Shown here one piece after another: positions 1 through 64,000 of a stretch of 64,000 nt of DNA. The notes below the pieces were generated by a model, which worked only from the letters and a program-made list of their open reading frames with translations, had not been told where the DNA came from and searched no databases. The translations under genes were made by a program, and so were the position numbers. The DNA is from Auraticoccus monumenti. GTDB lineage: Bacteria; Actinomycetota; Actinomycetes; Propionibacteriales; Propionibacteriaceae. The stretch is from contig NZ_LT629688.1 in the NCBI RefSeq assembly GCF_900101785.1, positions 372,001 through 436,000 of the forward strand. The letters run 5' to 3'. Position 1 is the stretch's first letter. Each line of letters starts with the position of its first letter.

Positions 1-1
1 C

Positions 2-574
2 ACCGGCCCCTCCGGCCCGGGGGTCGGCGGGATCGGCGGTCCCGGCGGGTCCGGCGGCTCCCCGGTGAGCGCGGTGCCGGTGGCCGCCGACGGGACGTCC
101 GCGGCCGGGGTGACCGCGATCGGCGCCCCCTCGGTGACGACGGCAGCGCCGTCCGGTCTGCCGGCGATGAGCACCGGCGCACCGGCCGGGAGCCCCGGCG
201 GGCTGGGTGCCCTGCCGATGGCGACGCCCGGCGGCGGCGCCCCCGGTACCAGCTTCTCCCTCGCCGGTGGACGGCCCTCGCTGTCGGCCGGGGCGCACGG
301 CAGCATGCCCGGTTCGGGCACCGCCGGCGTGGGGGGTCCCGGCGGCCCCGGCACCGGTAGCGCGGGGACCGGCACCGCCGGCACCTCGGGCGCGGGTGGC
401 ACCGGCGCCGGGGCCGGCGGTGCCGGTCAGGGCATGGCCGGTGGCCCGGCGGCCGCGCGTCGCGCGGGTGACCGGGACGAGGAGGAGCAGACCGAGCTCG
501 ACGGCACCTGGCTCGAGGAGGACGAGAGCGTGTGGGGTGCCCGCAGCACGGCCCCGCCGCCCGAGATCCGCTGA
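2..574 (+). CDS. Gly/Ala-rich protein with acidic C-terminal tail (3' part only)
   Basis: The reading frame is open through the left edge, so only the C-terminal part is seen (about 190 residues). Almost all of it is low-complexity Gly, Ala, Ser, Thr and Pro, including short Gly-Thr-Gly type repeats. The last 40 residues change character: a run of acidic residues, two tryptophans (TWLEEDE and SVWGA), and a proline-rich end. Gly-rich linkers with a conserved acidic Trp-containing tail occur in actinobacterial PPE/WXG100-type (type VII secretion) proteins, but the N-terminal domain that would decide this lies outside the window. Function is therefore not assigned. A strong hairpin follows the stop codon. 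Confidence 0.7.
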   Translation, partial: TGPSGPGVGGIGGPGGSGGSPVSAVPVAADGTSAAGVTAIGAPSVTTAAPSGLPAMSTGAPAGSPGGLGALPMATPGGGAPGTSFSLAGGRPSLSAGAHGSMPGSGTAGVGGPGGPGTGSAGTGTAGTSGAGGTGAGAGGAGQGMAGGPAAARRAGDRDEEEQTELDGTWLEEDESVWGARSTAPPPEIR

Positions 575-588
575 CCCAGCCCCACCCA

Positions 589-620
589 CAGCCCCCGGAG
601 CCGCCAGGCGCCGGGGGCTG
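589..620 (+). terminator. Rho-independent-like terminator
   Basis: Perfect 10-bp GC-rich stem (589-598 pairs with 611-620) with a 12-nt loop, followed by TTTCGT, starting 15 nt after the stop of the Gly-rich gene. Confidence 0.75.
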
Positions 621-652
621 TTTCGTGTCCCCACCCGGCTCGACCCAGATAC

Positions 653-682
653 TTGGACGCTCGTCCAACCATCGTCTAGCGT
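653..682 (+). promoter_or_regulatory. Promoter with overlapping TetR-type operator
   Basis: -35 TTGGAC at 653-658 and -10 TAGCGT at 677-682, 18 bp apart. The start codon at 689 lies 6 nt after the -10 box, so the transcript should be leaderless. A perfect inverted repeat (TTGGACG, 2-bp gap, CGTCCAA; 653-668) covers the -35 box. Autorepression by the adjacent TetR protein is the likely reading. Confidence 0.75.
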
Positions 683-688
683 GACGAC

Positions 689-1276
689 GTGCAGCAGGAA
701 CGAGGACGCAGGACGAGGGCGGCGGTGCTGGAGGCCGCCACCGCGCTCATCGCCGAGGTGGGGTGGGGACGGGTGAGCACCCGCGCGGTGGCCGACCGCG
801 CCGGCGTCCGGGCCGGGGTGGTGCACTACCACTTCCGGTCCCAGCAGGAGCTGCTCGCCGAGGCCGCCACCGGGGCGATCGCGGCGATGGTCCAGGAGTG
901 GCTGGCGCTGCTCCAGGGGTCCGACGGCCCGGAGCAGGCTCTGCACCGCGGAGTCGGCGCACTCGCCGAGCTGTCACCGGACCACCCGATGCACCTGCTC
1001 TTCGCCGAGACCTACCTCGCGGCCTCCCGTGACGAGTCGGTGGCCGAGCGGCTGCGGGGTGTGCTGGTGGAGCTGCGCGGCGGGCTGACCCGGTGGCTGG
1101 TGGAGCAGGGGGTCGAACCGACCACCGCGACCACCCTGGCACCGCTGCTGGCGGCGGCGCTGGACGGGCTGGCGCTGCACCGGGGGCTGGACCCGGGCCT
1201 GCCGCTGGGGGCCCTCCCCCGGCTGCTCGGGCCGGTGCTGGCCCACGCCGACCGGGAGACAGGAGGGGCACGGTGA
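689..1276 (+). CDS. TetR family transcriptional regulator
   Basis: 195 residues, the usual TetR length. An N-terminal helix-turn-helix (about residues 28-47: VSTRAVADRAGVRAGVVHYHF) is followed by an all-helical ligand and dimerisation domain. The GTG start is fixed by a -10 box ending 6 nt upstream. Expected to be a DNA-binding repressor released by a small ligand. Its stop overlaps the start of the following flavin monooxygenase by 4 bp (GTGA), so the two are one transcription unit and the monooxygenase substrate or product may be the inducer. The operator over its own promoter implies autoregulation. The ligand cannot be inferred. Confidence 0.92.
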   Translation: MQQERGRRTRAAVLEAATALIAEVGWGRVSTRAVADRAGVRAGVVHYHFRSQQELLAEAATGAIAAMVQEWLALLQGSDGPEQALHRGVGALAELSPDHPMHLLFAETYLAASRDESVAERLRGVLVELRGGLTRWLVEQGVEPTTATTLAPLLAAALDGLALHRGLDPGLPLGALPRLLGPVLAHADRETGGAR

Positions 1277-2457
1277 GGGCGGTCGTCAGCGGCGCCGGCA
1301 TCGCCGGCCTCTCGCACGCGCTGGCCCTGACCCGGCTGGGCTGGGAGGTCACCGTGGTGGAGGTCGCTCCCGGCCCACGCCGCGGCGGCTACATGATCGA
1401 CTTCTTCGGCCCCGGCTGGGCGGCGGCCGAGGAGCTGGGCGTGCTGGAGGCGCTGCGCGCCGGCGGTCGGGTCTACCGCTCCGCCCGCTACGTCGACGCC
1501 CGGGGACGCCAGACCGGGCAGCTCGGTCTGGACACCTTCCTCCGGACCACCGGCGGGAGGTACTTCTCGATCCTGCGACCCGAGATCGAGGAGGTGCTGC
1601 GGGAGGCCCTCCCGCCGGAGGTGGTGCTGCGGCACGGCCGGGTCATCACCCGGATCGACCAGGAGCCGGGTGCCGGGGCCCCGGTCCGGGTCGGGCTCGA
1701 CGACGGCACGGTGCTGGCGGCGGACCTGGTGCTCGGGGCGGACGGGCTCCACTCGGGGGTGCGCCGGCTGGTCCTCGGTGAGGAGGGGTCGTTCCTCCGC
1801 CCGCTCGGCTACCACACCGCCGCCTTCACCTGCACCGCCCCCCACCTGGCCGAACGACTCGGGGAGGACGTCCACCTGACCGACGTGCGCGACGGCCAGG
1901 TCGGCGTCTTCGCCGTCGACCTCGGACGCCCGGACGAGCGACCGGGCGGTGCGGGCGTGGTGTCGGCCTTCGTCGTCACCCGCGGCGGGGTGGACCTGCC
2001 GTCGGACCCGCAGGCCGCGGTCCGTCGCGAGCTGGTCCGTCACGGACCCGTGGCCGCGGAGCTCGTCGACCGCGTCCCGCCCGACGTCTACCTCGACGTG
2101 GTGGCGCAGTCGGTGGTCCCCCGGTGGCGCCGGGGACGGGTCGTGGTGGTGGGTGATGCCGCCCACGCGGTGTCCCTGCTGGCCGGTCAGGGCGCCTCGC
2201 TGGCCATCGCCGGGGCGACCGCGCTGGCGGGCCAGCTGGGGGGTGGGCGCGACCTCGACGAGGCACTGACCGCCTACGAGACGTCCTGGCGCTCGGTGGT
2301 GGAACCGGTGCAGGCCACCGGACGCCGAGCGGCCTCGGCCTTCGTCCCGCGCACCCGCCGGGACCAGTGGCTGCGCCGGCTGGTGCTGCGGGCGGCCCGG
2401 CTGCCGTGGGTGGACCGCCGGCTCACCGCGTCGATCACCGGGGCGGCCACCCACTGA
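1273..2457 (+). CDS. FAD-dependent monooxygenase (PHBH-fold)
   Basis: 394 residues; typical of single-component class A flavoprotein hydroxylases that use NAD(P)H, O2 and FAD to hydroxylate aromatic or related small molecules. Visible motifs: dinucleotide-binding GxGxxG at residues 7-12, the DG motif (GADGLHSGVR) near residue 155, and the GD motif (GDAAHAVSLLAGQG) near residue 295. The GTG start at 1273 is chosen because it overlaps the TetR stop by 4 bp and the GxGxxG then lies right at the N-terminus; the frame stays open further upstream but that part is the shadow of TetR. No reductase partner is nearby. Tetracycline- or rifampicin-modifying enzymes share this fold, but nothing here shows that specificity. 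Confidence 0.9.
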   Translation: MRAVVSGAGIAGLSHALALTRLGWEVTVVEVAPGPRRGGYMIDFFGPGWAAAEELGVLEALRAGGRVYRSARYVDARGRQTGQLGLDTFLRTTGGRYFSILRPEIEEVLREALPPEVVLRHGRVITRIDQEPGAGAPVRVGLDDGTVLAADLVLGADGLHSGVRRLVLGEEGSFLRPLGYHTAAFTCTAPHLAERLGEDVHLTDVRDGQVGVFAVDLGRPDERPGGAGVVSAFVVTRGGVDLPSDPQAAVRRELVRHGPVAAELVDRVPPDVYLDVVAQSVVPRWRRGRVVVVGDAAHAVSLLAGQGASLAIAGATALAGQLGGGRDLDEALTAYETSWRSVVEPVQATGRRAASAFVPRTRRDQWLRRLVLRAARLPWVDRRLTASITGAATH

Positions 2458-2488
2458 CGTCCCGACCGGTACCGGACCACCGGGCGGC

Positions 2489-3070
2489 TCAGGTGGTGCG
2501 GTCCAGGTGCGCGACCACGGCCTCGCCCCGGGGGGACAACCGGTAGCCCACCTCGAGGCTGATGGTCAGCCCCAGCGCCTTGAGCCGCCGGATGTCGGTC
2601 TTGAGCCCCCACCGCTCGCGGTCCAGGTGCACGGCCAGCTCGGTGGAGACCACCCCCGGATGCTTCCGGATCCAGCGCAGGGACGGCACCGCCCAGGCGC
2701 CCTTGGGACCGGCGTCCATCCGCGTCAGCCGGCGCGCCAGGTCGGCGAGCCCGGCGGCGTCCGGCAGCTGGTCCCGCAGCGCCAGCCGCGGGTCGGGGCC
2801 GGCGTGGCTGACCGAGACCCGGTGGATCCGGCCGGGGCGACGGTCGAGCAGGGCGGTCAGCTCCTCGCGGCTGGACAGGCCGGCGGCCGCCAGGTCCTCC
2901 TCGGGGATCGAGGTGACGTCGGGGACCTCCTCGACGGCATCGAAGGAGACCACGCCGGCGGAGGTCACCTGGCTCCCGCCGACGCGCACCCTCGGCACCT
3001 CCCAGCGACGGAAGAGCACGGTGACGGACCCGTCCGCGATCCCCGCAGCCGTCCGGGCGTTGATGATCAC
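2489..3070 (-). CDS. ASCH/PUA-like domain protein with C-terminal winged-helix-like region
   Basis: 193 residues. The N-terminal 70 residues read as a small beta-rich ASCH/PUA-like fold (IINARTAAGI, VTVLFRRWEVPRV, GVVSFDAVEEVP), a fold linked to RNA or modified-nucleotide binding. The C-terminal half is helical with a regular winged-helix pattern (LRWIRKHPGVVSTELA, then LKTDIRRLKALGL and a short hairpin). This two-part layout is known from uncharacterised actinobacterial proteins. The GTG start at 3070 is preceded by TAGGCC 6 nt upstream, a weak match to the leaderless promoter pattern seen elsewhere here. It is divergent from the DUF4396 gene, with the CsoR-like operator between them. Role unknown. 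Confidence 0.72.
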   Translation of the reverse strand: MIINARTAAGIADGSVTVLFRRWEVPRVRVGGSQVTSAGVVSFDAVEEVPDVTSIPEEDLAAAGLSSREELTALLDRRPGRIHRVSVSHAGPDPRLALRDQLPDAAGLADLARRLTRMDAGPKGAWAVPSLRWIRKHPGVVSTELAVHLDRERWGLKTDIRRLKALGLTISLEVGYRLSPRGEAVVAHLDRTT

Positions 3071-3113
3071 GGCACAGGCCTACCACGAACCGGCGCACGA
3101 GACCACGGGCTGC

Positions 3114-3141
3114 GGAATATACCCCGGGGGGGTATAGTTCC
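3114..3141 (+). promoter_or_regulatory. CsoR/CstR/RcnR-type operator with embedded -10 box
   Basis: Inverted repeat TATACCCC (3118-3125), 3-nt GGG spacer, GGGGTATA (3129-3136), flanked by GGAA and TTCC arms. The AT-cap, C-tract, G-tract, AT-cap layout is that of operators bound by CsoR-superfamily repressors (copper, nickel/cobalt or sulfane-sulfur sensors). TATAGT at 3133-3138 matches a -10 box for the downstream gene, so binding would block transcription. No CsoR-family gene lies in the window. Confidence 0.7.
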
Positions 3142-3174
3142 GTCCCGACAGGAACCCAACCGAGCGAGGTAGCC

Positions 3175-3873
3175 ATGAGCCAGCCAGGTCACGACACCCA
3201 CCAGCACGAGGCCGCGCACGACCACGGCCACCACGCGCACGGCACACCCCACCCGGCGACCCGGTCGATGGCCCTGAGCGCCACCCTGCACTGCCTGACC
3301 GGTTGCGCCATCGGTGAGATCGCCGGGCTGATGATCGGCACCGCCCTCGGTCTGGGGACCGGCTGGACGATCGCACTGGCCGTCGGTCTGGCCTTCCTGG
3401 CCGGCTACACGCTGTCCACCCTGCCGCTGCTGCGGGCCGGCCTGGGGGTGGGCACGGCGCTCGGCGTCGTCCTCGCCGCCGACACCCTGTCGATCGCCAC
3501 CATGGAGCTGGTCGACAACACGGTGATGGCCCTCGTCCCGGGGGCGATGGACGCCGGTCTGGTCAACCCCGTCTTCTGGCTCGCGATGACGCTGGCGCTG
3601 GGCGTGGCCTTCCTGGCCGCCTACCCGGTGAACCTGGCGCTGCTCCGCCGCGGGAAGGGGCACGCCCTGACCCACGAGCACCACACCAGCACCGCTGCGG
3701 TGACCGGGGCCCGCCGCTTCATCCCGGCCCTGTCCACCTCGACCCTGGTGGCGGCCATCGCCGCCTTCATGCTGGCCGGGTTCCTCGTCTCGCTCTACGA
3801 CAGCCTCGGCGAGCCGCCGGCGACGCACGCGGCCGGGCCGGTCGGCACCCCGCTCCACCCCGGCGGGCGCTGA
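3175..3873 (+). CDS. DUF4396 family membrane protein, His-rich N-terminus
   Basis: 232 residues. The first 35 residues are cytosolic-looking and histidine-rich (HDTHQHEAAHDHGHHAH), a typical metal-chelating stretch. Four hydrophobic segments follow at roughly residues 45-65, 70-90, 95-115 and 140-160, then another His patch (HALTHEHH) and a last segment near 185-205. The HCLTGCAIGEIAGLMIG motif and the overall pattern match DUF4396 proteins. The ATG at 3175 has GAGGT upstream. A CsoR-type operator sits 38 bp before the start, so expression is probably induced by a metal ion or reactive sulfur. A transport or metal-handling role is inferred; the family has no settled function. Confidence 0.85.
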   Translation: MSQPGHDTHQHEAAHDHGHHAHGTPHPATRSMALSATLHCLTGCAIGEIAGLMIGTALGLGTGWTIALAVGLAFLAGYTLSTLPLLRAGLGVGTALGVVLAADTLSIATMELVDNTVMALVPGAMDAGLVNPVFWLAMTLALGVAFLAAYPVNLALLRRGKGHALTHEHHTSTAAVTGARRFIPALSTSTLVAAIAAFMLAGFLVSLYDSLGEPPATHAAGPVGTPLHPGGR

Positions 3874-3903
3874 CCCGCCGGCCCGTCGGGGCAGACTCCG
3901 GCC

Positions 3904-3935
3904 GGGTGCCCACTTGAGCGGGTGCTCACTTGAGC
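3904..3935. repeat. 16-bp tandem duplication across the glycosylase stop codon
   Basis: GGGTGCCCACTTGAGC (3904-3919) is followed directly by GGGTGCTCACTTGAGC (3920-3935); 15 of 16 bases match. The second copy contains the stop codon of the minus-strand glycosylase; the first copy differs at exactly the base that forms the stop. Confidence 0.85.
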
Positions 3936-4789
3936 AGGCGGGACATCCGGCGGTCGGCGAGCTTCTTGCCCTGGGTCTGGCAGGTGGGGCAGTACTGCAG
4001 CGAGCTGTCGGCGAAGCTGACCTCGGCCACGGTGTCTCCGCAGACCGGGCAGACCTCACCCGCCCGGCCGTGGACGGCCATCCCGGAGCGCTTCTGGTCC
4101 TTCAGCTCCGAGGCCGGACGTCCCTTCGAGCGCTCGATCGCCTCCCCCAGCTCGCCCTTGACGGCAGCCAGCAGCACGTCGCGCTCGGCGTCGTCGAGGC
4201 TCGAGGCCGGCTTGAACGGGCTCATCCGGGCGGCGTGCAGGATCTCGTCGGAGTAGGCGTTGCCGATCCCGGCCAGCACGCGCTGGTCCCGCAGCACGCC
4301 CTTGAGCTGGGCGCGGCCGGCCCGCTCCAGCACGGCGTCCAGCTCGGGACGACCGAAGGCGTCCTCCATCGGGTCCGGCCCCAGCGTGGCGATGTGGGGG
4401 ACGTCCTGCGGCGAGCCGACGACGTAGACGGCCAGCTTGCGCTGGGTGCCGGCCTCGGTCAGGTCGAAGCCGGAGTCGTCGTCCAGCACCACCCGCAGCG
4501 CGAGCGGCCCCTTGCCGGGCCGGGCCGGCGCGGGCGGGATGTTCTCCCGCCAGCGCAGCCAGCCCGCGCGGGCCAGGTGGAACACCAGCCAGACGCCGTC
4601 GGCGTCCAGGGCGAGGAACTTCCCGAAGCGCTGGACGTCGGTGACCTCGAGCCCCTGCAGCGCCGACAGCGGCGGGTCGAAGGTCTTCAACGCGCTGAAG
4701 GCGGCCAGCTCGGCACGGGCGACGACCTTGCCGACGCAGTGCTCGACCAGGTGCCGCCGCAGGGACTCGACCTCGGGCATCTCCGGCAT
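3926..4789 (-). CDS. Fpg/Nei family DNA glycosylase
   Basis: 287 residues. Base-excision repair enzyme that removes oxidised bases and cleaves the strand. Catalytic Pro2 and Glu3 (MPEMPEVE), the hairpin lysine Lys57 (RFGKF) and Asn177 (GIGNAYSDE) are in place, and the C-terminal zinc finger has Cys247, 250, 267 and 270. The conserved zinc-finger arginine (Arg258 in E. coli Fpg) appears to be Ser here (ADSSLQYC), so substrate choice may differ from classical MutM. For that reason no gene symbol is given. It lies 25 bp downstream of aat and is probably co-transcribed. A 16-bp tandem duplication covers its stop codon. Confidence 0.88.
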   Translation of the reverse strand: MPEMPEVESLRRHLVEHCVGKVVARAELAAFSALKTFDPPLSALQGLEVTDVQRFGKFLALDADGVWLVFHLARAGWLRWRENIPPAPARPGKGPLALRVVLDDDSGFDLTEAGTQRKLAVYVVGSPQDVPHIATLGPDPMEDAFGRPELDAVLERAGRAQLKGVLRDQRVLAGIGNAYSDEILHAARMSPFKPASSLDDAERDVLLAAVKGELGEAIERSKGRPASELKDQKRSGMAVHGRAGEVCPVCGDTVAEVSFADSSLQYCPTCQTQGKKLADRRMSRLLK

Positions 4790-4814
4790 GGCGACATCAT
4801 CACACGGGGCCCGA

Positions 4815-5480
4815 TCAGGACGGCCAGTCCGGTGCGGGCAGCTCCAGCGCCCGCGCCAGCCACCGCTGGTAGGTGCGGCGGTCGACCCCGACCACGCCGA
4901 GGGAGTCCAGGTGCGGGGTGCGCCACTGGACGTCCAGCAGCCGGGGACGCCCGTCGGCGGAGAGCAGCCCGACCAGGCTCATCAGCGCGACCTTGCTGGC
5001 GTCCCGGCCGTGCTCGGTGTCGTGGAACATCGACTCCCCGGCGAAGAGACCGCCGACGCCGATGCCGTAGAGCCCGCCGACCATCCGCTCCTCGGCGTCC
5101 CAGACCTCCACCGAGTGCGCCACCCCGGCGCGGTGCAGGGAGGTGTAGACCTCGATGATCCGGTCGTCGATCCAGCCGAAGTCGCGGGCCGGGTCGGCGC
5201 AGCGGTGGATCACGGCGTCGAAGTCGGCGTCGACCGTGGTGCGGTAGCGCTTGGCGCTCTGGCGCATGGAGCGGGTCACCCGCAGCCCGGTCAGCGGCAG
5301 CACGCCCCGCTCCATCGGGGCGAACCAGCCGACCACCCCGTCCTCCAGCGGCATCGGGAACACCCCGCGGACGTAGGCCTCGAGCACCAGCGCCTCGTCC
5401 AGCTGGGAGGACACCCCGATCAGGTCCTGCCTCGGCCAGACCTCGGCGTCCCCGAAGGCGGAGAGCTCCATGCCGCCCAT
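4815..5480 (-). CDS. aat: Leucyl/phenylalanyl-tRNA--protein transferase
   Basis: 221 residues. Transfers Leu or Phe from charged tRNA to N-terminal Arg or Lys of proteins, marking them for ClpS/ClpAP-type degradation (N-degron pathway). Family signatures are clear: GVFPMP near residue 38, a WFAP motif, the SMRQSAKRY and FDAVIHRCA segments, AHSVEVWD, GGLYGIGVGGLFAGESMF, ASKVAL and a final LLDVQWRTPHLDSLG. The start is either ATG 5480 or ATG 5471; the second gives MELSAFGD and a better spaced AGG, so the first three residues are uncertain. The Fpg-family glycosylase follows in the same direction. Confidence 0.93.
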   Translation of the reverse strand: MGGMELSAFGDAEVWPRQDLIGVSSQLDEALVLEAYVRGVFPMPLEDGVVGWFAPMERGVLPLTGLRVTRSMRQSAKRYRTTVDADFDAVIHRCADPARDFGWIDDRIIEVYTSLHRAGVAHSVEVWDAEERMVGGLYGIGVGGLFAGESMFHDTEHGRDASKVALMSLVGLLSADGRPRLLDVQWRTPHLDSLGVVGVDRRTYQRWLARALELPAPDWPS

Positions 5481-5599
5481 CCTGCCCGATCCGCCGGCAC
5501 CGGGGAGCCGCGCGGGACCAGGGGCTGCTCAGGGTCGCCACCGTGGGTGCGGGGACCGGCGGCTGCGTAGGCTGGACCCGCCCGAGCAGAGGAGAACAC

Positions 5600-6274
5600 A
5601 TGGGAGTCGGCGACTTCGCCCGCAACCTGGTCCCAGCCGCCCGCAACGCCCCCCAGGCGGCCGGTGGCGCGATGCGGGTGCTGCTCGAGCTCGGCATCGA
5701 CGGCTTCGCCCAGCTGCCCGGCGCCAAGGCCGTCGCGGTCAAGCAGCTGCAGAAGCACGGATCGGTCGACGCGGCCATCGACGCGCTGGTGCTCAACCAC
5801 GTGGCGCTGTCCTCGGCCCAGGGCTTCATGTCCAACGTGGGCGGGGTGCTGGCCAGCATCGTCTCCATCCCCGGCAACCTGGCCGGGTTGTCGGTGCTGC
5901 AGATCCGCATGGTCGGGGCGATCGCGCACCTGCGCGGCTACGACATCGACGACCCGCGGGTCCGCACCGGGATGATGATGTGCCTGCTGGGCGGTGACCA
6001 GGTCGTCCGCCTGATCGAGAAGGGGCTGCTGCCCTCCACCCCGATGGCCGTGGCCACCGCCCCCGTCTTCGACCCCGACCTGGACCGCCGCGTGGCCGAG
6101 CGGGTCGTCCGCGAGATGGCCGCCCGGGTGGGCGGCACCAACGGCGCGCTGCTGCTGACCAAGCGGATCCCGCTGGTCGGCGGTGGCGTCGGTGCCGTGG
6201 TCGACGCCGCCACCACGCGCCAGGTCGGCGTCTTCGCCGGCAAGGAGCTCCGCCGGCGCCGCAGCCTCACCTGA
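5600..6274 (+). CDS. EcsC family protein
   Basis: 224 residues. Hydrophobic and Gly-rich segments around residues 70-105 (GVLASIVSIPGNLAGLSVLQIRMV followed by AIAHLRGYD) and near the C-terminus (RIPLVGGGVGAVVDA) are typical of the EcsC family, membrane-associated proteins named after the Bacillus Ecs locus and without a defined activity. ATG 5600 is chosen for its AGAGGAGA ribosome-binding site; the frame is open earlier but without a start of similar quality. A TAGGCT -10 box at 5568-5573 gives a short leader. Single gene, ending at a strong bidirectional hairpin. Confidence 0.85.
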   Translation: MGVGDFARNLVPAARNAPQAAGGAMRVLLELGIDGFAQLPGAKAVAVKQLQKHGSVDAAIDALVLNHVALSSAQGFMSNVGGVLASIVSIPGNLAGLSVLQIRMVGAIAHLRGYDIDDPRVRTGMMMCLLGGDQVVRLIEKGLLPSTPMAVATAPVFDPDLDRRVAERVVREMAARVGGTNGALLLTKRIPLVGGGVGAVVDAATTRQVGVFAGKELRRRRSLT

Positions 6275-6295
6275 GCCCCACCCGCACCCGGGACC

Positions 6296-6333
6296 ACGAC
6301 GGGCCGCCCTGCAGCTGCAGGGCGGCCCGTCGT
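6296..6333. terminator. Bidirectional terminator hairpin
   Basis: Perfect 38-nt palindrome (19-bp arms 6296-6314 and 6315-6333, effectively a small loop at the centre) placed between the convergent EcsC and isocitrate dehydrogenase genes, 22 nt and 17 nt from their stops. Confidence 0.85.
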
Positions 6334-6349
6334 CGCGTGGTGCCGGGGT

Positions 6350-8569
<2,220 letters not shown>

Positions 8570-8664
8570 GACTGGCTCACTTGCCTCTCGTGCGGTGGAC
8601 GGCTCGACTGCGAGCGTATCGAACCGCCCGGACGAGCCGGGTGCTGGCGGGAGGCGGGGCCGGG

Positions 8665-8781
8665 TCAGGAGTGCGGGTTGTGCGACTCCGCCTCGATGAT
8701 CGTGGGGAGGATGGCCATGGCGGCCACGACGAGGATGCCGAGGACCGCCCCGACGGTGAGGAGGATCTGTGTGATGTCCAT
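8665..8781 (-). CDS. Small single-span membrane protein (38 residues)
   Basis: Short frame starting at ATG 8781. Sequence layout is a short polar start (MDITQ), one long hydrophobic helix ([21 protein letters not shown], residues 6-26 region) and a polar tail ending in [12 protein letters not shown] lies 8-9 nt before the ATG. It sits upstream of icd in the same direction (96 bp apart). Below the size most gene finders accept, but the clear membrane helix, a Glu/His-containing tail and absence of any better frame support it. Function unknown. Confidence 0.55.
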
Positions 8782-8896
8782 GGCTCCATCCAACGCCGGG
8801 ACGGCCGCGCGCACATCGGTGCAAGGTCTGGTTCCGACCCCTACCACGGTCCCTACGGTCCCCCGAGGAGGGCGACCGTGGCACCAGGGACGCCCC

Positions 8897-8917
8897 TGAC
8901 CGGCCGACCACCGGTCA
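8897..8917 (-). terminator. Possible terminator after tenA
   Basis: Perfect 7-bp stem (TGACCGG 8897-8903 with CCGGTCA 8911-8917), 7-nt loop, 22 nt beyond the tenA stop. No T-run. Confidence 0.4.
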
Positions 8918-8938
8918 TGGACCGCCGGACACGCGTGG

Positions 8939-9625
8939 TCAGACCGGCCAGGCGTACTGCCGCCAGGCGGCGTCCCAGAACATCCACTCGTAGCGGGTCG
9001 TGACCGCGAAGTGCTCCCGGCACCGCGCCTGCTCCGTGGCCGAGACGTCGAGGGCGTCGGTGACGGTGAGCACCTGGTCGACGACGGCGTCGAACTCCGG
9101 TGAGCCGTAGGTCGCGATCCACCGGGCGTACAGCGGGTCGGGCGAGGAGCGCTCCACCAGCGTGCGCCCGACCTCGCGGTAGACCCAGTAGCAGGGCAGC
9201 ACCGCCGCGACCCCCTCGGCCCAGGAGCCGGTGGCGCAGACCGAGGTCAGGTAGGAGGTGTAGGCCAGCGTCGTCGGCGCCACCCCGGCGTCCTCCACGT
9301 CGGCCTCGGTGATGCCGAGCTCCCCCAGCAGCGACGCGTGCAGCTCGCGCTCGACGTCGACGGCGTTCGCGGCGTGCAGGGCGAAGGTGCGGACCGCGTC
9401 CTCCACGGGGGACCGGCCGGCGACCAGGGCCAGGCAGCGGGAGTAGGCCCGCAGGTAGTGGCTGTCCTGGACGACGAAGTAGCGGAAGGCCTCGCGGGGC
9501 AGGGTCCCGTCGGCCAGGCCGAGCAGGAACGGGTGGGTCAGGATCTGCCGGTAGGTCGGCTCGCCCTCGCGCCACAGGCGCTGGGAGAACGAGGTGTCGG
9601 GCTCTGCGGCGGTGTCGGTGCTCAC
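8939..9625 (-). CDS. tenA: TenA family aminopyrimidine aminohydrolase / thiaminase II
   Basis: 228 residues from GTG 9625. All-helical TenA fold: helix-1 motif FSQRLWREGEPTYRQILTHPF, then FRYFVVQDSHYL with the active-site Asp, the LPCYWVYREVG motif carrying the catalytic Cys, and the C-terminal TRYEWMFWDAAW helix with the Glu/Tyr pair. Salvages aminopyrimidine from degraded thiamine, feeding thiamine synthesis. The frame is open upstream into the xylanase control region, but homology begins at this GTG. No other thiamine gene and no obvious TPP riboswitch is present. Divergent from the xylanase gene; the 259-bp gap holds xylanase control elements. Confidence 0.9.
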   Translation of the reverse strand: MSTDTAAEPDTSFSQRLWREGEPTYRQILTHPFLLGLADGTLPREAFRYFVVQDSHYLRAYSRCLALVAGRSPVEDAVRTFALHAANAVDVERELHASLLGELGITEADVEDAGVAPTTLAYTSYLTSVCATGSWAEGVAAVLPCYWVYREVGRTLVERSSPDPLYARWIATYGSPEFDAVVDQVLTVTDALDVSATEQARCREHFAVTTRYEWMFWDAAWRQYAWPV

Positions 9626-9751
9626 GACCCGCAGTCTGCCGGAGTGCCACCGATCCGGACGCCGCGACCGCCTGACGCAGGACCCGCATTCGTGAGTACG
9701 GCTCGCAACTTTCGGCACCCCTTCGCCTACTACGCTCATCGTGCTCGACTC

Positions 9752-9780
9752 TTGACCGGCCGACCGGTGCTGCTTACGCT
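9752..9780 (+). promoter_or_regulatory. Sigma-70-type promoter of the xylanase gene
   Basis: -35 TTGACC at 9752-9757, 17-bp spacer, -10 TACGCT at 9775-9780. Predicted start of transcription near 9787, giving a leader of about 98 nt before the ATG at 9885. Confidence 0.7.
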
Positions 9781-9796
9781 CCGTCTCACCAGACAG

Positions 9797-9815
9797 TTTC
9801 GGCCGTCGTTCGAAA
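9797..9815 (+). promoter_or_regulatory. Candidate xylanase operator
   Basis: Inverted repeat TTTCG (9797-9801), 9-bp gap, CGAAA (9811-9815), just downstream of the predicted transcription start. A matching upstream half-site ACTTTCG (9708-9714) mirrors CGAAAGT (9811-9817). GAAA/TTTC-type repeats are known as repressor sites at xylanase genes in other actinomycetes. Confidence 0.45.
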
Positions 9816-9884
9816 GTGTCGCCACCTGCACGACTCGATGGGGAGTCCACGCACGCGGGCCCCCGACCACCCTCGGGAGATCTC

Positions 9885-11084
9885 ATGCACCTGTCCCACC
9901 TCCGTCCCCTCCGCCGGCTCGTCGGCTCCGCCATGGCCCTGGGCCTCCTGGCCACCGCCGTGGTGGGCACCACCGCCGCACCCGCCGAGGCCCGCCCCGC
10001 CGCCGAGAAGGCCAGCCGGCTGGACACGCTGCGCGACTGGGCGCCACGCAAGGTCGAGATCGGCAGCGCCGTGGCCGGCGGTGGTCACCACACCACCGCC
10101 GACTACCCCGAGCCCTTCCCCAACGACCCCACCTACCGCGCCGTGCTGGCCGAGCAGTTCAGCTCGCTCACCCCGGAGAACCAGATGAAGTGGAACTACA
10201 TCCACCCCGAGCCCGACCGCTACGACTTCGCCCAGGCGGACGCCATCGTCGCCTTCGCCGAGGAGAACCAGCAGGTCGTGCGGGGGCACACCCTGTTCTG
10301 GCACAGCCAGAACCCCGGGTGGCTGGAGGAGGGCGACCACAGCCCCGAGGAGCTCCGCGCCATCCTCAAGGACCACGTGGACACCGTGGTCGGTCGCTAC
10401 GCCGGACGCATCCAGCAGTGGGACGTGGCCAACGAGATCTTCGACGACAGCGGCGCCCTGCGCACCGAGGACAACATCTGGATCCGAGAGCTCGGTCCCG
10501 GCATCGTCGCCGACGTCTTCCGCTGGACCCACGCCGCCGACCCGGAGGCCCGGCTGTTCCTCAACGACTACAACGTCGAGGGCCCCAACGCCAAGGCCGA
10601 CGCCTACTACGCGCTGGTCCAGGAGCTGCTCGCCGACGGCGTCCCGGTGCACGGCTTCGGCGTCCAGGCCCACCTGGGGCTGCAGTACGGCTTCGACGGC
10701 CGGATGCAGGCCAACCTGCAGCGTTTCGACGACCTGGGGCTGGCCACCGCGGTGACCGAGCTCGACGTCCGTGGCCCCGTGGGCGCGGACGGCCAGCTCA
10801 GCCCCGAGCTGCGCCAGCGCCAGGCCGACTGGTACTCCCAGGCGCTCGAGGCCTGCCTCGGTGTCGACGGCTGCCGGTCCTTCACCGTGTGGGGTGTGCT
10901 CGACCAGCACTCCTGGGTACCGGGCACCTTCCCCGGTCAGGGCGACGCGCTGATCATGGAGGACGACTACGAGCGCAAGCCCTCCTACTGCGCCCTGCAG
11001 GAGACGCTGGCTGAGAGCACCCGCCCCGGTGAGCGCCGGTGGGAGCGGGTGTCGCCGCACCTCGCCTGCGCCGACCTCGACTGA
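9885..11084 (+). CDS. Secreted endo-1,4-beta-xylanase, GH10
   Basis: 399 residues. Signal peptide: basic start (RPLRR), hydrophobic core to about residue 30, AXA-type cleavage near residue 36 (AEA). The rest is one GH10 catalytic barrel: conserved early segment (NQMKWNYIHPEP), RGHTLFWHSQNPGW, acid/base Glu184 in WDVANE, the LFLNDYN strand, and nucleophile Glu292 in TELDVR; VWGVLDQHSW closes the barrel. No carbohydrate-binding module follows, so this is a single-domain enzyme that cuts xylan backbone outside the cell. ATG 9885 has GGGAGA at 9875-9880. The promoter and an inverted repeat upstream suggest substrate-controlled expression. Confidence 0.95.
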   Translation: MHLSHLRPLRRLVGSAMALGLLATAVVGTTAAPAEARPAAEKASRLDTLRDWAPRKVEIGSAVAGGGHHTTADYPEPFPNDPTYRAVLAEQFSSLTPENQMKWNYIHPEPDRYDFAQADAIVAFAEENQQVVRGHTLFWHSQNPGWLEEGDHSPEELRAILKDHVDTVVGRYAGRIQQWDVANEIFDDSGALRTEDNIWIRELGPGIVADVFRWTHAADPEARLFLNDYNVEGPNAKADAYYALVQELLADGVPVHGFGVQAHLGLQYGFDGRMQANLQRFDDLGLATAVTELDVRGPVGADGQLSPELRQRQADWYSQALEACLGVDGCRSFTVWGVLDQHSWVPGTFPGQGDALIMEDDYERKPSYCALQETLAESTRPGERRWERVSPHLACADLD

Positions 11085-11105
11085 CCCGGCTGGTTGACTG
11101 GCCGG

Positions 11106-12041
11106 ATGACCGCTGCCGCCGACCCCGTCCTCGACTACGACCTGGCGGGCCTGCACGCCCGGCTGGTGCAGCAGCGCGGCGGTGAGGTCGACGACAGCAT
11201 CCCCGAGCTCGCCTCGGCCGACCCCGACGTCGTGGGTCTGGCCGTGGTGACCCCCGGGGGCCGCGTCGTCGAGGCCGGGGACAGCGACGTCGTGTTCTCG
11301 CTGCAGTCGGCGGTCAAGCCCTTCGTCTACGCCCTGGCGCTGACCGACGACCGCGACCGGGTCGCCGAGGCGGTGGGCAGCGAACCCACCGGCGAGGCCT
11401 TCGACGCCATCCACCTCGAGAGCGGGACGGGCCGCCCGGCCAACCCGCTGGTCAACGCGGGTGCGCTGCTGACCGCGACCCTGGTCACCGGGGACGACCG
11501 CGCGGCCAAGTCGGCACGGGTGCTGGCCGGGCTGTCGGCCTTCGCCGGCACCGAGCTGGCCCACGACACCACCGTCAGCCGCTCCGAGCAGCTGCTGGGG
11601 GACCGCAACCACGCGCTGGGCCACCTGATGCGCTCCGAGGGCCAGCTGACCATGGACGTCGACGAGGCCGTCGGCGTCTACGCCGACGCCTGCGCCGTGC
11701 AGGTCAGCACCGTCTCGCTCGCGGTGATGGGCGCCACCCTGGCCCTCGGCGGCCGCAACCCGGTGACCGGTCGGCGGGTGGTCAGCGAGCAGGTGGCCCG
11801 CGACACGATGTCGGTGATGGCCACCTGCGGCATGTACGACGGCTCGGGCCGGTGGCTGCAGCGCGTCGGCTTCCCGGCCAAGTCGGGGGTCTCGGGCAGC
11901 CTGGTCGCGGCCGTCCCCCGTCGGCTGGGGCTCGGCGTGTACAGCCCGCCGATCGACCCGACCGGCAACAGCGTGCGCGGGGTGCTGGCCTGCGAGGCGC
12001 TCAGCGACGACCTCGGCCTGCACGTGCTGCAGCCCGCCTAG
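11106..12041 (+). CDS. glsA: Glutaminase (GlsA family)
   Basis: 311 residues. Hydrolyses glutamine to glutamate and ammonia using a Ser-Lys active site in a beta-lactamase-like fold. The FSLQSAVKPFVYALAL motif supplies Ser and Lys (SxxK), NPLVNAGAL is the conserved Asn loop, and FPAKSGVSGSLVAAVP the late Gly/Ser loop. Start ATG 11106 is 21 bp after the xylanase stop; a TTG 12 nt earlier is possible. Despite the close spacing to xylanase, no functional link is evident. It converges on the aldehyde dehydrogenase with a 3-bp gap, so there is no room for a terminator between the two. Confidence 0.93.
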   Translation: MTAAADPVLDYDLAGLHARLVQQRGGEVDDSIPELASADPDVVGLAVVTPGGRVVEAGDSDVVFSLQSAVKPFVYALALTDDRDRVAEAVGSEPTGEAFDAIHLESGTGRPANPLVNAGALLTATLVTGDDRAAKSARVLAGLSAFAGTELAHDTTVSRSEQLLGDRNHALGHLMRSEGQLTMDVDEAVGVYADACAVQVSTVSLAVMGATLALGGRNPVTGRRVVSEQVARDTMSVMATCGMYDGSGRWLQRVGFPAKSGVSGSLVAAVPRRLGLGVYSPPIDPTGNSVRGVLACEALSDDLGLHVLQPA

Positions 12042-12044
12042 AGG

Positions 12045-13493
12045 TCAGAGCGGGCTCAGCGTGTAGCGCAGCGACTGGTACTCCGCGATGCCCTCGCTGC
12101 CACCCTCGCGGCCGAGCCCGGACTGCTTGACCCCGCCGAAAGGGGCGGCCGCGTTGGAGAGCACCCCGAGGTTGACCGCCGCCATCCCCACCTCCAGCCG
12201 GTCCACCACCCGCCGGGCCCGGGTGAGGTCGGAGGTGCAGACGTAGGAGGCGAGCCCGAACTCGGTGTCGTCGGCCAGGGCGACCGCCTCGTCCTCGGTG
12301 TCGAAGACGGTGATGGCCAGCACCGGGCCGAACACCTCCTCCGAGCAGATCCGGGCGTCGGCGGGGACGTCGGTGAGCAGCGCCGGCTCCAGGAAGTGGC
12401 CGGGGCCGTCCAGGGCCCGGCCGCCCCGCACCAGGGTGGCGCCGCGCCGGACGGCGTCCTGCACCAGCTCGACGCACTTGGCCACGGCGCCGTCGCTGAC
12501 CAGCGGCCCGATGGTGACCCCCTCGTCGGTGCCCCTCCCGACCACCAGGTCGTCCACGGCCGCCGTGAGCCGCTCCACCAGCCGGTCGGCGATCCCCCGC
12601 TGGACCAGGAAGCGGTTGGCCGCGGTGCAGGCCTGGCCGACGTTGCGGAACTTGGCCTGCATCGCGGCGGTCACGGCGGTGTCGAGGTCGGCGTCGTCGA
12701 AGACCAGGAACGGTGCGTTGCCGCCCAGCTCCATCGAGGTCCGCAGCACGTTCGCGGCGGCCTGGCCGAGCAGCGTGCGCCCGACGGGTGTGGAGCCGGT
12801 GAAGCTGACCTTGCGGAGCCGCCGGTCGGCCATCAGGGGCTCGGTGACCGCGGCGGCGTCGGTGGTGGTCAGCACGTTCACCACCCCCGCCGGCAGACCG
12901 GCCTGCTCCAGCACCCGGACCGCGGCCAGCGTGGTCAGCGGGGTGAGCGTCGCCGGCTTGAGCACCACCGTGCAGCCGGCGGCCAGGGCCGGACCGAGCT
13001 TGCGGGTGGCCATGGCCAGCGGGAAGTTCCAGGGCGTGATCAGCAGGCACGGCCCCACCGGGTGGGGTCGCACCACCATCTCGGCACCCCCCTCGGGACG
13101 CACGCCGTGCCGCCCACCGACCCGCACCGCCTCCTCGCTGAACCAGCGCAGGAACTCCGCGCCGTAGGTCACCTCACCGAGGGACTCCGCCAGCGGCTTC
13201 CCCATCTCCAGGGTCATCAGCCGGGCGAAGTCGTCGGCGCGCGCGGTGATGGCGTCGAAGGCGGCGCGGAGGACGTCGGAGCGCTCCCGTGGTGCGGTGG
13301 CGGCCCAGTCCTGCTGGGCGGCGGCGGCCGCGTCGAGGGCGGCGACGGCGTCCTCGGCGGTGGCGTCGGCGACGGTGGCCAGCACCGCGCCGTCGGCGGG
13401 GTCGGTGACGTCGACGGTGCGTCCGCCGGTGGCGGGTCGCCAGCTCCCCCCGATGAACAGGTCGGTGGGGACGTCGAACGGGAGTGCGGTCAT
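12045..13493 (-). CDS. gabD: NAD(P)-dependent succinate-semialdehyde-type aldehyde dehydrogenase
   Basis: 482 residues, standard ALDH length. Oxidises an aldehyde to its acid; best match in style is succinate-semialdehyde dehydrogenase of the GABA shunt. Visible: PWNFPLAMATRKLGPALAAGCTVVLKPA (cofactor site, split here as PWNFPLA and LKPA), SFTGSTPVG, general-base Glu in MELGGNAP, nucleophile Cys in GQACTAANRF, and the EEVFGPVL block. ATG 13493 is fixed by a strong AGGAGGAGAG directly upstream; the frame extends further but without family sequence. No GABA aminotransferase is nearby, so the exact substrate remains an inference. A glutamate-synthase-like gene lies upstream, same strand, 92 bp away. 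Confidence 0.88.
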   Translation of the reverse strand: MTALPFDVPTDLFIGGSWRPATGGRTVDVTDPADGAVLATVADATAEDAVAALDAAAAAQQDWAATAPRERSDVLRAAFDAITARADDFARLMTLEMGKPLAESLGEVTYGAEFLRWFSEEAVRVGGRHGVRPEGGAEMVVRPHPVGPCLLITPWNFPLAMATRKLGPALAAGCTVVLKPATLTPLTTLAAVRVLEQAGLPAGVVNVLTTTDAAAVTEPLMADRRLRKVSFTGSTPVGRTLLGQAAANVLRTSMELGGNAPFLVFDDADLDTAVTAAMQAKFRNVGQACTAANRFLVQRGIADRLVERLTAAVDDLVVGRGTDEGVTIGPLVSDGAVAKCVELVQDAVRRGATLVRGGRALDGPGHFLEPALLTDVPADARICSEEVFGPVLAITVFDTEDEAVALADDTEFGLASYVCTSDLTRARRVVDRLEVGMAAVNLGVLSNAAAPFGGVKQSGLGREGGSEGIAEYQSLRYTLSPL

Positions 13494-13585
13494 CTCTCCT
13501 CCTCCGGGCGGTGCGGGGCGCGACCTCACGCCGCGGTCCTCCGATCCTCGCACCGGGCGGCCGGGAGCCCTCGTGGCCCCCGGGT

Positions 13586-15199
13586 TCAGTCGCCGAGACC
13601 GGTGCGCTGGCTGTCCACCGGCTCCGAGCCCTGGGCCCGGTGCTCGGGCTCCTCGCCGAGGCGGGTCATCAACCGGACGATCTCGGCGCGGTCGGCCGCC
13701 GAGGGCAGCCCCCACCCGGGTCGGTAACCGGCGCTCCGGGTGAGGCTGGTGCTGCTGAGCGGGCCGTCCATCAGCTCGATCAGGTCGGTGGTGATCAGAC
13801 CCGGGTGCGCGACCCCGCAGGCGTGGGAGACCTTGAGCAGGTCCCGGCGCAGGGTGCGGACGTAGTTGGCCAGCCGCACCGACTTGAGCTCGGGGTCCAG
13901 ACCGCGCTGCAGCCAGCGGCTCTGGGTGGCCACCCCGGTGGGACAGGTGTCGGTGTGGCACTTCTGGGCCTGGATGCAGCCGACGGCCAGCATCGCCTCA
14001 CGGCCCACGTTGACCATGTCCGCCCCGAGGGCGAAGGCGACCAGGGCGTTGTCGGGCAGCCCCAGCTTGCCGGCGCCGATGAAGGTGACGCGCTCGGCCA
14101 GACCGGCCTCGGTGAAGACCGCCTGCACCCGTGCGAACCCGGCGCGGAAGGGCAGGGCCACCGAGTCGCTGAAGATCAGCGGGGCCGCACCCGTGCCGCC
14201 CTCGCCGCCGTCGACGGTGACGAAGTCGACCCCGCGCTGCCCGTCGGCCATCAGCTCCACCAGCCGGTGCCAGAACGACATCTCCCCCACCGCGGACTTC
14301 ACGCCCACGGGCAGCCCGGTCCGCGCGGCCATCTCCTCGACCACGTCGAGCATCTGGTCGACGTCGCCGAAGGCGCTGTGCCGTGACGGGCTGACGCAGT
14401 CCTGACCGAGCGGGATGCCGCGGATGGCGGCGATCTCAGGGGTGACCTTGGCCGCGGGGAGGACGCCGCCCAGCCCGGGCTTGGCACCCTGGCTCAGCTT
14501 GATCTCGATCGCGCGGACCGGAGCGCTCTCCACCACACGGGTGAGGGCGTCCAGGTCGAGGCGGCCGTCGGCGTCGCGGCAGCCGAAGTAGCCGGTGCCG
14601 ATCTGCAGCACCAGACCCCCGCCCTGGCGGTGGTGCTCGGACAGGCCGCCCTCGCCGGTGTTGTGCAGGCTCCCGGCCAGCGCGGCGCCGGCGTTCATCG
14701 CCCGCACGGCGGCCCCCGACAGCGACCCGAAGCTCATCGCGGAGATGTTGACCACCGACTCCGGCCGGAAGGCGTGCCGCCGCCCGCGCGGCCCGCCGAG
14801 CACCTTGGCCGAGGGCAGCGGGGCCCGGTCGTCCTCGTGGTGCGCGGTGACCGGCACCGGGTCGGGGAAGGTGCGGTGCAGGATGACCGGCCAGCCGGTG
14901 CCGTGCTCGACGTCGTTGTCGGTGCCGAATCCGAAGTAGTTGTTCTCCAGCTTGGCCGAGCTGTAGACCCAGCGCCGCTGGTCGCGGCTGAAGGGCCGCT
15001 CCTCGTCGTTGCCGGCCACGATGTACTGGCGCAGCTCCGGGCCGATCTTCTCCAGCAGGTAGCGGGCCCGGCCGAGCACCGGGAAGTTGCGCAGCACCGC
15101 GTGACGTCGCTGGACGAGGTCGTGCACGGCCACCCCGGCCAGGGCGGCGGCCGGGAGGGCCGCGGCCAGCCGGGCCCTGCGGCGGGACGTCGACGTCAT
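13586..15199 (-). CDS. FMN-binding glutamate synthase-like protein (GltB central domain family)
   Basis: 537 residues. An N-terminal membrane-anchor-like stretch (ARLAAALPAAALAGVAV) precedes a glutamate-synthase FMN barrel: GFGTDND, NISAMSFGSLSGAAVRAMN, the HNTGEGGLSEHH loop, EIKLSQGAKPGLGG, VDGGEGGTGAAPL and the CHTDTCPTGVATQ cysteine cluster. It lacks the amidotransferase and C-terminal domains of true GltB, so it belongs to the stand-alone family related to archaeal-type glutamate synthases whose reaction is often unproven. ATG 15199 is the chosen start. Divergent from a membrane protein gene. Confidence 0.88.
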   Translation of the reverse strand: MTSTSRRRARLAAALPAAALAGVAVHDLVQRRHAVLRNFPVLGRARYLLEKIGPELRQYIVAGNDEERPFSRDQRRWVYSSAKLENNYFGFGTDNDVEHGTGWPVILHRTFPDPVPVTAHHEDDRAPLPSAKVLGGPRGRRHAFRPESVVNISAMSFGSLSGAAVRAMNAGAALAGSLHNTGEGGLSEHHRQGGGLVLQIGTGYFGCRDADGRLDLDALTRVVESAPVRAIEIKLSQGAKPGLGGVLPAAKVTPEIAAIRGIPLGQDCVSPSRHSAFGDVDQMLDVVEEMAARTGLPVGVKSAVGEMSFWHRLVELMADGQRGVDFVTVDGGEGGTGAAPLIFSDSVALPFRAGFARVQAVFTEAGLAERVTFIGAGKLGLPDNALVAFALGADMVNVGREAMLAVGCIQAQKCHTDTCPTGVATQSRWLQRGLDPELKSVRLANYVRTLRRDLLKVSHACGVAHPGLITTDLIELMDGPLSSTSLTRSAGYRPGWGLPSAADRAEIVRLMTRLGEEPEHRAQGSEPVDSQRTGLGD

Positions 15200-15411
15200 G
15201 CTCGCAGTCTCGCACCGCGGTCCCGTCCCGGCGCAGGAGACTGCGGGCCCGTGACGGAGACCTTCGCACCGGACGCCGTCCGGCCCACCCCACTGGCGGC
15301 CGGGGCCCGGCCCACCACGGGTCCGGCGTGGCGAGGAGGTCGCGTGGCGCCCGCCGCTGGTGGACCGCCGCGGGTCTAGCGTGGCAGCACCACGGCCCGA
15401 CAGGAGCGATG

Positions 15412-16089
15412 ATGAGCGCCACACCAGGTCCGCACGCCCAGGGTGACCCGGCACGACCGGGCGCCGACCCGTCGGGTCAGGGGGCACCGGGGCAGTACCC
15501 GTGGAACCAGGCCGCGCCCGGCCCCTCCCCGTCCGGACCCGCCGCCCCGGGTCCGTACCCTCCGGGTCAGCCGGGGCCCACCGGCACCAGGCCGGCCAGG
15601 CCGGCCACGGTCCGCTTCGCCGTCCTCCTGATGTGGGTCGGTGCCGCCCTCAGCGTGGTCAGCCTGCTGACCGCCCTGGCCGTGATGGGCCAGATGCGGG
15701 ACATGGTGGCCGACCAGCTGGCCAGGCAGGGGGTGGAGGCCACCCCGGAGATGGTGCAGGCCTCCGTCACCATCGGTCTGGTCGTCGCCGCGCTGAGCGG
15801 TCTGGTGGGGACGGCGCTGTGGATCCTCAACGCGGTCTTCTGCGGGCGCGGTGCGGGCTGGTCGCGGATCCTCGCCACCGTGCTGGCCGGGATCTTCCTC
15901 CTCAACGCCCTGTACAGCCTGAGCCAGCCCTCCCCGGTGCTGAGCAAGGTGGTCCTCGTGCTCACCATGGCGGTCGCCCTGGGTGCCGTCGTGCTGCTGT
16001 GGCTCAAGCCGTCCAGCGACTGGTTCCGCGCCGTCCGCGGCCCAGCGGCCGCCCCGGTCGGCTACGGGCCACCGCCCGGCCGGGCCTGA
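15412..16089 (+). CDS. Membrane protein with Pro/Gly-rich N-terminal tail
   Basis: 225 residues. Residues 1-60 are disordered and rich in Pro, Gly and Ala (PGQYPWNQAAPGPSPSG-like repeats). Four hydrophobic segments follow (about 67-90, 117-140, 147-167 and 175-195), then a short Pro-rich end. Two ATG codons stand side by side (15409, 15412); AGGAG at 15402-15406 favours the second. A TAGCGT -10 box lies at 15377-15382. This layout is common for actinobacterial membrane proteins of unknown function. Divergent from the glutamate-synthase-like gene and followed by the ATP-grasp gene. Confidence 0.75.
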   Translation: MSATPGPHAQGDPARPGADPSGQGAPGQYPWNQAAPGPSPSGPAAPGPYPPGQPGPTGTRPARPATVRFAVLLMWVGAALSVVSLLTALAVMGQMRDMVADQLARQGVEATPEMVQASVTIGLVVAALSGLVGTALWILNAVFCGRGAGWSRILATVLAGIFLLNALYSLSQPSPVLSKVVLVLTMAVALGAVVLLWLKPSSDWFRAVRGPAAAPVGYGPPPGRA

Positions 16090-16159
16090 CCGAGCCGGCG
16101 GCGCCGCGCGTCCTCCCGGCGGTGGAATACCGGCACCGGGCCGGCACCTTGTCCTATCC

Positions 16160-17116
16160 GTGAGCGCACCCATGGTCTACGCCCTGCACGAGAACCCCGA
16201 GTGGTGGCCCCCGTTCGCCGACGCCTTCGCCGCCGAGGGCGTCCCGGTGACGGAGTGGGTGCTGACCCAGGGAGTCCTCGACCTGGACCAGGCACCACCG
16301 GACGGCGTCTTCTGGTCCCGGATGAGCGCCTCCTCCCACACCCGGGGCCACGGGTTGTCCAAGGACCACACCCGGGCGGTGCTCTCCTGGCTGGAGGCGC
16401 ACGGGCGCCGCACCGTCAACGGCCGCCGGGTGCTGGAGCTGGAGATGAGCAAGGTCGACCAGCTCACCGCGCTCCGCGCCGCGGGGATCGACACCCCGCG
16501 CACGGTGGCCGCGGTCGGGCGCGAGCAGGTGCTGGCCGCCGCTCGCTCGGTCCCCGGGCCCTTCGTGACCAAGCACAACCAGGGCGGCAAGGGGCTCGGG
16601 GTGCGCCGCTTCGAGGACGTCGAGGAGCTCGCCGAGCACCTGGCCGGGCCGGAGTCGGAGGAGCCCGTCGACGGCATCACCCTGGTCCAGGAGTTTGTGC
16701 AGGCCGCGGAGCCGCGGATCACCCGGGTGGAGCTGGTGGCCGGTGAGCTGGTCTACGCCATCGACGCCGACACCGCCCACGGCGGCTTCCAGCTGTGCCC
16801 GGCCGACGCCTGCGCGATCGACCCGGCCACCGGACGCCCGCTGCTGCCACCCGGGGCCACCCTGGCCCCCGAGCCGGACCAGCAGCTCTTCACCCTCCGC
16901 GAGGACGTCGACCCCGCGCTGGTGGCCCGCTACCAGGCCTTCGCCCGCCGGACCGGGCTGGAGGTCTGCGGCATCGAGTTCATCGAGGCCGCCGACGGAC
17001 GCGTGCTCACCTACGACGTGAACACCAACACCAACTACAACGCCGCCGTCGAGGCCGTGGCCCCGCGCTCCGGTCCCCGCACGCTGGCCCGCTACCTCGG
17101 CTCGCTGACCGCCTAG
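16160..17116 (+). CDS. RimK-like ATP-grasp ligase
   Basis: 318 residues from GTG 16160 (ATG 16172 is an alternative). After a 95-residue N-terminal domain (VYALHENPEWWPPFADAF), the ATP-grasp core shows the pre-ATP Lys segment (MSKVDQLTALRAAGI), PFVTKHNQGGKGLGVRRF (glycine-rich loop), LVQEFVQ, and the Mg-binding end CGIEFIEAADGRVLTYDVNTNTNYN. These enzymes join a carboxylate to an amine, often adding amino acids to peptides, cofactors or proteins. No partner gene (substrate peptide, carrier or protease) is adjacent, so the substrate is unknown. Its stop overlaps that of the convergent LysR gene in a shared CTAG. Confidence 0.85.
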   Translation: MSAPMVYALHENPEWWPPFADAFAAEGVPVTEWVLTQGVLDLDQAPPDGVFWSRMSASSHTRGHGLSKDHTRAVLSWLEAHGRRTVNGRRVLELEMSKVDQLTALRAAGIDTPRTVAAVGREQVLAAARSVPGPFVTKHNQGGKGLGVRRFEDVEELAEHLAGPESEEPVDGITLVQEFVQAAEPRITRVELVAGELVYAIDADTAHGGFQLCPADACAIDPATGRPLLPPGATLAPEPDQQLFTLREDVDPALVARYQAFARRTGLEVCGIEFIEAADGRVLTYDVNTNTNYNAAVEAVAPRSGPRTLARYLGSLTA

Positions 17117-18039
17117 GGACCAGGCCGGGCCGACGCGACTGGGTCCGGCGGGCGGAGGACCTCGGCCGCCCGGGCCACGACGGCCGTCGTCAGGGCGGTC
17201 GTGGTCGCGGACTCGAGCCGCCAGTGCTGCCAGGAGAGGGCGACGTCCACGTGTCCCCGTCCGGGCCACAGCGCGACCAGCTCACCGGCGTCCAGGGCCT
17301 GGGTGATGGTCGGCTCGGGCAGCATCCCCCAGCCGATGCCCAGCCGCACCGCCCGGTCGAAGTCCCACGAGGAGGGGACGCTGGTCGCCGGCGGGGGCGC
17401 GCCGTCCCAGCCGAGGGCGCTCAGCATCGTGTGCTGCAGGGTGTCCCGGCGGTCGAAGACCAGCACCGGGGCACGCCCGAGGTCGACCGCCGTCCCGCTC
17501 CCCCAGCGCTCGACCCACCCGGGGGCCGCGACGGCCTGGTAGCGCAGCGAGCCGAGGGGCACCGTGCGGCAGCCCTGGATGGGTCGCGGCTCGGAGGTGA
17601 CGGCCCCGATCACCCGGCCCTGGCGGAGGAGTTCCGCGGAGTGCCGCTCGTCGTCGCGGAGCAGCTCCAGCACCACGTGCTGGGTCGTCTGCACGTCGGC
17701 CACCACCGGCAGGAACCAGGTCGCCAGCGAGTCGGCGTTGACCGCGACCGCCAGCTGCGTCGGCGGCGCGGACGGGTCTGAGCCGGCGTGCAGCTCGGTC
17801 AGCGCCTCGGCCTGGAGCAGCTCGATCTGCGCGGCCAGCCGGAGCAGGACCTCACCACCCTCGGTCGGCTGGACGGGCCGGCTGCGCCGCACCAGCACCT
17901 GGCCCACCCGGTTCTCCAGGGCCCTGAGCCGCTGGCTCACCGCCGACGGCGTCAGGTGCAGCTCCTGGGCGGCCGCGTCGAGGCTGCCCAGCCGCAGCAC
18001 GACGGCCAGGGTGGAGAGGGCGGCGGGATCCAGGTGCAT
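17113..18039 (-). CDS. lysG: LysR family regulator, ArgP/LysG type
   Basis: 308 residues. N-terminal winged helix (ALSTLAVVLRLGSLDAAAQELHLTPSAVSQR, shown here in part) and a two-lobed effector domain starting near residue 92 (TQLAVAVNADSLATWFLP), a wording characteristic of ArgP/LysG regulators that sense lysine or arginine and activate the LysE exporter. A lysE-family gene is present 2 kb away, separated by the alcohol dehydrogenase pair, whereas the two are normally divergent neighbours. The ATG 18039 is preceded by TAGGCT 6 nt upstream (18046-18051), so the mRNA is probably leaderless. Confidence 0.88.
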   Translation of the reverse strand: MHLDPAALSTLAVVLRLGSLDAAAQELHLTPSAVSQRLRALENRVGQVLVRRSRPVQPTEGGEVLLRLAAQIELLQAEALTELHAGSDPSAPPTQLAVAVNADSLATWFLPVVADVQTTQHVVLELLRDDERHSAELLRQGRVIGAVTSEPRPIQGCRTVPLGSLRYQAVAAPGWVERWGSGTAVDLGRAPVLVFDRRDTLQHTMLSALGWDGAPPPATSVPSSWDFDRAVRLGIGWGMLPEPTITQALDAGELVALWPGRGHVDVALSWQHWRLESATTTALTTAVVARAAEVLRPPDPVASARPGP

Positions 18040-18045
18040 CTCCGC

Positions 18046-18051
18046 AGCCTA
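18046..18051 (-). promoter_or_regulatory. -10 box of leaderless lysG transcript
   Basis: TAGGCT on the minus strand, 6 nt before the ATG at 18039. Confidence 0.55.
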
Positions 18052-18232
18052 GGAGGGAGCGGGGCTCCCGGTGGCGCTGCGGAGCCGGGCACGCGGGTGG
18101 AGGACGCCCGACCCCGTGACACGGCTTTCGCCCGCGGGGCGACGTCGTCGCGGACCGACGGGGTGCGCTCCGCCGGTCGGGGTACAGCCGTCGTGGAGGG
18201 CGCTGTCGGAGCGACCAGGTCAGGAGGACCGG

Positions 18233-19381
18233 ATGAAGGCGATGACGTACCGAGGCCCGTACCGGGTGCGCGTGGAGGAGAAGGACGTGCCGCGCATCGA
18301 GCACCCCAACGACGCGATCATCCGGATGACCATGGCCTCGATCTGCGGCTCCGACCTGCACCTGTACCACGGGATGATGCCGGACACCCGGATCGGTCAC
18401 ACCTTCGGCCACGAGTTCATCGGCGTCGTCGAGGAGGTCGGTCCGTCGGTGCAGCGGCTGCAGCGCGGGGACCGGGTGATGGTGCCGTTCAACATCTACT
18501 GCGGTTCCTGCTGGTTCTGCGCCCGCGGCCTCTACTCCAACTGCCACAACGTCAACCCCAACGCGACCGCGGTCGGCGGCATCTACGGCTACTCCCACAC
18601 CACCGGTGGCTACGACGGCGGCCAGGCCGAGTTCGTCCGGGTGCCCTTCGCCGACGTCGGGCCCTCGGTGATCCCGGAGTGGCTGGACGACGAGGACGCC
18701 CTGATGCTCACCGACGCCTGCTCGACCGGCTACTTCGGGGCCCAGCTCGGCGACATCGTCGAGGGTGACACCGTGCTGGTGCTGGGCGCCGGTCCGGTCG
18801 GGCTGTACGCCGCGAAGTCGGCCTGGTTCATGGGTGCCGGTCGGGTGATCGTGATCGACCACCTGGACTACCGGCTGGAGCGGGCGCGCACCTTCGCCCA
18901 CGCCGAGACCTACAACTTCGCCGAGCACGACGACATCGTCGTGCACATGAAGAAGATCACCGACCACCTCGGTGCCGACGTGGCGATCGACTGCGTCGGG
19001 GCGGAGGCCGACGGCAACCTCACCCAGCACCTGCTGGCGGCCAAGTTCACCCTGCAGGGCGGCTCGCCGACCGCGCTGAACTGGGCGATCGACTCCGTCC
19101 GCAAGGGCGGCACGGTCTCGGTGATGGGCGCCTACGGTCCCATCTTCAGCGCGGTGAAGTTCGGGGACGCGCTCAACAAGGGCCTCACGCTGCGGATGAA
19201 CCAGGCACCGGTGAAGCGGCAGTGGCCCCGGCTGCTCGAGCACATCCGCAACGGTCACCTCAAGCCCAGCGAGCTGATCACCCACCGCATCCCGCTGGAG
19301 CACATCGCCGAGGGCTACCACATGTTCTCGGCCAAGCTCGACGACTGCGTGAAGATCGCCGTCGTCCCCGACCAGGCCTGA
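18233..19381 (+). CDS. Zinc-dependent alcohol dehydrogenase (MDR family, formaldehyde-dehydrogenase-like)
   Basis: 382 residues. Medium-chain dehydrogenase: catalytic zinc ligands in ICGSDLHLY (Cys) and GHTFGHEFIG (His-Glu), structural zinc cysteines in YCGSCWFCARGLYSNC, and nucleotide-binding GAGPVGLY near residue 188. Length and the long insert after residue 110 (NVNPNATAVGGIYGYSHTTGGYDGGQAEFVRVP) match the formaldehyde-dismutase/glutathione-independent formaldehyde dehydrogenase subgroup, whose substrates vary. CAGGAGG at 18221-18227 sets the start at ATG 18233. The next gene begins 24 bp later and is probably co-transcribed. The pair sits between lysG and lysE. Confidence 0.9.
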   Translation: MKAMTYRGPYRVRVEEKDVPRIEHPNDAIIRMTMASICGSDLHLYHGMMPDTRIGHTFGHEFIGVVEEVGPSVQRLQRGDRVMVPFNIYCGSCWFCARGLYSNCHNVNPNATAVGGIYGYSHTTGGYDGGQAEFVRVPFADVGPSVIPEWLDDEDALMLTDACSTGYFGAQLGDIVEGDTVLVLGAGPVGLYAAKSAWFMGAGRVIVIDHLDYRLERARTFAHAETYNFAEHDDIVVHMKKITDHLGADVAIDCVGAEADGNLTQHLLAAKFTLQGGSPTALNWAIDSVRKGGTVSVMGAYGPIFSAVKFGDALNKGLTLRMNQAPVKRQWPRLLEHIRNGHLKPSELITHRIPLEHIAEGYHMFSAKLDDCVKIAVVPDQA

Positions 19382-19405
19382 CGGCCGAGACGACAGGAGC
19401 CTCCC

Positions 19406-19999
19406 GTGGCCTACACCGCCCACCGCCCCCACCCCAACCCCTCCGCCGACGAGCTGCGCGCCCGGATCCCCGGCTGGGGCGTCGACCTCGACCCGGCCGA
19501 CCGGCCCTCCACACCCAAGCTGCGCTTCGACCCCGCCGCCAGCGGGGCCCACTGGGACCTCCCCGACCGCCAGCCCGAGGAGCACCCGCGCGAGCACTCG
19601 ATCGAGCACGCGGGGGTGACGCCGGTGTTCGGCACCGCCCAGCCGCTGCACGGGGTGTCGGGTGCCATCCGGCGCTACTCCTACCGGCGGTTCAGCGAGG
19701 CGCGGGCGGCGCACTGGCTGCTGCTGATCGCCGCCGACCGGGTGGACTTCGTCGGGTCCCGGTTCACGGGCCTGCTGCAGGGACGCCCGGACGACCCGGT
19801 CAGCGAGACCGGCATCCTGGCCGAGGCGAGGTACCACGGCCTCCGCTCGCGCACCGGCGACAACCGTCGACGGGTCGACACCGCGCACACCTGGATCGAC
19901 CCCCTCGTCGTCGGGGCACCGTGGATCGGCGGGGCCGCGCTCGCGCTGGTGGGCAGCGCGGTCGTCCGCCGGGCCGCGAAGGGGCTTCGTCGCCGCTGA
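19406..19999 (+). CDS. Conserved hypothetical protein paired with alcohol dehydrogenase
   Basis: 197 residues from GTG 19406, preceded by ACAGGAG. N-terminal half is polar with many Pro and charged residues (NPSADELRARIPGWGVDLDPADRP, in part), including a PREHSIEHAGVTPVFGTAQPLHGVSG segment. A short amphipathic middle (YSYRRFSEARAAHWLLLIAADRVDFVGS) and a late hydrophobic helix (VVGAPWIGGAALALVGSAVV, near the C-terminus) suggest a membrane-attached protein. Only 24 bp follow the dehydrogenase stop, so a joint role is likely. I do not recognise a named domain. Confidence 0.78.
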   Translation: MAYTAHRPHPNPSADELRARIPGWGVDLDPADRPSTPKLRFDPAASGAHWDLPDRQPEEHPREHSIEHAGVTPVFGTAQPLHGVSGAIRRYSYRRFSEARAAHWLLLIAADRVDFVGSRFTGLLQGRPDDPVSETGILAEARYHGLRSRTGDNRRRVDTAHTWIDPLVVGAPWIGGAALALVGSAVVRRAAKGLRRR

Positions 20000-20060
20000 C
20001 GGTTCGGCCCGGTCAGGGAGGCAGATGAAGCTCGGCTTCAGCAACTGCAGATAGTTTCGC

Positions 20061-20089
20061 TGGACTGCATCACGGTGGCGACCTAGCGT
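20061..20089 (+). promoter_or_regulatory. Promoter of leaderless lysE transcript
   Basis: -10 TAGCGT at 20084-20089, 7 nt before the GTG start at 20097; weak -35 TGGACT at 20061-20066 with a 17-bp spacer. The upstream 97-bp gap would hold the LysG site. Confidence 0.55.
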
Positions 20090-20096
20090 CGGGGTC

Positions 20097-20702
20097 GTGG
20101 ATCTCTCCGTGGTGCTGACCGGCTTCGTCAGCGGTGCCGCCCTCATCGTCGCCATCGGTGCGCAGAACGCCTTCGTCCTCCGGCAGGGGCTGCGGCGCGA
20201 GCACGTGGCTCCCGTCGTGCTGCTGTGCGTGCTGGCGGACGTGGTGCTGATGAGCGCCGGAGCGGCCGGGCTGGGCCTGCTGGTCGAGCGGTTGCCATGG
20301 CTGGAGACGGCAGCCCGGTGGGGCGGTGGGCTCTTCCTGATCGGCTACGCGGTGCTGGCCATCCGTCGGGCCGTCCGGCCGCCCGCGGCGCTGGAGGCAC
20401 GGGAGCGGGGAGCCGGGTCGCTGACCACGGCGCTGCTGACCGCCGCCGCGCTGACCTTCCTCAACCCGCACGTCTACCTCGACACCGTGGTGCTGCTCGG
20501 CGCCCTGGCCAACGGTCACGGCGAGGACCGCTGGCAGTTCGTGCTGGGCTCGGCCAGTGCCAGCGTGGTCTGGTTCTCCGCGCTCGGCTTCGGCGCCTAC
20601 CGGCTGGCCGGCGTGCTGGGGCGACCGGCCACCTGGCGGGTCGTCGACGCGGTCATCGGCGCCATGATGCTGGTGCTCGGCCTGGTGCTGCTGCTCGGCT
20701 GA
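20097..20702 (+). CDS. lysE: LysE family amino acid exporter
   Basis: 201 residues, the usual LysE size. The signature GAQNAFVLRQGL lies at about residues 21-32, followed by five to six hydrophobic segments and the NPHVYLDTVVLLG motif near residue 122. LysE proteins export lysine and arginine by proton exchange under control of LysG. The GTG 20097 start follows a -10 box by 7 nt, so the transcript appears leaderless. The lysG-type gene is 2 kb upstream on the other strand, separated by two genes. Its stop and that of the convergent APC permease lie in one 8-bp palindrome. Confidence 0.92.
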   Translation: MDLSVVLTGFVSGAALIVAIGAQNAFVLRQGLRREHVAPVVLLCVLADVVLMSAGAAGLGLLVERLPWLETAARWGGGLFLIGYAVLAIRRAVRPPAALEARERGAGSLTTALLTAAALTFLNPHVYLDTVVLLGALANGHGEDRWQFVLGSASASVVWFSALGFGAYRLAGVLGRPATWRVVDAVIGAMMLVLGLVLLLG

Positions 20703-20704
20703 GC

Positions 20705-22126
20705 TCAGCGGTGCGGGGTGCGCGGGTCGATCTGCTTGGAGCCGATGTCGGCCTTCTGGTGCAGCACGTACTTGTTCACCAGGAGCGTGATGACACCCAG
20801 CGCGACCCCGATCAGCATCAGCCAGCCGGCCACCTCGTAGTCCGCGGAGGCCCGGCCCGACAGCGGGCTCGCCAGGTAGGCGCAGAGGATGGCGCCGATC
20901 ACCGGCACCACGGCGGGGGTGTGGAAGTGCTGGTGCTCGACCCGGTCCCGTCGCAGCACCAGCACGGTGATGTTCACGACGGTGAACACGCACAGCAGGA
21001 TGAGCGACGTGGTGCCGCCGAGGGCGGTGAGGTCGGCCAGCGCGATCAGCGCGAAGGCGAGCAGGGTGGTGAACACGATGGCCACCGCGGGGGTGCGCCG
21101 GCCGGGGAGCACCATGCCCAGGGGCCGCGGCAGCACGTTCTCCCGGGCCATCCCGTAGAGCAGCCGGCTGGCCATCAGCATGTTGATCAGGGCCGAGTTC
21201 GCCACCGCGAACATGGAGATCCAGGCGAAGACCGCGATCGGGAACCCGGGCGCGCCGGCCTCGACCACCTTGAGCAGCGGGGTGGTCCCCTCCCCGAGCT
21301 CCTCGGGCGAGACCAGCGCCACCGAGGAGATGGCCACCAGCACGTAGATCACGCCGGTGACCAGCAGGCCGATGATCATGTAGCGGGGGAAGATCTTGCT
21401 CGGGTTCTTGGTCTCCTCGGCCATGTTCACCGAGTCCTCGAAGCCCACCATGGCGAAGAAGGCCAGCGCCGTGGCGGCGGTCACCGCCCCGAAGGCGGTG
21501 TCCCCCTCGGGGACGTTGAACTCCGTCAGCCGCCCCGTCTCGCCGACCCCGCGGGCCAGCGCCCAGGCCCCGACGCCGATGACGATCAGCAGCCCGCTCA
21601 GCTCGATGCAGGTGAGCACCACGTTGGCCTTGACGCTCTCCCCCACGCCGCGGAGGTTCACCAGCGCCACCGCGGTCATGAAGCCGAGCGCGGCGATCAG
21701 CAGCACCCAGCCGGTCGGCTCGTCCACGCCGACCGCGGCGAACAGGTTGCCGGCGAAGGCCTTGGCGGCGCTGGAGGCCGAGGTCAGGCCCGAGCACATC
21801 ACCGCGAAGGTCACCAGGAAGGTGAGGAAGTGGATCCTGAACGCGCGGTGGGTGTAGATCGCCGCGCCGCCGGCCCGTGGGTACTTCGTCACCAGCTCCA
21901 GGTAGCTGAAGGCGGTGAGGAAGGCCACCACGAAGGCGCACAGGAAGGGCAGCCACACCGCGCCGCCCACCTGGGCGGCCACCTTGCCGGTCAGGGAGTA
22001 CACGCCGGTGCCGAGGATGTCCCCGACGATGAACAGCAGCAGGAGACCGGGCCCGATCACGCGCTTGAGCTCGGTGGGTTGCTCACCGGAGACGGACGTC
22101 GTCTCCTCGTGGACGTTCCTCGTCAT
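20705..22126 (-). CDS. APC superfamily amino acid permease
   Basis: 473 residues with about 12 hydrophobic segments. The first helix carries IGPGLLLLFIVGDILGTGVYSL, with the unwound GxG substrate-binding motif typical of APC amino acid/cation transporters; FAMVGFEDSVNMAEETKNPSKIFPR is the conserved helix 6 region and following loop. The N-terminus is short and polar. GAGGAGGTCGCC directly precedes ATG 22126. Substrate not deducible. Convergent with lysE with only 2 bp between, so each may read into the other. Confidence 0.9.
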   Translation of the reverse strand: MTRNVHEETTSVSGEQPTELKRVIGPGLLLLFIVGDILGTGVYSLTGKVAAQVGGAVWLPFLCAFVVAFLTAFSYLELVTKYPRAGGAAIYTHRAFRIHFLTFLVTFAVMCSGLTSASSAAKAFAGNLFAAVGVDEPTGWVLLIAALGFMTAVALVNLRGVGESVKANVVLTCIELSGLLIVIGVGAWALARGVGETGRLTEFNVPEGDTAFGAVTAATALAFFAMVGFEDSVNMAEETKNPSKIFPRYMIIGLLVTGVIYVLVAISSVALVSPEELGEGTTPLLKVVEAGAPGFPIAVFAWISMFAVANSALINMLMASRLLYGMARENVLPRPLGMVLPGRRTPAVAIVFTTLLAFALIALADLTALGGTTSLILLCVFTVVNITVLVLRRDRVEHQHFHTPAVVPVIGAILCAYLASPLSGRASADYEVAGWLMLIGVALGVITLLVNKYVLHQKADIGSKQIDPRTPHR

Positions 22127-22276
22127 GGCGACCTCCTCGGGGTCAGTCGACAGTCGACCACAGCCGGCCCCCGCTGACCAGGTATCGGGACCGAGTCGTG
22201 ACCTGACGCGCCTGGGTTCTGGCCCCGTCAGCGCCTAGCCTCGCCAGGAAACCACCCGGACCGAGGAGACAAACCG

Positions 22277-23041
22277 ATGCGCCGCCTCACCCTGCTGCTG
22301 CCCGCCGCCGTGCTGGCCCTGACCCTGACCGCCTGCGGTGGCAGCACCAGCCCGGAACCGGCGGACGGGGGCGCTCCCACCTCGGGTGCGCCGGACACCT
22401 CCACCGCACCGGACAGCTCCGCCGCGCCGGAGACCTCGAGCGCCCCCGAGGGCGACGCGGGCGCACCGACCGGGGAGGCCGCCGACCTGGTGCTGTCCGG
22501 GGCGGTCGGCGGGCTCACCTTCGAGCCCAGCACCGAGCCCGTCAGCGGGGGGCCCGACCTGAGCCAGCTCGGTGACCAGATCACGATCGAGCCCGAGGAG
22601 TGCAAGAGCGCCCTCACCCCCGAGGTCCTCGCCCAGGGCGAGGAGGACCTCGAGAGCGGTCGGTCGGCCCTGTCCGTGGCCACCGGGGAGTCCGAGATCG
22701 TGGTCGCCCTGGTCAGCGAGACCGTCGGCGGTGTGGAGGAGGCCCGGGAGCGGCTGGACACCTGCGGCGAGCTGACCATGGACGTCGGCATGGGCGAACC
22801 CCTCCAGGTGACGATCACCGAGACCGACGTGCCCGAGGCCGAGGGCGCCACCGACACCCTGGGCCTGGTCGTGAGCACCGCCCTGCCGGGCCAGACCGTC
22901 ACGAGCACGCAGTACATGGCCACGGTCCGCGAGCGCCAGGTGGTGCTCAACGGCAGCAGCATCCCCGGCGGGGACGGCTCGACGGACTCGCTGGACGCCG
23001 CCTACACCGCCCAGGTCGAGAAGATCGTCGCCGCCAGCTGA
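22277..23041 (+). CDS. Secreted lipoprotein of unknown function
   Basis: 254 residues. Type II signal peptide: RR start, hydrophobic stretch, lipobox LTAC with Cys20. A low-complexity Ser/Thr/Pro/Ala linker (residues 21-80) leads to a globular domain with an internal cysteine pair (EECKSAL and LDTCGEL) that may form a disulfide. ATG 22277 follows GAGGAG; a TAGCCT -10 box is at 22236-22241. The layout resembles actinobacterial cell-surface lipoproteins of the LppX/DUF-type, but no specific family is recognised. Stands alone, ahead of the RecQ-type helicase. Confidence 0.8.
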   Translation: MRRLTLLLPAAVLALTLTACGGSTSPEPADGGAPTSGAPDTSTAPDSSAAPETSSAPEGDAGAPTGEAADLVLSGAVGGLTFEPSTEPVSGGPDLSQLGDQITIEPEECKSALTPEVLAQGEEDLESGRSALSVATGESEIVVALVSETVGGVEEARERLDTCGELTMDVGMGEPLQVTITETDVPEAEGATDTLGLVVSTALPGQTVTSTQYMATVRERQVVLNGSSIPGGDGSTDSLDAAYTAQVEKIVAAS

Positions 23042-23116
23042 TCCACAGGGCCGCACCGGCCCCGAGCACCATCCACAGGGGCGGGCCGTCGGAGGGTCGC
23101 TGTCGGTGGTGGAGGA

Positions 23117-23122
23117 CATACT
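23117..23122 (+). promoter_or_regulatory. Possible -10 box, leaderless helicase transcript
   Basis: CATACT, 6 nt before the GTG at 23129; one base off TATACT. Confidence 0.4.
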
Positions 23123-23128
23123 CAGGAC

Positions 23129-25312
<2,184 letters not shown>

Positions 25313-25320
25313 CCGTCTCG

Positions 25321-25344
25321 GTCGCGGGAGCCTGGTCCCGCGAC
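25321..25344 (+). terminator. Terminator hairpin after the helicase gene
   Basis: Perfect 9-bp stem (25321-25329 with 25336-25344) and 6-nt loop, 8 nt after the stop. Confidence 0.65.
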
Positions 25345-25527
25345 GGCCGGGCCGGCGCGAGGGGTCAGGCCGGTCAGGGCGCGTCGAGTCGTGCCGGGGA
25401 GGGCGGTGGGCCAGGGGCCGCCCCCTCCCGGGGCCGGACCGACCCTGGCCGCACCCCCAGAAGGGGCCGATCGGGGGTCCGGACGCGGTTCACTGGAGTC
25501 ATCCGCACCAGATCCCGGGAGGGCACC

Positions 25528-25905
25528 ATGTCCAGCTACCAGTCCACCGTCCAGGGCGACGAGCGCACCCTGGCCGTCGCCGCCCACCTCTCGGCGATCG
25601 TCGCGATGGTGGTGAGCGCCGGCTGGCTGAGCTTCGTGGGACCCCTCGTCGTGTGGCTGCTCTTCCGCGACCGCAGCGCCTTCGTCCGCCGCTCAGCCGC
25701 CGGCTCGTTCAACTTCAACCTGTGGGCCTGGGTGATCTCGGTGATCGCCTGGGTGTGCGCCTTCACCGTGGTGCTGCTGCCCCTGGCCGTGGTGCTGTGG
25801 GTGGTGGCCGGGCTGATGACGGTCATCTGCCACGTGCTCGGCGCCGTCCGCGCCAGCCGCGGCGTGCTGTACACCTACCCGGTGCAGCTCCGCGTGCTGC
25901 GCTGA
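25528..25905 (+). CDS. DUF4870 domain membrane protein
   Basis: 125 residues. Polar start (SSYQSTVQGDERTLA), then three hydrophobic segments (about 17-37, 43-52 region entering, 64-110) with the DUF4870 pattern: HLSAI near the first helix, the RDRSAFVRRSAAGSFNFNLW loop, and a paired C-terminal helix. ATG 25528 is set by GGGAGGG upstream; the open frame runs far upstream as a shadow of the helicase. Small membrane proteins of this family have no established role. Ends at a bidirectional hairpin facing the VOC gene. Confidence 0.85.
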   Translation: MSSYQSTVQGDERTLAVAAHLSAIVAMVVSAGWLSFVGPLVVWLLFRDRSAFVRRSAAGSFNFNLWAWVISVIAWVCAFTVVLLPLAVVLWVVAGLMTVICHVLGAVRASRGVLYTYPVQLRVLR

Positions 25906-25928
25906 CACCCACCGCCCGCTCGGGCCCG

Positions 25929-25960
25929 GAGGCCTCCACCGCTGCCGCGGTGGGGGCCTC
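25929..25960. terminator. Bidirectional terminator hairpin
   Basis: 13-bp arms 25929-25941 and 25948-25960 with one G-T pair and a 6-nt loop, between the convergent DUF4870 and VOC genes. Confidence 0.75.
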
Positions 25961-25983
25961 TCGTCGTCCCGGCCGGCTGCGGC

Positions 25984-26397
25984 TCAGGCCCCGCTGCCGG
26001 CGATGTTCACCATCCAGGAGACCCCGAACCGGTCGGTGCACTGGCCGTACTCGTCGCCCCACATCTGCTTCTCCAGCGGCATGGTGACCGTCCCGTCGGC
26101 CGCCAGCCGGTCCCAGTAGCCGCGCAGTGCGGCGGCGTCGTCCCCGCTGAGGCTCAGGGTGCCGTTGGCCGGCAGGTCCGGCCCGGTCCCGGGCGGGAGG
26201 TCCGAGCCCATCAGCACGACCAGCTCACCGGCGTCCAGCTGGGCGTGCATGACGCCGTCGGCTCCCTCGGCGGAGGGGTCGCCGTACTCCCCGAAGGTGC
26301 TGATGCTGAGCTCCCCACCGAAGACGCCGTGGTAGAACTCCATCGCCTCGCGGGCCCGGCCGTCGAACATCAGGTAGGGGTTGAGTCGGGCTGCCAT
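25984..26397 (-). CDS. VOC superfamily protein (PhnB-like)
   Basis: 137 residues. Two beta-alpha-beta modules of the vicinal oxygen chelate fold: LNPYLMFDGRAREAMEFYHGVFGGEL at the N-terminus, and QMWGDEYGQCTDRFGVSWMVNI at the end, both typical of PhnB/3-demethylubiquinone methyltransferase-like VOC proteins. Glyoxalase-like metal ligands are only partly preserved, so catalysis is uncertain. ATG 26397 has CGAGGAG upstream. The gene lies beyond the MFS gene on the same strand (86 bp apart), but no functional tie is evident. Confidence 0.85.
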   Translation of the reverse strand: MAARLNPYLMFDGRAREAMEFYHGVFGGELSISTFGEYGDPSAEGADGVMHAQLDAGELVVLMGSDLPPGTGPDLPANGTLSLSGDDAAALRGYWDRLAADGTVTMPLEKQMWGDEYGQCTDRFGVSWMVNIAGSGA

Positions 26398-26483
26398 GCT
26401 GCGCTCCTCGGGTGGGCGGGACGTCCTGCTCGGAGGCTAGCGACGTCCCGCCCCGGCCACCAGACCCCTCCGGTGGCGCCTGC

Positions 26484-27896
26484 TCAGATGGTCCGCGTCG
26501 TGTAGTCGACGTCGGCGGTGTCGCGGCTGATGACCAGCGCCACCAGCGTGATCAGCGCGGCCCCGGTCAGGTAGGCGCCGACCCAGAAGACGCTGCCGTC
26601 GGCCGCGGCCCAGAGCGCGACGAAGATGCTGGGCGCCACCGCCGCACCGAGGATGCTGGCCACGTTGTAGCTGATGGCGCTGCCGGTGTAGCGGACGCTG
26701 GTGGCGAACAGCTCCGGCAGCACCGCACCCATCGGCCCGAAGGTCAGCCCCATCAGCGACAGGCCGATGACCAGCCCGGCCATCACCCCGACCGTGCCGC
26801 CGTCGAAGATGGTGGAGAACAGCAGGCCGAAGACGGCGATGGCCGCCGTGACCCCGATCAGCAGCCGGCGGCGCCCCAGGCGCTCGGCCAGCGGACCGGA
26901 CACCAGGGTGAAGATGCCGAAGAAGACGACCCCGATGATCAGCATGGTGAGGAAGTCGGTGCGGGTGTAGCCCAGGCCCGGCAGGAACGAGTCGGGGTTG
27001 AAGGGTCGTCCGGCCGCCTCGGCCGCCGCCTGCGCCTTCTGCACCGTGTCCGGCGTGGTGCCGTAGGACATGGTGAAGGTCGTCATCAGGTAGAAGAGGA
27101 CGTAGGTGGCCAGCATGATGAAGGTGCCCAGCAGCATCGGGCGCCAGGCGGTCTTGAAGGCGCGCACCAGCGGCACCTGCGCCACCTCGCCCTGGTCCAG
27201 CACCTGCTGGAAGGCCGGGCTCTCGATCAGCTTGAACCGCACGTAGAGCCCGATGGCCACCAGCACGATGCTGATCAGGAAGGGCACCCGCCAGCCCCAG
27301 CTCTGGAACTGCGCCGGGGTCAGCGTCAGGCTGAGCACCACGAAGATGGCGTTGGCCAGGATGAAGCCGATCGGCGCCCCCAGCTGCGGGAAGGTCCCCC
27401 AGATGGCCCGGCGGCCGGCCGGGGCGTTCTCGGTGGCCAGCAGCGCCGCGCCGGACCACTCACCACCCAGCCCGAGCCCCTGGCAGAACCGCAGCACCAC
27501 CAGGAAGGCCGGGGCCCAGAACTCCCAGCCGGGGGTCAGCGCGGTGGGCAGGCAGCCGATCAGGAAGGTCGCGATGCCCATCAGCAGCAGCGAGCCGACC
27601 AACGTGCCCTTGCGACCCACCCGGTCCCCGAAGTGGCCGAACAGGATCGAGCCCACCGGCCGCGCCACGAAGGCCACGCCGAAGACGGCCAGCGACGCCA
27701 GCAGCCGCGTCGTCTCGTCCGCGCCGGTGAAGAAGAGCGAGGGGAACACCAGCACCGCGGCCGTGGCGTAGGCGTAGAAGTCGAAGAACTCGATCGAGGT
27801 GCCGATGAGGCTGGCCACGATCACCCGCCCCCGCGGGTTGGTGGGGCCCGGGGCATCCGGCTGCTCCGACGCGGAGACGTCCTGCTCGGTGGTCAT
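26484..27896 (-). CDS. MFS transporter, metabolite:H+ symporter (MHS) type
   Basis: 470 residues, 12 predicted helices. Classic MHS/ProP wording: ASLIGTSIEFFDFYAYATAA in helix 1, FGHFGDRVGRKGTLV between helices 2 and 3, and GLGLGGEWSGAALLATENAP in helix 5. This group imports carboxylates, osmolytes such as proline/betaine, or shikimate-like acids with protons; the substrate cannot be read. ATG 27896 is used; a GATAGGACACC stretch precedes it. The frame is open further upstream but homology begins here. Transcribed alone. Confidence 0.92.
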   Translation of the reverse strand: MTTEQDVSASEQPDAPGPTNPRGRVIVASLIGTSIEFFDFYAYATAAVLVFPSLFFTGADETTRLLASLAVFGVAFVARPVGSILFGHFGDRVGRKGTLVGSLLLMGIATFLIGCLPTALTPGWEFWAPAFLVVLRFCQGLGLGGEWSGAALLATENAPAGRRAIWGTFPQLGAPIGFILANAIFVVLSLTLTPAQFQSWGWRVPFLISIVLVAIGLYVRFKLIESPAFQQVLDQGEVAQVPLVRAFKTAWRPMLLGTFIMLATYVLFYLMTTFTMSYGTTPDTVQKAQAAAEAAGRPFNPDSFLPGLGYTRTDFLTMLIIGVVFFGIFTLVSGPLAERLGRRRLLIGVTAAIAVFGLLFSTIFDGGTVGVMAGLVIGLSLMGLTFGPMGAVLPELFATSVRYTGSAISYNVASILGAAVAPSIFVALWAAADGSVFWVGAYLTGAALITLVALVISRDTADVDYTTRTI

Positions 27897-28030
27897 GCGG
27901 TGTCCTATCGCCTGCCCCGTCGGGGTTGACGGGCCCCGCGACTGTAGGTCAGCGTCGCCCCCGCGCGGAAGACGTCCCGACCAGCAGGACCGCACCGTCT
28001 CCTACGACCGCAGGAGGCTCCGGGAACGAC

Positions 28031-28065
28031 AGAGCTCCCGGTCGGATGACCCGACCGGGAGCTCT
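28031..28065 (-). terminator. Terminator hairpin of tRNA-Leu
   Basis: Perfect 15-bp stem (28031-28045 with 28051-28065), 5-nt loop, 10 nt beyond the 3' end of the tRNA. Confidence 0.85.
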
Positions 28066-28074
28066 GGGAGTGTG

Positions 28075-28157
28075 TGCGCGAGAGAGGATTTGAACCTCCA
28101 CGTCCCTAAGGACACTGGCACCTGAAGCCAGCGCGTCTGCCGTTCCGCCACTCGCGC
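28075..28157 (-). tRNA. tRNA-Leu (CAG anticodon)
   Basis: 83 nt. Acceptor stem GCGCGAG pairs with CTCGCGC, discriminator A at 28075, no encoded CCA. The D-arm (TGGCGGAACGGCAGACG) has the class II form, the anticodon stem CTGGC/GCCAG frames loop TTCAGGT (anticodon CAG, reads CUG codons), a long variable arm (TGTCCTTAGGGACG) and T-arm with GTTCAAAT follow. This tRNA is a common neighbour of fhaA in actinobacteria. Confidence 0.95.
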
Positions 28158-28191
28158 GAGTGGATCCACACCTGTGTGAACCAGCCGTGGA

Positions 28192-28197
28192 ACTCTA
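28192..28197 (-). promoter_or_regulatory. -10 box of tRNA-Leu
   Basis: TAGAGT on the minus strand, about 35 nt upstream of the mature 5' end. Confidence 0.5.
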
Positions 28198-28368
28198 GCA
28201 CGGGGCCGAGCGCACGCACGATTCGACGGCGCTCGTCCCACGGTGGCAGCACGATCGCCGCTACGGTCGGACCGAGGTCGGCAGCCCCGCGCCGACCGGT
28301 GCACGGTTTCGCCGCCTCACCCCTGAGCCGCATAGGATCAGGGCCGTCCGGCGTGCGGAGGGAGGGTC

Positions 28369-29079
28369 ATGGGCGTTTTCGAGCGGTTCGAGAAGCGGAT
28401 CGAGGGAGCCGTCAACGGCGTCTTCGCGCGCGCCTTCAAGGGGGACGTCCAGCCCGTGGAGATCGCGGCCCGGCTCCAGCGCGAGCTCGACTCCGAGGCC
28501 AAGCTGATGTCGCGGGACCGCCGGCTGGTGCCCAACGAGTTCGTGATCGGCCTCAGCGAGCACGACTACGAGCGCCTCACCCCCTACGGCAAGACCCTCA
28601 CCGGCGAGCTGATCCCCGAGCTGCGCCGCCACGCCTCCGAGCAGGGCTACGTCTTCAACGGCCCGATCATGATCCACTACGAGCTCGACGAGTCCCTCCC
28701 CACCGGCCGCTTCACCGTGGCCTCGGAGGCCGTCGCCGGGGTGGACGCCGAGCGTCCCGCCTCCACCACCCAGATCAACCGGGCCCAGCTGGTGCTCGAG
28801 GTCAACGGGATGCGGCACCCGCTGGTGCCCCCCGGTCTGGTCATCGGGCGCGGCACCGAGGCCGACCTGCGCATCAACGACCCCGGCATCTCCCGGCGCC
28901 ACGCGGAGATCTCGGTCCGCGACGAGGGCCGCGAGCTGTCGATCGAGATCAACGACCTGGGCTCCACCAACGGCATCGTGGTCAACGGCCAGCGGGTCCG
29001 CTCGGCCGCCCTGCAGGCCGGCACCCGCATCGAGATCGGCTCCACCCGGATGCTGGTGCACGCCCCCACGGGGCACTGA
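28369..29079 (+). CDS. fhaA: FHA domain protein FhaA (DUF3662 + FHA)
   Basis: 236 residues. N-terminal DUF3662 domain (GVFERFEKRIEGAVNGVFARAF, residues 2-23 region, to about 125), a short linker, and a C-terminal FHA domain from about residue 150 with the phosphothreonine-binding signature GRGTEADLRI, ISRRHAEI and LGSTNGIVVNG. FhaA reads phosphorylated partners of PknB; in mycobacteria it binds phosphorylated MviN/MurJ and slows wall synthesis. First gene of a six-gene operon. A TAGGAT -10 box at 28333-28338 and GGAGGG before the ATG support this start. Confidence 0.95.
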   Translation: MGVFERFEKRIEGAVNGVFARAFKGDVQPVEIAARLQRELDSEAKLMSRDRRLVPNEFVIGLSEHDYERLTPYGKTLTGELIPELRRHASEQGYVFNGPIMIHYELDESLPTGRFTVASEAVAGVDAERPASTTQINRAQLVLEVNGMRHPLVPPGLVIGRGTEADLRINDPGISRRHAEISVRDEGRELSIEINDLGSTNGIVVNGQRVRSAALQAGTRIEIGSTRMLVHAPTGH

Positions 29080-29080
29080 C

Positions 29081-29557
29081 GTGTCCGAACTCGTCGTCAC
29101 CCTGCTCAAGGTGCTGTTCCTGGCGCTGCTGTGGGTGTTCATCCTGTCGGCGGCCTCGGTCATCCGGACCGACCTGTTCGGCCGCACCGTCCAGGCCAGC
29201 GAGCTCCCCCAGCAGCTGGAGCAGCCGCTGCAGAAGCGCAGCCAGCGGCGCAAGGCGCGCCAGTCCCCGCGGGCGGTCGAGATCACCAACGGGGTCAAGG
29301 AGGGTCAGCGGGCCGACCTGTTCTCCGGTCCGGTGCTGATCGGGCGCAGCTCGGACTGCGCGATCCTGCTCGACGACGACTACGTCTCCACCCGGCACGC
29401 CCGCATCGACGCCGACAGCTCCGGCGGGTACTACGTCGAGGACCTCGGCTCCACGAACGGCACCTACGTCAACGGCCAGCGCATCACCGCCCCGACCACC
29501 ATCACGTTGGTGGACAGCGTGCGGATCGGCCGGACGGTGCTGAAGCTGGTGGTGTGA
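29081..29557 (+). CDS. fhaB: FHA domain membrane protein FhaB/FipA
   Basis: 158 residues from GTG 29081, 1 bp after the fhaA stop. One N-terminal transmembrane helix (residues 3-27: VVTLLKVLFLALLWVFIL and onward), a basic linker (KRSQRRKARQ), and a C-terminal FHA domain with GRSSDCAILLDDDYVSTRHARI and LGSTNGTYVNGQRI. Homologues are phosphorylated by PknA/PknB and help place divisome proteins under stress. Its stop shares one base with the ATG of the phosphatase gene. Confidence 0.95.
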   Translation: MSELVVTLLKVLFLALLWVFILSAASVIRTDLFGRTVQASELPQQLEQPLQKRSQRRKARQSPRAVEITNGVKEGQRADLFSGPVLIGRSSDCAILLDDDYVSTRHARIDADSSGGYYVEDLGSTNGTYVNGQRITAPTTITLVDSVRIGRTVLKLVV

Positions 29558-31149
29558 TGAGCCTGCAGCTGCGCTACGTGGCGCACTCCGAGATCGGCCT
29601 GGTGCGCAAGAACAACCAGGACTCCGGCTACGCGAGCCCCACCATGCTGGTGGTGGCCGACGGCATGGGCGGCGCGGCCGCGGGCGACCTGGCCTCCGCG
29701 GTGGCGATCTCGGAGGTCAAGGCCGCCGACGCCGAGCTCCGGCTGGCCGCGATGGCCGCCGAGCAGGAGGCGGCCGCCACCCCCGACGACCAGACCGCCA
29801 GCCCGGTGGCCGACACCCTCTCCGGGGCCGAGGGCGAGGGCGTCCCGGTCCTGCCGGCCGACCTCGAGGACATCGACCCGATCGCCCCCGACGACGTCAC
29901 CCTCGCCCTGGACGAGATGCTCCGCGTGCTGGCCGACATCGTCCGCCGGGCCAACGACCGCATCGCCGACCTGGTGGCCGCCGACCACTCGCTGGAGGGC
30001 ATGGGCACCACCCTGGACGCCGGCATGTTCGACGGGGAGCACCTGGCCCTGGCCCACATCGGCGACTCCCGGGTCTACCTGCTGCGTGACGGCGTGATGA
30101 CCCGCCTCACCCACGACCACTCCTGGGTGCAGAGCCTGGTCGACGACGGCCGGATCAGCCCCGAGGAGGCGGCCTACCACCCGCACCGCTCGCTGCTGCT
30201 GAAGGTCCTCAACGGCCAGCCGGCCAACGACCCCGACCTCAGCACCCACACGATGCTGCCCGGGGACCGGCTGCTGTTCTGCTCCGACGGGCTGTGCGGG
30301 CTGGTCGACGACGCCGTGATGGAGCCGGTGCTGGGCGGGGAGGACCCCGAGCAGGCGCTGCGCGAGCTGGTGGCCGAGGCCCACAGCGAGGGCGGCATCG
30401 ACAACATCACCATCGTCATCGCCGACCTCGTCGAGACCGACCCCGACACCCCGCTGCCCGAGGTGATGGTGCTCGGGGCCGCCGGCTCCACCGACATCCC
30501 CGACGTCGCGATCCGCTCCCGCACCATCGACCTCGGCGACGAGGAGGCCGACGGCGACCAGCCGGGCTCCGACGTCCCGGTCGCTCCCCCGCCGAGCCGC
30601 ACCTCCACCCCCCGCACCGCCCGCACCCCGCCGGACGGGGACGACGAGAGCGACCGCTACGCCCTGCAGGCGCCCCCGCCGCGGCACCGGCGGGTGATCC
30701 GGGTGGTGCTGACCCTGCTGCTGGCCGTCGTGCTGGTCGGTGGTGCGGCCACCGGTGCGGTGCTGTGGGGACGCACCCAGTACTTCGTGGGTCCGGCCGA
30801 GGAGCAGGTGGCGATCTACCGCGGCCTGCCCGACACCATCGGCGGCGTCGCCCTCAACCAGGTCTACGAGATCCAGCAGACGCCGATCGCCGACCTGCCG
30901 CTGCTCTACCAGGACCGGGTCCGCTCGACCATCGAGGCCCGCAGCCTGGCCGACGCCCGCAGCACCGTGGCCGAGCTCGCCTCGGTCTCCCGGGACTGCA
31001 TCCGCCAGCGCGAGGAGCGCGCGCAGGCCACCGAGTCCCCCACCCCGCGCCCGACGGACACGCCGCCGCCGGAGGCGACCGCCTCGCCGAGCGCGGGCAC
31101 CTCCCCCTCCCCCGATCCCGGACCGCTGCCCGAGGACGGGGCCTGCTGA
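29557..31149 (+). CDS. pstP: PP2C-type Ser/Thr phosphatase PstP/Stp
   Basis: 530 residues. Dephosphorylates PknB and its targets. PP2C metal ligands are all present: Asp22 (NQDSG), Asp35 (ADGMGG), Asp170 (GDSRVYLL), Asp244 (CSDGL) and Asp282 (IDNITIVI). A PP2C-foreign, acidic insert of about 55 residues lies at roughly 62-118, between the DGMGG strand and the next helix. After the catalytic domain comes a Pro/Thr-rich linker, a transmembrane helix (about 381-404), and an extracellular domain of about 90 residues with a Pro/Ser/Thr tail. ATG 29557 overlaps the fhaB stop by one base. Confidence 0.95.
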   Translation: MSLQLRYVAHSEIGLVRKNNQDSGYASPTMLVVADGMGGAAAGDLASAVAISEVKAADAELRLAAMAAEQEAAATPDDQTASPVADTLSGAEGEGVPVLPADLEDIDPIAPDDVTLALDEMLRVLADIVRRANDRIADLVAADHSLEGMGTTLDAGMFDGEHLALAHIGDSRVYLLRDGVMTRLTHDHSWVQSLVDDGRISPEEAAYHPHRSLLLKVLNGQPANDPDLSTHTMLPGDRLLFCSDGLCGLVDDAVMEPVLGGEDPEQALRELVAEAHSEGGIDNITIVIADLVETDPDTPLPEVMVLGAAGSTDIPDVAIRSRTIDLGDEEADGDQPGSDVPVAPPPSRTSTPRTARTPPDGDDESDRYALQAPPPRHRRVIRVVLTLLLAVVLVGGAATGAVLWGRTQYFVGPAEEQVAIYRGLPDTIGGVALNQVYEIQQTPIADLPLLYQDRVRSTIEARSLADARSTVAELASVSRDCIRQREERAQATESPTPRPTDTPPPEATASPSAGTSPSPDPGPLPEDGAC

Positions 31150-32570
31150 TGGCGCTGCTGACCGAGATGCCGAGCGTGGTCGTGGTCCACCGCAAGCGGC
31201 GCGGCGTCGAGCTGGCGATGGTGCTCTTCGCCCAGGCCCTCGGCATCGGCGCCTACGCCCTGGTGCACCTCAACCAGGGTCAGCCGCTGCCCGACGACCT
31301 CCCGTTCGCCGCGGCCGCCTGGGTGGCGCTGGGGCTGGTCGCCCACCTGGTGGTCCGGTTCCGGCTGCCCTACGCCGACCCGCTGCTGCTGCCCTGCGTG
31401 CTGCTGCTCAACGGTCTCGGCCTGGTCATGATCCACCGGATCGACATCATCAACGAGCCCGCCACGTCGGGGGCCACCCAGCAGCTGATGTGGACGGCCC
31501 TGGGGGTGGCCCTGCTGGTGGCCACCGCGCTGCTGCTGCGCGACCACCGGCCGCTGATCCGCTTCACCTACACCCTCGGTCTGCTCGGTCTGCTGCTGCT
31601 GCTGCTCCCGCTGGCCCCGGTGATCGGCTCCGAGCAGTTCGGCGCCAAGATCTGGATCCAGGTGGCCGGGTTCTCCTTCCAACCCGCCGAGGTGGCCAAG
31701 GTGGTGCTGGCCATCGCCTTCTCCTCCTACCTGGTGGAGAAGCGCGACGTGCTGGCCCTGGCCGGGATGCGGGTGATCGGCATCGACCTCCCGCGCGCCC
31801 GCGACCTCGGCCCGATCGCGCTGGTCTGGGTGGCGAGCATGGTGGTGCTGGTCTACCAGCGCGACCTGGGGACGTCCCTGCTGTTCTTCGGCCTGTTCGT
31901 GATGATGCTCTACGTCTCCACCGAGCGCCCCGGCTGGGCGGTGCTGGGCACCCTGATGTTCGCGGTGGGTGCCGGCGCCGCGGTGCTGCTGGCCGACCGG
32001 GTGGGCCAGCTGTCCCACGTCGGGGTGCGGATCGACTCCTGGCTGGACCCCTTCTCCGACGTCGACCAGAACGGCCAGATCATCGCCGCCCAGTTCGGCA
32101 TGGCCTGGGGCGGGCTGCTGGGCACCGGCCTGGGCCTCGGACGTCCCGGTCTCACCCCGCTGGCGCGCAGCGACTTCATCGCCGCCGCCGTCGGGGAGGA
32201 GCTGGGGATGGCCGGGCTGATGGCGGTGATCACCCTGTACGGCGTCATCGTCGCCCGCGGGCTGCGGACCGGGCTGGCCGCCAAGGACCACTTCGGCAAG
32301 CTGCTGGCCACCGGGCTCTCCTTCGTGCTGGCCCTGCAGGTCTTCACGATCATCGGCGGGGTCACCCGGCTGCTCCCGCTCACCGGCCTGACCACCCCGT
32401 TCATGTCCCAGGGCGGTTCGTCGATGATCGCGAACTGGGTGATCGTGGCCCTGCTGCTGGTGATCAGCCACCAGGCCCGCAAGCCGGCCGCGACCCGCCT
32501 GGAGGCCTCCCCCGACGCCGAGGAGACCCAGGTCATCCCGACCGCCCGGCTGCTGGGAGGTCGTCGGTGA
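31149..32570 (+). CDS. rodA: Peptidoglycan glycosyltransferase RodA (SEDS family)
   Basis: 473 residues with about 12 transmembrane segments. SEDS polymerase that builds glycan strands with its partner transpeptidase. Family motifs: KIWIQVAGFSFQPAEVAKVVLAI (the QPAE block), VYQRDLGTSLLFFG with the catalytic-region Asp, and GGSSMIANWVIVALLL near the end (PFMSQGGSS). ATG 31149 shares a base with the pstP stop. The next gene, pbpA, overlaps by 4 bp, so the two enzymes are made as a translationally coupled pair. Confidence 0.95.
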   Translation: MALLTEMPSVVVVHRKRRGVELAMVLFAQALGIGAYALVHLNQGQPLPDDLPFAAAAWVALGLVAHLVVRFRLPYADPLLLPCVLLLNGLGLVMIHRIDIINEPATSGATQQLMWTALGVALLVATALLLRDHRPLIRFTYTLGLLGLLLLLLPLAPVIGSEQFGAKIWIQVAGFSFQPAEVAKVVLAIAFSSYLVEKRDVLALAGMRVIGIDLPRARDLGPIALVWVASMVVLVYQRDLGTSLLFFGLFVMMLYVSTERPGWAVLGTLMFAVGAGAAVLLADRVGQLSHVGVRIDSWLDPFSDVDQNGQIIAAQFGMAWGGLLGTGLGLGRPGLTPLARSDFIAAAVGEELGMAGLMAVITLYGVIVARGLRTGLAAKDHFGKLLATGLSFVLALQVFTIIGGVTRLLPLTGLTTPFMSQGGSSMIANWVIVALLLVISHQARKPAATRLEASPDAEETQVIPTARLLGGRR

Positions 32571-34006
32571 ACCGCCCGATCCGCCGCGTCGCCCTGGTCT
32601 GCATGGTGCTGTTCGGGCTGCTGCTCGGCAACGGCACGTTCCTGATCGTGGTGCAGCAGAACAGCCTGAACGCCAACCCGCTGAACCGCCGGGTCCGCGA
32701 CGCCGAGTTCTCCCAGGACCGGGGCGCGATCCTGGTCGGCACCACCCCCATCGCCGAGACCCGGGCCTCGGACGGGGACTTCCGCTACCAGCGGGTCTAC
32801 CCCGACCCCGAGCTCTACGCCCACGTCACCGGCTGGTACTCCTACGACCGCGCCCGCTCGGGGCTGGAGGAGAGCTACAACACCGAGCTCGCCGGCACCG
32901 ACGACTCCCTCTTCGTCCGCCGGCTGGTGGACCTGGTCACCGGACGCACCCCGGAGGGCGCCAGCATCACCACCACCATCGACCCCGACGCCCAGCGCGC
33001 CGCGGCCGAGGCCCTCGGCGACACCAAGGGGGCCGTGGTGGCCCTGGACCCGCAGACCGGTGCGGTGCTGGCCATGGTCAGCCACCCCAGCTACGACCCC
33101 AACCGCATCGCCGACGCGGAGGACGTCCAGGCCGCCAACGAGGCCTACACCGAGCTGGCCGAGGACGAGGACAACCCGCTGGCCAACCGGGCGGCGCGCG
33201 AGGTCTACCCACCCGGCTCGACCTTCAAGCTGGTCACCGCGGCGGCCGCCCTGGAGTCGGGGATGGCACCCGACGCCGAGCTCGACTCCCCCGAGCTGCT
33301 GCGTCTCCCCGGCACCACCACCGACCTCGGCAACGACACCGACTGCGGCGGCGAGACCACCACGCTGGACCGCGCCCTGCAGGTGTCGTGCAACACCGCC
33401 TTCGCCAACCTCGGCGTCGACCTCGGTGCGGACGCGCTGCGCCAGCAGGCCGAGGCCTTCGGCTTCGGCACCCGCCACCTGGCCGACCTCAACGGGGTGG
33501 CCAGCCGCTTCCCCGAGGCCCCCGACGACGCCCAGACCGCCCTCAGCGCGATCGGGCAGTTCGACGTCGCCGCGTCCCCGCTGCAGATGGCGATGGTGGC
33601 CGCCGCGGTGGCCAACGACGGCGTGGTGATGGAGCCGTACCTGGTGGACCAGGTCCGCGCCCCCAACCTGTCGGTGCTGCGGCAGACCCGCCCCCAGGAG
33701 CTGGGCCGGGCGATGTCGGCGGAGAACGCCGCCGAGCTGCAGCAGATGATGGTCAACGTCGTCCAGGACGGCACCGGCACCAACGCCCGCCTGGACGGGA
33801 TCGAGGTCGGCGGCAAGACCGGCACCGCGCAGTCCGACCTGTCCCGCAACCCCTTCGCCTGGTTCGTCTCCGCAGCCCCGATGGACGACCCGCAGGTGGC
33901 CGTCGCGGTCTTCGTCGAGGACGCCGACATCGCCCGCAACGACATCGCCGGCGGCAGGCTCGCCGCCCCCATCGCCCGGGCCGTGACCGAGGCGGTGGTC
34001 CGGTGA
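32567..34006 (+). CDS. pbpA: Penicillin-binding protein PbpA (class B transpeptidase)
   Basis: 479 residues. Short cytosolic start, one transmembrane anchor (residues 6-27), a dimerisation domain, then the transpeptidase with all three penicillin-binding motifs: STFK (in YPPGSTFKLVT), SCN (QVSCNTAF) and KTG (GGKTGTAQ). Cross-links peptidoglycan together with RodA. GTG 32567 overlaps the rodA stop by 4 bp; upstream open frame belongs to a shadow of rodA. It is followed by a 109-bp gap and pknB. Confidence 0.95.
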   Translation: MNRPIRRVALVCMVLFGLLLGNGTFLIVVQQNSLNANPLNRRVRDAEFSQDRGAILVGTTPIAETRASDGDFRYQRVYPDPELYAHVTGWYSYDRARSGLEESYNTELAGTDDSLFVRRLVDLVTGRTPEGASITTTIDPDAQRAAAEALGDTKGAVVALDPQTGAVLAMVSHPSYDPNRIADAEDVQAANEAYTELAEDEDNPLANRAAREVYPPGSTFKLVTAAAALESGMAPDAELDSPELLRLPGTTTDLGNDTDCGGETTTLDRALQVSCNTAFANLGVDLGADALRQQAEAFGFGTRHLADLNGVASRFPEAPDDAQTALSAIGQFDVAASPLQMAMVAAAVANDGVVMEPYLVDQVRAPNLSVLRQTRPQELGRAMSAENAAELQQMMVNVVQDGTGTNARLDGIEVGGKTGTAQSDLSRNPFAWFVSAAPMDDPQVAVAVFVEDADIARNDIAGGRLAAPIARAVTEAVVR

Positions 34007-34115
34007 GGACCACCCGCCCGCAGCGCGTCCAGGGCGCCCGACGACGCCGGTGGGCCCCCCGCCCACCGCGCCAGCTGTGCGCCGCCCGCGGCGTCACGAG
34101 GAAGGACCGCAACCG

Positions 34116-35984
34116 ATGACGTTGCTCGGAGACCGCTACGAGCTCGGAGAGCCGCTGGGCCGAGGTGGCATGGCCGAGGTTCGCCGTGCCACCGACACCC
34201 GCCTGAACCGCCAGGTGGCGGTCAAGCGGCTGCGCGCCGACCTCGCCGCCGACCCCACCTTCCAGGCCCGGTTCCGTCGTGAGGCGCAGTCCGCGGCCGG
34301 GCTGAACCACCCCAACATCGTGGCCGTCTACGACACCGGCGAGGACTTCGACGACCGGGCCGGCATCGCGATCCCCTACATCGTGATGGAGCTGGTCGAG
34401 GGCTCGACGCTGCGCGACGTCCTCCGCGACGGCCGCAAGATCATGCCCGAGCGGGCGCTGGAGATCATGCAGGGCGTGCTGGAGGCCCTCAGCTACAGCC
34501 ACCGGGCCGGCATCGTGCACCGCGACATCAAGCCCGCCAACGTGATGCTGACCCCCAGCGGCACGATCAAGGTGATGGACTTCGGCATCGCCCGCGCGAT
34601 GGCCGACACCTCCGCCACCATGACCCAGACCGCGGCGGTGATCGGCACCGCGCAGTACCTCTCCCCCGAGCAGGCCCGCGGGGAGACCGTGGACGCCCGC
34701 AGCGACCTCTACTCCGCCGGCTGCCTGCTCTACGAGCTGCTGGTGGGGCGTCCGCCGTTCGTGGGCGACTCCCCGGTCAGCGTGGCCTACCAGCACGTCC
34801 GCGAGCAGCCCGTCCCGCCGAGCCAGCTCGACCCGCTGATCACCCAGCCGATCGACGCCGTCGTGCTCACCGCGCTGGCCAAGGACGCCGACGCCCGCTA
34901 CCAGAACGCGCGCGAGATGAGCGACGACATCGGCCGGCTGCTGACCGGCCAGGAGGTGACCACCGTGCTGCCCCCAGCGGCTGCCGCGGTGGGGGCGGGC
35001 GCGGCCGCCACCCAGGTGCTCGGCCCCTCGGCCGCCACCCCAGTGACCGCGGCCAGCGCCGGCTCCCCCCTCGAGCAGGAGGTGGTCGAGCTGTCCGAGG
35101 AGGAGGACGAGCCGGCCCGCCGGTGGCCCTGGGTGCTGGTGGCGGTGCTGGCCCTGCTGGTCATCGCCGGCGCCGTGGCCGCGGGCGTCTTCCTGCTCAA
35201 CCCGCCGGACGAGCGCGCGAACCCCAGCGCCTCCCCGAGCGTCGAGACCGTCGCGGTGCCGGCCGTCTACGGCGTCACCGAGGGCGTGGCCCGCAACAAC
35301 CTGGAGGGCCAGGGGCTGGAGATGGAGGTCGAGGAGGAGCGCGGTGCCGACGACTCCTCCGTGGGCACCGTCACCAACCAGGACCCGCCGGCCAACCAGC
35401 TGGTCCCGGTGGGGAGCACGGTCATCGTCACGATCAACATCGGTCCCGAGCAGGCCGACATCCCCGGCAACCTGGTCGGGACGTCCCGGGAGGACGCCGT
35501 CGACGCCCTGGTCGACGCCGGCTTCGACGAGGACAACATCCGCATCGAGGAGGCCACCGACGAGTCCGGTGACGCCGAGCCGGACGAGGTGCTCGCGGTG
35601 GACCCGTCGGAGGGCACCGAGGTCAGCACCGACACCGACGTGACCCTCACCGTGGCCACCGGTCAGTCCGAGGTCCCCCGGTGGATCGGCTTCAACGAGC
35701 AGGCGGTCCGCGCCGACGCCCAGCAGCGCGGGTTCACCGACGTCGTCTTCGAGGAGGAGGAGAGCGACGAGGCCGACCCCGACTCGGTGATCAGCACCGA
35801 CCCCGAGGCGGGCACCCTCGTCGACCGCGGCGACCAGATCACGGTCACCCTGGCCGAGGCTCCTGCACCGGAGCCGGAACCGGACCCGGAACCGGAGCCG
35901 ACGCCGTCGGACACGCCCGAGCCCAGCGCCACCCCCGACGAGCCGGAGGACTCGCCCTCCCCGAGCCCCACCCCCACCGGCTGA
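34116..35984 (+). CDS. pknB: Ser/Thr protein kinase PknB with PASTA repeats
   Basis: 622 residues. Kinase domain 8-275: glycine loop GRGGMAEV, Lys37 (VAVKR), catalytic HRD Asp137 (IVHRDIKPAN), DFG Asp155, activation loop with TMTQTAAVIGT. A juxtamembrane acidic linker leads to one transmembrane helix (about 337-361) and three extracellular PASTA domains (about 371-436, 437-510, 511-577) that bind muropeptides; most mycobacterial PknB has four. The C-terminal tail is Pro/Glu/Ser-rich. Start ATG 34116 follows GAGGAAGGA. pknA is missing from its usual slot before this gene. A strong terminator ends the operon. Confidence 0.96.
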   Translation: MTLLGDRYELGEPLGRGGMAEVRRATDTRLNRQVAVKRLRADLAADPTFQARFRREAQSAAGLNHPNIVAVYDTGEDFDDRAGIAIPYIVMELVEGSTLRDVLRDGRKIMPERALEIMQGVLEALSYSHRAGIVHRDIKPANVMLTPSGTIKVMDFGIARAMADTSATMTQTAAVIGTAQYLSPEQARGETVDARSDLYSAGCLLYELLVGRPPFVGDSPVSVAYQHVREQPVPPSQLDPLITQPIDAVVLTALAKDADARYQNAREMSDDIGRLLTGQEVTTVLPPAAAAVGAGAAATQVLGPSAATPVTAASAGSPLEQEVVELSEEEDEPARRWPWVLVAVLALLVIAGAVAAGVFLLNPPDERANPSASPSVETVAVPAVYGVTEGVARNNLEGQGLEMEVEEERGADDSSVGTVTNQDPPANQLVPVGSTVIVTINIGPEQADIPGNLVGTSREDAVDALVDAGFDEDNIRIEEATDESGDAEPDEVLAVDPSEGTEVSTDTDVTLTVATGQSEVPRWIGFNEQAVRADAQQRGFTDVVFEEEESDEADPDSVISTDPEAGTLVDRGDQITVTLAEAPAPEPEPDPEPEPTPSDTPEPSATPDEPEDSPSPSPTPTG

Positions 35985-35996
35985 CCGAGAACGCAG

Positions 35997-36031
35997 CGAC
36001 GGCCCCGACCCCGCGAGGGTCGGGGCCGTCG
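35997..36031. terminator. Operon terminator hairpin (also serves crgA side)
   Basis: Perfect 15-bp stem (35997-36011 with 36017-36031) and 5-nt loop, 12 nt after the pknB stop and 26 nt before the convergent crgA stop. Confidence 0.85.
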
Positions 36032-36057
36032 TCGTCCTCGGGCCGGGCGCGTCGCCG

Positions 36058-36330
36058 TCAGCGCCAGAGGGTGGCGATCACGAACGAGCTGGCCATCAGG
36101 CCCATGCCGATCAAGATGTTCCAGTCGCCCAGGTCGGTCAGCAGCGGCACGGTGGAGCCGGTGGTGCTGGAGATGTAGTAGGTCACCAGCCAGGCCACGC
36201 CCAGCAGACCGACGGTGATGAACACCGGCGGCACCCAGCGGCGGCTGGTCGGGGACTTCAGCGCCGCGGCGGAGCCGCGCTCACGTCGCCTGCGGTTGGT
36301 GACGCTCTTGCGCACCTTGGATTCGGGCAC
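36058..36330 (-). CDS. crgA: Cell division protein CrgA
   Basis: 90 residues. Basic N-terminal region (KSVTNRRRRERGS), two transmembrane helices (about 34-53 and 69-87), and the short extracellular loop with GDWNILIG between them, as in the CrgA family. CrgA binds FtsZ, FtsQ and PBPs and helps place the septum. GTG 36330 has GAGGAGG upstream; the frame upstream is a shadow of the DUF881 gene. Convergent with pknB, divergent from DUF881. This neighbourhood matches the mycobacterial order. Confidence 0.93.
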   Translation of the reverse strand: MPESKVRKSVTNRRRRERGSAAALKSPTSRRWVPPVFITVGLLGVAWLVTYYISSTTGSTVPLLTDLGDWNILIGMGLMASSFVIATLWR

Positions 36331-36438
36331 CGGTCCTCCTCGTGTCCCCAGCTGGTCGGGGTTCCTGGGTAGCGTAGTCACTGGACCAGCGGTTGGCACC
36401 TCGCCCACCCGGGCGGACGGCGCGAGAGGGGGGGCGAC

Positions 36439-37206
36439 ATGGGGTGGTGGCAACGGGCCCGCGCGCGGGTGAGGCACCGGGTGCGCCGCGACCGACCGAC
36501 TCCCCGACGTCGGCTGCTGACCGTGGCGGTCTGCTTCGTGGCCGGGCTGATGATCACCGTCTCGGCCATCAACGCCCGCGGCACCGACCTGCGCCCCGGG
36601 CGCAACACCGACCTGGTGGACCTGGTCCGCAGCGAGGCCGCCCGCAGCAGCGAGCTCGCCGGCCGGGTCAGCGACCTGCGCGCCGAGGTGGACCAGATGG
36701 CCACGGGGGCGGGGAGCACCGGTGAGGACGTCGAGCGCTCGGCGAGGCTGGGCCAGCAGGTCGGCCTGGACCCGGTCGGCGGACCCGGCGTCACCGTCAC
36801 CCTCACCGACGCCCCGGCCAGCATCGACCCCGTCGGCGTCGACGGCGACCTGCTGGTCGTGCACCAGCAGGACATCCAGGCGGTGGTGAACGTGCTCTGG
36901 CAGGGCGGCGCCGAGGCGATGACGATCCAGGGCCAGCGGGTCATCTCCACCACCGGCATCAAGTGCGTCGGGAACACCGTGGTGCTGCACGGCATCCCCT
37001 ACGCCCCGCCCTACGTCATCTCCGCGGTGGGTGAGCCGGGGGCGCTGGAGGCCGCGCTGGCCGGCTCGGAGTACGTCGGGGTGTACCGCCAGTACGTCGA
37101 CGCCTACGGGCTGGGCTACGAGCAGCGGGCCGAGACCCGGCTGGAGCTGCCCGGCTTCACCGGCGTCACCACCCTGCGGTGGGCCCGGACCGGCGCCGTG
37201 GGCTGA
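36439..37206 (+). CDS. DUF881 family membrane-anchored protein
   Basis: 255 residues. Basic cytosolic start (RARARVRHRVRRDRP), one transmembrane helix (about 27-45), a coiled-coil-like stretch (SEAARSSELAGRVSDLRAEVD, part), then the DUF881 domain with the GPGVTVTLTDAP and LLVVHQQDIQAVVNVLW motifs and ISTTGIKCVGN. Adjacent to crgA in many actinobacteria and thought to act in division or envelope work, although the biochemical role is open. TAGCGT at 36370-36375 is a likely -10 box, leaving a leader of about 60 nt. Confidence 0.9.
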   Translation: MGWWQRARARVRHRVRRDRPTPRRRLLTVAVCFVAGLMITVSAINARGTDLRPGRNTDLVDLVRSEAARSSELAGRVSDLRAEVDQMATGAGSTGEDVERSARLGQQVGLDPVGGPGVTVTLTDAPASIDPVGVDGDLLVVHQQDIQAVVNVLWQGGAEAMTIQGQRVISTTGIKCVGNTVVLHGIPYAPPYVISAVGEPGALEAALAGSEYVGVYRQYVDAYGLGYEQRAETRLELPGFTGVTTLRWARTGAVG

Positions 37207-37210
37207 GCCC

Positions 37211-38062
37211 TCAGTCGACCCCGGCCATGGCCCAGCGCACCGTGGCCGTGGCTGCCCGGCCCAGTGCCTGCCGGGCCGGGCGGGCCAGCCGGTCCGGGAC
37301 CGGGGGCAGCGCGTCGTCCAGCATCACCCGCGCCCAGTCGGGCAGCAGCGCCACCCCACCGGCGGCGATGGCGGCGTAGCCGGGCCGGGCCACGCGGGGC
37401 AGCGGTGGCTCGCGGAGCAGGAAGCGGGCGGCGTCCAGAGCGGCCGGCGAGGGCTCGAGCTCGGCCCGGTACGAGGCCAGCTGCTGGGCCAGGCCGACGA
37501 CCGTGGTCGGCGGGTCGGGCACGCCGAGCAGCCGGGCGGCCACCCCGGCCTGGGCCACGTAGCGGTCCGCCTCGGCGGGGGTCAGGCGCGCCGCCCCGTA
37601 GGCCTGGTGGGCGGCCAGGAAGGACTCCACCTCCGCGACGTGCACCCAGCTCAGCAGCACCGGGTCGTCGGCGCGGTAGGGCCGACCGCGCTCGTCCTTG
37701 CCCCGGACCCGGGTGTGCACGTCGCGGACGCGGGCGATGATCCGCTCGGCGTCCTCGACCGTCCCGAAGGTGGTGGTGGCCAGGTAGTCGCTGGTGCGCT
37801 GCAGACGTCCCCACGGGTCACCGCGGTAGCCGCTGTGGCCGGCGACCCCGGCCATGGCCAGCGGGTGCAGGGACTGCAGCAGCAGCGCGGCCACGCCGCC
37901 GGGGAACATCGACGCGTCGGAGTGGACGCGCCAGACCGGGTCCTCGGGGGTGAACCAGCGCTCGCCCGGGGTGTCCCAGATGCGACGGGCACGCGTCTGG
38001 GCGTCCTCGCCGGCGACCCGCGCGCGGATCATCAGACCGAGCCGCGACTGCAGACCTGGCAC
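37211..38062 (-). CDS. Oxygenase MpaB family protein (DUF2236)
   Basis: 283 residues, GTG start at 38062. All-helical DUF2236 fold with the conserved blocks WRVHSDASMFPGGVAALLLQSLHPLAMAGV (quoted in parts), GRLQRTSDYLATTTFGT, and the metal-binding candidate LLSWVHVAEVESFLAAHQ. The family includes latex-clearing protein-like and MpaB oxygenases that act on fatty or polyprenyl chains; iron binding by His is expected, substrate unknown. The gene starts 6 bp after the pabA/trpG stop on the same strand, so the two are probably co-transcribed, which is not the standard neighbour of trpG. Confidence 0.85.
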   Translation of the reverse strand: MPGLQSRLGLMIRARVAGEDAQTRARRIWDTPGERWFTPEDPVWRVHSDASMFPGGVAALLLQSLHPLAMAGVAGHSGYRGDPWGRLQRTSDYLATTTFGTVEDAERIIARVRDVHTRVRGKDERGRPYRADDPVLLSWVHVAEVESFLAAHQAYGAARLTPAEADRYVAQAGVAARLLGVPDPPTTVVGLAQQLASYRAELEPSPAALDAARFLLREPPLPRVARPGYAAIAAGGVALLPDWARVMLDDALPPVPDRLARPARQALGRAATATVRWAMAGVD

Positions 38063-38068
38063 GTCGGG

Positions 38069-38698
38069 TCAGACCGCCATCAGGGGGCTGAGGTCGGCGG
38101 CCCGGGCGGGCGCCTCGACGTCACCGCAGACCGCCAGCCAGTTGGCCAGCATCTGGTAGCCGCCCTCGGTCAGCACGGACTCGGGGTGGAACTGCACCGC
38201 CTCGACCGCCAGCTCGCGGTGCCGCACGGCCATGATGACGCCGGTCTCGGTGCGGGCGGTGACCTGGAGGACCTCGGGCAGCGAGACCGGCTCGATGGCC
38301 AGCGAGTGGTAGCGGGTGGCGGTGAAGGGGCTGGGCAGACCGGTCAGCACACCCTCCCCCTCGTGCAGCACCGGGGAGGTCTTGCCGTGCAGCAGCTCCG
38401 CGGCCCGGCCGACCACCCCGCCGTAGGCCACCGCGATGGACTGCAGCCCCAGGCAGACCCCGAAGATGGGGAGCCGTCCGCCGTGGGTGCGGACCACGTC
38501 GACGCAGACACCGGCCGCCTCGGGGGTGCCGGGGCCCGGGGAGAGCAGCACCCCGTCGTAGCCGTCGGCCCAGCCCGGCTCGGCGAAGCGCGGGTCGTCG
38601 TTGCGCCAGACCTCGACCTCGGCCCCGATCTGGGCCAGGTAGTGCACCAGGTTGTAGACGAAGGAGTCGTAGTTGTCGACGACGAGGATCCGGCTCAT
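38069..38698 (-). CDS. pabA: Anthranilate / aminodeoxychorismate synthase glutamine amidotransferase subunit
   Basis: 209 residues. Class I amidotransferase: starts with RILVVDNYDSFVYNLVHYL, nucleophile Cys in FGVCLGLQSIAVAYGG, and the His-Glu pair in FHPESVLTEGG. Supplies ammonia from glutamine to a chorismate-using partner (TrpE or PabB), neither of which is nearby. In mycobacteria the same gene beside crgA is annotated trpG, so either or both folate and tryptophan routes may be served. ATG 38698; GACAAT lies 6 nt before it, a weak leaderless -10 box. Confidence 0.92.
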   Translation of the reverse strand: MSRILVVDNYDSFVYNLVHYLAQIGAEVEVWRNDDPRFAEPGWADGYDGVLLSPGPGTPEAAGVCVDVVRTHGGRLPIFGVCLGLQSIAVAYGGVVGRAAELLHGKTSPVLHEGEGVLTGLPSPFTATRYHSLAIEPVSLPEVLQVTARTETGVIMAVRHRELAVEAVQFHPESVLTEGGYQMLANWLAVCGDVEAPARAADLSPLMAV

Positions 38699-38758
38699 GG
38701 CTCGATTGTCCCCCACCGGTCCCAGCGGTCCACGTCGCGGACGTCCGAGGGCCCGTCG

Positions 38759-39322
38759 CTACCGCTCGACCAGAGCGCCCAGCCGGGCCAGGGACTCCCG
38801 AAGCACGCCGGCCAGGTCGCCGTCGTCCGGCCCGCCCACCCACTGCTCGAAGCCGGTCCGCAGGACCGCGATGCCCACCTCCGCGACCAGTCGGGCCTCG
38901 GGCTCGGCACTGCCGCGCTGCCGCAGGACCTGGGCCAGGGAGTCCACCAGCCGCGCCATCTTGATCAGCTCGCGCTCGCGGAGCTCGGCGTTGGCGGCGA
39001 TCACCGACTGCCGACGCCGGGAGTGCGCGAGCCCCGAGCCCAGGAACTCCGCCGCGGCGTCCAGGGCGACCGCCACCGCCTCGATCGGCCGGGCGCTCGC
39101 GGGGGCGGCGGCCAACGCTGCGGTCATCTCCTGCTCGAGGAGCTCGGACCCGAGGAACAGCACCTCGCGCTTGTCGGCGAAGTGGCGGAAGAACGTGCGC
39201 GCCGTGACCCCTGCCCGGTCGGCGATCTGGGCGACCGTCGTCTGCTCGTAGCCCTGCTCGAGGTAGATCTCGAGGGCCGCCGCACGAAGTCGTTCGGCGG
39301 AGTCCGGCTCCCAGCGGCTCAT
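38759..39322 (-). CDS. TetR family regulator (of the adjacent epimerase)
   Basis: 187 residues. DNA-binding helices at about 26-46 (TTVAQIADRAGVTARTFFRHF), C-terminal region helical with a NAELRERELIKM stretch. ATG 39322 is preceded by TATCAT 6 nt upstream, a leaderless promoter. Divergent from the NAD-dependent epimerase-like gene across an 85-bp gap that holds two operators with the same TGATGTCA/TGACATCA core, so it very probably represses both itself and that gene. Ligand unknown. Confidence 0.9.
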   Translation of the reverse strand: MSRWEPDSAERLRAAALEIYLEQGYEQTTVAQIADRAGVTARTFFRHFADKREVLFLGSELLEQEMTAALAAAPASARPIEAVAVALDAAAEFLGSGLAHSRRRQSVIAANAELRERELIKMARLVDSLAQVLRQRGSAEPEARLVAEVGIAVLRTGFEQWVGGPDDGDLAGVLRESLARLGALVER

Positions 39323-39328
39323 GGCGCG

Positions 39329-39334
39329 ATGATA
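39329..39334 (-). promoter_or_regulatory. -10 box of leaderless tetR transcript
   Basis: TATCAT on the minus strand, 6 nt before the ATG at 39322; operator 1 (39337-39357) abuts it. Confidence 0.6.
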
Positions 39335-39336
39335 GT

Positions 39337-39390
39337 TGATGTCACAGTGCGACATGGCGGGTGCTACGGTGATGTCATCAAGTGACATCA
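39337..39390. promoter_or_regulatory. Twin TetR operators in divergent promoter
   Basis: Operator 2 is perfect: TGATGTCA (39370-39377), 5-bp spacer, TGACATCA (39383-39390). Operator 1 is imperfect: TGATGTCA (39337-39344), 5-bp spacer, CGACATGG (39350-39357). Same arms and spacing, 33 bp apart. TACGGT at 39365-39370 is a candidate -10 box of the epimerase gene, overlapped by operator 2. Confidence 0.8.
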
Positions 39391-39407
39391 CTACGGAGGG
39401 ACACCTC

Positions 39408-40301
39408 ATGCGCATCTTCGTCACCGGAGCCTCGGGCTTCATCGGCTCAGCCGTCGTCCCGGAGCTCCTGCGGGCCGGCCACCACGTCGTCGGGCTGGCC
39501 CGCTCCGACCAGGCCGCGGCGCGGGTCGCCGCCCTCGGCGCCGACGTGCGCAGGGGCGGCCTCGACGACACCGCCGGACTGGCCGAGGCCGCGGCCGGTT
39601 CCGACGGCGTGGTCCACCTCGGCTACAGCCACGACTTCTCGAAGGTCGCCGAGGCGGTCGACCTCGACCGCGCGGCGATCGACTCCATGGGCACTGCCCT
39701 GGAGGGCAGCGGGCGACCGCTCGTGTTCGCCTCGGGCGTCCTCGGACTGGCGGTCGGGCGGCTCGCCACCGAGGACGACTCGCCGGACCCGGCCGTCCAC
39801 CCGCGCGGCACCACCGCCGTGGCGGCGGCCTCCTTCGCCGACCGCGGCGTACGGCCGGTGGCCGTGCGGTTCGCGCCCACGGTGCACGGCGCCGGCGACC
39901 ACGGCTTCGTCGCCACCCTCGCCCAGGTCGCCCGGGAGCGCGCCCTCTCGGCGTACGTCGGAGACGGCGACAACCGCTGGTCAGCGGTGCACCGCTCCGA
40001 CGCGGCTCGACTGGTGCGGCTGGTCGTGGAGAGCGACTCGGCCGGTACGGCGGTGCACGCGGTCGCCGAGGAGGGGGTGCCGACCCGGGCCATCGCGGAG
40101 GCCATCGGCCGCGGCCTGGGCGTACCCGTCGGGTCCATCCCGCCGGAGCGGGCCGCGGAGCACTTCGGCTGGGTCGGAGCCTTCTTCGCCGCCGACCTGC
40201 CGGTCTCCAGCCACCGCACCCGCGAGCGTCTGGGCTGGGAGCCGTCCGGTCCGAGCCTGCTGGAGGACCTGGAGGCGGGTCACTACACAGCCGCCCTGTG
40301 A
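39408..40301 (+). CDS. NAD(P)-dependent epimerase/dehydratase (extended SDR)
   Basis: 297 residues. Rossmann start MRIFVTGASGFIGSAVV with GxxGxxG, then the second strand acid/loop GLARSDQAA. The usual YxxxK active site of extended SDRs is not evident; the corresponding region reads TTAVAAASFADRG, so this belongs to the atypical SDR group (NmrA-like or SDR_a4-type) in which catalysis or redox sensing varies. ATG 39408 follows GGAGGG. Expressed from the promoter under twin TetR operators. Likely acts on a small xenobiotic or signals redox state; substrate unknown. Confidence 0.85.
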   Translation: MRIFVTGASGFIGSAVVPELLRAGHHVVGLARSDQAAARVAALGADVRRGGLDDTAGLAEAAAGSDGVVHLGYSHDFSKVAEAVDLDRAAIDSMGTALEGSGRPLVFASGVLGLAVGRLATEDDSPDPAVHPRGTTAVAAASFADRGVRPVAVRFAPTVHGAGDHGFVATLAQVARERALSAYVGDGDNRWSAVHRSDAARLVRLVVESDSAGTAVHAVAEEGVPTRAIAEAIGRGLGVPVGSIPPERAAEHFGWVGAFFAADLPVSSHRTRERLGWEPSGPSLLEDLEAGHYTAAL

Positions 40302-40624
40302 ACGCCGGGTCAGGTGCCGGCCGTGGTGACGATGGTCCAGATCGTCACCTGCCCGGGGACGACATGACCACCGACGGCACCAGCGGTCTCGGCGACGGCA
40401 CCGCCGCGGACCCGGGCGGCACCGACAGGACTGCGCACTGAGCCTCTCCCCGAGCTCGGAGATGACGCCCGGACCTGCAGGGGCGGGCTCTGGACGTCCC
40501 GGGTGCACGTCACGGCACCGGTCCCGGCCCCGGCGAGCGGGTCCTCTCCCTCTCTCCCCGACCGCTCCCAGCGGCCGACGTCCCGGGGCCGGCTCGTGGC
40601 CCGGGGACGTCGGTGCCGCGCGGC
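40302..40624. other. Intergenic stretch without a supported gene
   Basis: 323 bp between the epimerase and baeRF genes. Short open frames on both strands lack ribosome-binding sites and family sequence. The only clear element is the terminator hairpin at its right end. Confidence 0.6.
40575..40613 (-). terminator. Terminator hairpin after the baeRF gene
   Basis: 16-bp stem with one mismatch (40575-40590 with 40598-40613), 7-nt loop, 12 nt beyond the stop of the minus-strand gene at 40625. Confidence 0.7.
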
Positions 40625-41749
40625 TCAGAGGCCGGCGGACTCCTTCGGGAACCGGAGCACGGCCGCGACCGGGGAGTCGTCCAGCAGGTCCTTCTCACGC
40701 ACGGCGCGGACGGTGCCGCCGGCGCGGAGCACGCGGGCGGCGATCTCGTCGACCACGTTGTAGGTGTCCGGTCCGCCCTCGTCGACGAGCTCGGGCTCGC
40801 CGTCCTCGGCCAGCCGGCCCTCCTGGGCGACGTCCATGTCGAACCACAGCTCCTCCACCGCGCCCATCGTGGCGGCCTTGGCCACCTCGGTGAGGTCGGT
40901 GGTGGCCCGGCCGGCGCTGCGACGGGTGCCGAAGAGCTCGCGCCACCCGGCCAGCTCGTGGCTGTAGTGGGTGTCCAGCACCTCGCGGGTGCGGGCGTCC
41001 ACGTCGTCCACCTCGAGGGAGGAGGGGTGGACGTCCAGACCGTCCTCGAGGAGCTGGTCGTACTCGTTGACGGTGCGGTAGGCCGCGACCAGGTCGGGGG
41101 CCCCGGTGATCACCAGGGGCAGCCCGGTGCGGCGCACGGTCGGCAGCACGGCCCGCTGCACCAGTCCGGCGAAGCGCTCCCGCTGGGTGCGGTCGCTGGG
41201 GGCGGCGCGCATGTCGGCCTGGCCGTGGTTGTCGGTGACGGCCAGGGTGGCGCTCAGCTCGTCCAGGTCGAGGTCGAGGTGGACCTCCTCGGCGCGACGG
41301 TCGGCGGTCAGCTCGTACAGCTTGACGTCGTGGGCGGCGACGGCGAGCAGGTGCGCGCCGTTGCGGAACGTCACCGCGCGCAGCAGGGCACCGACGTCGA
41401 AGCGGTCACCGGTGGCCACGTGCGGGCGGAGCCGGCTGGCCATCCGGAAGGAGCGCAGCTCGCCGGCGGCGGCGAAGAGGGCGATCGAGGCGCCCTGGTG
41501 CTCCCAGAAGGAGAGCTGCTCGGACAGCTCGCGCACCGGGGCGACCACCGCGGCGGCCTCCTTGGGGGCGCAACCGCCCGCCACGAGCTCCTTCTCCGCC
41601 TCGCCGGCCGCGTTGCGCAGGGCGATCCGGGCGCCCTCCTGCTGGGCGGGCACGGGGGACGACTCGAGGTAGATGGTGACGCTCGCCGGATCACGTGCGT
41701 CCAGCAGCTGGTTGATGTCTTCGGGGGTCAACGGGTCGACGGTCAACAT
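40625..41749 (-). CDS. baeRF-type (bacterial eRF1-like) domain protein
   Basis: 374 residues. Matches in layout the bacterial archaeo-eukaryotic release-factor-like families (baeRF): an N-terminal beta domain (VTIYLESSPVPAQQEGARIALRNA, part), a middle domain (AHLLAVAAHDVKLYELTADR), a central NHGQADMRAAPSDR loop, and an L7Ae-like C-terminal domain (DEIAARVLRAGGTVRAV). Such proteins are proposed ribosome-rescue or translation-quality factors, sometimes annotated as chemotaxis or Rv2629-like. A GGQ-type motif is not clear. ATG 41749 follows TAACCT by 6 nt (leaderless). Confidence 0.8.
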   Translation of the reverse strand: MLTVDPLTPEDINQLLDARDPASVTIYLESSPVPAQQEGARIALRNAAGEAEKELVAGGCAPKEAAAVVAPVRELSEQLSFWEHQGASIALFAAAGELRSFRMASRLRPHVATGDRFDVGALLRAVTFRNGAHLLAVAAHDVKLYELTADRRAEEVHLDLDLDELSATLAVTDNHGQADMRAAPSDRTQRERFAGLVQRAVLPTVRRTGLPLVITGAPDLVAAYRTVNEYDQLLEDGLDVHPSSLEVDDVDARTREVLDTHYSHELAGWRELFGTRRSAGRATTDLTEVAKAATMGAVEELWFDMDVAQEGRLAEDGEPELVDEGGPDTYNVVDEIAARVLRAGGTVRAVREKDLLDDSPVAAVLRFPKESAGL

Positions 41750-41755
41750 CTGTGC

Positions 41756-41761
41756 AGGTTA
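41756..41761 (-). promoter_or_regulatory. -10 box of leaderless baeRF transcript
   Basis: TAACCT on the minus strand, 6 nt before the ATG at 41749. Confidence 0.5.
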
Positions 41762-41801
41762 CCGGCCGGGGCCGCCCGACCCAGGGTGGGGGGTGCCCGG
41801 T

Positions 41802-43301
41802 TCAGCGCGTGGGCAGGAGCTCGGTGAGGGTGCGGTCGAGCTCGGCCCAGGTCTGCTCGACGTCCTCGGCACCGGTGCGCCAGCCCCCGCAGGCCCAGCG
41901 CACGAACGGCCGCCCCGCCACCTGGCCGTGGCTGAGGTAGGCCGCGCCGGAGGCGTTGACCCGGTCCATCACCTCCCGGGTGAGCTGGTCGGCCCGTCCG
42001 GCCCCCAGCCCGTCCGAGGACGCCAGCCGGAAGCTGACCAGCCCGAGCACGGGCGGCGCGGCCAGCTCCAGGCGGGGGTCGGCGTCCACCAGCTCGGCCA
42101 CCCGGGCCGCCTGGGCGATGCCGGCGCGCAGGTGGGCCCGGAGCCCGGACAGCCCGTAGCTGCGCAGCACCGTCCACAGCTTGAGCGCGCGGAAGCGGCG
42201 GCCGAGCTGGGGGTGCCAGTCGCGGTAGTCCACCACCGCGCCGGACTCGGTGGCGGGGTTGCGCAGGTACTCCGGCAGGATCGACAGGGCCCCGACCAGG
42301 GCGCTGCGGTCCCGCACCCAGAAGGTGCTGCAGTCGAAGGTGGTGAGCAACCACTTGTGCGGGTTGGTGACGTAGGAGTCGGCCAGCTCGGCGACCCCCT
42401 CGTTGACCCAGGCGTGCTCGGGGCAGAGCGCGGCTACACCGGCCCAGGCGGCGTCCACGTGCAGCCAGACGCCGTGGCGCCGGGTGACCTCGCCGATGGC
42501 TGCCACCGGGTCGACGGCACCGGTGCCGGTGGTGCCGACGCAGGCCTGCACCATCACCGGCACGCGGCCGGCCGCGACGTCGGCCTCGATCGCCTCGCGG
42601 AGCCGGTCGACGTCGAGCTGCTGGGTCCAGGGGTCGACGTCGACCAGACGGACCGCCCGCTCCCCCAGCCCGCTCATCATCGCCGCCTTCTGCAGCGAGG
42701 AGTGGGCCTGGGTGGAGGCGTAGACGGTGTAGCGCCCCTGCTCGACGCCCTCGGTCCGGGCCCGGCCGCCGGTGGCCCGGTGCAGGGCGGCCAGCAGGGC
42801 GGTGAAGGTGGCGGTGGAGGCGGTGTCCTGGATGACGCCGCCACCGGCACCGGGGCTGCCGTCGTCGCGGAGGTGGCAGAAGGCGTCGGAGAGGCCGAGG
42901 GCGCGGGCCAGCTGGTCGAGCACCACCTGCTCGAGCTCGGTGACCGCCGGGCTGGTCGCCCAGAGCATCCCCTGGGCGCCGATGCCGCTGCTGAGCAGGT
43001 CGCCGAGGACGCCCGCCGGTGAGGAGTTGGCCGGGAAGTAGGCGAAGAACCGTGGGTGCTGCCAGTGCGTGAGACCCGGGACCAGGTGCTGGTCGACGTC
43101 GGCCAGCACCGCGTCGAGGGACTCCGGCTGGTCCGGGATCGTCCCGTCGACGGCCGCTGCCACGGCTCCCGGCTCGACCTGGGAGAGCACCGGACGCTCC
43201 CCCACCGACTCCCAGTAGTCCGCGATCCAGTCCACGACCTGGTGCGCCTGGGCCCGGAACTGCTCCGCGCTCAGGTGCGGCGCCCGCTGCTGCTCACTCA
43301 C
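41802..43301 (-). CDS. Pyridoxal-dependent aromatic amino acid decarboxylase
   Basis: 499 residues, group II PLP decarboxylase. Visible: substrate region LTHWQHPRFFAYFPANSSP, cofactor base stacking and binding (HVDAAWAG with the Asp that holds the pyridine nitrogen), and Schiff-base Lys in NPHKWLLTTFDCS. Most like aromatic-L-amino-acid (tryptophan/tyrosine/DOPA) decarboxylases, yielding amines; the exact substrate is not certain. GTG 43301 follows TAGGTT by 6 nt (leaderless). It lies downstream of the 2-oxoacid dehydrogenase operon on the same strand but with its own promoter. Confidence 0.9.
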   Translation of the reverse strand: MSEQQRAPHLSAEQFRAQAHQVVDWIADYWESVGERPVLSQVEPGAVAAAVDGTIPDQPESLDAVLADVDQHLVPGLTHWQHPRFFAYFPANSSPAGVLGDLLSSGIGAQGMLWATSPAVTELEQVVLDQLARALGLSDAFCHLRDDGSPGAGGGVIQDTASTATFTALLAALHRATGGRARTEGVEQGRYTVYASTQAHSSLQKAAMMSGLGERAVRLVDVDPWTQQLDVDRLREAIEADVAAGRVPVMVQACVGTTGTGAVDPVAAIGEVTRRHGVWLHVDAAWAGVAALCPEHAWVNEGVAELADSYVTNPHKWLLTTFDCSTFWVRDRSALVGALSILPEYLRNPATESGAVVDYRDWHPQLGRRFRALKLWTVLRSYGLSGLRAHLRAGIAQAARVAELVDADPRLELAAPPVLGLVSFRLASSDGLGAGRADQLTREVMDRVNASGAAYLSHGQVAGRPFVRWACGGWRTGAEDVEQTWAELDRTLTELLPTR

Positions 43302-43307
43302 CGCAGC

Positions 43308-43313
43308 AACCTA
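43308..43313 (-). promoter_or_regulatory. -10 box of leaderless decarboxylase transcript
   Basis: TAGGTT on the minus strand, 6 nt before the GTG at 43301. Confidence 0.5.
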
Positions 43314-43353
43314 GTCCTGCCCTCGGCCCCAGCGCCCTCCTGGTCCGACGTCC

Positions 43354-43371
43354 GGCCGGGACTACCCGGCC
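43354..43371 (-). terminator. Terminator hairpin after the E2 gene
   Basis: Perfect 7-bp GC stem (43354-43360 with 43365-43371) with 4-nt loop, 62 nt beyond the E2 stop and before the decarboxylase promoter. Confidence 0.45.
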
Positions 43372-43390
43372 AGACGTCGCACCGGGGACG

Positions 43391-43430
43391 CCGGGGCCAC
43401 CGGGGCCGCCGGGGCCGCCGGGGCCGACGG
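43391..43430. repeat. 9-bp tandem repeat
   Basis: About four units of CCGGGGCCR (43391-43426) plus a degenerate fifth, just after the E2 stop codon. Confidence 0.7.
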
Positions 43431-43432
43431 GG

Positions 43433-45100
43433 CTACAGCAGGGCGCCCATCGCCGGGTCGGCGAGCGCGAGGGCGACGTCGGCGAGGAACCGGGAGCCCT
43501 CGGCACCGTCGGCCACCCGGTGGTCGAAGGAGACCGACAGCGTGGTCACCCAGCGCGGCTCGATGCGCTCCTCCACGCCCTCGCCGACCACCCAGGGGCG
43601 GCGGTTGATCGCCCCCAGGCACAGGATGCCGGCCTGGCCGGGGTTGATGATCGGGGTGCCGCCGTCGATGCCGAAGACGCCCACGTTGGTGACGGTGAAG
43701 GTGCCACCGGAGAGGGCCGCCGGCTGGGTGCGTCCCTGCTTGGCCACCGCGACCAGCTCGGCCAGCGCCTCGGCCAGCTCCCGCAGCCGCATCCGCTGGG
43801 CACCCTTGACGTTGGGCACCACCAGGCCGCGCGGGGTGGCGGCGGCGATGCCGAGGTTCACCTCGCGGGAGCGGACGATCTCCGCCCCGCCCTCGACCTC
43901 GACCCAGCGCGAGTTCAGCTCCGGTGTCCGCTCCAGCGCCCGGCAGACCGCGGCTGCGACCAGCACCAGCGGGGTCAGCCGGACCTCGGCCAGGTCGCGG
44001 CGGGAGCGGAGCCGCTCCAGCAGCTCCATCGAGGCGGTGACGTCGACCTCGATCCACTCGGTGACGTGGGGGGCGGTGAAGGCCGAGCTGACCATCGCCT
44101 CGGCGGTGATCTTGCGGACCCCGCGGACCGGGATGCGCTCGTCGTCGTCCGCCCGGGGAGCACCCGGGTCGCTCCACCGGCCGTCGGAGCTGACGGCCGG
44201 GTCGGGCAGGACGCCGTCCTCGTCACCGATGCCCGCCGTCGACGGGCTGGCGGCGGGGGTGCCGACCCCGGCCGCCGGGGCCGCCGGGGCCGCGGCACCG
44301 GCGAGGGCCGAGGTCGCCGCGGCGGCCTCGACGTCGGCGCGGGTGATGATCCCGCCGTCCCCGGTCCCGGCCAGACGGCGCAGGTCGACCCCGAGCTGCT
44401 TGGCCAGCAGCCTGGTCGGCGGCCTGGTCAGCACCGGGCCGCGCTCCTCGGCGGGCTCGGACGGACCGCGTCCCGGGCCGGGCAGCGGGTCGCCCGCGGG
44501 CTGGGCCGGAGTGGGCTCCAGCGGCGCCACCGCACCGGCGGGGCGCGAGACCGGGTGACCGGGGTCGAAGGAGTCGTTCAGCTGCGCCTGCACCTGCCGC
44601 ACCGTCTGGTCGGACGGCGCAGCTGCCGGCGCGGACGGCGTCCCGGCCGGGCTGCCCCCCTGCTCGGCGCCGGTGCCTGCCGACGCACCGGCGGCCTCGT
44701 CGGCACCCCCGGCCCCGGACCCGGGCGGCGCGCCGTCGCCGGCCCCCGCCGACGGTGCGGCGCCGGCGCCCCGACGCGGGCGACGGGTGGTGCCGGCCGC
44801 CTTCACCCCGTAGCCGACCAGGTTCGGGGCGGCCGCGGCGTCCTCGTCCTCGGCCGCGTCGTCGGTGCCGTCGTCGATGGCGATGATCGGGGTCCCGACG
44901 TCGACCGTCGTGCCCTCCTCGACCAGCAGCTGGGCCACCCGGCCGCTGAACGGGCTCGGGAGCTCGACCAGGGACTTGCTGGTCTCGATCTCGACCACCA
45001 CGTCGTTGACCGCGACCTCGTCCCCGACGGCCACCCGCCAGGTGACCAGCTCGGCCTCGACCAGTCCCTCACCGGGGTCGGGCAGGTTGAAGTACTGCAT
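43433..45100 (-). CDS. bkdC: Branched-chain 2-oxoacid dehydrogenase E2 (dihydrolipoamide acyltransferase)
   Basis: 555 residues. N-terminal lipoyl domain with lipoylated Lys in IETSKSLVELPSPF (near residue 43), an Ala/Pro/Gly/Ser-rich linker of about 130 residues, an E1/E3-binding domain (TRPPTRLLAKQLGVDL, near 230), a second low-complexity linker, and the catalytic domain with LTPLVLVAAAV and the active-site DHRVADGAEG at the end. Transfers acyl groups to CoA. Third gene of the E1-alpha, E1-beta, E2 operon, 17 bp after E1-beta. E3 is not encoded here. The two-subunit E1 argues for branched-chain or related 2-oxoacids and not classical actinobacterial AceE-type pyruvate dehydrogenase. Confidence 0.92.
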   Translation of the reverse strand: MQYFNLPDPGEGLVEAELVTWRVAVGDEVAVNDVVVEIETSKSLVELPSPFSGRVAQLLVEEGTTVDVGTPIIAIDDGTDDAAEDEDAAAAPNLVGYGVKAAGTTRRPRRGAGAAPSAGAGDGAPPGSGAGGADEAAGASAGTGAEQGGSPAGTPSAPAAAPSDQTVRQVQAQLNDSFDPGHPVSRPAGAVAPLEPTPAQPAGDPLPGPGRGPSEPAEERGPVLTRPPTRLLAKQLGVDLRRLAGTGDGGIITRADVEAAAATSALAGAAAPAAPAAGVGTPAASPSTAGIGDEDGVLPDPAVSSDGRWSDPGAPRADDDERIPVRGVRKITAEAMVSSAFTAPHVTEWIEVDVTASMELLERLRSRRDLAEVRLTPLVLVAAAVCRALERTPELNSRWVEVEGGAEIVRSREVNLGIAAATPRGLVVPNVKGAQRMRLRELAEALAELVAVAKQGRTQPAALSGGTFTVTNVGVFGIDGGTPIINPGQAGILCLGAINRRPWVVGEGVEERIEPRWVTTLSVSFDHRVADGAEGSRFLADVALALADPAMGALL

Positions 45101-45117
45101 CGCTGCGTGCTCCCGTC

Positions 45118-46092
45118 TCAGTGCGCCAGGGCGCGGTCGACTCCGTCGAGGACACGGTCCAGGTCGGGCAGGTACATGTCCTCCATCCGGCTGGGCGGGT
45201 ACGGCATGTCGTAGCCGGTGACCCGGAGCACGGGCGCCTCCAGGGAGTAGAAGCAGTGCTCGGTGATCCGGGCCGAGATCTCCGCACCGATGCCCAGGTT
45301 CTGCTGGGCCTCGTGCACCACGACCGCGCGACCGGTCCGCTGCACCGAGGCCACCACCGTGGCGGTGTCGATCGGGGAGAGCGTCCGCAGGTCGATCACC
45401 TCCAGGTCCAGCCCCTCCTCCGCGGCGGCGGTGGCGGCGTCCAGGCAGGTGCGGACCATCGGACCGTAGGCGATCAGCGTCAGGTCGGTGCCCTCGCGGA
45501 CCACGGCGGCCTGGTGCAGCGGGACCGGCGTCGCCGTCTCGTCCACCTCGGCCTTGTCGTGGTAGCGGCGCTTCGGCTCCAGGAAGATGATCGGGTCGTC
45601 GGAGGCGATCGACTGCTGGATCATCCAGTAGGCGTCGGTCGGGTTGGAGCAGGTGACGACCTTGAGCCCCGGGGTGTGGGCGAAGTAGGCCTCGGGGGAC
45701 TCGCTGTGGTGCTCCACCGCCCCGATGCCGCCGCCGAAGGGGATCCGGATCACGATCGGCAGCTTCTGCCGGCCGGCGGTGCGGAACCGGAGCTTGGCGA
45801 TCTGGGTGACGATCTGGTCGTAGGCGGGGAAGACGAACCCGTCGAACTGGATCTCCACCACCGGTCGGTACCCGCGCATGGCCAGCCCGACGGCCGTCCC
45901 CACGATGCCGGACTCCGCCAGCGGGGAGTCGATCACCCGGTGCTCGCCGAAGTCCTTCTGCAGACCCTCGGTGATCCGGAAGACCCCGCCGAGCTTGCCG
46001 ATGTCCTCACCGGCCAGCAGCACCTTCGGGTCGGCCTCCAGCGCGCGGCGCAGACCGGCGTTGAGGGCCTTGCCCAGCGTCATCCGGGTCAT
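45118..46092 (-). CDS. bkdB: 2-oxoacid dehydrogenase E1 beta subunit
   Basis: 324 residues. Transketolase-type pyrimidine domain: TLGKALNAGLRRALE at the start, VLLAGEDIGKLGGVFRITEGL, GTAVGLAMRGYRPVVEIQF with the Glu that activates thiamine diphosphate, and RIPFGGGIGAVEHHSESPEA with the catalytic His pair. The C-terminal half carries the transketolase-C domain (AVVVHEAQQNLGIGAEI). Works with E1-alpha to decarboxylate branched-chain 2-oxoacids. ATG 46092 overlaps the E1-alpha stop by 4 bp (ATGA); a second ATG three codons later is possible. Confidence 0.95.
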   Translation of the reverse strand: MTRMTLGKALNAGLRRALEADPKVLLAGEDIGKLGGVFRITEGLQKDFGEHRVIDSPLAESGIVGTAVGLAMRGYRPVVEIQFDGFVFPAYDQIVTQIAKLRFRTAGRQKLPIVIRIPFGGGIGAVEHHSESPEAYFAHTPGLKVVTCSNPTDAYWMIQQSIASDDPIIFLEPKRRYHDKAEVDETATPVPLHQAAVVREGTDLTLIAYGPMVRTCLDAATAAAEEGLDLEVIDLRTLSPIDTATVVASVQRTGRAVVVHEAQQNLGIGAEISARITEHCFYSLEAPVLRVTGYDMPYPPSRMEDMYLPDLDRVLDGVDRALAH

Positions 46093-47225
46093 CGCGCTCC
46101 CCCTCCGTCGGCGGCCACGGGTTCCATCTGGAAGCTGTCGGCGTACTCGCGGTAGGCCTGCTGCTGGGCGGCGAGGTACTCGGTCTGCTCGGCGTGGACG
46201 TGCTCGAACATGCCGTCCAGCCCGGGCGCGGTGAGCTCGAGGCAGCGCCGGCGCAGGTCCGCGGCCAGGTCGTCGGCCTCGGCGGCCAGGTCGGTGTAGA
46301 ACTGCTCCCCCACCGAGCCCGACGTCCGCAGCAGCGCCCGGACCCGCTCGATCGGGTCCCGCAGCCGCCACTTCTCCAGCTCGTCGGCCAGCCGGTACTT
46401 GCTCGGGTCGTCGGAGGTGGTGTGGGCACCCATCCGGTAGGTGTAGGCCTCGACCAGGGTGGGACCGCCGCCGTTGCGGGCCCGCTCCAGGGCGGCGTCG
46501 GTGACGGCCTTGACCGCCAGCACGTCGTTGCCGTCGACCCGGACGCCGGGGAAGCCGAACCCGCTGGCCCGCCGGTACAGCGGGATCCGGGACTGCCGGG
46601 TCATCGGCTCCGAGATCGCCCACTGGTTGTTCTGGCAGAAGAAGACGACCGGGGCGTTGTAGGAGCTGGCGAAGACGAAGGCCTCGTTGACGTCGCCCTG
46701 GCTGGTGGCCCCGTCGCCGAAGTAGGCCACCACGGCGGCGTCCTGCTCGGGGGTGCCGTTGCCGACCAGGCCGTCGCGCTCCAGGCCCATCGCGTACCCG
46801 GTGGCGTGCAGCGTCTGCGCACCGATCACCAGGGTGTAGATCCGGAAGCGGGTGGCCTCGGCGTCCCAGCCGCCCATGTCCACCCCGCGGAAGAGACCGA
46901 GCAGGTCGATGGGGTCCACGCCCATGCAGAACCCGACGGCGTGCTCGCGGTAGGTGGGGAAGACGACGTCGTTGGGCCCCAGCGCCCGGGCCGACCCGAC
47001 CTGGGCGGCCTCCTGGCCGAGCAGCGAGGCCCACAGACCCAGCTCGCCCTGGCGCTGCAGCGCGGTGGCCTCGGTGTCGATCCGGCGGCCGAGGACCATG
47101 TCGCGCAGGTAGCCGGCGACCTCCTCGTCGTCCCCGGTGAAGGCGTAGTCCGGGTGCTCGACGCGCTCGCCCTCGGGGGTGAGCAGCTGGACGAGATCGG
47201 TCTCGTCGGCGGGTGTGGGGCTCAA
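46089..47225 (-). CDS. bkdA: 2-oxoacid dehydrogenase E1 alpha subunit
   Basis: 378 residues from TTG 47225, chosen because GAAAGGA lies about 7 nt upstream; a GTG at 47252 would add nine residues but has poor spacing. ThDP-binding fold: LQRQGELGLWASLLGQEAAQVG, YREHAVGF, GDGATSQGDVNEAFVFAS (GDG...N diphosphate motif), NNQWAIS, and the phosphorylation-loop-like HTTSDDPSKYR. First gene of the operon; E1-beta follows with a 4-bp overlap. Divergent from DUF2330 across 276 bp. Confidence 0.93.
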   Translation of the reverse strand: MSPTPADETDLVQLLTPEGERVEHPDYAFTGDDEEVAGYLRDMVLGRRIDTEATALQRQGELGLWASLLGQEAAQVGSARALGPNDVVFPTYREHAVGFCMGVDPIDLLGLFRGVDMGGWDAEATRFRIYTLVIGAQTLHATGYAMGLERDGLVGNGTPEQDAAVVAYFGDGATSQGDVNEAFVFASSYNAPVVFFCQNNQWAISEPMTRQSRIPLYRRASGFGFPGVRVDGNDVLAVKAVTDAALERARNGGGPTLVEAYTYRMGAHTTSDDPSKYRLADELEKWRLRDPIERVRALLRTSGSVGEQFYTDLAAEADDLAADLRRRCLELTAPGLDGMFEHVHAEQTEYLAAQQQAYREYADSFQMEPVAADGGGAR

Positions 47226-47489
47226 CGACAGTCCTTTCGCCGGGGTGGGCACTCCGGTGGGTGTGCCGGCTCGCGTGCCACGTCGGCGCAGGGTGGCTGC
47301 ATCGCCGACTCAGCCGACCATAGCCCCGCCGTCGGGCACTGGCCAGAAAGCCAGGACGCCCGAGCATCCGCCGCCGGGGCGGTCGGGGCCGTCGGTGGCG
47401 AGGGCCGTCCGGAGCCGGGTCGGGCCGGCGCCGGGTCGGGCCGTGAGCCGGGTCGGGCCGGAGCGGCACCCGGTGCCCCCGCGCCGCCG

Positions 47490-47495
47490 TACCGT
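47490..47495 (+). promoter_or_regulatory. -10 box of leaderless DUF2330 transcript
   Basis: TACCGT, 6 nt before the ATG at 47502. Confidence 0.55.
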
Positions 47496-47501
47496 TCCCG
47501 C

Positions 47502-48509
47502 ATGCGTCCCGCCCTCCGCCTGCTGCTGGCCCTCGCCGTCCTGCTCGGCTGGTGGGTGGTCGCCCCGGACGCCCGCGCGTGCGCCTGCGGGGCGGTCGAA
47601 CCGGCCGACGGCCACCGGCTCAGCGCGGACGGGGAGCAGGCGGCCATCGTCTTCGACGGCACCCGCCAGACCACCGCGATCAGCATGGGACTGGAGGGCG
47701 ACGGGGAGGAGCTGGCCTTCCTGCTGCCGGTGCCCGCCACCGCGGAGCTGTCGCTGGCCCCGGACGACCTGTTCACCGTCCTCGACAAGCACACCCGGCC
47801 CGAGGTGCGCACCGAGTACCGCTACCTGCCGGTGCTCATGGGCGGGCCGGGGGACGGCGCCCCGGGTGGAGCCCCCGGGGTGGACGTGACGCGCCGCCAG
47901 CAGATCGGCGACTACGACGTCGCCGAGCTGTCCGGGGAGCCCGGGGCCGTCGGCACCTGGCTGGAGCAGAACGGGTTCCGGGTCCGTGAGGAGGTGCTGG
48001 CCGGGCTCGGCGTCTACCTGGAGGAGGGGTGGCGGGTGCTGGCCGTCCGGCTGGTCCTCGACGCCGTGCCCGACGGTCCGAGCCAGCCGCTGGTGGCCAC
48101 CTTCGCCACCGACCACGCGGTCTACCCGATGCGGCTGGGGGCCACCGCCACCCGGAGCCAGGCCGTCCGTCTCTACGTGCTGGCCGAGCACCGGGTGGTG
48201 GCCGAGGTGGAGGGGTCGGACGCGTTGCGGGTCCGCTACGCCGGTCCTCCGCCCGCGGCGATGGACGTCCTCGGCTCGCTGCCCGGTGAACCGGTGCTGA
48301 CCGCCTTCGACGACTCGCTGAACCCCCGCAGCATCGACGGGGACGTGCTGTTCACCGTCGACCCGGCCGGCGACGTCCCCTACCGCCAGGTGCGGGTGGT
48401 GGTCGAGGACCGCAGCTGGGTCACCCTCGTCGGCGTCGCCGGCGTCCTGCTGCTGGCCCACCTCGCGCTGCTGACCCTCGGGCTGGTGTCGCTGCGCCGG
48501 ACGGCATGA
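47502..48509 (+). CDS. DUF2330 domain secreted, membrane-anchored protein
   Basis: 335 residues. Signal peptide (residues 1-26) ending in DARAC, then a cysteine pair (ACACG) and a large exported domain with the DUF2330 pattern: early ADGEQAAIVFDGTRQ, LAFLLPVPATAELSLAPDDLF, and YAPLR-like VYPMRLGATA later. A C-terminal transmembrane helix (VGVAGVLLLAHLALLTLGLV) anchors it with a short basic tail. Function of the family is unknown. ATG 47502 lies 6 nt after TACCGT. Followed 19 bp later by the DNA ligase gene. Confidence 0.85.
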   Translation: MRPALRLLLALAVLLGWWVVAPDARACACGAVEPADGHRLSADGEQAAIVFDGTRQTTAISMGLEGDGEELAFLLPVPATAELSLAPDDLFTVLDKHTRPEVRTEYRYLPVLMGGPGDGAPGGAPGVDVTRRQQIGDYDVAELSGEPGAVGTWLEQNGFRVREEVLAGLGVYLEEGWRVLAVRLVLDAVPDGPSQPLVATFATDHAVYPMRLGATATRSQAVRLYVLAEHRVVAEVEGSDALRVRYAGPPPAAMDVLGSLPGEPVLTAFDDSLNPRSIDGDVLFTVDPAGDVPYRQVRVVVEDRSWVTLVGVAGVLLLAHLALLTLGLVSLRRTA

Positions 48510-48528
48510 TCCTCCCCAGGAGGCACCC

Positions 48529-50076
48529 ATGGAGCAGCTCACCCTCGGCGAGGTCGTCGCCACCAGCGCCCGCGTGGGCGCGACCCGGGCCCGCACGGCC
48601 AAGCGGGAGGCCATCGCCGCGCTGCTGGTGCGGGCCGGTGCGGACGAGGTGGGTCTGCTCACCGACTGGTTGAGCGGCTCCCTGCGGCAGCGCCGCACCG
48701 GTGTCGGCTGGCGGTCGCTGACCGACCTGCCGGAGCCGGCGACGACGTCCACGCTCACCGTGGTCGAGGTGGACGCCGTCCTGGACGCCCTGGAGGGCGA
48801 GTCCGGGACCGGCTCCCAGCAGCGGCGGCGCACTCTCCTGCACGACCTGATGGGCCGGGCCACGGCCGAGGAGCAGGTGTTCCTGCGTCGGCTGCTGACC
48901 GGTGAGCTGCGCCAGGGGGCGCTGGACGGGGTGGTGCTGGACGCCGTGGCCGCGGCCTCGGAGCTGCCGCTGGCGCTGGTGAGGCGGGCGGCCATGCTGG
49001 GCGGGACGGCGTCGGCGGTGGCGGTGGCCGCGCGCGAGGGCGGGGCGTCCGCGCTGGAGGCCTTCCGGCTGGAGCTGATGCGTCCGGTGCGACCCATGCT
49101 CGCCTCGTCCGCCCCCGAGGTGGGCGAGGCGCTGGACGCGCTGGCCCCGCCGTGGCTGGTCGACGCCAAGCTCGACGGCATCCGGATCCAGGTGCACCGT
49201 GACGGCCAGGACGTCCGGGTGTGGAGCCGGAGCCTGGACGACATCACCGAGCGCATGCCGGAGGTGGTGGCCACGGTGCGGGCGCTGCCGGCCGAGCGCC
49301 TGGTCCTGGACGGGGAGGCGCTGGCCGTCGACGAGGCCGGGCGCGCGGTCGCCTTCCAGGACAGCGCCTCCCTGGCCGCACGGCACCAGCGCAGCGACAC
49401 CGCCGCCTCCGGGAGCGGGCTGGGGTGCTGGTTCTTCGACGTCCTGCACCGTGACGGCCGCGACCTGCTGGACGCCCCCGCCGCCGAGCGCGCGGCCGAG
49501 CTGGCCGAGGTGGCCGGGGACCTGGTGGTGCCGCGACTCAGCACCGCCGACAGGGACGCCGCGCTGGCCTTCGCCGCCGAGGCGCTGACCGCCGGTCACG
49601 AGGGGGTGGTGGTCAAGGACCCCGCCGGGCCGTGGGAGGCGGGACGGCGCGGGAAGGGCTGGATCAAGGTCAAGCCGCGCCACACCCTCGACCTGGTGGT
49701 GCTGGCCGTCGAGCACGGCAGCGGGCGGCGGAGCGGGCTGCTCTCGAACATCCACCTGGGCGCCCGCGAGGGCGACGGCTTCGTGATGCTGGGCAAGACC
49801 TTCAAGGGCATGACCGACGAGATGCTGGCCTGGCAGACCGAGCGCTTCCGGTCGCTGGAGTGGCCCGACAGCCCGTGGGTGGTCGAGCGTGGGGACTGGG
49901 TGGTGCCGCTGCGGCCGGAGCAGGTGGTGGAGATCGCCTTCGACGGGCTGCAGCGCTCCACCCGCTACCCCGGCGGGCTGGCCCTGCGGTTCGCCCGGGT
50001 GCTGCGCTACCGCGAGGACAAGACCGCCGACGAGGCCGACACCATCGACGCGGTCCGGCGCCTGGCCGCCGGCTGA
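48529..50076 (+). CDS. lig: ATP-dependent DNA ligase (LigB/LigC-type family)
   Basis: 515 residues. N-terminal helical DNA-binding region (to about 195) followed by the ligase core: adenylation motif I VDAKLDGIRIQVHR near residue 208 with the nucleophile Lys, motif III RLVLDGEALAVD, motif IV GHEGVVVKDP, motif V KGWIKVKPRHTLD, and an OB-fold with the LGKTFKGMTDEML segment. This is the stand-alone ATP-dependent ligase of actinobacteria, extra to NAD-dependent LigA, used in repair. No Ku or primase (LigD-type) domain. ATG 48529 follows CAGGAGG. Confidence 0.92.
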   Translation: MEQLTLGEVVATSARVGATRARTAKREAIAALLVRAGADEVGLLTDWLSGSLRQRRTGVGWRSLTDLPEPATTSTLTVVEVDAVLDALEGESGTGSQQRRRTLLHDLMGRATAEEQVFLRRLLTGELRQGALDGVVLDAVAAASELPLALVRRAAMLGGTASAVAVAAREGGASALEAFRLELMRPVRPMLASSAPEVGEALDALAPPWLVDAKLDGIRIQVHRDGQDVRVWSRSLDDITERMPEVVATVRALPAERLVLDGEALAVDEAGRAVAFQDSASLAARHQRSDTAASGSGLGCWFFDVLHRDGRDLLDAPAAERAAELAEVAGDLVVPRLSTADRDAALAFAAEALTAGHEGVVVKDPAGPWEAGRRGKGWIKVKPRHTLDLVVLAVEHGSGRRSGLLSNIHLGAREGDGFVMLGKTFKGMTDEMLAWQTERFRSLEWPDSPWVVERGDWVVPLRPEQVVEIAFDGLQRSTRYPGGLALRFARVLRYREDKTADEADTIDAVRRLAAG

Positions 50077-50267
50077 CCGTCCCCTCCCTCACCGTTCCAC
50101 CGCGCCCTGACCGGCTGTATGTCGTCCCGGTCTCGACCGGCGTGGTGCGGCGTGTCGCGATGTCGCCGGCTCACGGCGTGCACGTCTGCAGGGAGGAGCC
50201 CCCGGTACCGCGATGAGCTGGGGCTCGCGCCGGGGTCGAACCGTGTATCCCACGACCAGGAGGCACC

Positions 50268-50843
50268 ATGCTCGACCTGACGGCGCAGACGACGGAGATC
50301 ACCCGGCTGGTGGCCGCGGTGCCCGAGGACGCCCTCTCCTCACCCACCCCCTGCCCGGGCTACGACGTCGCTGGCTTGCTGGCCCACCTGCACGGGCTGT
50401 CGATCGCCTTCGCCGACGCCGCGCGCAAGGTGGACGGGCCCACCACGCGGACACCCCCGGACCCGACGGCCGTCCGGCTCCCTGACGACTGGCGGACCAG
50501 CCTGCCGGCGGCGCTGACCGACCTCGCTGCGGCCTGGCAGACCCCCGGCGCCACGGAGGGCGCGACCTGGGCCGGTGGGCTCGGCTTCCCGGCCGAGCAG
50601 GCGCTGGTGGTCGCAGCCGACGAACTGGTCCTGCACGGCTGGGACCTCGCGGTGGCCACCGGGCTGGCCTACTCCCCGGACGCCGAGGCGGTCGGCGCCG
50701 CGCACGCCATGTGCGCGGCCACCCCGGACCACCCGTCCGCGCGGCAGGGTCTCTTCGGCCCCGTGCTCGAGATCTCGCCCGACGCGCCCCTGCTGGACCG
50801 CACGCTCGGTCTCGCCGGCCGCGACCCCGCCTGGCGCCCCTGA
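50268..50843 (+). CDS. TIGR03086 family metal-binding protein (DinB/maleylpyruvate-isomerase-like)
   Basis: 191 residues. Four-helix DinB-like fold: SPTPCPGYDVAGLLAHLHGL near residues 25-44 supplies a conserved metal-ligand His (HLHG), and AADELVLHGWDLAVATG near 120 supplies a second His (LHGWD). These proteins are related to mycothiol-dependent maleylpyruvate isomerase and may bind a divalent metal and a thiol cofactor; the role is not known. ATG 50268 follows ACCAGGAGG. Single gene, followed by the 99-bp repeat region. Confidence 0.9.
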   Translation: MLDLTAQTTEITRLVAAVPEDALSSPTPCPGYDVAGLLAHLHGLSIAFADAARKVDGPTTRTPPDPTAVRLPDDWRTSLPAALTDLAAAWQTPGATEGATWAGGLGFPAEQALVVAADELVLHGWDLAVATGLAYSPDAEAVGAAHAMCAATPDHPSARQGLFGPVLEISPDAPLLDRTLGLAGRDPAWRP

Positions 50844-50904
50844 CCTCCGCCTCCCCGGGCGCCGCGGCGACTCACCGCCCGAGGCCACCCTCCCGACACC
50901 TCCC

Positions 50905-51102
50905 ACCCACCGACGGGGCGACTGGCCGCCAGTGGTCGCCTCGATCAGCACGGAGACGACCAGTCACGGCCACTCGCACCCCGTCGTCGCCCCGGCCCCT
51001 TCCACCCACCGACGGGGCGACTCGCCGCCAGTAGTCGCCTCGCTCAGCACGGAGACGACCAGTCATGGCCAGTCGCCACCCGTCGTCGCTCCGGCCCCCA
51101 CC
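50905..51102. repeat. Two tandem 99-bp imperfect repeats
   Basis: Copy 1 (50905-51003) and copy 2 (51004-51102) align end to end, roughly 90% identical by eye. Each contains an inverted repeat (GGCGACT, 10 bp, AGTCGCC or GGTCGCC). A truncated copy starts near 51145. Confidence 0.85.
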
Positions 51103-51144
51103 CGGGGGTGGCCTGGAGGGCGCCGCATGGCTATCGGCGCCCCT

Positions 51145-51180
51145 GACGGGGCGACTCGCCGCTCGTGGTCGCCTCGACGA
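51145..51180. repeat. Truncated third copy of the 99-bp repeat
   Basis: GACGGGGCGACTCGCCGCTC and following bases match the 5' part of the repeat unit, again with a GCGACT/GGTCGC inverted repeat, then diverge. Confidence 0.6.
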
Positions 51181-51264
51181 CACGGCGGGGTACACCCCGA
51201 GCTGCCGGCTCCGCCAGCCGTCGTCGCTCGGTCTGGCGGGAGATGACGGGCTGCGTCCAGCCAC

Positions 51265-51287
51265 GAGCCTCCGCAGGAGCGAGGCTC
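51265..51287 (-). terminator. Hairpin at the end of the first SnoaL-like gene
   Basis: 7-bp stem GAGCCTC (51265-51271) with GAGGCTC (51281-51287), 9-nt loop; overlaps the stop codon of the gene on this strand. Confidence 0.4.
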
Positions 51288-51783
51288 AGCTTCCGCTGCC
51301 GGCGGCGGAGCCCACGTCCACACCGAGCTTGGCCATCACCAGCAAGGTGTCGTACAGCGCCCACTCCTCCACCAGTCGGTCCTCAGCATCCACCCGGAAG
51401 ATGTTGATGACGTCGAAGTCGAAGGGTTCGCCCGTCGGCTGGAGGGTGCCCATCGGCGCCAGCTCCAACGGGCGGGTGAAGACACCCGAGAAGCTGGTGC
51501 GAGCCGACATGTACTCGCCTCCCTGGTCGATGACGGCGCGCCGCTCGACCGTGAAGTCCTCGAGGGCGCTGCGGTAGCCGGCGAAGAAGGCCCACAGGTC
51601 CTCACGCGTCACCTCCCCACCGCCCGGGCCGTGGAAGCGGAAGGTGGGGTGGAAGTACGCCTCGAGTGCCTGCTGGTCCCCGCCGGCGATGCCGTCTCGG
51701 CCGATCATGATCAGCGCGCGTCCGCGAGCTGTGAGGGCGGCGTCGTCGGGCTGGATGAAGTCTTCGGTGGTGTTGTCGAACAC
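51286..51783 (-). CDS. SnoaL-like / NTF2-fold protein
   Basis: 165 residues from GTG 51783 with GAGGA upstream. Alpha-plus-beta barrel pattern of nuclear transport factor 2/SnoaL proteins: an N-terminal helix (RALIMIGRDGIAGGDQQALEAYFHPTFRFH), then GEYMSARTSFSGVF and DFDVINIFRVDAEDRLVEEWALYDT strands. Such proteins are small-molecule cyclases, isomerases or binding proteins. Member of a three-gene NTF2-fold cluster on both strands (51286-53064). Its substrate is unknown. Confidence 0.82.
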   Translation of the reverse strand: MFDNTTEDFIQPDDAALTARGRALIMIGRDGIAGGDQQALEAYFHPTFRFHGPGGGEVTREDLWAFFAGYRSALEDFTVERRAVIDQGGEYMSARTSFSGVFTRPLELAPMGTLQPTGEPFDFDVINIFRVDAEDRLVEEWALYDTLLVMAKLGVDVGSAAGSGS

Positions 51784-51881
51784 GGGTGGTCCTCGATCCG
51801 TCGTGTGGTGGTCGCTGACTGACGTGCTTCGCGGACGGCGTCGGCTCGAGCGCGCCACGTCGTTCGCGTCGCCGCAGGGGG

Positions 51882-51912
51882 CGTGCGAGGTCCCTGTGCT
51901 CGACCTCGCACG
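51882..51912 (-). terminator. Hairpin between SnoaL-like genes
   Basis: Perfect 10-bp stem (51882-51891 with 51903-51912), 11-nt loop, 17 nt after the stop of the minus-strand gene at 51930. Confidence 0.6.
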
Positions 51913-51929
51913 AGAGCTGGTCGGCGTGA

Positions 51930-52340
51930 TCAGCGTCCGGTGGCCGGGTTGTCGGCGGTGCCGGCGAGGTCGTTGCGGACGGCGTCGAGGTCGAGGAGGA
52001 ACTGCACCGAGGCCAGCTTGCCGTCGCGGAAGTGGTAGAACGCGGTCTCCTGCATCGTGAACGACCGGCCCGTCGCCTCCAGGCCGAACCAGCTCGTGAT
52101 CGGTGTGCCGGTGTCGACGAAGCGCACGGCGATGGTGTCGCCGTCCTCGAGCATGTCCCTGACGCCCCAGTGGAAGTCGGGGACGGCGGCGATGTTCGAC
52201 GCGATGACGCCCTGGTAGTCGGTCAGCGCCGTGTCCACGAAGTTGACCTCCAGCGTCTCGTGGACGTCCTGGTCGAGGTCGTCGAGGTGTCGGTTGTTGA
52301 GGCAGTCGAGGTAGTGCGCCAGCACGTCTGCGTTGCTCAT
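51930..52340 (-). CDS. Ester cyclase/SnoaL-like protein
   Basis: 136 residues from ATG 52340 (GGAAGGACG upstream); the frame stays open to a GTG at 52448, giving a possible 36-residue extension with no family character. NTF2 fold with VRFVDTGTPITSWFGLEATGRSFTMQETAFYHFRDGKL, which closely parallels the divergent gene at 52666 (both contain the DTGTP..WxGL and FYHFRDG blocks), so the two are paralogues. Family members cyclise or isomerise polyketide-like compounds; function here is open. Confidence 0.8.
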   Translation of the reverse strand: MSNADVLAHYLDCLNNRHLDDLDQDVHETLEVNFVDTALTDYQGVIASNIAAVPDFHWGVRDMLEDGDTIAVRFVDTGTPITSWFGLEATGRSFTMQETAFYHFRDGKLASVQFLLDLDAVRNDLAGTADNPATGR

Positions 52341-52665
52341 CGGTACGTCCTTCCGGCCGAGCCTCCACGCGACAGCGCGGTCGTGCTCGAGCCATGTGTG
52401 GTCGGGGCCGTGCCCCGCCTCCTGGTCGGAGGTGGTGTCAGTCGACACCCGGTTCCTGGAACAAGGTCAAGTGCTCGACCTGCGGCTCGGGCAGCGGCCC
52501 AGCAGGACGACAGCGGGCTCGCCCGAGGTCGGAGCACACGGGCCGCCCGGGTGCTGCTGCGCACGAGCTCGTCGGTGATGACGTCTTGACCGTGTCCCGA
52601 CCACAGGGTGTCCGGTGGGGCACGGAGCCCGGCACCCCGCCGAGGACGGAGAAGGAGACGGACAC
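52341..52665. other. Divergent control region of the SnoaL-like pair
   Basis: 325 bp between two divergent paralogues. Holds the MerR-like promoter on the left. On the right, TTGACC at 52587-52592 is a possible -35 for the plus-strand gene but no matching -10 box was found. Confidence 0.5.
52434..52470 (-). promoter_or_regulatory. Candidate MerR-type promoter of the minus-strand SnoaL-like gene
   Basis: -35 TTGACC (52465-52470 on this strand) and TCGACT (52440-52445) separated by 19 bp, the long spacer of MerR-regulated promoters. The spacer holds a perfect dyad GTTCC-A-GGAAC (52452-52462). A second dyad GGTGTC-4-GACACC lies at 52434-52449. Confidence 0.4.
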
Positions 52666-53064
52666 GTGAGTGACACCCAGGTCCACCTGCACGAGGTCTA
52701 CCACCGCTACATCGAGGCCATCAACAACCGCGAGCTCGACCGGATGCACGAGTTCGCCCACGACCAGCTGACCTTCAACGGCGAGCCGGTCTCGCGCGAC
52801 GACTACGTCGCTGCGATCCAGGGGCACCTGGCGGCGGTGGAGGACTTCGTGTGGCGGCTCGACGACCTCGTCATCGAGGGTGACCGCGTCGCGGCGCGTC
52901 TCACCGACACCGGGACCCCGGTCACCGAGTGGCTGGGTCTCCAGCCGACCGGCAAGGCTGTCGAGTTCACCGAGTACGCGTTCTACCACTTCCGCGACGG
53001 ACGTTTCGAGGACATGTGGTACCTCCTCGACACCCGGGCCGTCCAGAGCCAGCTGGGCGCCTGA
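52666..53064 (+). CDS. Ester cyclase/SnoaL-like protein
   Basis: 132 residues from GTG 52666, preceded by GAAGGAGA. NTF2 fold: N-terminal helix (VHLHEVYHRYIEAINNREL), then DRVAARLTDTGTPVTEWLGL and FTEYAFYHFRDGRFEDMWYLLD. Clearly paralogous to the divergent gene at 51930-52340 (same block order and spacing). The His and Asp that act as acid/base in SnoaL-type cyclases have counterparts in the FYHFRD block, but activity is not certain. A perfect 14-bp terminator follows. Confidence 0.82.
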   Translation: MSDTQVHLHEVYHRYIEAINNRELDRMHEFAHDQLTFNGEPVSRDDYVAAIQGHLAAVEDFVWRLDDLVIEGDRVAARLTDTGTPVTEWLGLQPTGKAVEFTEYAFYHFRDGRFEDMWYLLDTRAVQSQLGA

Positions 53065-53122
53065 GGAGCGAGGGACACATCCCCAGCACGCTACCTCCGC
53101 CGTTGCGCGCGGGCCCACAGCC

Positions 53123-53163
53123 GACCGCCCCACCTGTCCTCGTCGTCAGCAGGTGGGGCGGTC
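53123..53163 (+). terminator. Strong terminator hairpin
   Basis: Perfect 14-bp stem (53123-53136 with 53150-53163), 13-nt loop, 58 nt beyond the SnoaL-like stop; also blocks read-through toward the ABC permease. Confidence 0.75.
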
Positions 53164-53324
53164 CTCGGCGTACCGCTGCAGCGCCCGGGCTGCCGTGAGA
53201 GGACGTCGAGCGCGCATCGCCGCCGACGGCTCGACGGCCGACACGTACCGGTCGAGGCGTGTCGCTGCCCACCAGCGGGGCGCGCTGCCGACGGCCGAGC
53301 GGCAGCCGCCGTCACGGACGTCGG

Positions 53325-54917
53325 TCAGGCGTCGAGGGCGGTGACGCTGCGGAGCACCTCGGGCCAGCGACGGTCCAGGGCGCGGCCGCCGAGCACCACA
53401 CCGACCCAGCTGGCCAGGGCGCCCAGCACCAGGGCCAGCCCGAGGGCCACCCACTGCAGCCAGCCCAGCCACAGCGAGCCGATCCCGGCCGCCAGCACCG
53501 GCAGCGAGGCCACCAGGGAGGCGCCGGTGACCACACCGAAGGAGACCATGGCCTCCAGCCCACCGCTGGACCCCTTGCCGAAGGGGTTGGCCCCCGGCGG
53601 CGGGGCGTGCCCGGGCCAGAAGACGCTGATCCAGCTCGCCACCCCGCCGATGATCACCGCGACCCCCAGCGTCATGGCCAGGGTGGCCACCAGCAGGTCC
53701 CAGCGGCCCGCGATCGCCACGCAGGCCACCGAGATGACCACCAGCGCCGGGACGATGAGCACGCCCGCCGCCATCAGCCGCCCGAGCCGGTCGTCGCGGC
53801 CGGCGAGCCCGGTGTGGACGTGCAGCGCCACGGCCGAGCCGTCGTAGGCCAGCTCCATCGAGATGACCGAGCCCAGCAGCAGCGCCATCAGCAGCGGGGA
53901 GAACACCACCAGCAGCTGGTTGGGCTCCTCCTGGGCGAACTGGGTGACCACGATCAGCACCGGCAGCACGATCAGCGCGGCCAGGTTGGCCAGGTGCCGT
54001 GGGTCGCGACGCCAGTAGCGCAGCGAGCGCGCGGCCACCGCACCCCGCGGGGTGGCCCCGAAGAACCGGTCCAGCGCACCCCCGGACCGCACCTTCCCCG
54101 AGCCGCTGCGGCTCTCCAGCGGGCTGGTCAGCCGCACCTCGAGGAACCGGCCCCAGCCCCACCAGGTGAGGACCACCAGACCGACGGCCAGCAGCAGCCG
54201 GGCGGCGGCGGCCAGCCAGGCGCCCTCGGCGAGCGAGGCCGGCAGCGCCCAGGCCCACCCCAGCGGGGTCCAGGCCAGGACGTCGGTGATCCGCTCCAGC
54301 GCGCCGAACCAGGCGGTCGGGTCGGTGCCCATCGAGCCGGTCACCACGTTGGCCCCGATGCCGATCCCGGCCCCGGACAGGGCCAGCAGCACCACGGCGA
54401 TGTCGCGGAAGCGGCGGGTGCCGAGCAGCTCGGCGAGGCCGGCGGTGGCCAGGCGGGACAGCAGGAAGCAGGTCGCCACCCCGAGCGGGACGGCCACCAG
54501 CGCCCCCAGCGCGGTGACCAGCGAGCCGCTCCAGGCCACCACCAGACCGAGTGCGACCACCGTGGTGGCCACCCCGGGGATCCCGAGCAGCCCGGCGACG
54601 AAGAGGCCGGGCTGGAGCCGGCGGGCGCTCAGCGGGAGCAGGGCGAACCGGCTCGGGCTGAGGGTGTCGTCGATGCCGGAGATCAGCACCGAGAACGCCA
54701 CCCACCCCAGCGTGACCAGGGAGAAGACGAGCACGGTGAGACCGCCGGTGAGGATCGGGTCGTCGTTGATGCGCAGGGCCACGAAGCCGGCGTAGGCGGC
54801 GGCGATGACGCCCAGCGCGTACAACCCGCCGAACACCAGCCCGAGCACCTTCCAGATGCTGCGGGTCAGCGCGTTGCGCAGCAGCGCCAGCTTGAGCCTT
54901 ACGAGGACCGCAACCAC
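53325..54917 (-). CDS. ABC-2 type transporter permease
   Basis: 530 residues, about 12-14 hydrophobic segments in two halves with a central soluble loop (residues 240-275 region, FLEVRLTSPLESRSGSGKVRSG, part). ABC-2-like export permease partnered with the ATPase just upstream. GTG 54917 is fixed by AGGAGG 7 nt before it, giving a 19-bp overlap with the ATPase gene end. Substrate not evident; single-gene partners of this kind export drugs, lantibiotics or wall precursors. Two genes form one operon. Confidence 0.85.
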   Translation of the reverse strand: MVAVLVRLKLALLRNALTRSIWKVLGLVFGGLYALGVIAAAYAGFVALRINDDPILTGGLTVLVFSLVTLGWVAFSVLISGIDDTLSPSRFALLPLSARRLQPGLFVAGLLGIPGVATTVVALGLVVAWSGSLVTALGALVAVPLGVATCFLLSRLATAGLAELLGTRRFRDIAVVLLALSGAGIGIGANVVTGSMGTDPTAWFGALERITDVLAWTPLGWAWALPASLAEGAWLAAAARLLLAVGLVVLTWWGWGRFLEVRLTSPLESRSGSGKVRSGGALDRFFGATPRGAVAARSLRYWRRDPRHLANLAALIVLPVLIVVTQFAQEEPNQLLVVFSPLLMALLLGSVISMELAYDGSAVALHVHTGLAGRDDRLGRLMAAGVLIVPALVVISVACVAIAGRWDLLVATLAMTLGVAVIIGGVASWISVFWPGHAPPPGANPFGKGSSGGLEAMVSFGVVTGASLVASLPVLAAGIGSLWLGWLQWVALGLALVLGALASWVGVVLGGRALDRRWPEVLRSVTALDA

Positions 54918-55660
54918 GTCAGTGCCTCCTGGTCCAGCTCCTTGCCGCCGACGAGGGAGATGAAGCGGCGCTGCAGCGACTCCCCGGCCCGGACCTCGTC
55001 CAGGCTGCCCAGGGCCAGCACGCGTCCCTGGGCCACCACCGCCACGGTGTCGCACATGCTCTCCACCAGCTCCATCACGTGGCTGGAGAGCACGACGGTG
55101 CCACCACCGGCGACGTAGCTGCGCAGGATCGAGCGGATCGCCTCCCCCGAGACCGGGTCGACGGCCTCCAGCGGCTCGTCCAGCAGCAGCAGCCGCGGCG
55201 CGTGCACCAGGGCGCAGGCCAGCCCGATCTTCTTGGTCATGCCGGCGGAGTAGTCGACCACCAGGTTGTCGGCGTCCTCGGTGAGCCCGAGGGCCTCCAG
55301 CAGCTCGGCGCTGCGGGTCTCGAGCAGCCCCGGGTCGACCGAGCGGAGCAGCCCGACGTAGCGCAGCAGCTCCCGACCGCTGAGCCGGTCGAAGAGCCGG
55401 ACGCCGTCGGGCAGCACCCCCATCCGCGCCTTGGCCGCGGCCGGGTCGGCCCAGACGTCGGAGCCGAGCACGAAGGCCCGCCCCGCGTCGGGACGCAGCA
55501 GCCCGGTGGCCATCGAGAGCGTCGTGGTCTTGCCCGCCCCGTTGGGTCCGACCAGGCCGAACATGGAGCCGGCGCGGACGTCGAGGGTGAGGTCGCTGAC
55601 GGCCTGTTTTGCCCCGAAGGACTTGTGCAGGCCCTGCAGGGAGAGCGCGGTGTCGGTCAC
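54899..55660 (-). CDS. ABC transporter ATP-binding protein (ABC-2 type)
   Basis: 253 residues from GTG 55660; a TTG at 55672 would add four. Walker A GPNGAGKTTT near residue 38, Q-loop region GVLPDGVRLFDRLSG (the usual Gln is replaced), signature YSAGMTKK in place of LSGGQ, Walker B LLLLDEPLEAVD, and switch His in SSHVMELVE. The DrrA/CcmA-type order fits an exporter. Couples to the overlapping permease gene. The variant signature SAGM is common in ABC-2 ATPases. Confidence 0.9.
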   Translation of the reverse strand: MTDTALSLQGLHKSFGAKQAVSDLTLDVRAGSMFGLVGPNGAGKTTTLSMATGLLRPDAGRAFVLGSDVWADPAAAKARMGVLPDGVRLFDRLSGRELLRYVGLLRSVDPGLLETRSAELLEALGLTEDADNLVVDYSAGMTKKIGLACALVHAPRLLLLDEPLEAVDPVSGEAIRSILRSYVAGGGTVVLSSHVMELVESMCDTVAVVAQGRVLALGSLDEVRAGESLQRRFISLVGGKELDQEALTWLRSS

Positions 55661-55723
55661 GTCGTCAGTCAACCAGCGGATGGCGCGCCGGGGCGGTGAC
55701 AGGTGTCAGGGAACCGCCGGGAG

Positions 55724-55762
55724 CCCCTCACCCGCCCGGCGACCTGGCCGGGCGGGTGGGGC
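55724..55762 (-). terminator. Terminator hairpin after the heterodimeric exporter operon
   Basis: 11-bp core stem (55730-55740 with 55747-55757) and 6-nt loop, extended by a further 5 bp past a 2-nt bulge; lies 9 nt beyond the exporter stop at 55771. Confidence 0.7.
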
Positions 55763-55770
55763 GTGGGACC

Positions 55771-57651
55771 TCAGGCCAGCGAGTCGATCCAGGCCTCGTG
55801 CAGCGCGGCGTAGCGGCCGCCCTGCTGGCTGGTGAGCTCGGCCGGGGAGCCGTCCTCCAGCACCTCGCCGTGCTCCAGCACCAGCACCCGGTCGGCGATC
55901 TCCACCGTGGAGAGCCGGTGGGCGATGATCACCGCGGTCCGGTCGGCCAGGATCGTCTGCAGCGCCTGCTGCACCAGCCGCTCGCTGGGGATGTCCAGGC
56001 TCGAGGTGGCCTCGTCCAGGATCAGCACCGCCGGGTCGGCCAGGAAGGCCCGGGCGAAGGCCACCAGCTGGCGCTGACCGGCGGAGAGACGTCCACCGCG
56101 CTTGGCCACGTCGGTGTCGTAGCCCTTGGGGAACGAGTCGATGAAGGTGTCGGCCCCCACCGCGTGGGCGGCCTCCCGGATCTCCTCGTCGGTGGCGTCC
56201 GGACGCCCGAAGCGGATGTTGTCCCCGATGGTCCCGTCGAACATGAAGTTCTCCTGGGTGACCATCACCACCGCCCGGCGCAGGTCGGCGTCGTCGAGCT
56301 CGCGCAGGTCGATCCCGTCGAGGGTGACACGGCCCTCGGTGGGGTCGTAGAAGCGCGCCATCAGCTTGGCGATGGTGGTCTTGCCCGCACCGGTGGTGCC
56401 GACCAGGGCCACGGTCTGACCCGCCGGGACGTCCAGGTCCAGCCCCGGCAGCACCGGACGGTCGTCGACGTAGGCGAACCGGACACCCTCGAAGCGCATC
56501 GCCCCGCGGGCCCGCGGCAGCTCGGCCGGCCTGGCCGGCGGCGCGACCTTGGGACGCTCCTCCAGCACCCCCGACAGCTTCTCCAGCGCCGAGGTGGCGG
56601 ACTGGAAGGTGTTGTAGAACTGGCTGATCTCCTGCATCGGCTCGAAGAACATCCGCAGGTACAGCAGGAACGCGGCCAGCACGCCCACCGTCATCTCCCC
56701 CTGCAGCACCCGGTAGCCGCCGTAGAGCAGCGTCAGGCCGATGGTGATGTTGCCGACCAGCTTGACCCCCGGCATGAAGATCGCCACCAGCCGGAACGCG
56801 GTGACGTTGGCGTCGCGGTAGCGGTCGGCCAGGTCCTCGAAGATCTCCTTGTTACGGCCCTCGCGGCGGTAGGCCTGGACGGCGCGGATGCCGCTCATGG
56901 TCTCCACGAACTGGATGATCACCGAGGCCGAGGCCTCCCGGACGCCGCGGTAGGTCACCGCGGTCCGCCTCGAGAACCAGCGCACCAGCAGCATCAGCGC
57001 CGGGAAGGACAGCAGGCAGACCAGGCCCAGCTGCCAGTCCAGCACCAGCATCAGCACGCCGACACCGACCATGGTGAGCACCGCGGTGGCCAGGCCGGAG
57101 AACCCGGTCTGCACCATCTCGGCGATCGCGTCGACGTCGCTGGTCATCCGCGAGACCACGCGCCCGGAGGTGTAGCGGTCGTGGAAGGCCACGTCGAGGG
57201 TCTGGAAGTGGCGGTAGAGCCGCTGGCGGATCTCCAGCAGCATCTGCTGCCCGACCCGCCCGGAGCCGCGGACGAAGATGATGTTGCCGATGGCCTGGAC
57301 GATCACCGCCCCCAGCATCAGGGCCATCACGGTGACCAGCGGGGCGATCGCGTCGCGGTCCACCAGGGCCGGGATGGCCACGTCGATGCCGCGCTGCACC
57401 AGCGCGGGCGGTGCCAGCCGGGCGCCGTTGGCCAGCACCACCACGACCACCAGCACCAGCAGCGCGCGGTGGTGGGGGCGGACCAGGTCGCGCAGCAGGA
57501 GCCAGGAGCGCCGGCGCAGGAAGACCGAGCCGGAGGTGCTGATCTCCTCCTGGCCCTCGGCCTTGACGCCGCGCCAGGCGTCGACGTCGGCCGGTCGCTG
57601 CTCGGCGGCGCGCTGGCGGTCGCGACGGCTCTCACGGGTGGAGGTGCTCAT
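55771..57651 (-). CDS. ABC exporter half-transporter, canonical site subunit
   Basis: 626 residues. Cytosolic N-tail, six transmembrane helices (about 55-330), then an ATPase domain: Walker A GTTGAGKTT, Q-loop MVTQENFMFDGTI, signature LSAGQRQL, Walker B LILDEATSSLD with catalytic Glu, and H-loop IIAHRLST. Pairs with the upstream gene, whose stop overlaps this ATG by 4 bp. In this subunit the ATPase residues are canonical but the signature reads LSAGQ, which would serve the partner's degenerate site. Multidrug or lipid export is the usual role. Confidence 0.93.
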   Translation of the reverse strand: MSTSTRESRRDRQRAAEQRPADVDAWRGVKAEGQEEISTSGSVFLRRRSWLLLRDLVRPHHRALLVLVVVVVLANGARLAPPALVQRGIDVAIPALVDRDAIAPLVTVMALMLGAVIVQAIGNIIFVRGSGRVGQQMLLEIRQRLYRHFQTLDVAFHDRYTSGRVVSRMTSDVDAIAEMVQTGFSGLATAVLTMVGVGVLMLVLDWQLGLVCLLSFPALMLLVRWFSRRTAVTYRGVREASASVIIQFVETMSGIRAVQAYRREGRNKEIFEDLADRYRDANVTAFRLVAIFMPGVKLVGNITIGLTLLYGGYRVLQGEMTVGVLAAFLLYLRMFFEPMQEISQFYNTFQSATSALEKLSGVLEERPKVAPPARPAELPRARGAMRFEGVRFAYVDDRPVLPGLDLDVPAGQTVALVGTTGAGKTTIAKLMARFYDPTEGRVTLDGIDLRELDDADLRRAVVMVTQENFMFDGTIGDNIRFGRPDATDEEIREAAHAVGADTFIDSFPKGYDTDVAKRGGRLSAGQRQLVAFARAFLADPAVLILDEATSSLDIPSERLVQQALQTILADRTAVIIAHRLSTVEIADRVLVLEHGEVLEDGSPAELTSQQGGRYAALHEAWIDSLA

Positions 57652-59558
57652 CGGGCCACCTCCGCCCGCTCGTCGCCGGACCGGTCGGGGTGGCGTCTGG
57701 GGTGCTCGGGGCACCGGCACTCGTCGAGCTCGGCCTCGGCGTCGAAGTCCGCCGACATCAGGTCGCGGTACTCCTGGCTGGTGGCCAGCAGCTCGGCGTG
57801 GGTGCCCACCGCCACGATGGACCCGCGGCTGAGCACCGCCACCCGGTCGGCCAGCAGCACGGTGGAGGCCCGGTGGGCGACCACCAGACCGGTGACGTCG
57901 CTCAGCACCCGCTTGAGCGCCTCCTCCACCAGCGCCTCGGTGTGGATGTCGAGGGCGCTGAGGGTGTCGTCGAGGACGAGCACCTTGGGGTTGACCAGCA
58001 CCGCGCGGGCCAGCGCGAGCCGCTGGCGCTGACCGCCGGAGAGGCTCATCCCCTGCTCACCGATCCGGGTGTCCAGACCCCAGGGCAGCTCCTTCACGAA
58101 CTGCGCCTGCGCGATGTCCAGCGCCTGCTCGATGTCGGCGTCGCTGGCGTCGGCCCGACCCAGGGTCAGGTTCTCCCGGGCCGACATGGAGAACAGCGTC
58201 GGGTCCTCGAAGGCGGTGGCCACCAGGCTGCGCAGGTAGGAGATCCGCAGCTCGCGGACGTCCACCCCGTCGATGGTGATCCGGCCCTCGGTGACGTCGA
58301 CCAGCCTCGCCACCAGCGCCGTCAGCGTGGTCTTGCCCGAGCCGGTGCCCCCGACCAGGGCGACCGTCTCCCCCGGGGCGATGTCGAGGTCGACGCCCTT
58401 CAAAGTGTCCTCGTCGGAGTCGTCGAAGCGGAAGCCGACGCCCTCCAGCCGCAGGTGCCCGCGGGGGGACTCCAGCACCCGGGTGCCGTCGACCAGCGGG
58501 TTCTCGGCGTCCAGGATCTCCGCGATGCGGTCGGCGGCCGTCATCGCCTCCTGGGTCATGGCCAGCAGGAAGCCGAGGGCGGCGACCGGCCAGATCAGCG
58601 ACAGCAGGAGGGTGATGAAGGCGACCAGGGTGCCGATGCTGATCTCGCCGCGGGCGGTGGCCACCGCGCCGATGCCGAGCACGATGATCATCGTGCAGGT
58701 GGGGATGACCTCGAGGAAGGTGAGGAACTTCGACTGCAGCCGGACCCGGTCCATCGACGTCTCGTAGAGCTCGTTGGTGCGGCGCTCGAAGCCGGAGTAG
58801 AGGTGGGGGAAGCGGCCGAAGGACTTGATGACGCGCAGGCCGTGGACGCCCTCCTCCACGCTGGAGGCGACGTCGCCCTGCTGGTCCTGCACCTTGCGCG
58901 ACAGCTTCGTGTAGCGCTTCTCGTTGACGTGGCAGAGCCAGGCGACGGGAACGATCGAGGCGGCCACGACCACGCCGAGCGGCCAGTACATCACCAGCAG
59001 CATGATGACCACGACGATGATCTGGGCGATGTTGACGACCAGGAAGATCATCCCGAAGCCCAGGAAGCGCCGGATGATCGCGAGGTCGGTCATCATCCGC
59101 GAGAGCAGCTGACCACCCTGCCAGCGGCCGTGGAAGGACATCGGCAGCAGCTGGAGGCGGGCGTAGAGGTCGGTGCGGATCAGCCGCTCGGAGCCGTTGT
59201 TGGCCCGGGAGACGATCCAGCGGCGCAGGAACAGCACCACCGCCTCCCCGATGCCCACCGCCGTCGCCACGGTGCCCAGGATGAGCAGGCCGCGCTGGTC
59301 GGCGTCGGCGATCGGGCCGTCGATCACGCGCCGGGTCAGCAGCGGGATGGCCAGGGAGAAGCCGATGCCCAGCACGGAGGCCACGGCCATGATGAGGTAG
59401 CGCGCGCCGTAGGCGTACAGGTAGGTGCGCAGCCGGAAGAGCGAGGTGGTGGGCCGCTTGCGTGCCGGCGGCGGGGCGATGAGCGGTCGGACCTCGTCGG
59501 AGCCTGCGTCGGCGGTGACGGGGTGGGTGGACGGGTGGACGGTGGTAACCGCTTGCAT
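57648..59558 (-). CDS. ABC exporter half-transporter, degenerate site subunit
   Basis: 636 residues from ATG 59558 (AGGAC upstream; ATG 59606 would add 16). Six transmembrane helices, then the ATPase domain: Walker A GGTGSGKTT, signature LSGGQRQR (canonical), but Walker B ends LVLDDTLSALD, with Asp in place of the catalytic Glu. This is the pattern of heterodimeric exporters such as TM287/288, in which one of two ATP sites is slow or silent. A long C-terminal tail (DECRCPEHPRRHPDRSGDERAE, near the end) with a Cys pair is unusual. Confidence 0.93.
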   Translation of the reverse strand: MQAVTTVHPSTHPVTADAGSDEVRPLIAPPPARKRPTTSLFRLRTYLYAYGARYLIMAVASVLGIGFSLAIPLLTRRVIDGPIADADQRGLLILGTVATAVGIGEAVVLFLRRWIVSRANNGSERLIRTDLYARLQLLPMSFHGRWQGGQLLSRMMTDLAIIRRFLGFGMIFLVVNIAQIIVVVIMLLVMYWPLGVVVAASIVPVAWLCHVNEKRYTKLSRKVQDQQGDVASSVEEGVHGLRVIKSFGRFPHLYSGFERRTNELYETSMDRVRLQSKFLTFLEVIPTCTMIIVLGIGAVATARGEISIGTLVAFITLLLSLIWPVAALGFLLAMTQEAMTAADRIAEILDAENPLVDGTRVLESPRGHLRLEGVGFRFDDSDEDTLKGVDLDIAPGETVALVGGTGSGKTTLTALVARLVDVTEGRITIDGVDVRELRISYLRSLVATAFEDPTLFSMSARENLTLGRADASDADIEQALDIAQAQFVKELPWGLDTRIGEQGMSLSGGQRQRLALARAVLVNPKVLVLDDTLSALDIHTEALVEEALKRVLSDVTGLVVAHRASTVLLADRVAVLSRGSIVAVGTHAELLATSQEYRDLMSADFDAEAELDECRCPEHPRRHPDRSGDERAEVAR

Positions 59559-59763
59559 CAGTCGGACGTCCTGACCAGGGTGTGCGGAGAGGTGGGTTCC
59601 TACCATCCAACCTCACGCGCGCCTGAGGACAAAGCGGAATCCTGCAGTCGATGCATCATTCCCGGTCACGATCACGGCGACGAAGCCACCCGGCCCCTCG
59701 GCACCTCGGTCGGTCGACGTCACCAGGTCGACCGGCACCGGGGTGCGACCGGGCGGTGACCGA
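59559..59763. other. Intergenic control region of the exporter operon
   Basis: 205 bp, less GC-rich near 59630-59660. On the minus strand, TTGTCC at about 59624-59629 is a possible -35 box; no convincing -10 box was picked out. No gene. Confidence 0.4.
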
Positions 59764-60156
59764 TCAGCGGTCGCGGCGCCGGGAGCGGAGGTTGCCGAGC
59801 GCGAAGACGGCGTTGACCCCCACGATCCCGGCCCAGGAGACCACCACCCCGAGCAGCCCCGGCTCGACGTTCGTGGCGCTGATGGCGGTGATCGGGACGC
59901 CGACGCCCAGGGAGATGACGCCGAGCGTGAACCGCTGGGTGCGCGAGCTGCGTTCGGCCTGGTCCGCCGCCGACCCGGAGCGGCCAAGGACGGCCAGCTC
60001 GGCGCTGCGGGCAGCCGCCAGCTGCTCGACCCGGTCGGCCAGGCCGGCGGCGATGGCCTCGTCGTACTCCGGGCCCAGCTCGCGCCGGGCGGCCAGCGCC
60101 GCCTCGACGTCGGGGCGGGCGGCCTCACCGCGGGGGTCGGGCCGGTTGTTCTCCAT
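59764..60156 (-). CDS. Small membrane protein, two C-terminal helices
   Basis: 130 residues from ATG 60156. The N-terminal 75 residues are charged and helical (VEAALAARRELGPEYDEAIAAGLADRVEQ, part), with a coiled-coil look. Two hydrophobic segments follow (FTLGVISLGVGVPITAISAT and LGVVVSWAGIVGVNAVFAL), then a basic end. TAGCGT on this strand (60164-60169) ends 7 nt before the ATG, indicating a leaderless mRNA; a GTG nine nt upstream falls inside the -10 box and is rejected. No family recognised. Confidence 0.75.
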   Translation of the reverse strand: MENNRPDPRGEAARPDVEAALAARRELGPEYDEAIAAGLADRVEQLAAARSAELAVLGRSGSAADQAERSSRTQRFTLGVISLGVGVPITAISATNVEPGLLGVVVSWAGIVGVNAVFALGNLRSRRRDR

Positions 60157-60163
60157 GACCCGC

Positions 60164-60169
60164 ACGCTA
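60164..60169 (-). promoter_or_regulatory. -10 box of leaderless small membrane protein transcript
   Basis: TAGCGT on the minus strand, 7 nt before the ATG at 60156; same hexamer as at 677, 20084 and 36370. Confidence 0.55.
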
Positions 60170-60204
60170 GGCCCAGGCGGCGTCGTCGCGCACCCGGGGA
60201 ACGC

Positions 60205-60236
60205 CCCGACCGGCCCCTGGTCCGGCGCCGGTCGGG
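60205..60236 (-). terminator. Terminator hairpin after the amino acid ABC operon
   Basis: Perfect 10-bp stem (60205-60214 with 60227-60236), 12-nt loop, immediately after the stop at 60237. Confidence 0.65.
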
Positions 60237-60968
<732 letters not shown>

Positions 60969-60975
60969 CGCCCGC

Positions 60976-61632
60976 TCACCTCCGGTGCTTGCTCAGGGCG
61001 CGCTCGAGCCGGTTCACCACGAGGGTGAGCACCAGCACGATGGCCAGGTAGTAGAAGGCCACGATCACGTAGTACGTCATCGGCTCGTAGGTGGAGGCCG
61101 TCAGCCGCAGCGCCACCTGGAACAGCTCGTCCACGGTGACGAAGGCGGCCAGCGAGGAGTCCTTCACCGCGATGATGAACTGGTTGGCCAGCGCCGGCAG
61201 CGCGGTGCGGAAGGCCAGCGGACCGCGCACCCGCAGCAGGGTCCGCGACCAGCTCATGCCGAGGGACCGCGAGGCCTCGTCCAGCCCCTTGGGCACCGAC
61301 TGGAAGCCGGAGCGGATGATCTCGGCGATGTAGGCGGAGTTGTGGAAGGCCAGCGCGATCGAGGCCGCCCAGAACCCGGGCAGCAGCAGCACGATGGTCA
61401 GCCCAAAGTACAGGATGAAGATCTGCGTGATCAGCGGGGTGCCGCGGATCAGGCCGATGTAGCCGGCGGCGAACCAGCGCAGCGGACGGATCTTGCTCAT
61501 GGCGAGGCCCGACACCAGGGCGCCCAGCGGCAGCGCCAGCACCAGGGCGACCGCCGACAGCGCGAGCGTGCGGCCGGCGGCCTCCAGGAAGAGCGGCCAG
61601 GAGTCGACCAGGGCGGTCAGGAAGTCTCCCAT
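60976..61632 (-). CDS. Polar amino acid ABC transporter permease
   Basis: 218 residues. Five hydrophobic segments and the permease motif [28 protein letters not shown] (EAA loop region, near residues 125-152), with [14 protein letters not shown] earlier, a hallmark of HisM/GlnP-type permeases. ATG 61632 is 3 bp after the stop of the substrate-binding protein gene. A single permease is encoded, so a homodimer is expected. Confidence 0.94.
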
Positions 61633-61635
61633 GGC

Positions 61636-62484
61636 TCAGGAGATGTCCTGGCCGAACCACTTCTCGCTGAGCTCGGCGTAGGTGCCGTCCTCCTTGATCG
61701 CGGCCAGCGCGGCGTTGAGGTCCTCGACGAGCGCGGTGTTCCCGTCGCGGACGGCGAAGGCCGGCTCCTCGCTGAACAGCAGCTCACCGCAGGTCCTCAG
61801 CGGCTGCTCGGCCTCGTTGACCTGGTTCAGCCCGACCAGCTTGTCGGTGACCACGCCGTCCAGCCGGCCGGAGGCCAGGTCGGTCAGGGCGGTGACGTCG
61901 GAGCCGTAGGTCTTGACCTCTCCGGCCAGGCCCTCGTCCTCGATGAACGTCTGGTAGGTGGTGCCGCTGGCGACCCCGACCACGGGGGCGTCCATCGCGC
62001 GGGGATCGCTGCAGTCGCTGTCCTCGCGGACGAACATCTGCGCGCCGGAGGTGTAGTAGCCGTCGGTGAAGTCCACCGCGTTGTCGCGCTCGGGGGTGGG
62101 GGTCATGGACCCGATCACCACGTCGTAGCGACGGCTCTGCAGACCCTGCACGAGGGTGTCGAAGCGTCCGGTCTGGGTGTCGGGCTGCAGCCCCATCTCG
62201 GTCGCGACGGCGTCGGCGATGTCCTTGTCGAAGCCGACCAGCTCGTCGCCCTCGTAGTAGCTGAAGGGGCGGTACTCACCGCTCGAGGCCGCGACCAGCG
62301 TCCCCTCGGTGATCAGCGCGTCGCTGCCGCTGTCGGCCGGTTCGCCCTCGGTGCCACCGCCGCCGCCGCCGCAGCCGCTGAGCACGAGGGAGGACGCGGC
62401 GAGCAGGCCCACGAGCGCCCGCGGACCGCGTCGTCCGGCGGCCGGGCTCTGGGTGGTGCGGGATCGGCGGGTGGGGATCTGCAC
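61636..62484 (-). CDS. Amino acid ABC transporter substrate-binding lipoprotein
   Basis: 282 residues. Start GTG 62484 is fixed by CAGGAGGAGAACC. N-terminal lipoprotein signal with a twin-Arg-like RRSR stretch near residue 6, hydrophobic core and lipobox LSGC near residue 37, then a poly-Gly stretch. The mature domain is a type II periplasmic-binding fold: LVAASSGEYRPFSYYEGDELVGFDKDIADAVA at its start, VVIGSMTPTPERDNAVDF, GVASGTTYQTF and ALAAIKEDGTYAELSEKWFG. Binds a polar amino acid; the exact ligand is not readable. First gene of the operon. Confidence 0.94.
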   Translation of the reverse strand: MQIPTRRSRTTQSPAAGRRGPRALVGLLAASSLVLSGCGGGGGGTEGEPADSGSDALITEGTLVAASSGEYRPFSYYEGDELVGFDKDIADAVATEMGLQPDTQTGRFDTLVQGLQSRRYDVVIGSMTPTPERDNAVDFTDGYYTSGAQMFVREDSDCSDPRAMDAPVVGVASGTTYQTFIEDEGLAGEVKTYGSDVTALTDLASGRLDGVVTDKLVGLNQVNEAEQPLRTCGELLFSEEPAFAVRDGNTALVEDLNAALAAIKEDGTYAELSEKWFGQDIS

Positions 62485-62673
62485 GGTTCTCCTCCTGGGC
62501 GCACGGGGCGCCTGGTCTCGGTCGCGGCCGGGTCCGGCCACCAGGCAAACAGCCGCCGACGGTACCAACCGGGGTCGACGCCTGCTCCACCGGTACCCCG
62601 ACATGCCCTGGCCACACCCGGAGATGCGCCGCGACGGCCCGGAAGGCGTGGGGGCCCGTGGAACCATGGAGGC

Positions 62674-63063
62674 ATGCTGCTCCGACTCCTCGCCAACGCC
62701 GCGGCCCTCGGCGTCGCCACGCTGCTGCTGCCGGGCATCACCCTGGGTGGTGGCTCCCCGGTCCGGATGGTCCTGGTGCTGCTGGCCGTCGCCCTGGTCT
62801 TCGGCATCGTCAACGCCGTGGTGAAGCCGATCTTCACCGTGGTCACGCTCCCCGTGGTGCTGCTCTCCCTCGGGGTCTTCCTGCTGGTCATCAACGCGCT
62901 GATGCTCTGGCTCACCTCCGCGATCGGCGGCTGGTTCGGGCTGGGCTGGCACGTCGACGGGTTCTGGAACGCCCTCTTCGGCGCCCTCATCATCTCGGTG
63001 GTCAGCTTCGTGCTGAACGCGTTCATCGGCGACGACCGCCGTCGTGGTCGGCGTCGCGCGTGA
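62674..63063 (+). CDS. Phage holin family / DUF-type four-helix membrane protein
   Basis: 129 residues. Four hydrophobic segments (about 2-20, 30-52, 55-80, 95-118) with the pattern of the 'phage holin family' (Pfam group IV): ALGVATLLLPGI, VFGIVNAVVKPIFTVVTLPVVLLSLGVFLLVINALMLWL and a FGALIISVVSFVLNAFI end helix. A Gly/Trp loop (GGWFGLGWHVDGFWN) precedes the last helix. Despite the name there is no prophage here; these are common chromosomal actinobacterial proteins of unknown role. ATG 62674 has ATGGAGG upstream. Its stop overlaps the next gene. Confidence 0.85.
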   Translation: MLLRLLANAAALGVATLLLPGITLGGGSPVRMVLVLLAVALVFGIVNAVVKPIFTVVTLPVVLLSLGVFLLVINALMLWLTSAIGGWFGLGWHVDGFWNALFGALIISVVSFVLNAFIGDDRRRGRRRA

Positions 63064-63131
63064 GCGCGCCCGATCAGGACGGCGTGAGCGCGCCCGACCA
63101 GGACGGCGTGAGCGCGCCCGACCAGGACGTC
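63060..63131 (+). repeat. 24-bp tandem repeat, three copies, each with a GTG start
   Basis: Units start at 63060, 63084 and 63108; unit is GTGAGCGCGCCCGAYCAGGA plus CGGC. The third ends after 21 bp. Each unit begins with GTG in the phosphatase frame. Confidence 0.9.
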
Positions 63132-63599
63132 CGCGAGGTCGTGTTCGTCTGCTGGGGCAACATCTGCCGCTCCCCGATGGCCGAGCGGGTGGCCCGCAAG
63201 TGGGCCGAGAACCAGGGGCTGGACGGCGTCCGCTTCACCAGCGCGGGCACCAGCACCGAGGAGCTGGGCAACCCCGTGGACCCCCGGGCCCGGGTCTGGC
63301 TGGAGCGCCACGGCTACGACGCCGACGACCACGTCGCCTCCCAGGTCTCCGCCGACGAGATCGCCGGTGCGGAGCTGGTGGTGGCGATGGAGGACGTCCA
63401 CGTGCGCCGGATGGAGCAGATCACCGGCCACCGCAACGACAACGTCCGGCTGCTCACCGACTTCGACCCGGCCGCACCCGAGGGCGCAGGCGTCCCCGAC
63501 CCCTGGTACGGCGGGGGGGAGGGCTTCGGGGACACCCTGGCCAGCATCGAGGCGGCCATGCCGGGCCTCTTCAGGGCTTTGCAGGGGCATCGGCCCTAA
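63060..63599 (+). CDS. Low-molecular-weight protein-tyrosine phosphatase
   Basis: 179 residues if GTG 63060 is used. Catalytic loop CWGNICRS (Cys31, Arg37), followed by [29 protein letters not shown] and the general-acid DPWYGG near residue 150. Dephosphorylates tyrosine on proteins, often in capsule or wall signalling. The N-terminus is a perfect three-fold repeat of VSAPDQDG encoded by 24-bp units each starting with GTG, so the true start could be 63060, 63084 or 63108. GTG 63060 overlaps the preceding stop by 4 bp, which favours coupling there. The end overlaps a leaderless promoter of the next gene. Confidence 0.9.
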
Positions 63600-63602
63600 G
63601 GT
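63597..63602 (+). promoter_or_regulatory. -10 box of leaderless response-regulator transcript
   Basis: TAAGGT, 7 nt before the ATG at 63610; its TAA is the stop codon of the phosphatase gene. Confidence 0.55.
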
Positions 63603-63609
63603 GGGGCCC

Positions 63610-64000
63610 ATGCACATCCTGGTGGTGGACGACGACCAGGCCGTCCGTGACTCCCTCGCCCGCTCGCTGCAGTACAGCGGCTACGAGGTCAGCACCGCCA
63701 GCGACGGCGTCGAGGCCCTGGCCCGGCTGTCCGCGGTGCGCCCGGACGCCGTGATCATGGACGTGATGATGCCGCGGCTGGACGGCCTGGAGACCACCCG
63801 GATGCTCCGCTCCACCGGCAACGACGTGCCGATCCTGGTGCTCACCGCCCGCGACGCCGTCGGCGACCGGGTGGACGGGCTGGACGCCGGCGGCGACGAC
63901 TACATGGCCAAGCCGTTCGCCCTGGACGAGCTGCTGGCCCGGTTGCGGGCCCTGGTGCGGCGGGCCGGGACGGTCAACGAGTCCCTGGACCCGACCGCCC
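63610..64000 (+). CDS. OmpR/PhoB-type response regulator (5' part only)
   Basis: 130 residues seen; runs off the right edge. Receiver domain: acidic pair Asp7-Asp8 (ILVVDDDQ), phosphorylation site Asp51 ([12 protein letters not shown]), conserved Thr/Ala switch ILVLTARDA, and Lys in [21 protein letters not shown]. The residues after the receiver start the linker toward a winged-helix domain, as in MprA/PhoP-like regulators. No kinase gene is visible because the window ends. The ATG 63610 lies 7 nt after TAAGGT, so it is probably leaderless. Confidence 0.92.

Follow-up and report, generated by a model that had tools for sequence, protein, structure and literature searches.

The gene at 3175–3873 on the forward strand of the window (the whole 64-kb stretch of DNA analysed) encodes a DUF4396 membrane protein that is very probably a copper-handling protein controlled by CsoR and copper. 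Judging from sequence, this gene would be a second, unlinked target of the copper repressor CsoR, whose own gene heads the csoR-copZ-copA cluster elsewhere in the genome. The best-supported part of this reading is that CsoR represses the gene and that Cu(I) relieves the repression. We infer CsoR binding, copper induction, Cu(I) binding by the protein, and export in preference to storage or delivery. The presence of an operator at an unlinked gene suggests that CsoR regulons may reach past csoR-copZ-copA, and the proposal gives a domain of unknown function, DUF4396, a testable role.

Operator and regulator

The putative type 2 CsoR operator TATACCCCGGGGGGGTATA lies at 3118–3136 on the forward strand and ends 38 bp 5′ of the DUF4396 gene. 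The original prediction described a CsoR-type operator with a near-perfect inverted repeat; the repeat is in fact perfect, TATACCCC-GGG-GGGGTATA, with 8-bp arms and a 3-bp spacer. Both the sequence and a pattern search support the assignment: the site has a TAC-9-GTA core, TACCCCGGGGGGGTA (3120–3134), flanked by G/C tracts, and it matches the conserved positions of the Streptomyces lividans consensus ATATACCCCTNAGGGGTATAT, in which TAC-X9-GTA is given as essential in the accessible part of the source (PMC3902906). A putative −10 box, TATAGT (3133–3138, forward strand), was recognised without a −35 element, and its first four bases (TATA) are shared with the right operator arm. The predicted overlap of repeat and −10 box thus stands as a matter of sequence, but a formal sigma-70 scan found no −10/−35 pair and the promoter is therefore only putative. 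GAGG (3166–3169, forward strand), 5 nt upstream of the ATG, is a putative ribosome binding site.

Searching the 4.46-Mb genome with ATACCCCNNNGGGGTAT at up to two mismatches returned the window site (0 mismatches), CATACCCTAGGGGGGTATGG upstream of csoR-copZ-copA (1 mismatch) and one asymmetric site (2 mismatches) that has no TAC/GTA. Just two sites are therefore found at one mismatch or fewer, the DUF4396 and csoR-copZ-copA operators, and a reversed-pattern control gave 0 matches across the genome. A looser 15-base pattern yielded four more one-mismatch sites, outside those of the ATACCCCNNNGGGGTAT search. A search for the same operator at copper ATPase, rhodanese or mycothiol genes had been proposed; csoR-copZ-copA carries it, and at one mismatch or fewer of ATACCCCNNNGGGGTAT no rhodanese or mycothiol gene does.

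That the palindrome is a chance occurrence or an unrelated element, such as part of a promoter and nothing else, seems to us extremely improbable. Its overlap with a −10-like box would fit such an origin, as would its surroundings, since no copper gene was found among the tested window neighbours of the DUF4396 gene, which include a formamidopyrimidine-glycosylase-like gene, a leucyl/phenylalanyl-tRNA transferase gene and an EcsC-like gene. However, 3118–3136 is the sole match with three mismatches or fewer in the window, none of 100 dinucleotide shuffles reached a match at that threshold, the only other near-exact site in the genome precedes csoR-copZ-copA, and the operator recurs at DUF4396 loci of other genomes, as detailed below.

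Exactly one PF02583 match was found in the genome (one contig, listed as 100% complete), at 2739514–2739756 on the minus strand (104.5 bits against a cut-off of 22.8). This sole CsoR-family gene is about 2.36 Mb from the operator, in agreement with the earlier remark that no regulator is nearby, and it answers the accompanying proposal to search the genome for one; its presence is contrary to what would have refuted that prediction, a genome with no such gene. Its product has the C-H-C copper ligands at the aligned columns, with a spacing read from the sequence as C-x24-H-x3-C. The closest solved structure is S. lividans CsoR (4ADZ, E 3e-33), with which it has an RLRR stretch in common in the alignment; RLXR is described as the DNA-contact motif of CsoR helix 1 in the part of PMC3902906 that is accessible. 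On the 3′ side of csoR are genes for a CopZ-like HMA protein (TIGR00003, above cut-off) and then a copper P-type ATPase (TIGR01511, above cut-off).

With one C-H-C CsoR gene and two shared sites, this regulator most likely acts on the DUF4396 operator in trans, with copper and not sulfur or Ni/Co as the signal. Control in trans, as originally suggested, thus finds support in the unlinked position of the sole CsoR gene and the matching sites at both genes. The signal had been left as Cu, Ni/Co or sulfur; it can be narrowed to copper because the only family member is of the C-H-C type, is nearest to 4ADZ and heads csoR-copZ-copA behind a matching site.

CstR and RcnR are members of the same family as CsoR. 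It is very unlikely that a CstR-type (sulfane-sulfur) or RcnR-type (Ni/Co) regulator reads the operator and that DUF4396 handles sulfur or Ni/Co. RcnR does turn up as a weak match, and near one mycobacterial DUF4396 gene lies a CsoR-family gene with C-G-C (L084:7095–7385), possibly a CstR-like sensor. Of 12 locus-linked CsoRs of other species, however, 11 are C-H-C; copper genes are frequent neighbours, and the single family member here is a C-H-C protein in a copper operon. Since the only member is C-H-C, sulfur or Ni/Co control was rejected for this genome.

Recurrence of the operator across DUF4396 loci

Three sets of loci (named, relatives and phylum-wide) were scored, an operator being called when at least 12 of 14 positions matched within 450 bp upstream. 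The named set comprises the best 80 loci of other genomes found via the peptide patterns HCLTGCAI and [VA]LAADT[LV]SI, and its conservation counts are biased by this choice; three loci with less than 150 bp of upstream sequence were dropped. The operator was present at 52 of the 77 loci scored from this best-80 set, 50 of these 52 having the strict TAC-9-GTA form. The remainder of the named loci gave a background of 13 matches in 881,342 positions, and only one of 1,540 shuffled upstream regions reached 12. Best-scoring csoR-family loci, used as a positive control, carried the operator in 30 of 30 cases.

Among the relatives, 16 of 25 loci had the operator, counting the window's own locus and leaving out L038, which fell below the cut-off; six of these loci duplicate genes of the named set, so the sets overlap. 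Four of the nine relatives without it (L016, L018, L019 and L032) share the strand of csoR and lie 3.2–3.7 kb downstream of that gene, two others are paralogues that do not have HCxxGC, one is behind an ArsR-type gene, and at L033 and L035 neither operator nor copper link was found. Phylum-wide, DUF4396 matches occurred in 50 of 396 genomes (42 above cut-off), and 19 of the 30 loci examined, i.e., the 30 matches that were given loci, had the operator. Eight HCLTGC-type loci of this set had none within 450 bp (at L160 a site lies farther off, 1.26 kb upstream). About a third of DUF4396 loci are thus without an operator. In an alignment of some 90 operators, whose own columns were chosen by score, no flanking base exceeded 50%, which argues against recent copying of whole promoters.

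When gene starts were refined for the same 80 named loci, 53 had the operator, three matched 11 of 14 positions, and six were without it but had CsoR, CopA or DUF305 nearby. Two had too little upstream DNA, three had no clear motif ORF, and 13 fell into none of these classes; among the 13 are two behind an HMA gene (L105 and L108), one behind an ArsR-type gene (L085) and one HMBD fusion (L110). No copper link was found for nine of the best-80 loci, and L076, L082 and L111 could not be judged.

Divergent forms were also scored. No type 2 operator was found at the haloarchaeal (L153 and L155) and Ensifer (L154) plasmid loci, nor an operator at paralogues without HCxxGC (L036, L037 and L175) or at HCGAGC forms (L168 and L174). 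At L047 and at L085, which represents the same gene as L023, DUF4396 directly follows an ArsR-type gene (L047:5643–6011; L085:5642–5998) and there is no CsoR operator, possibly a change of regulator. Mycobacterial loci L042 (about 5740 and 10360–10440), L074 and L082 have further type 2-like sites near DUF4396.

DUF4396 was seen in Actinobacteria, Saccharibacteria and Microvirga, and haloarchaea have a more distant form. It is present in 23 of the 146 genomes searched as relatives, our own included, and its absence from the other 123 marks the gene as accessory. All 23 bearers have a CsoR-family gene, as do 115 of the 123 non-bearers; CsoR being so common, co-occurrence alone says little. None of 14 control genomes had DUF4396 above the cut-off, which may explain why the family is unstudied.

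Copper-related neighbours

Neighbours were clustered by BLAST to one representative, and the Pfam check applies to the representatives alone. In the best-80 named set, the commonest conserved neighbour was DUF305 (18 of 80), and CsoR (12 of 80) and CopA-like ATPases (nine of 80, two of them just 33% identical) were also near DUF4396. None of these three was near in 37 of the 53 operator-bearing named loci, so in most cases the operator is retained without them. Some operator-less DUF4396 genes sit within csoR-copZ-copA clusters. On the Kineococcus plasmid pKRAD01, the annotated order is csoR-HMA-copA-DUF4396, with type 2-like sites preceding csoR but no such site immediately 5′ of DUF4396. In Streptomyces clavifer, the gene adjoins one for a four-helix copper-binding protein, and the operator is present. 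An HMA gene is just 5′ of DUF4396 in two Microvirga, and the L110 protein (5932–6558) is a DUF4396 with an N-terminal HMBD (PF19335, 46.6 bits against a cut-off of 23.6).

Other arrangements were noticed around these genes. At L179:1399–2760, DUF4396 is fused to a C-terminal region weakly resembling YtkA, below cut-off. An ORF cluster found in eight loci (L080:6540–7700, L112:3013–3882, L083:4254–5258 and five others) lies between copZ and copA in several of them, and its representative matched no Pfam family above cut-off. The haloarchaeal proteins (L153:5713–6453 and L155:5647–6405) carry HCYSGCGAGE and are extended by an additional region at the N-terminus; near L153 are genes for a heavy-metal P-type ATPase, an HMA protein and a member of the plastocyanin/azurin family.

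A compact arrangement occurs in Saccharibacteria, where a type 2-like operator is followed by DUF4396, CsoR and DUF305, in that order, at L114:5938–7166 and L118:192–1300; the operator of L114 matches 12 of 14 positions, and its last three bases are GTG instead of GTA. The same order is found at L101:4976–6131 (binned as Pyrinomonadaceae). At L099:19–1266, the genes are DUF4396, CsoR and DUF305, with less than 100 bp of upstream sequence, and L106 and L100 have operator, DUF4396 and CsoR. L091, L098, L099 and L100 are Saccharibacteria-type loci. No copper ATPase was found in the assemblies of L106, L114 and L118, whose completeness is not given. L114 and L118 each have one P-type ATPase, type II-like by its best matches (Ca-ATPase models, below cut-offs), and no P-type ATPase at all was found in the assemblies of L106 and L110, again of completeness not given. 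Neither an operator nor CsoR was found near L110. A copper ATPase above cut-off is present in the genomes of L100 and L101, and in the assemblies of L091, L098 and L099 the matches to copper ATPases are partial or fall below the cut-off.

The DUF4396 protein

The 232-aa product of 3175–3873 matches PF14342 (E 1.5e-39, 136 bits against a gathering cut-off of 27), which is its only Pfam hit; nothing was found in NCBIfam. An AlphaFold2 model built with 55 sequences shows a four-helix core (pLDDT 90.3, pTM 0.82). No energy-coupling domain was found, nor were the E1-E2 ATPase and HAD hydrolase domains of P1B copper ATPases.

Three motifs are conserved in the family: HCxxGC..GE, DTxSI..ME..DN and GHAxxH. 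In this protein they fall, all on the forward strand, in HCLTGCAIGE (residues 39–48 of helix 1; 3289–3318), whose conserved positions are candidate metal ligands; in DTLSIATMELVDN (residues 103–115; 3481–3519), a conserved polar/acidic face of helix 3; and in GKGHALTHEHH (residues 160–170; 3652–3684), which follows helix 4. In a set of 49 members, obtained by profile searches and filtered by a motif expression, H39, C40, C44 and E48 of helix 1 were found in all 49 and were likewise invariant among the 55 aligned sequences; because of the filter, the set is blind to how often the Cys pair has been lost. D103, T104, S106, M110, E111, D114 and N115 of helix 3 were also kept in 49 of 49, and H163 and H167 in 48 of 49. 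Helix periodicity suggests that the conserved helix residues cluster. A wider collection of 132 members (126 distinct cores, six genes being shared by the relatives and named sets) had G(R/K/Q)GHAxxH in 125.

The original prediction drew attention to a His-rich N-terminus. The tail does hold nine His in residues 1–38 (3175–3288, forward strand), but it is variable in the family: 42 of 132 members have one His or none in this region and 76 have at least four, and the candidate ligands lie instead in the membrane core. The tail was thus rejected as a defining part of DUF4396, and given the 42 it looks dispensable. Mean Arg/Lys counts are 1.24 in loop 2 and 2.20 after helix 4, compared with 0.00 for loop 1 and 0.04 for loop 3, which points to both ends of the core being cytoplasmic; the tail and GHAxxH would therefore face the cytosol.

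Copper model and alternatives

We propose that, at low copper, apo-CsoR would occupy the operator at 3118–3136, covering the presumed −10 box, and keep the gene off. A rise in Cu(I) would fill the C-H-C site and release CsoR, and DUF4396 would be made along with CopZ and CopA and would then handle cytosolic Cu(I) at the membrane. The metal-handling role put forward earlier is thus upheld as far as sequence can tell, and narrowed to copper. Since copper excess is the condition in which CsoR targets are produced, uptake is unlikely, and this leaves export, or storage and delivery.

Our preferred mechanism, which we hold tentatively and regard as just short of probable, is Cu(I) export. DUF4396 would act as a four-helix carrier in which the GHAxxH segment, together with the His tail where present, may collect Cu(I) on the cytoplasmic side and pass it outward along a His/Cys/Met/acidic path of helices 1 and 3. 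Export is favoured by the position of the invariant residues within the membrane core, by the apparent dispensability of the tail, and by L106, L114 and L118, which have operator, DUF4396 and CsoR in assemblies that yielded no copper ATPase. Should DUF4396 export Cu(I), a small membrane protein would be added to the copper defence of bacteria.

Alternatively, DUF4396 may be a CsoR-controlled membrane store or chaperone that does not itself take Cu(I) across the membrane but buffers it or passes it to CopA, DUF305 or cuproenzymes. This would agree with the many members rich in tail His, with DUF305 as a frequent partner, with the CopA and CopZ of the same genome as recipients, and with an energy-coupling domain not having been found. 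We nevertheless consider it rather unlikely: the tail is poor in His in 42 of the 132 members while the intramembrane residues are invariant in the aligned ones, and the three Saccharibacteria operons have no copper ATPase found as recipient, in assemblies whose completeness is not known.

Returning to export, a broader hypothesis is conceivable, if slightly more doubtful than export by the protein itself. The HCxxGC branch of DUF4396 may represent unrecognised, ATPase-independent Cu(I) exporters under CsoR, and in some Saccharibacteria the cassette of operator, DUF4396 and CsoR, often with DUF305, might be the whole inducible copper defence, replacing CopA/CopZ.

Comparison with known systems

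Our literature search, which left subscription journals mostly outside, found nothing on the function of DUF4396. The family is mentioned incidentally near a metal-resistance island in the accessible part of an Acidihalobacter study (PMC7760498), and nothing on the DUF4396 gene was recognised in the accessible part of a copper proteomics study of Kineococcus radiotolerans (PMC2928746), which was searched by general terms instead of the gene's old locus tag. The CsoR meta-regulon of gut Firmicutes, as far as that source is accessible (PMC4938975), contains other membrane families; these published predicted targets are distinct from DUF4396, a term that does not occur in the full text.

Structural comparison offers a lead only. 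A PDB sequence search gave a best E of 0.2, Foldseek gave nothing better than E 0.9 for either model, and no solved structure was convincing in VIA-align (best Z 7.6). The best alignments are to the TRIC channels 5wuf (Z 7.6 over 109 residues, 3.2 Å) and 5h36 (Z 7.0, 109 residues, 3.4 Å), a likeness that is below the tool's meaningful level for helical bundles and is tied in the second alignment with an unrelated chain (Z 6.9).

The regulatory side has closer counterparts. The type 2 operators of S. lividans csoR, copZA1 and copZA2, as given in the accessible part of PMC3902906, have a TAC-9-GTA core with C/G tracts, as here; the window operator differs in its GGG middle and in preceding DUF4396, far from csoR, instead of csoR or copZA. 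The CopA/CopZ efflux system of this genome shares the operator and regulator, and CopA is likewise a membrane protein with Cys, His and Met, whereas DUF4396 has a four-helix core in which no ATPase or HMA domain was found. Finally, the DUF305-domain protein CopM, a secreted, periplasmic copper-binding resistance protein according to the accessible part of its description (PMC4335983), is copper-associated like DUF4396 and belongs to the family that is its frequent neighbour; CopM is periplasmic, whereas an integral membrane location is predicted for DUF4396.
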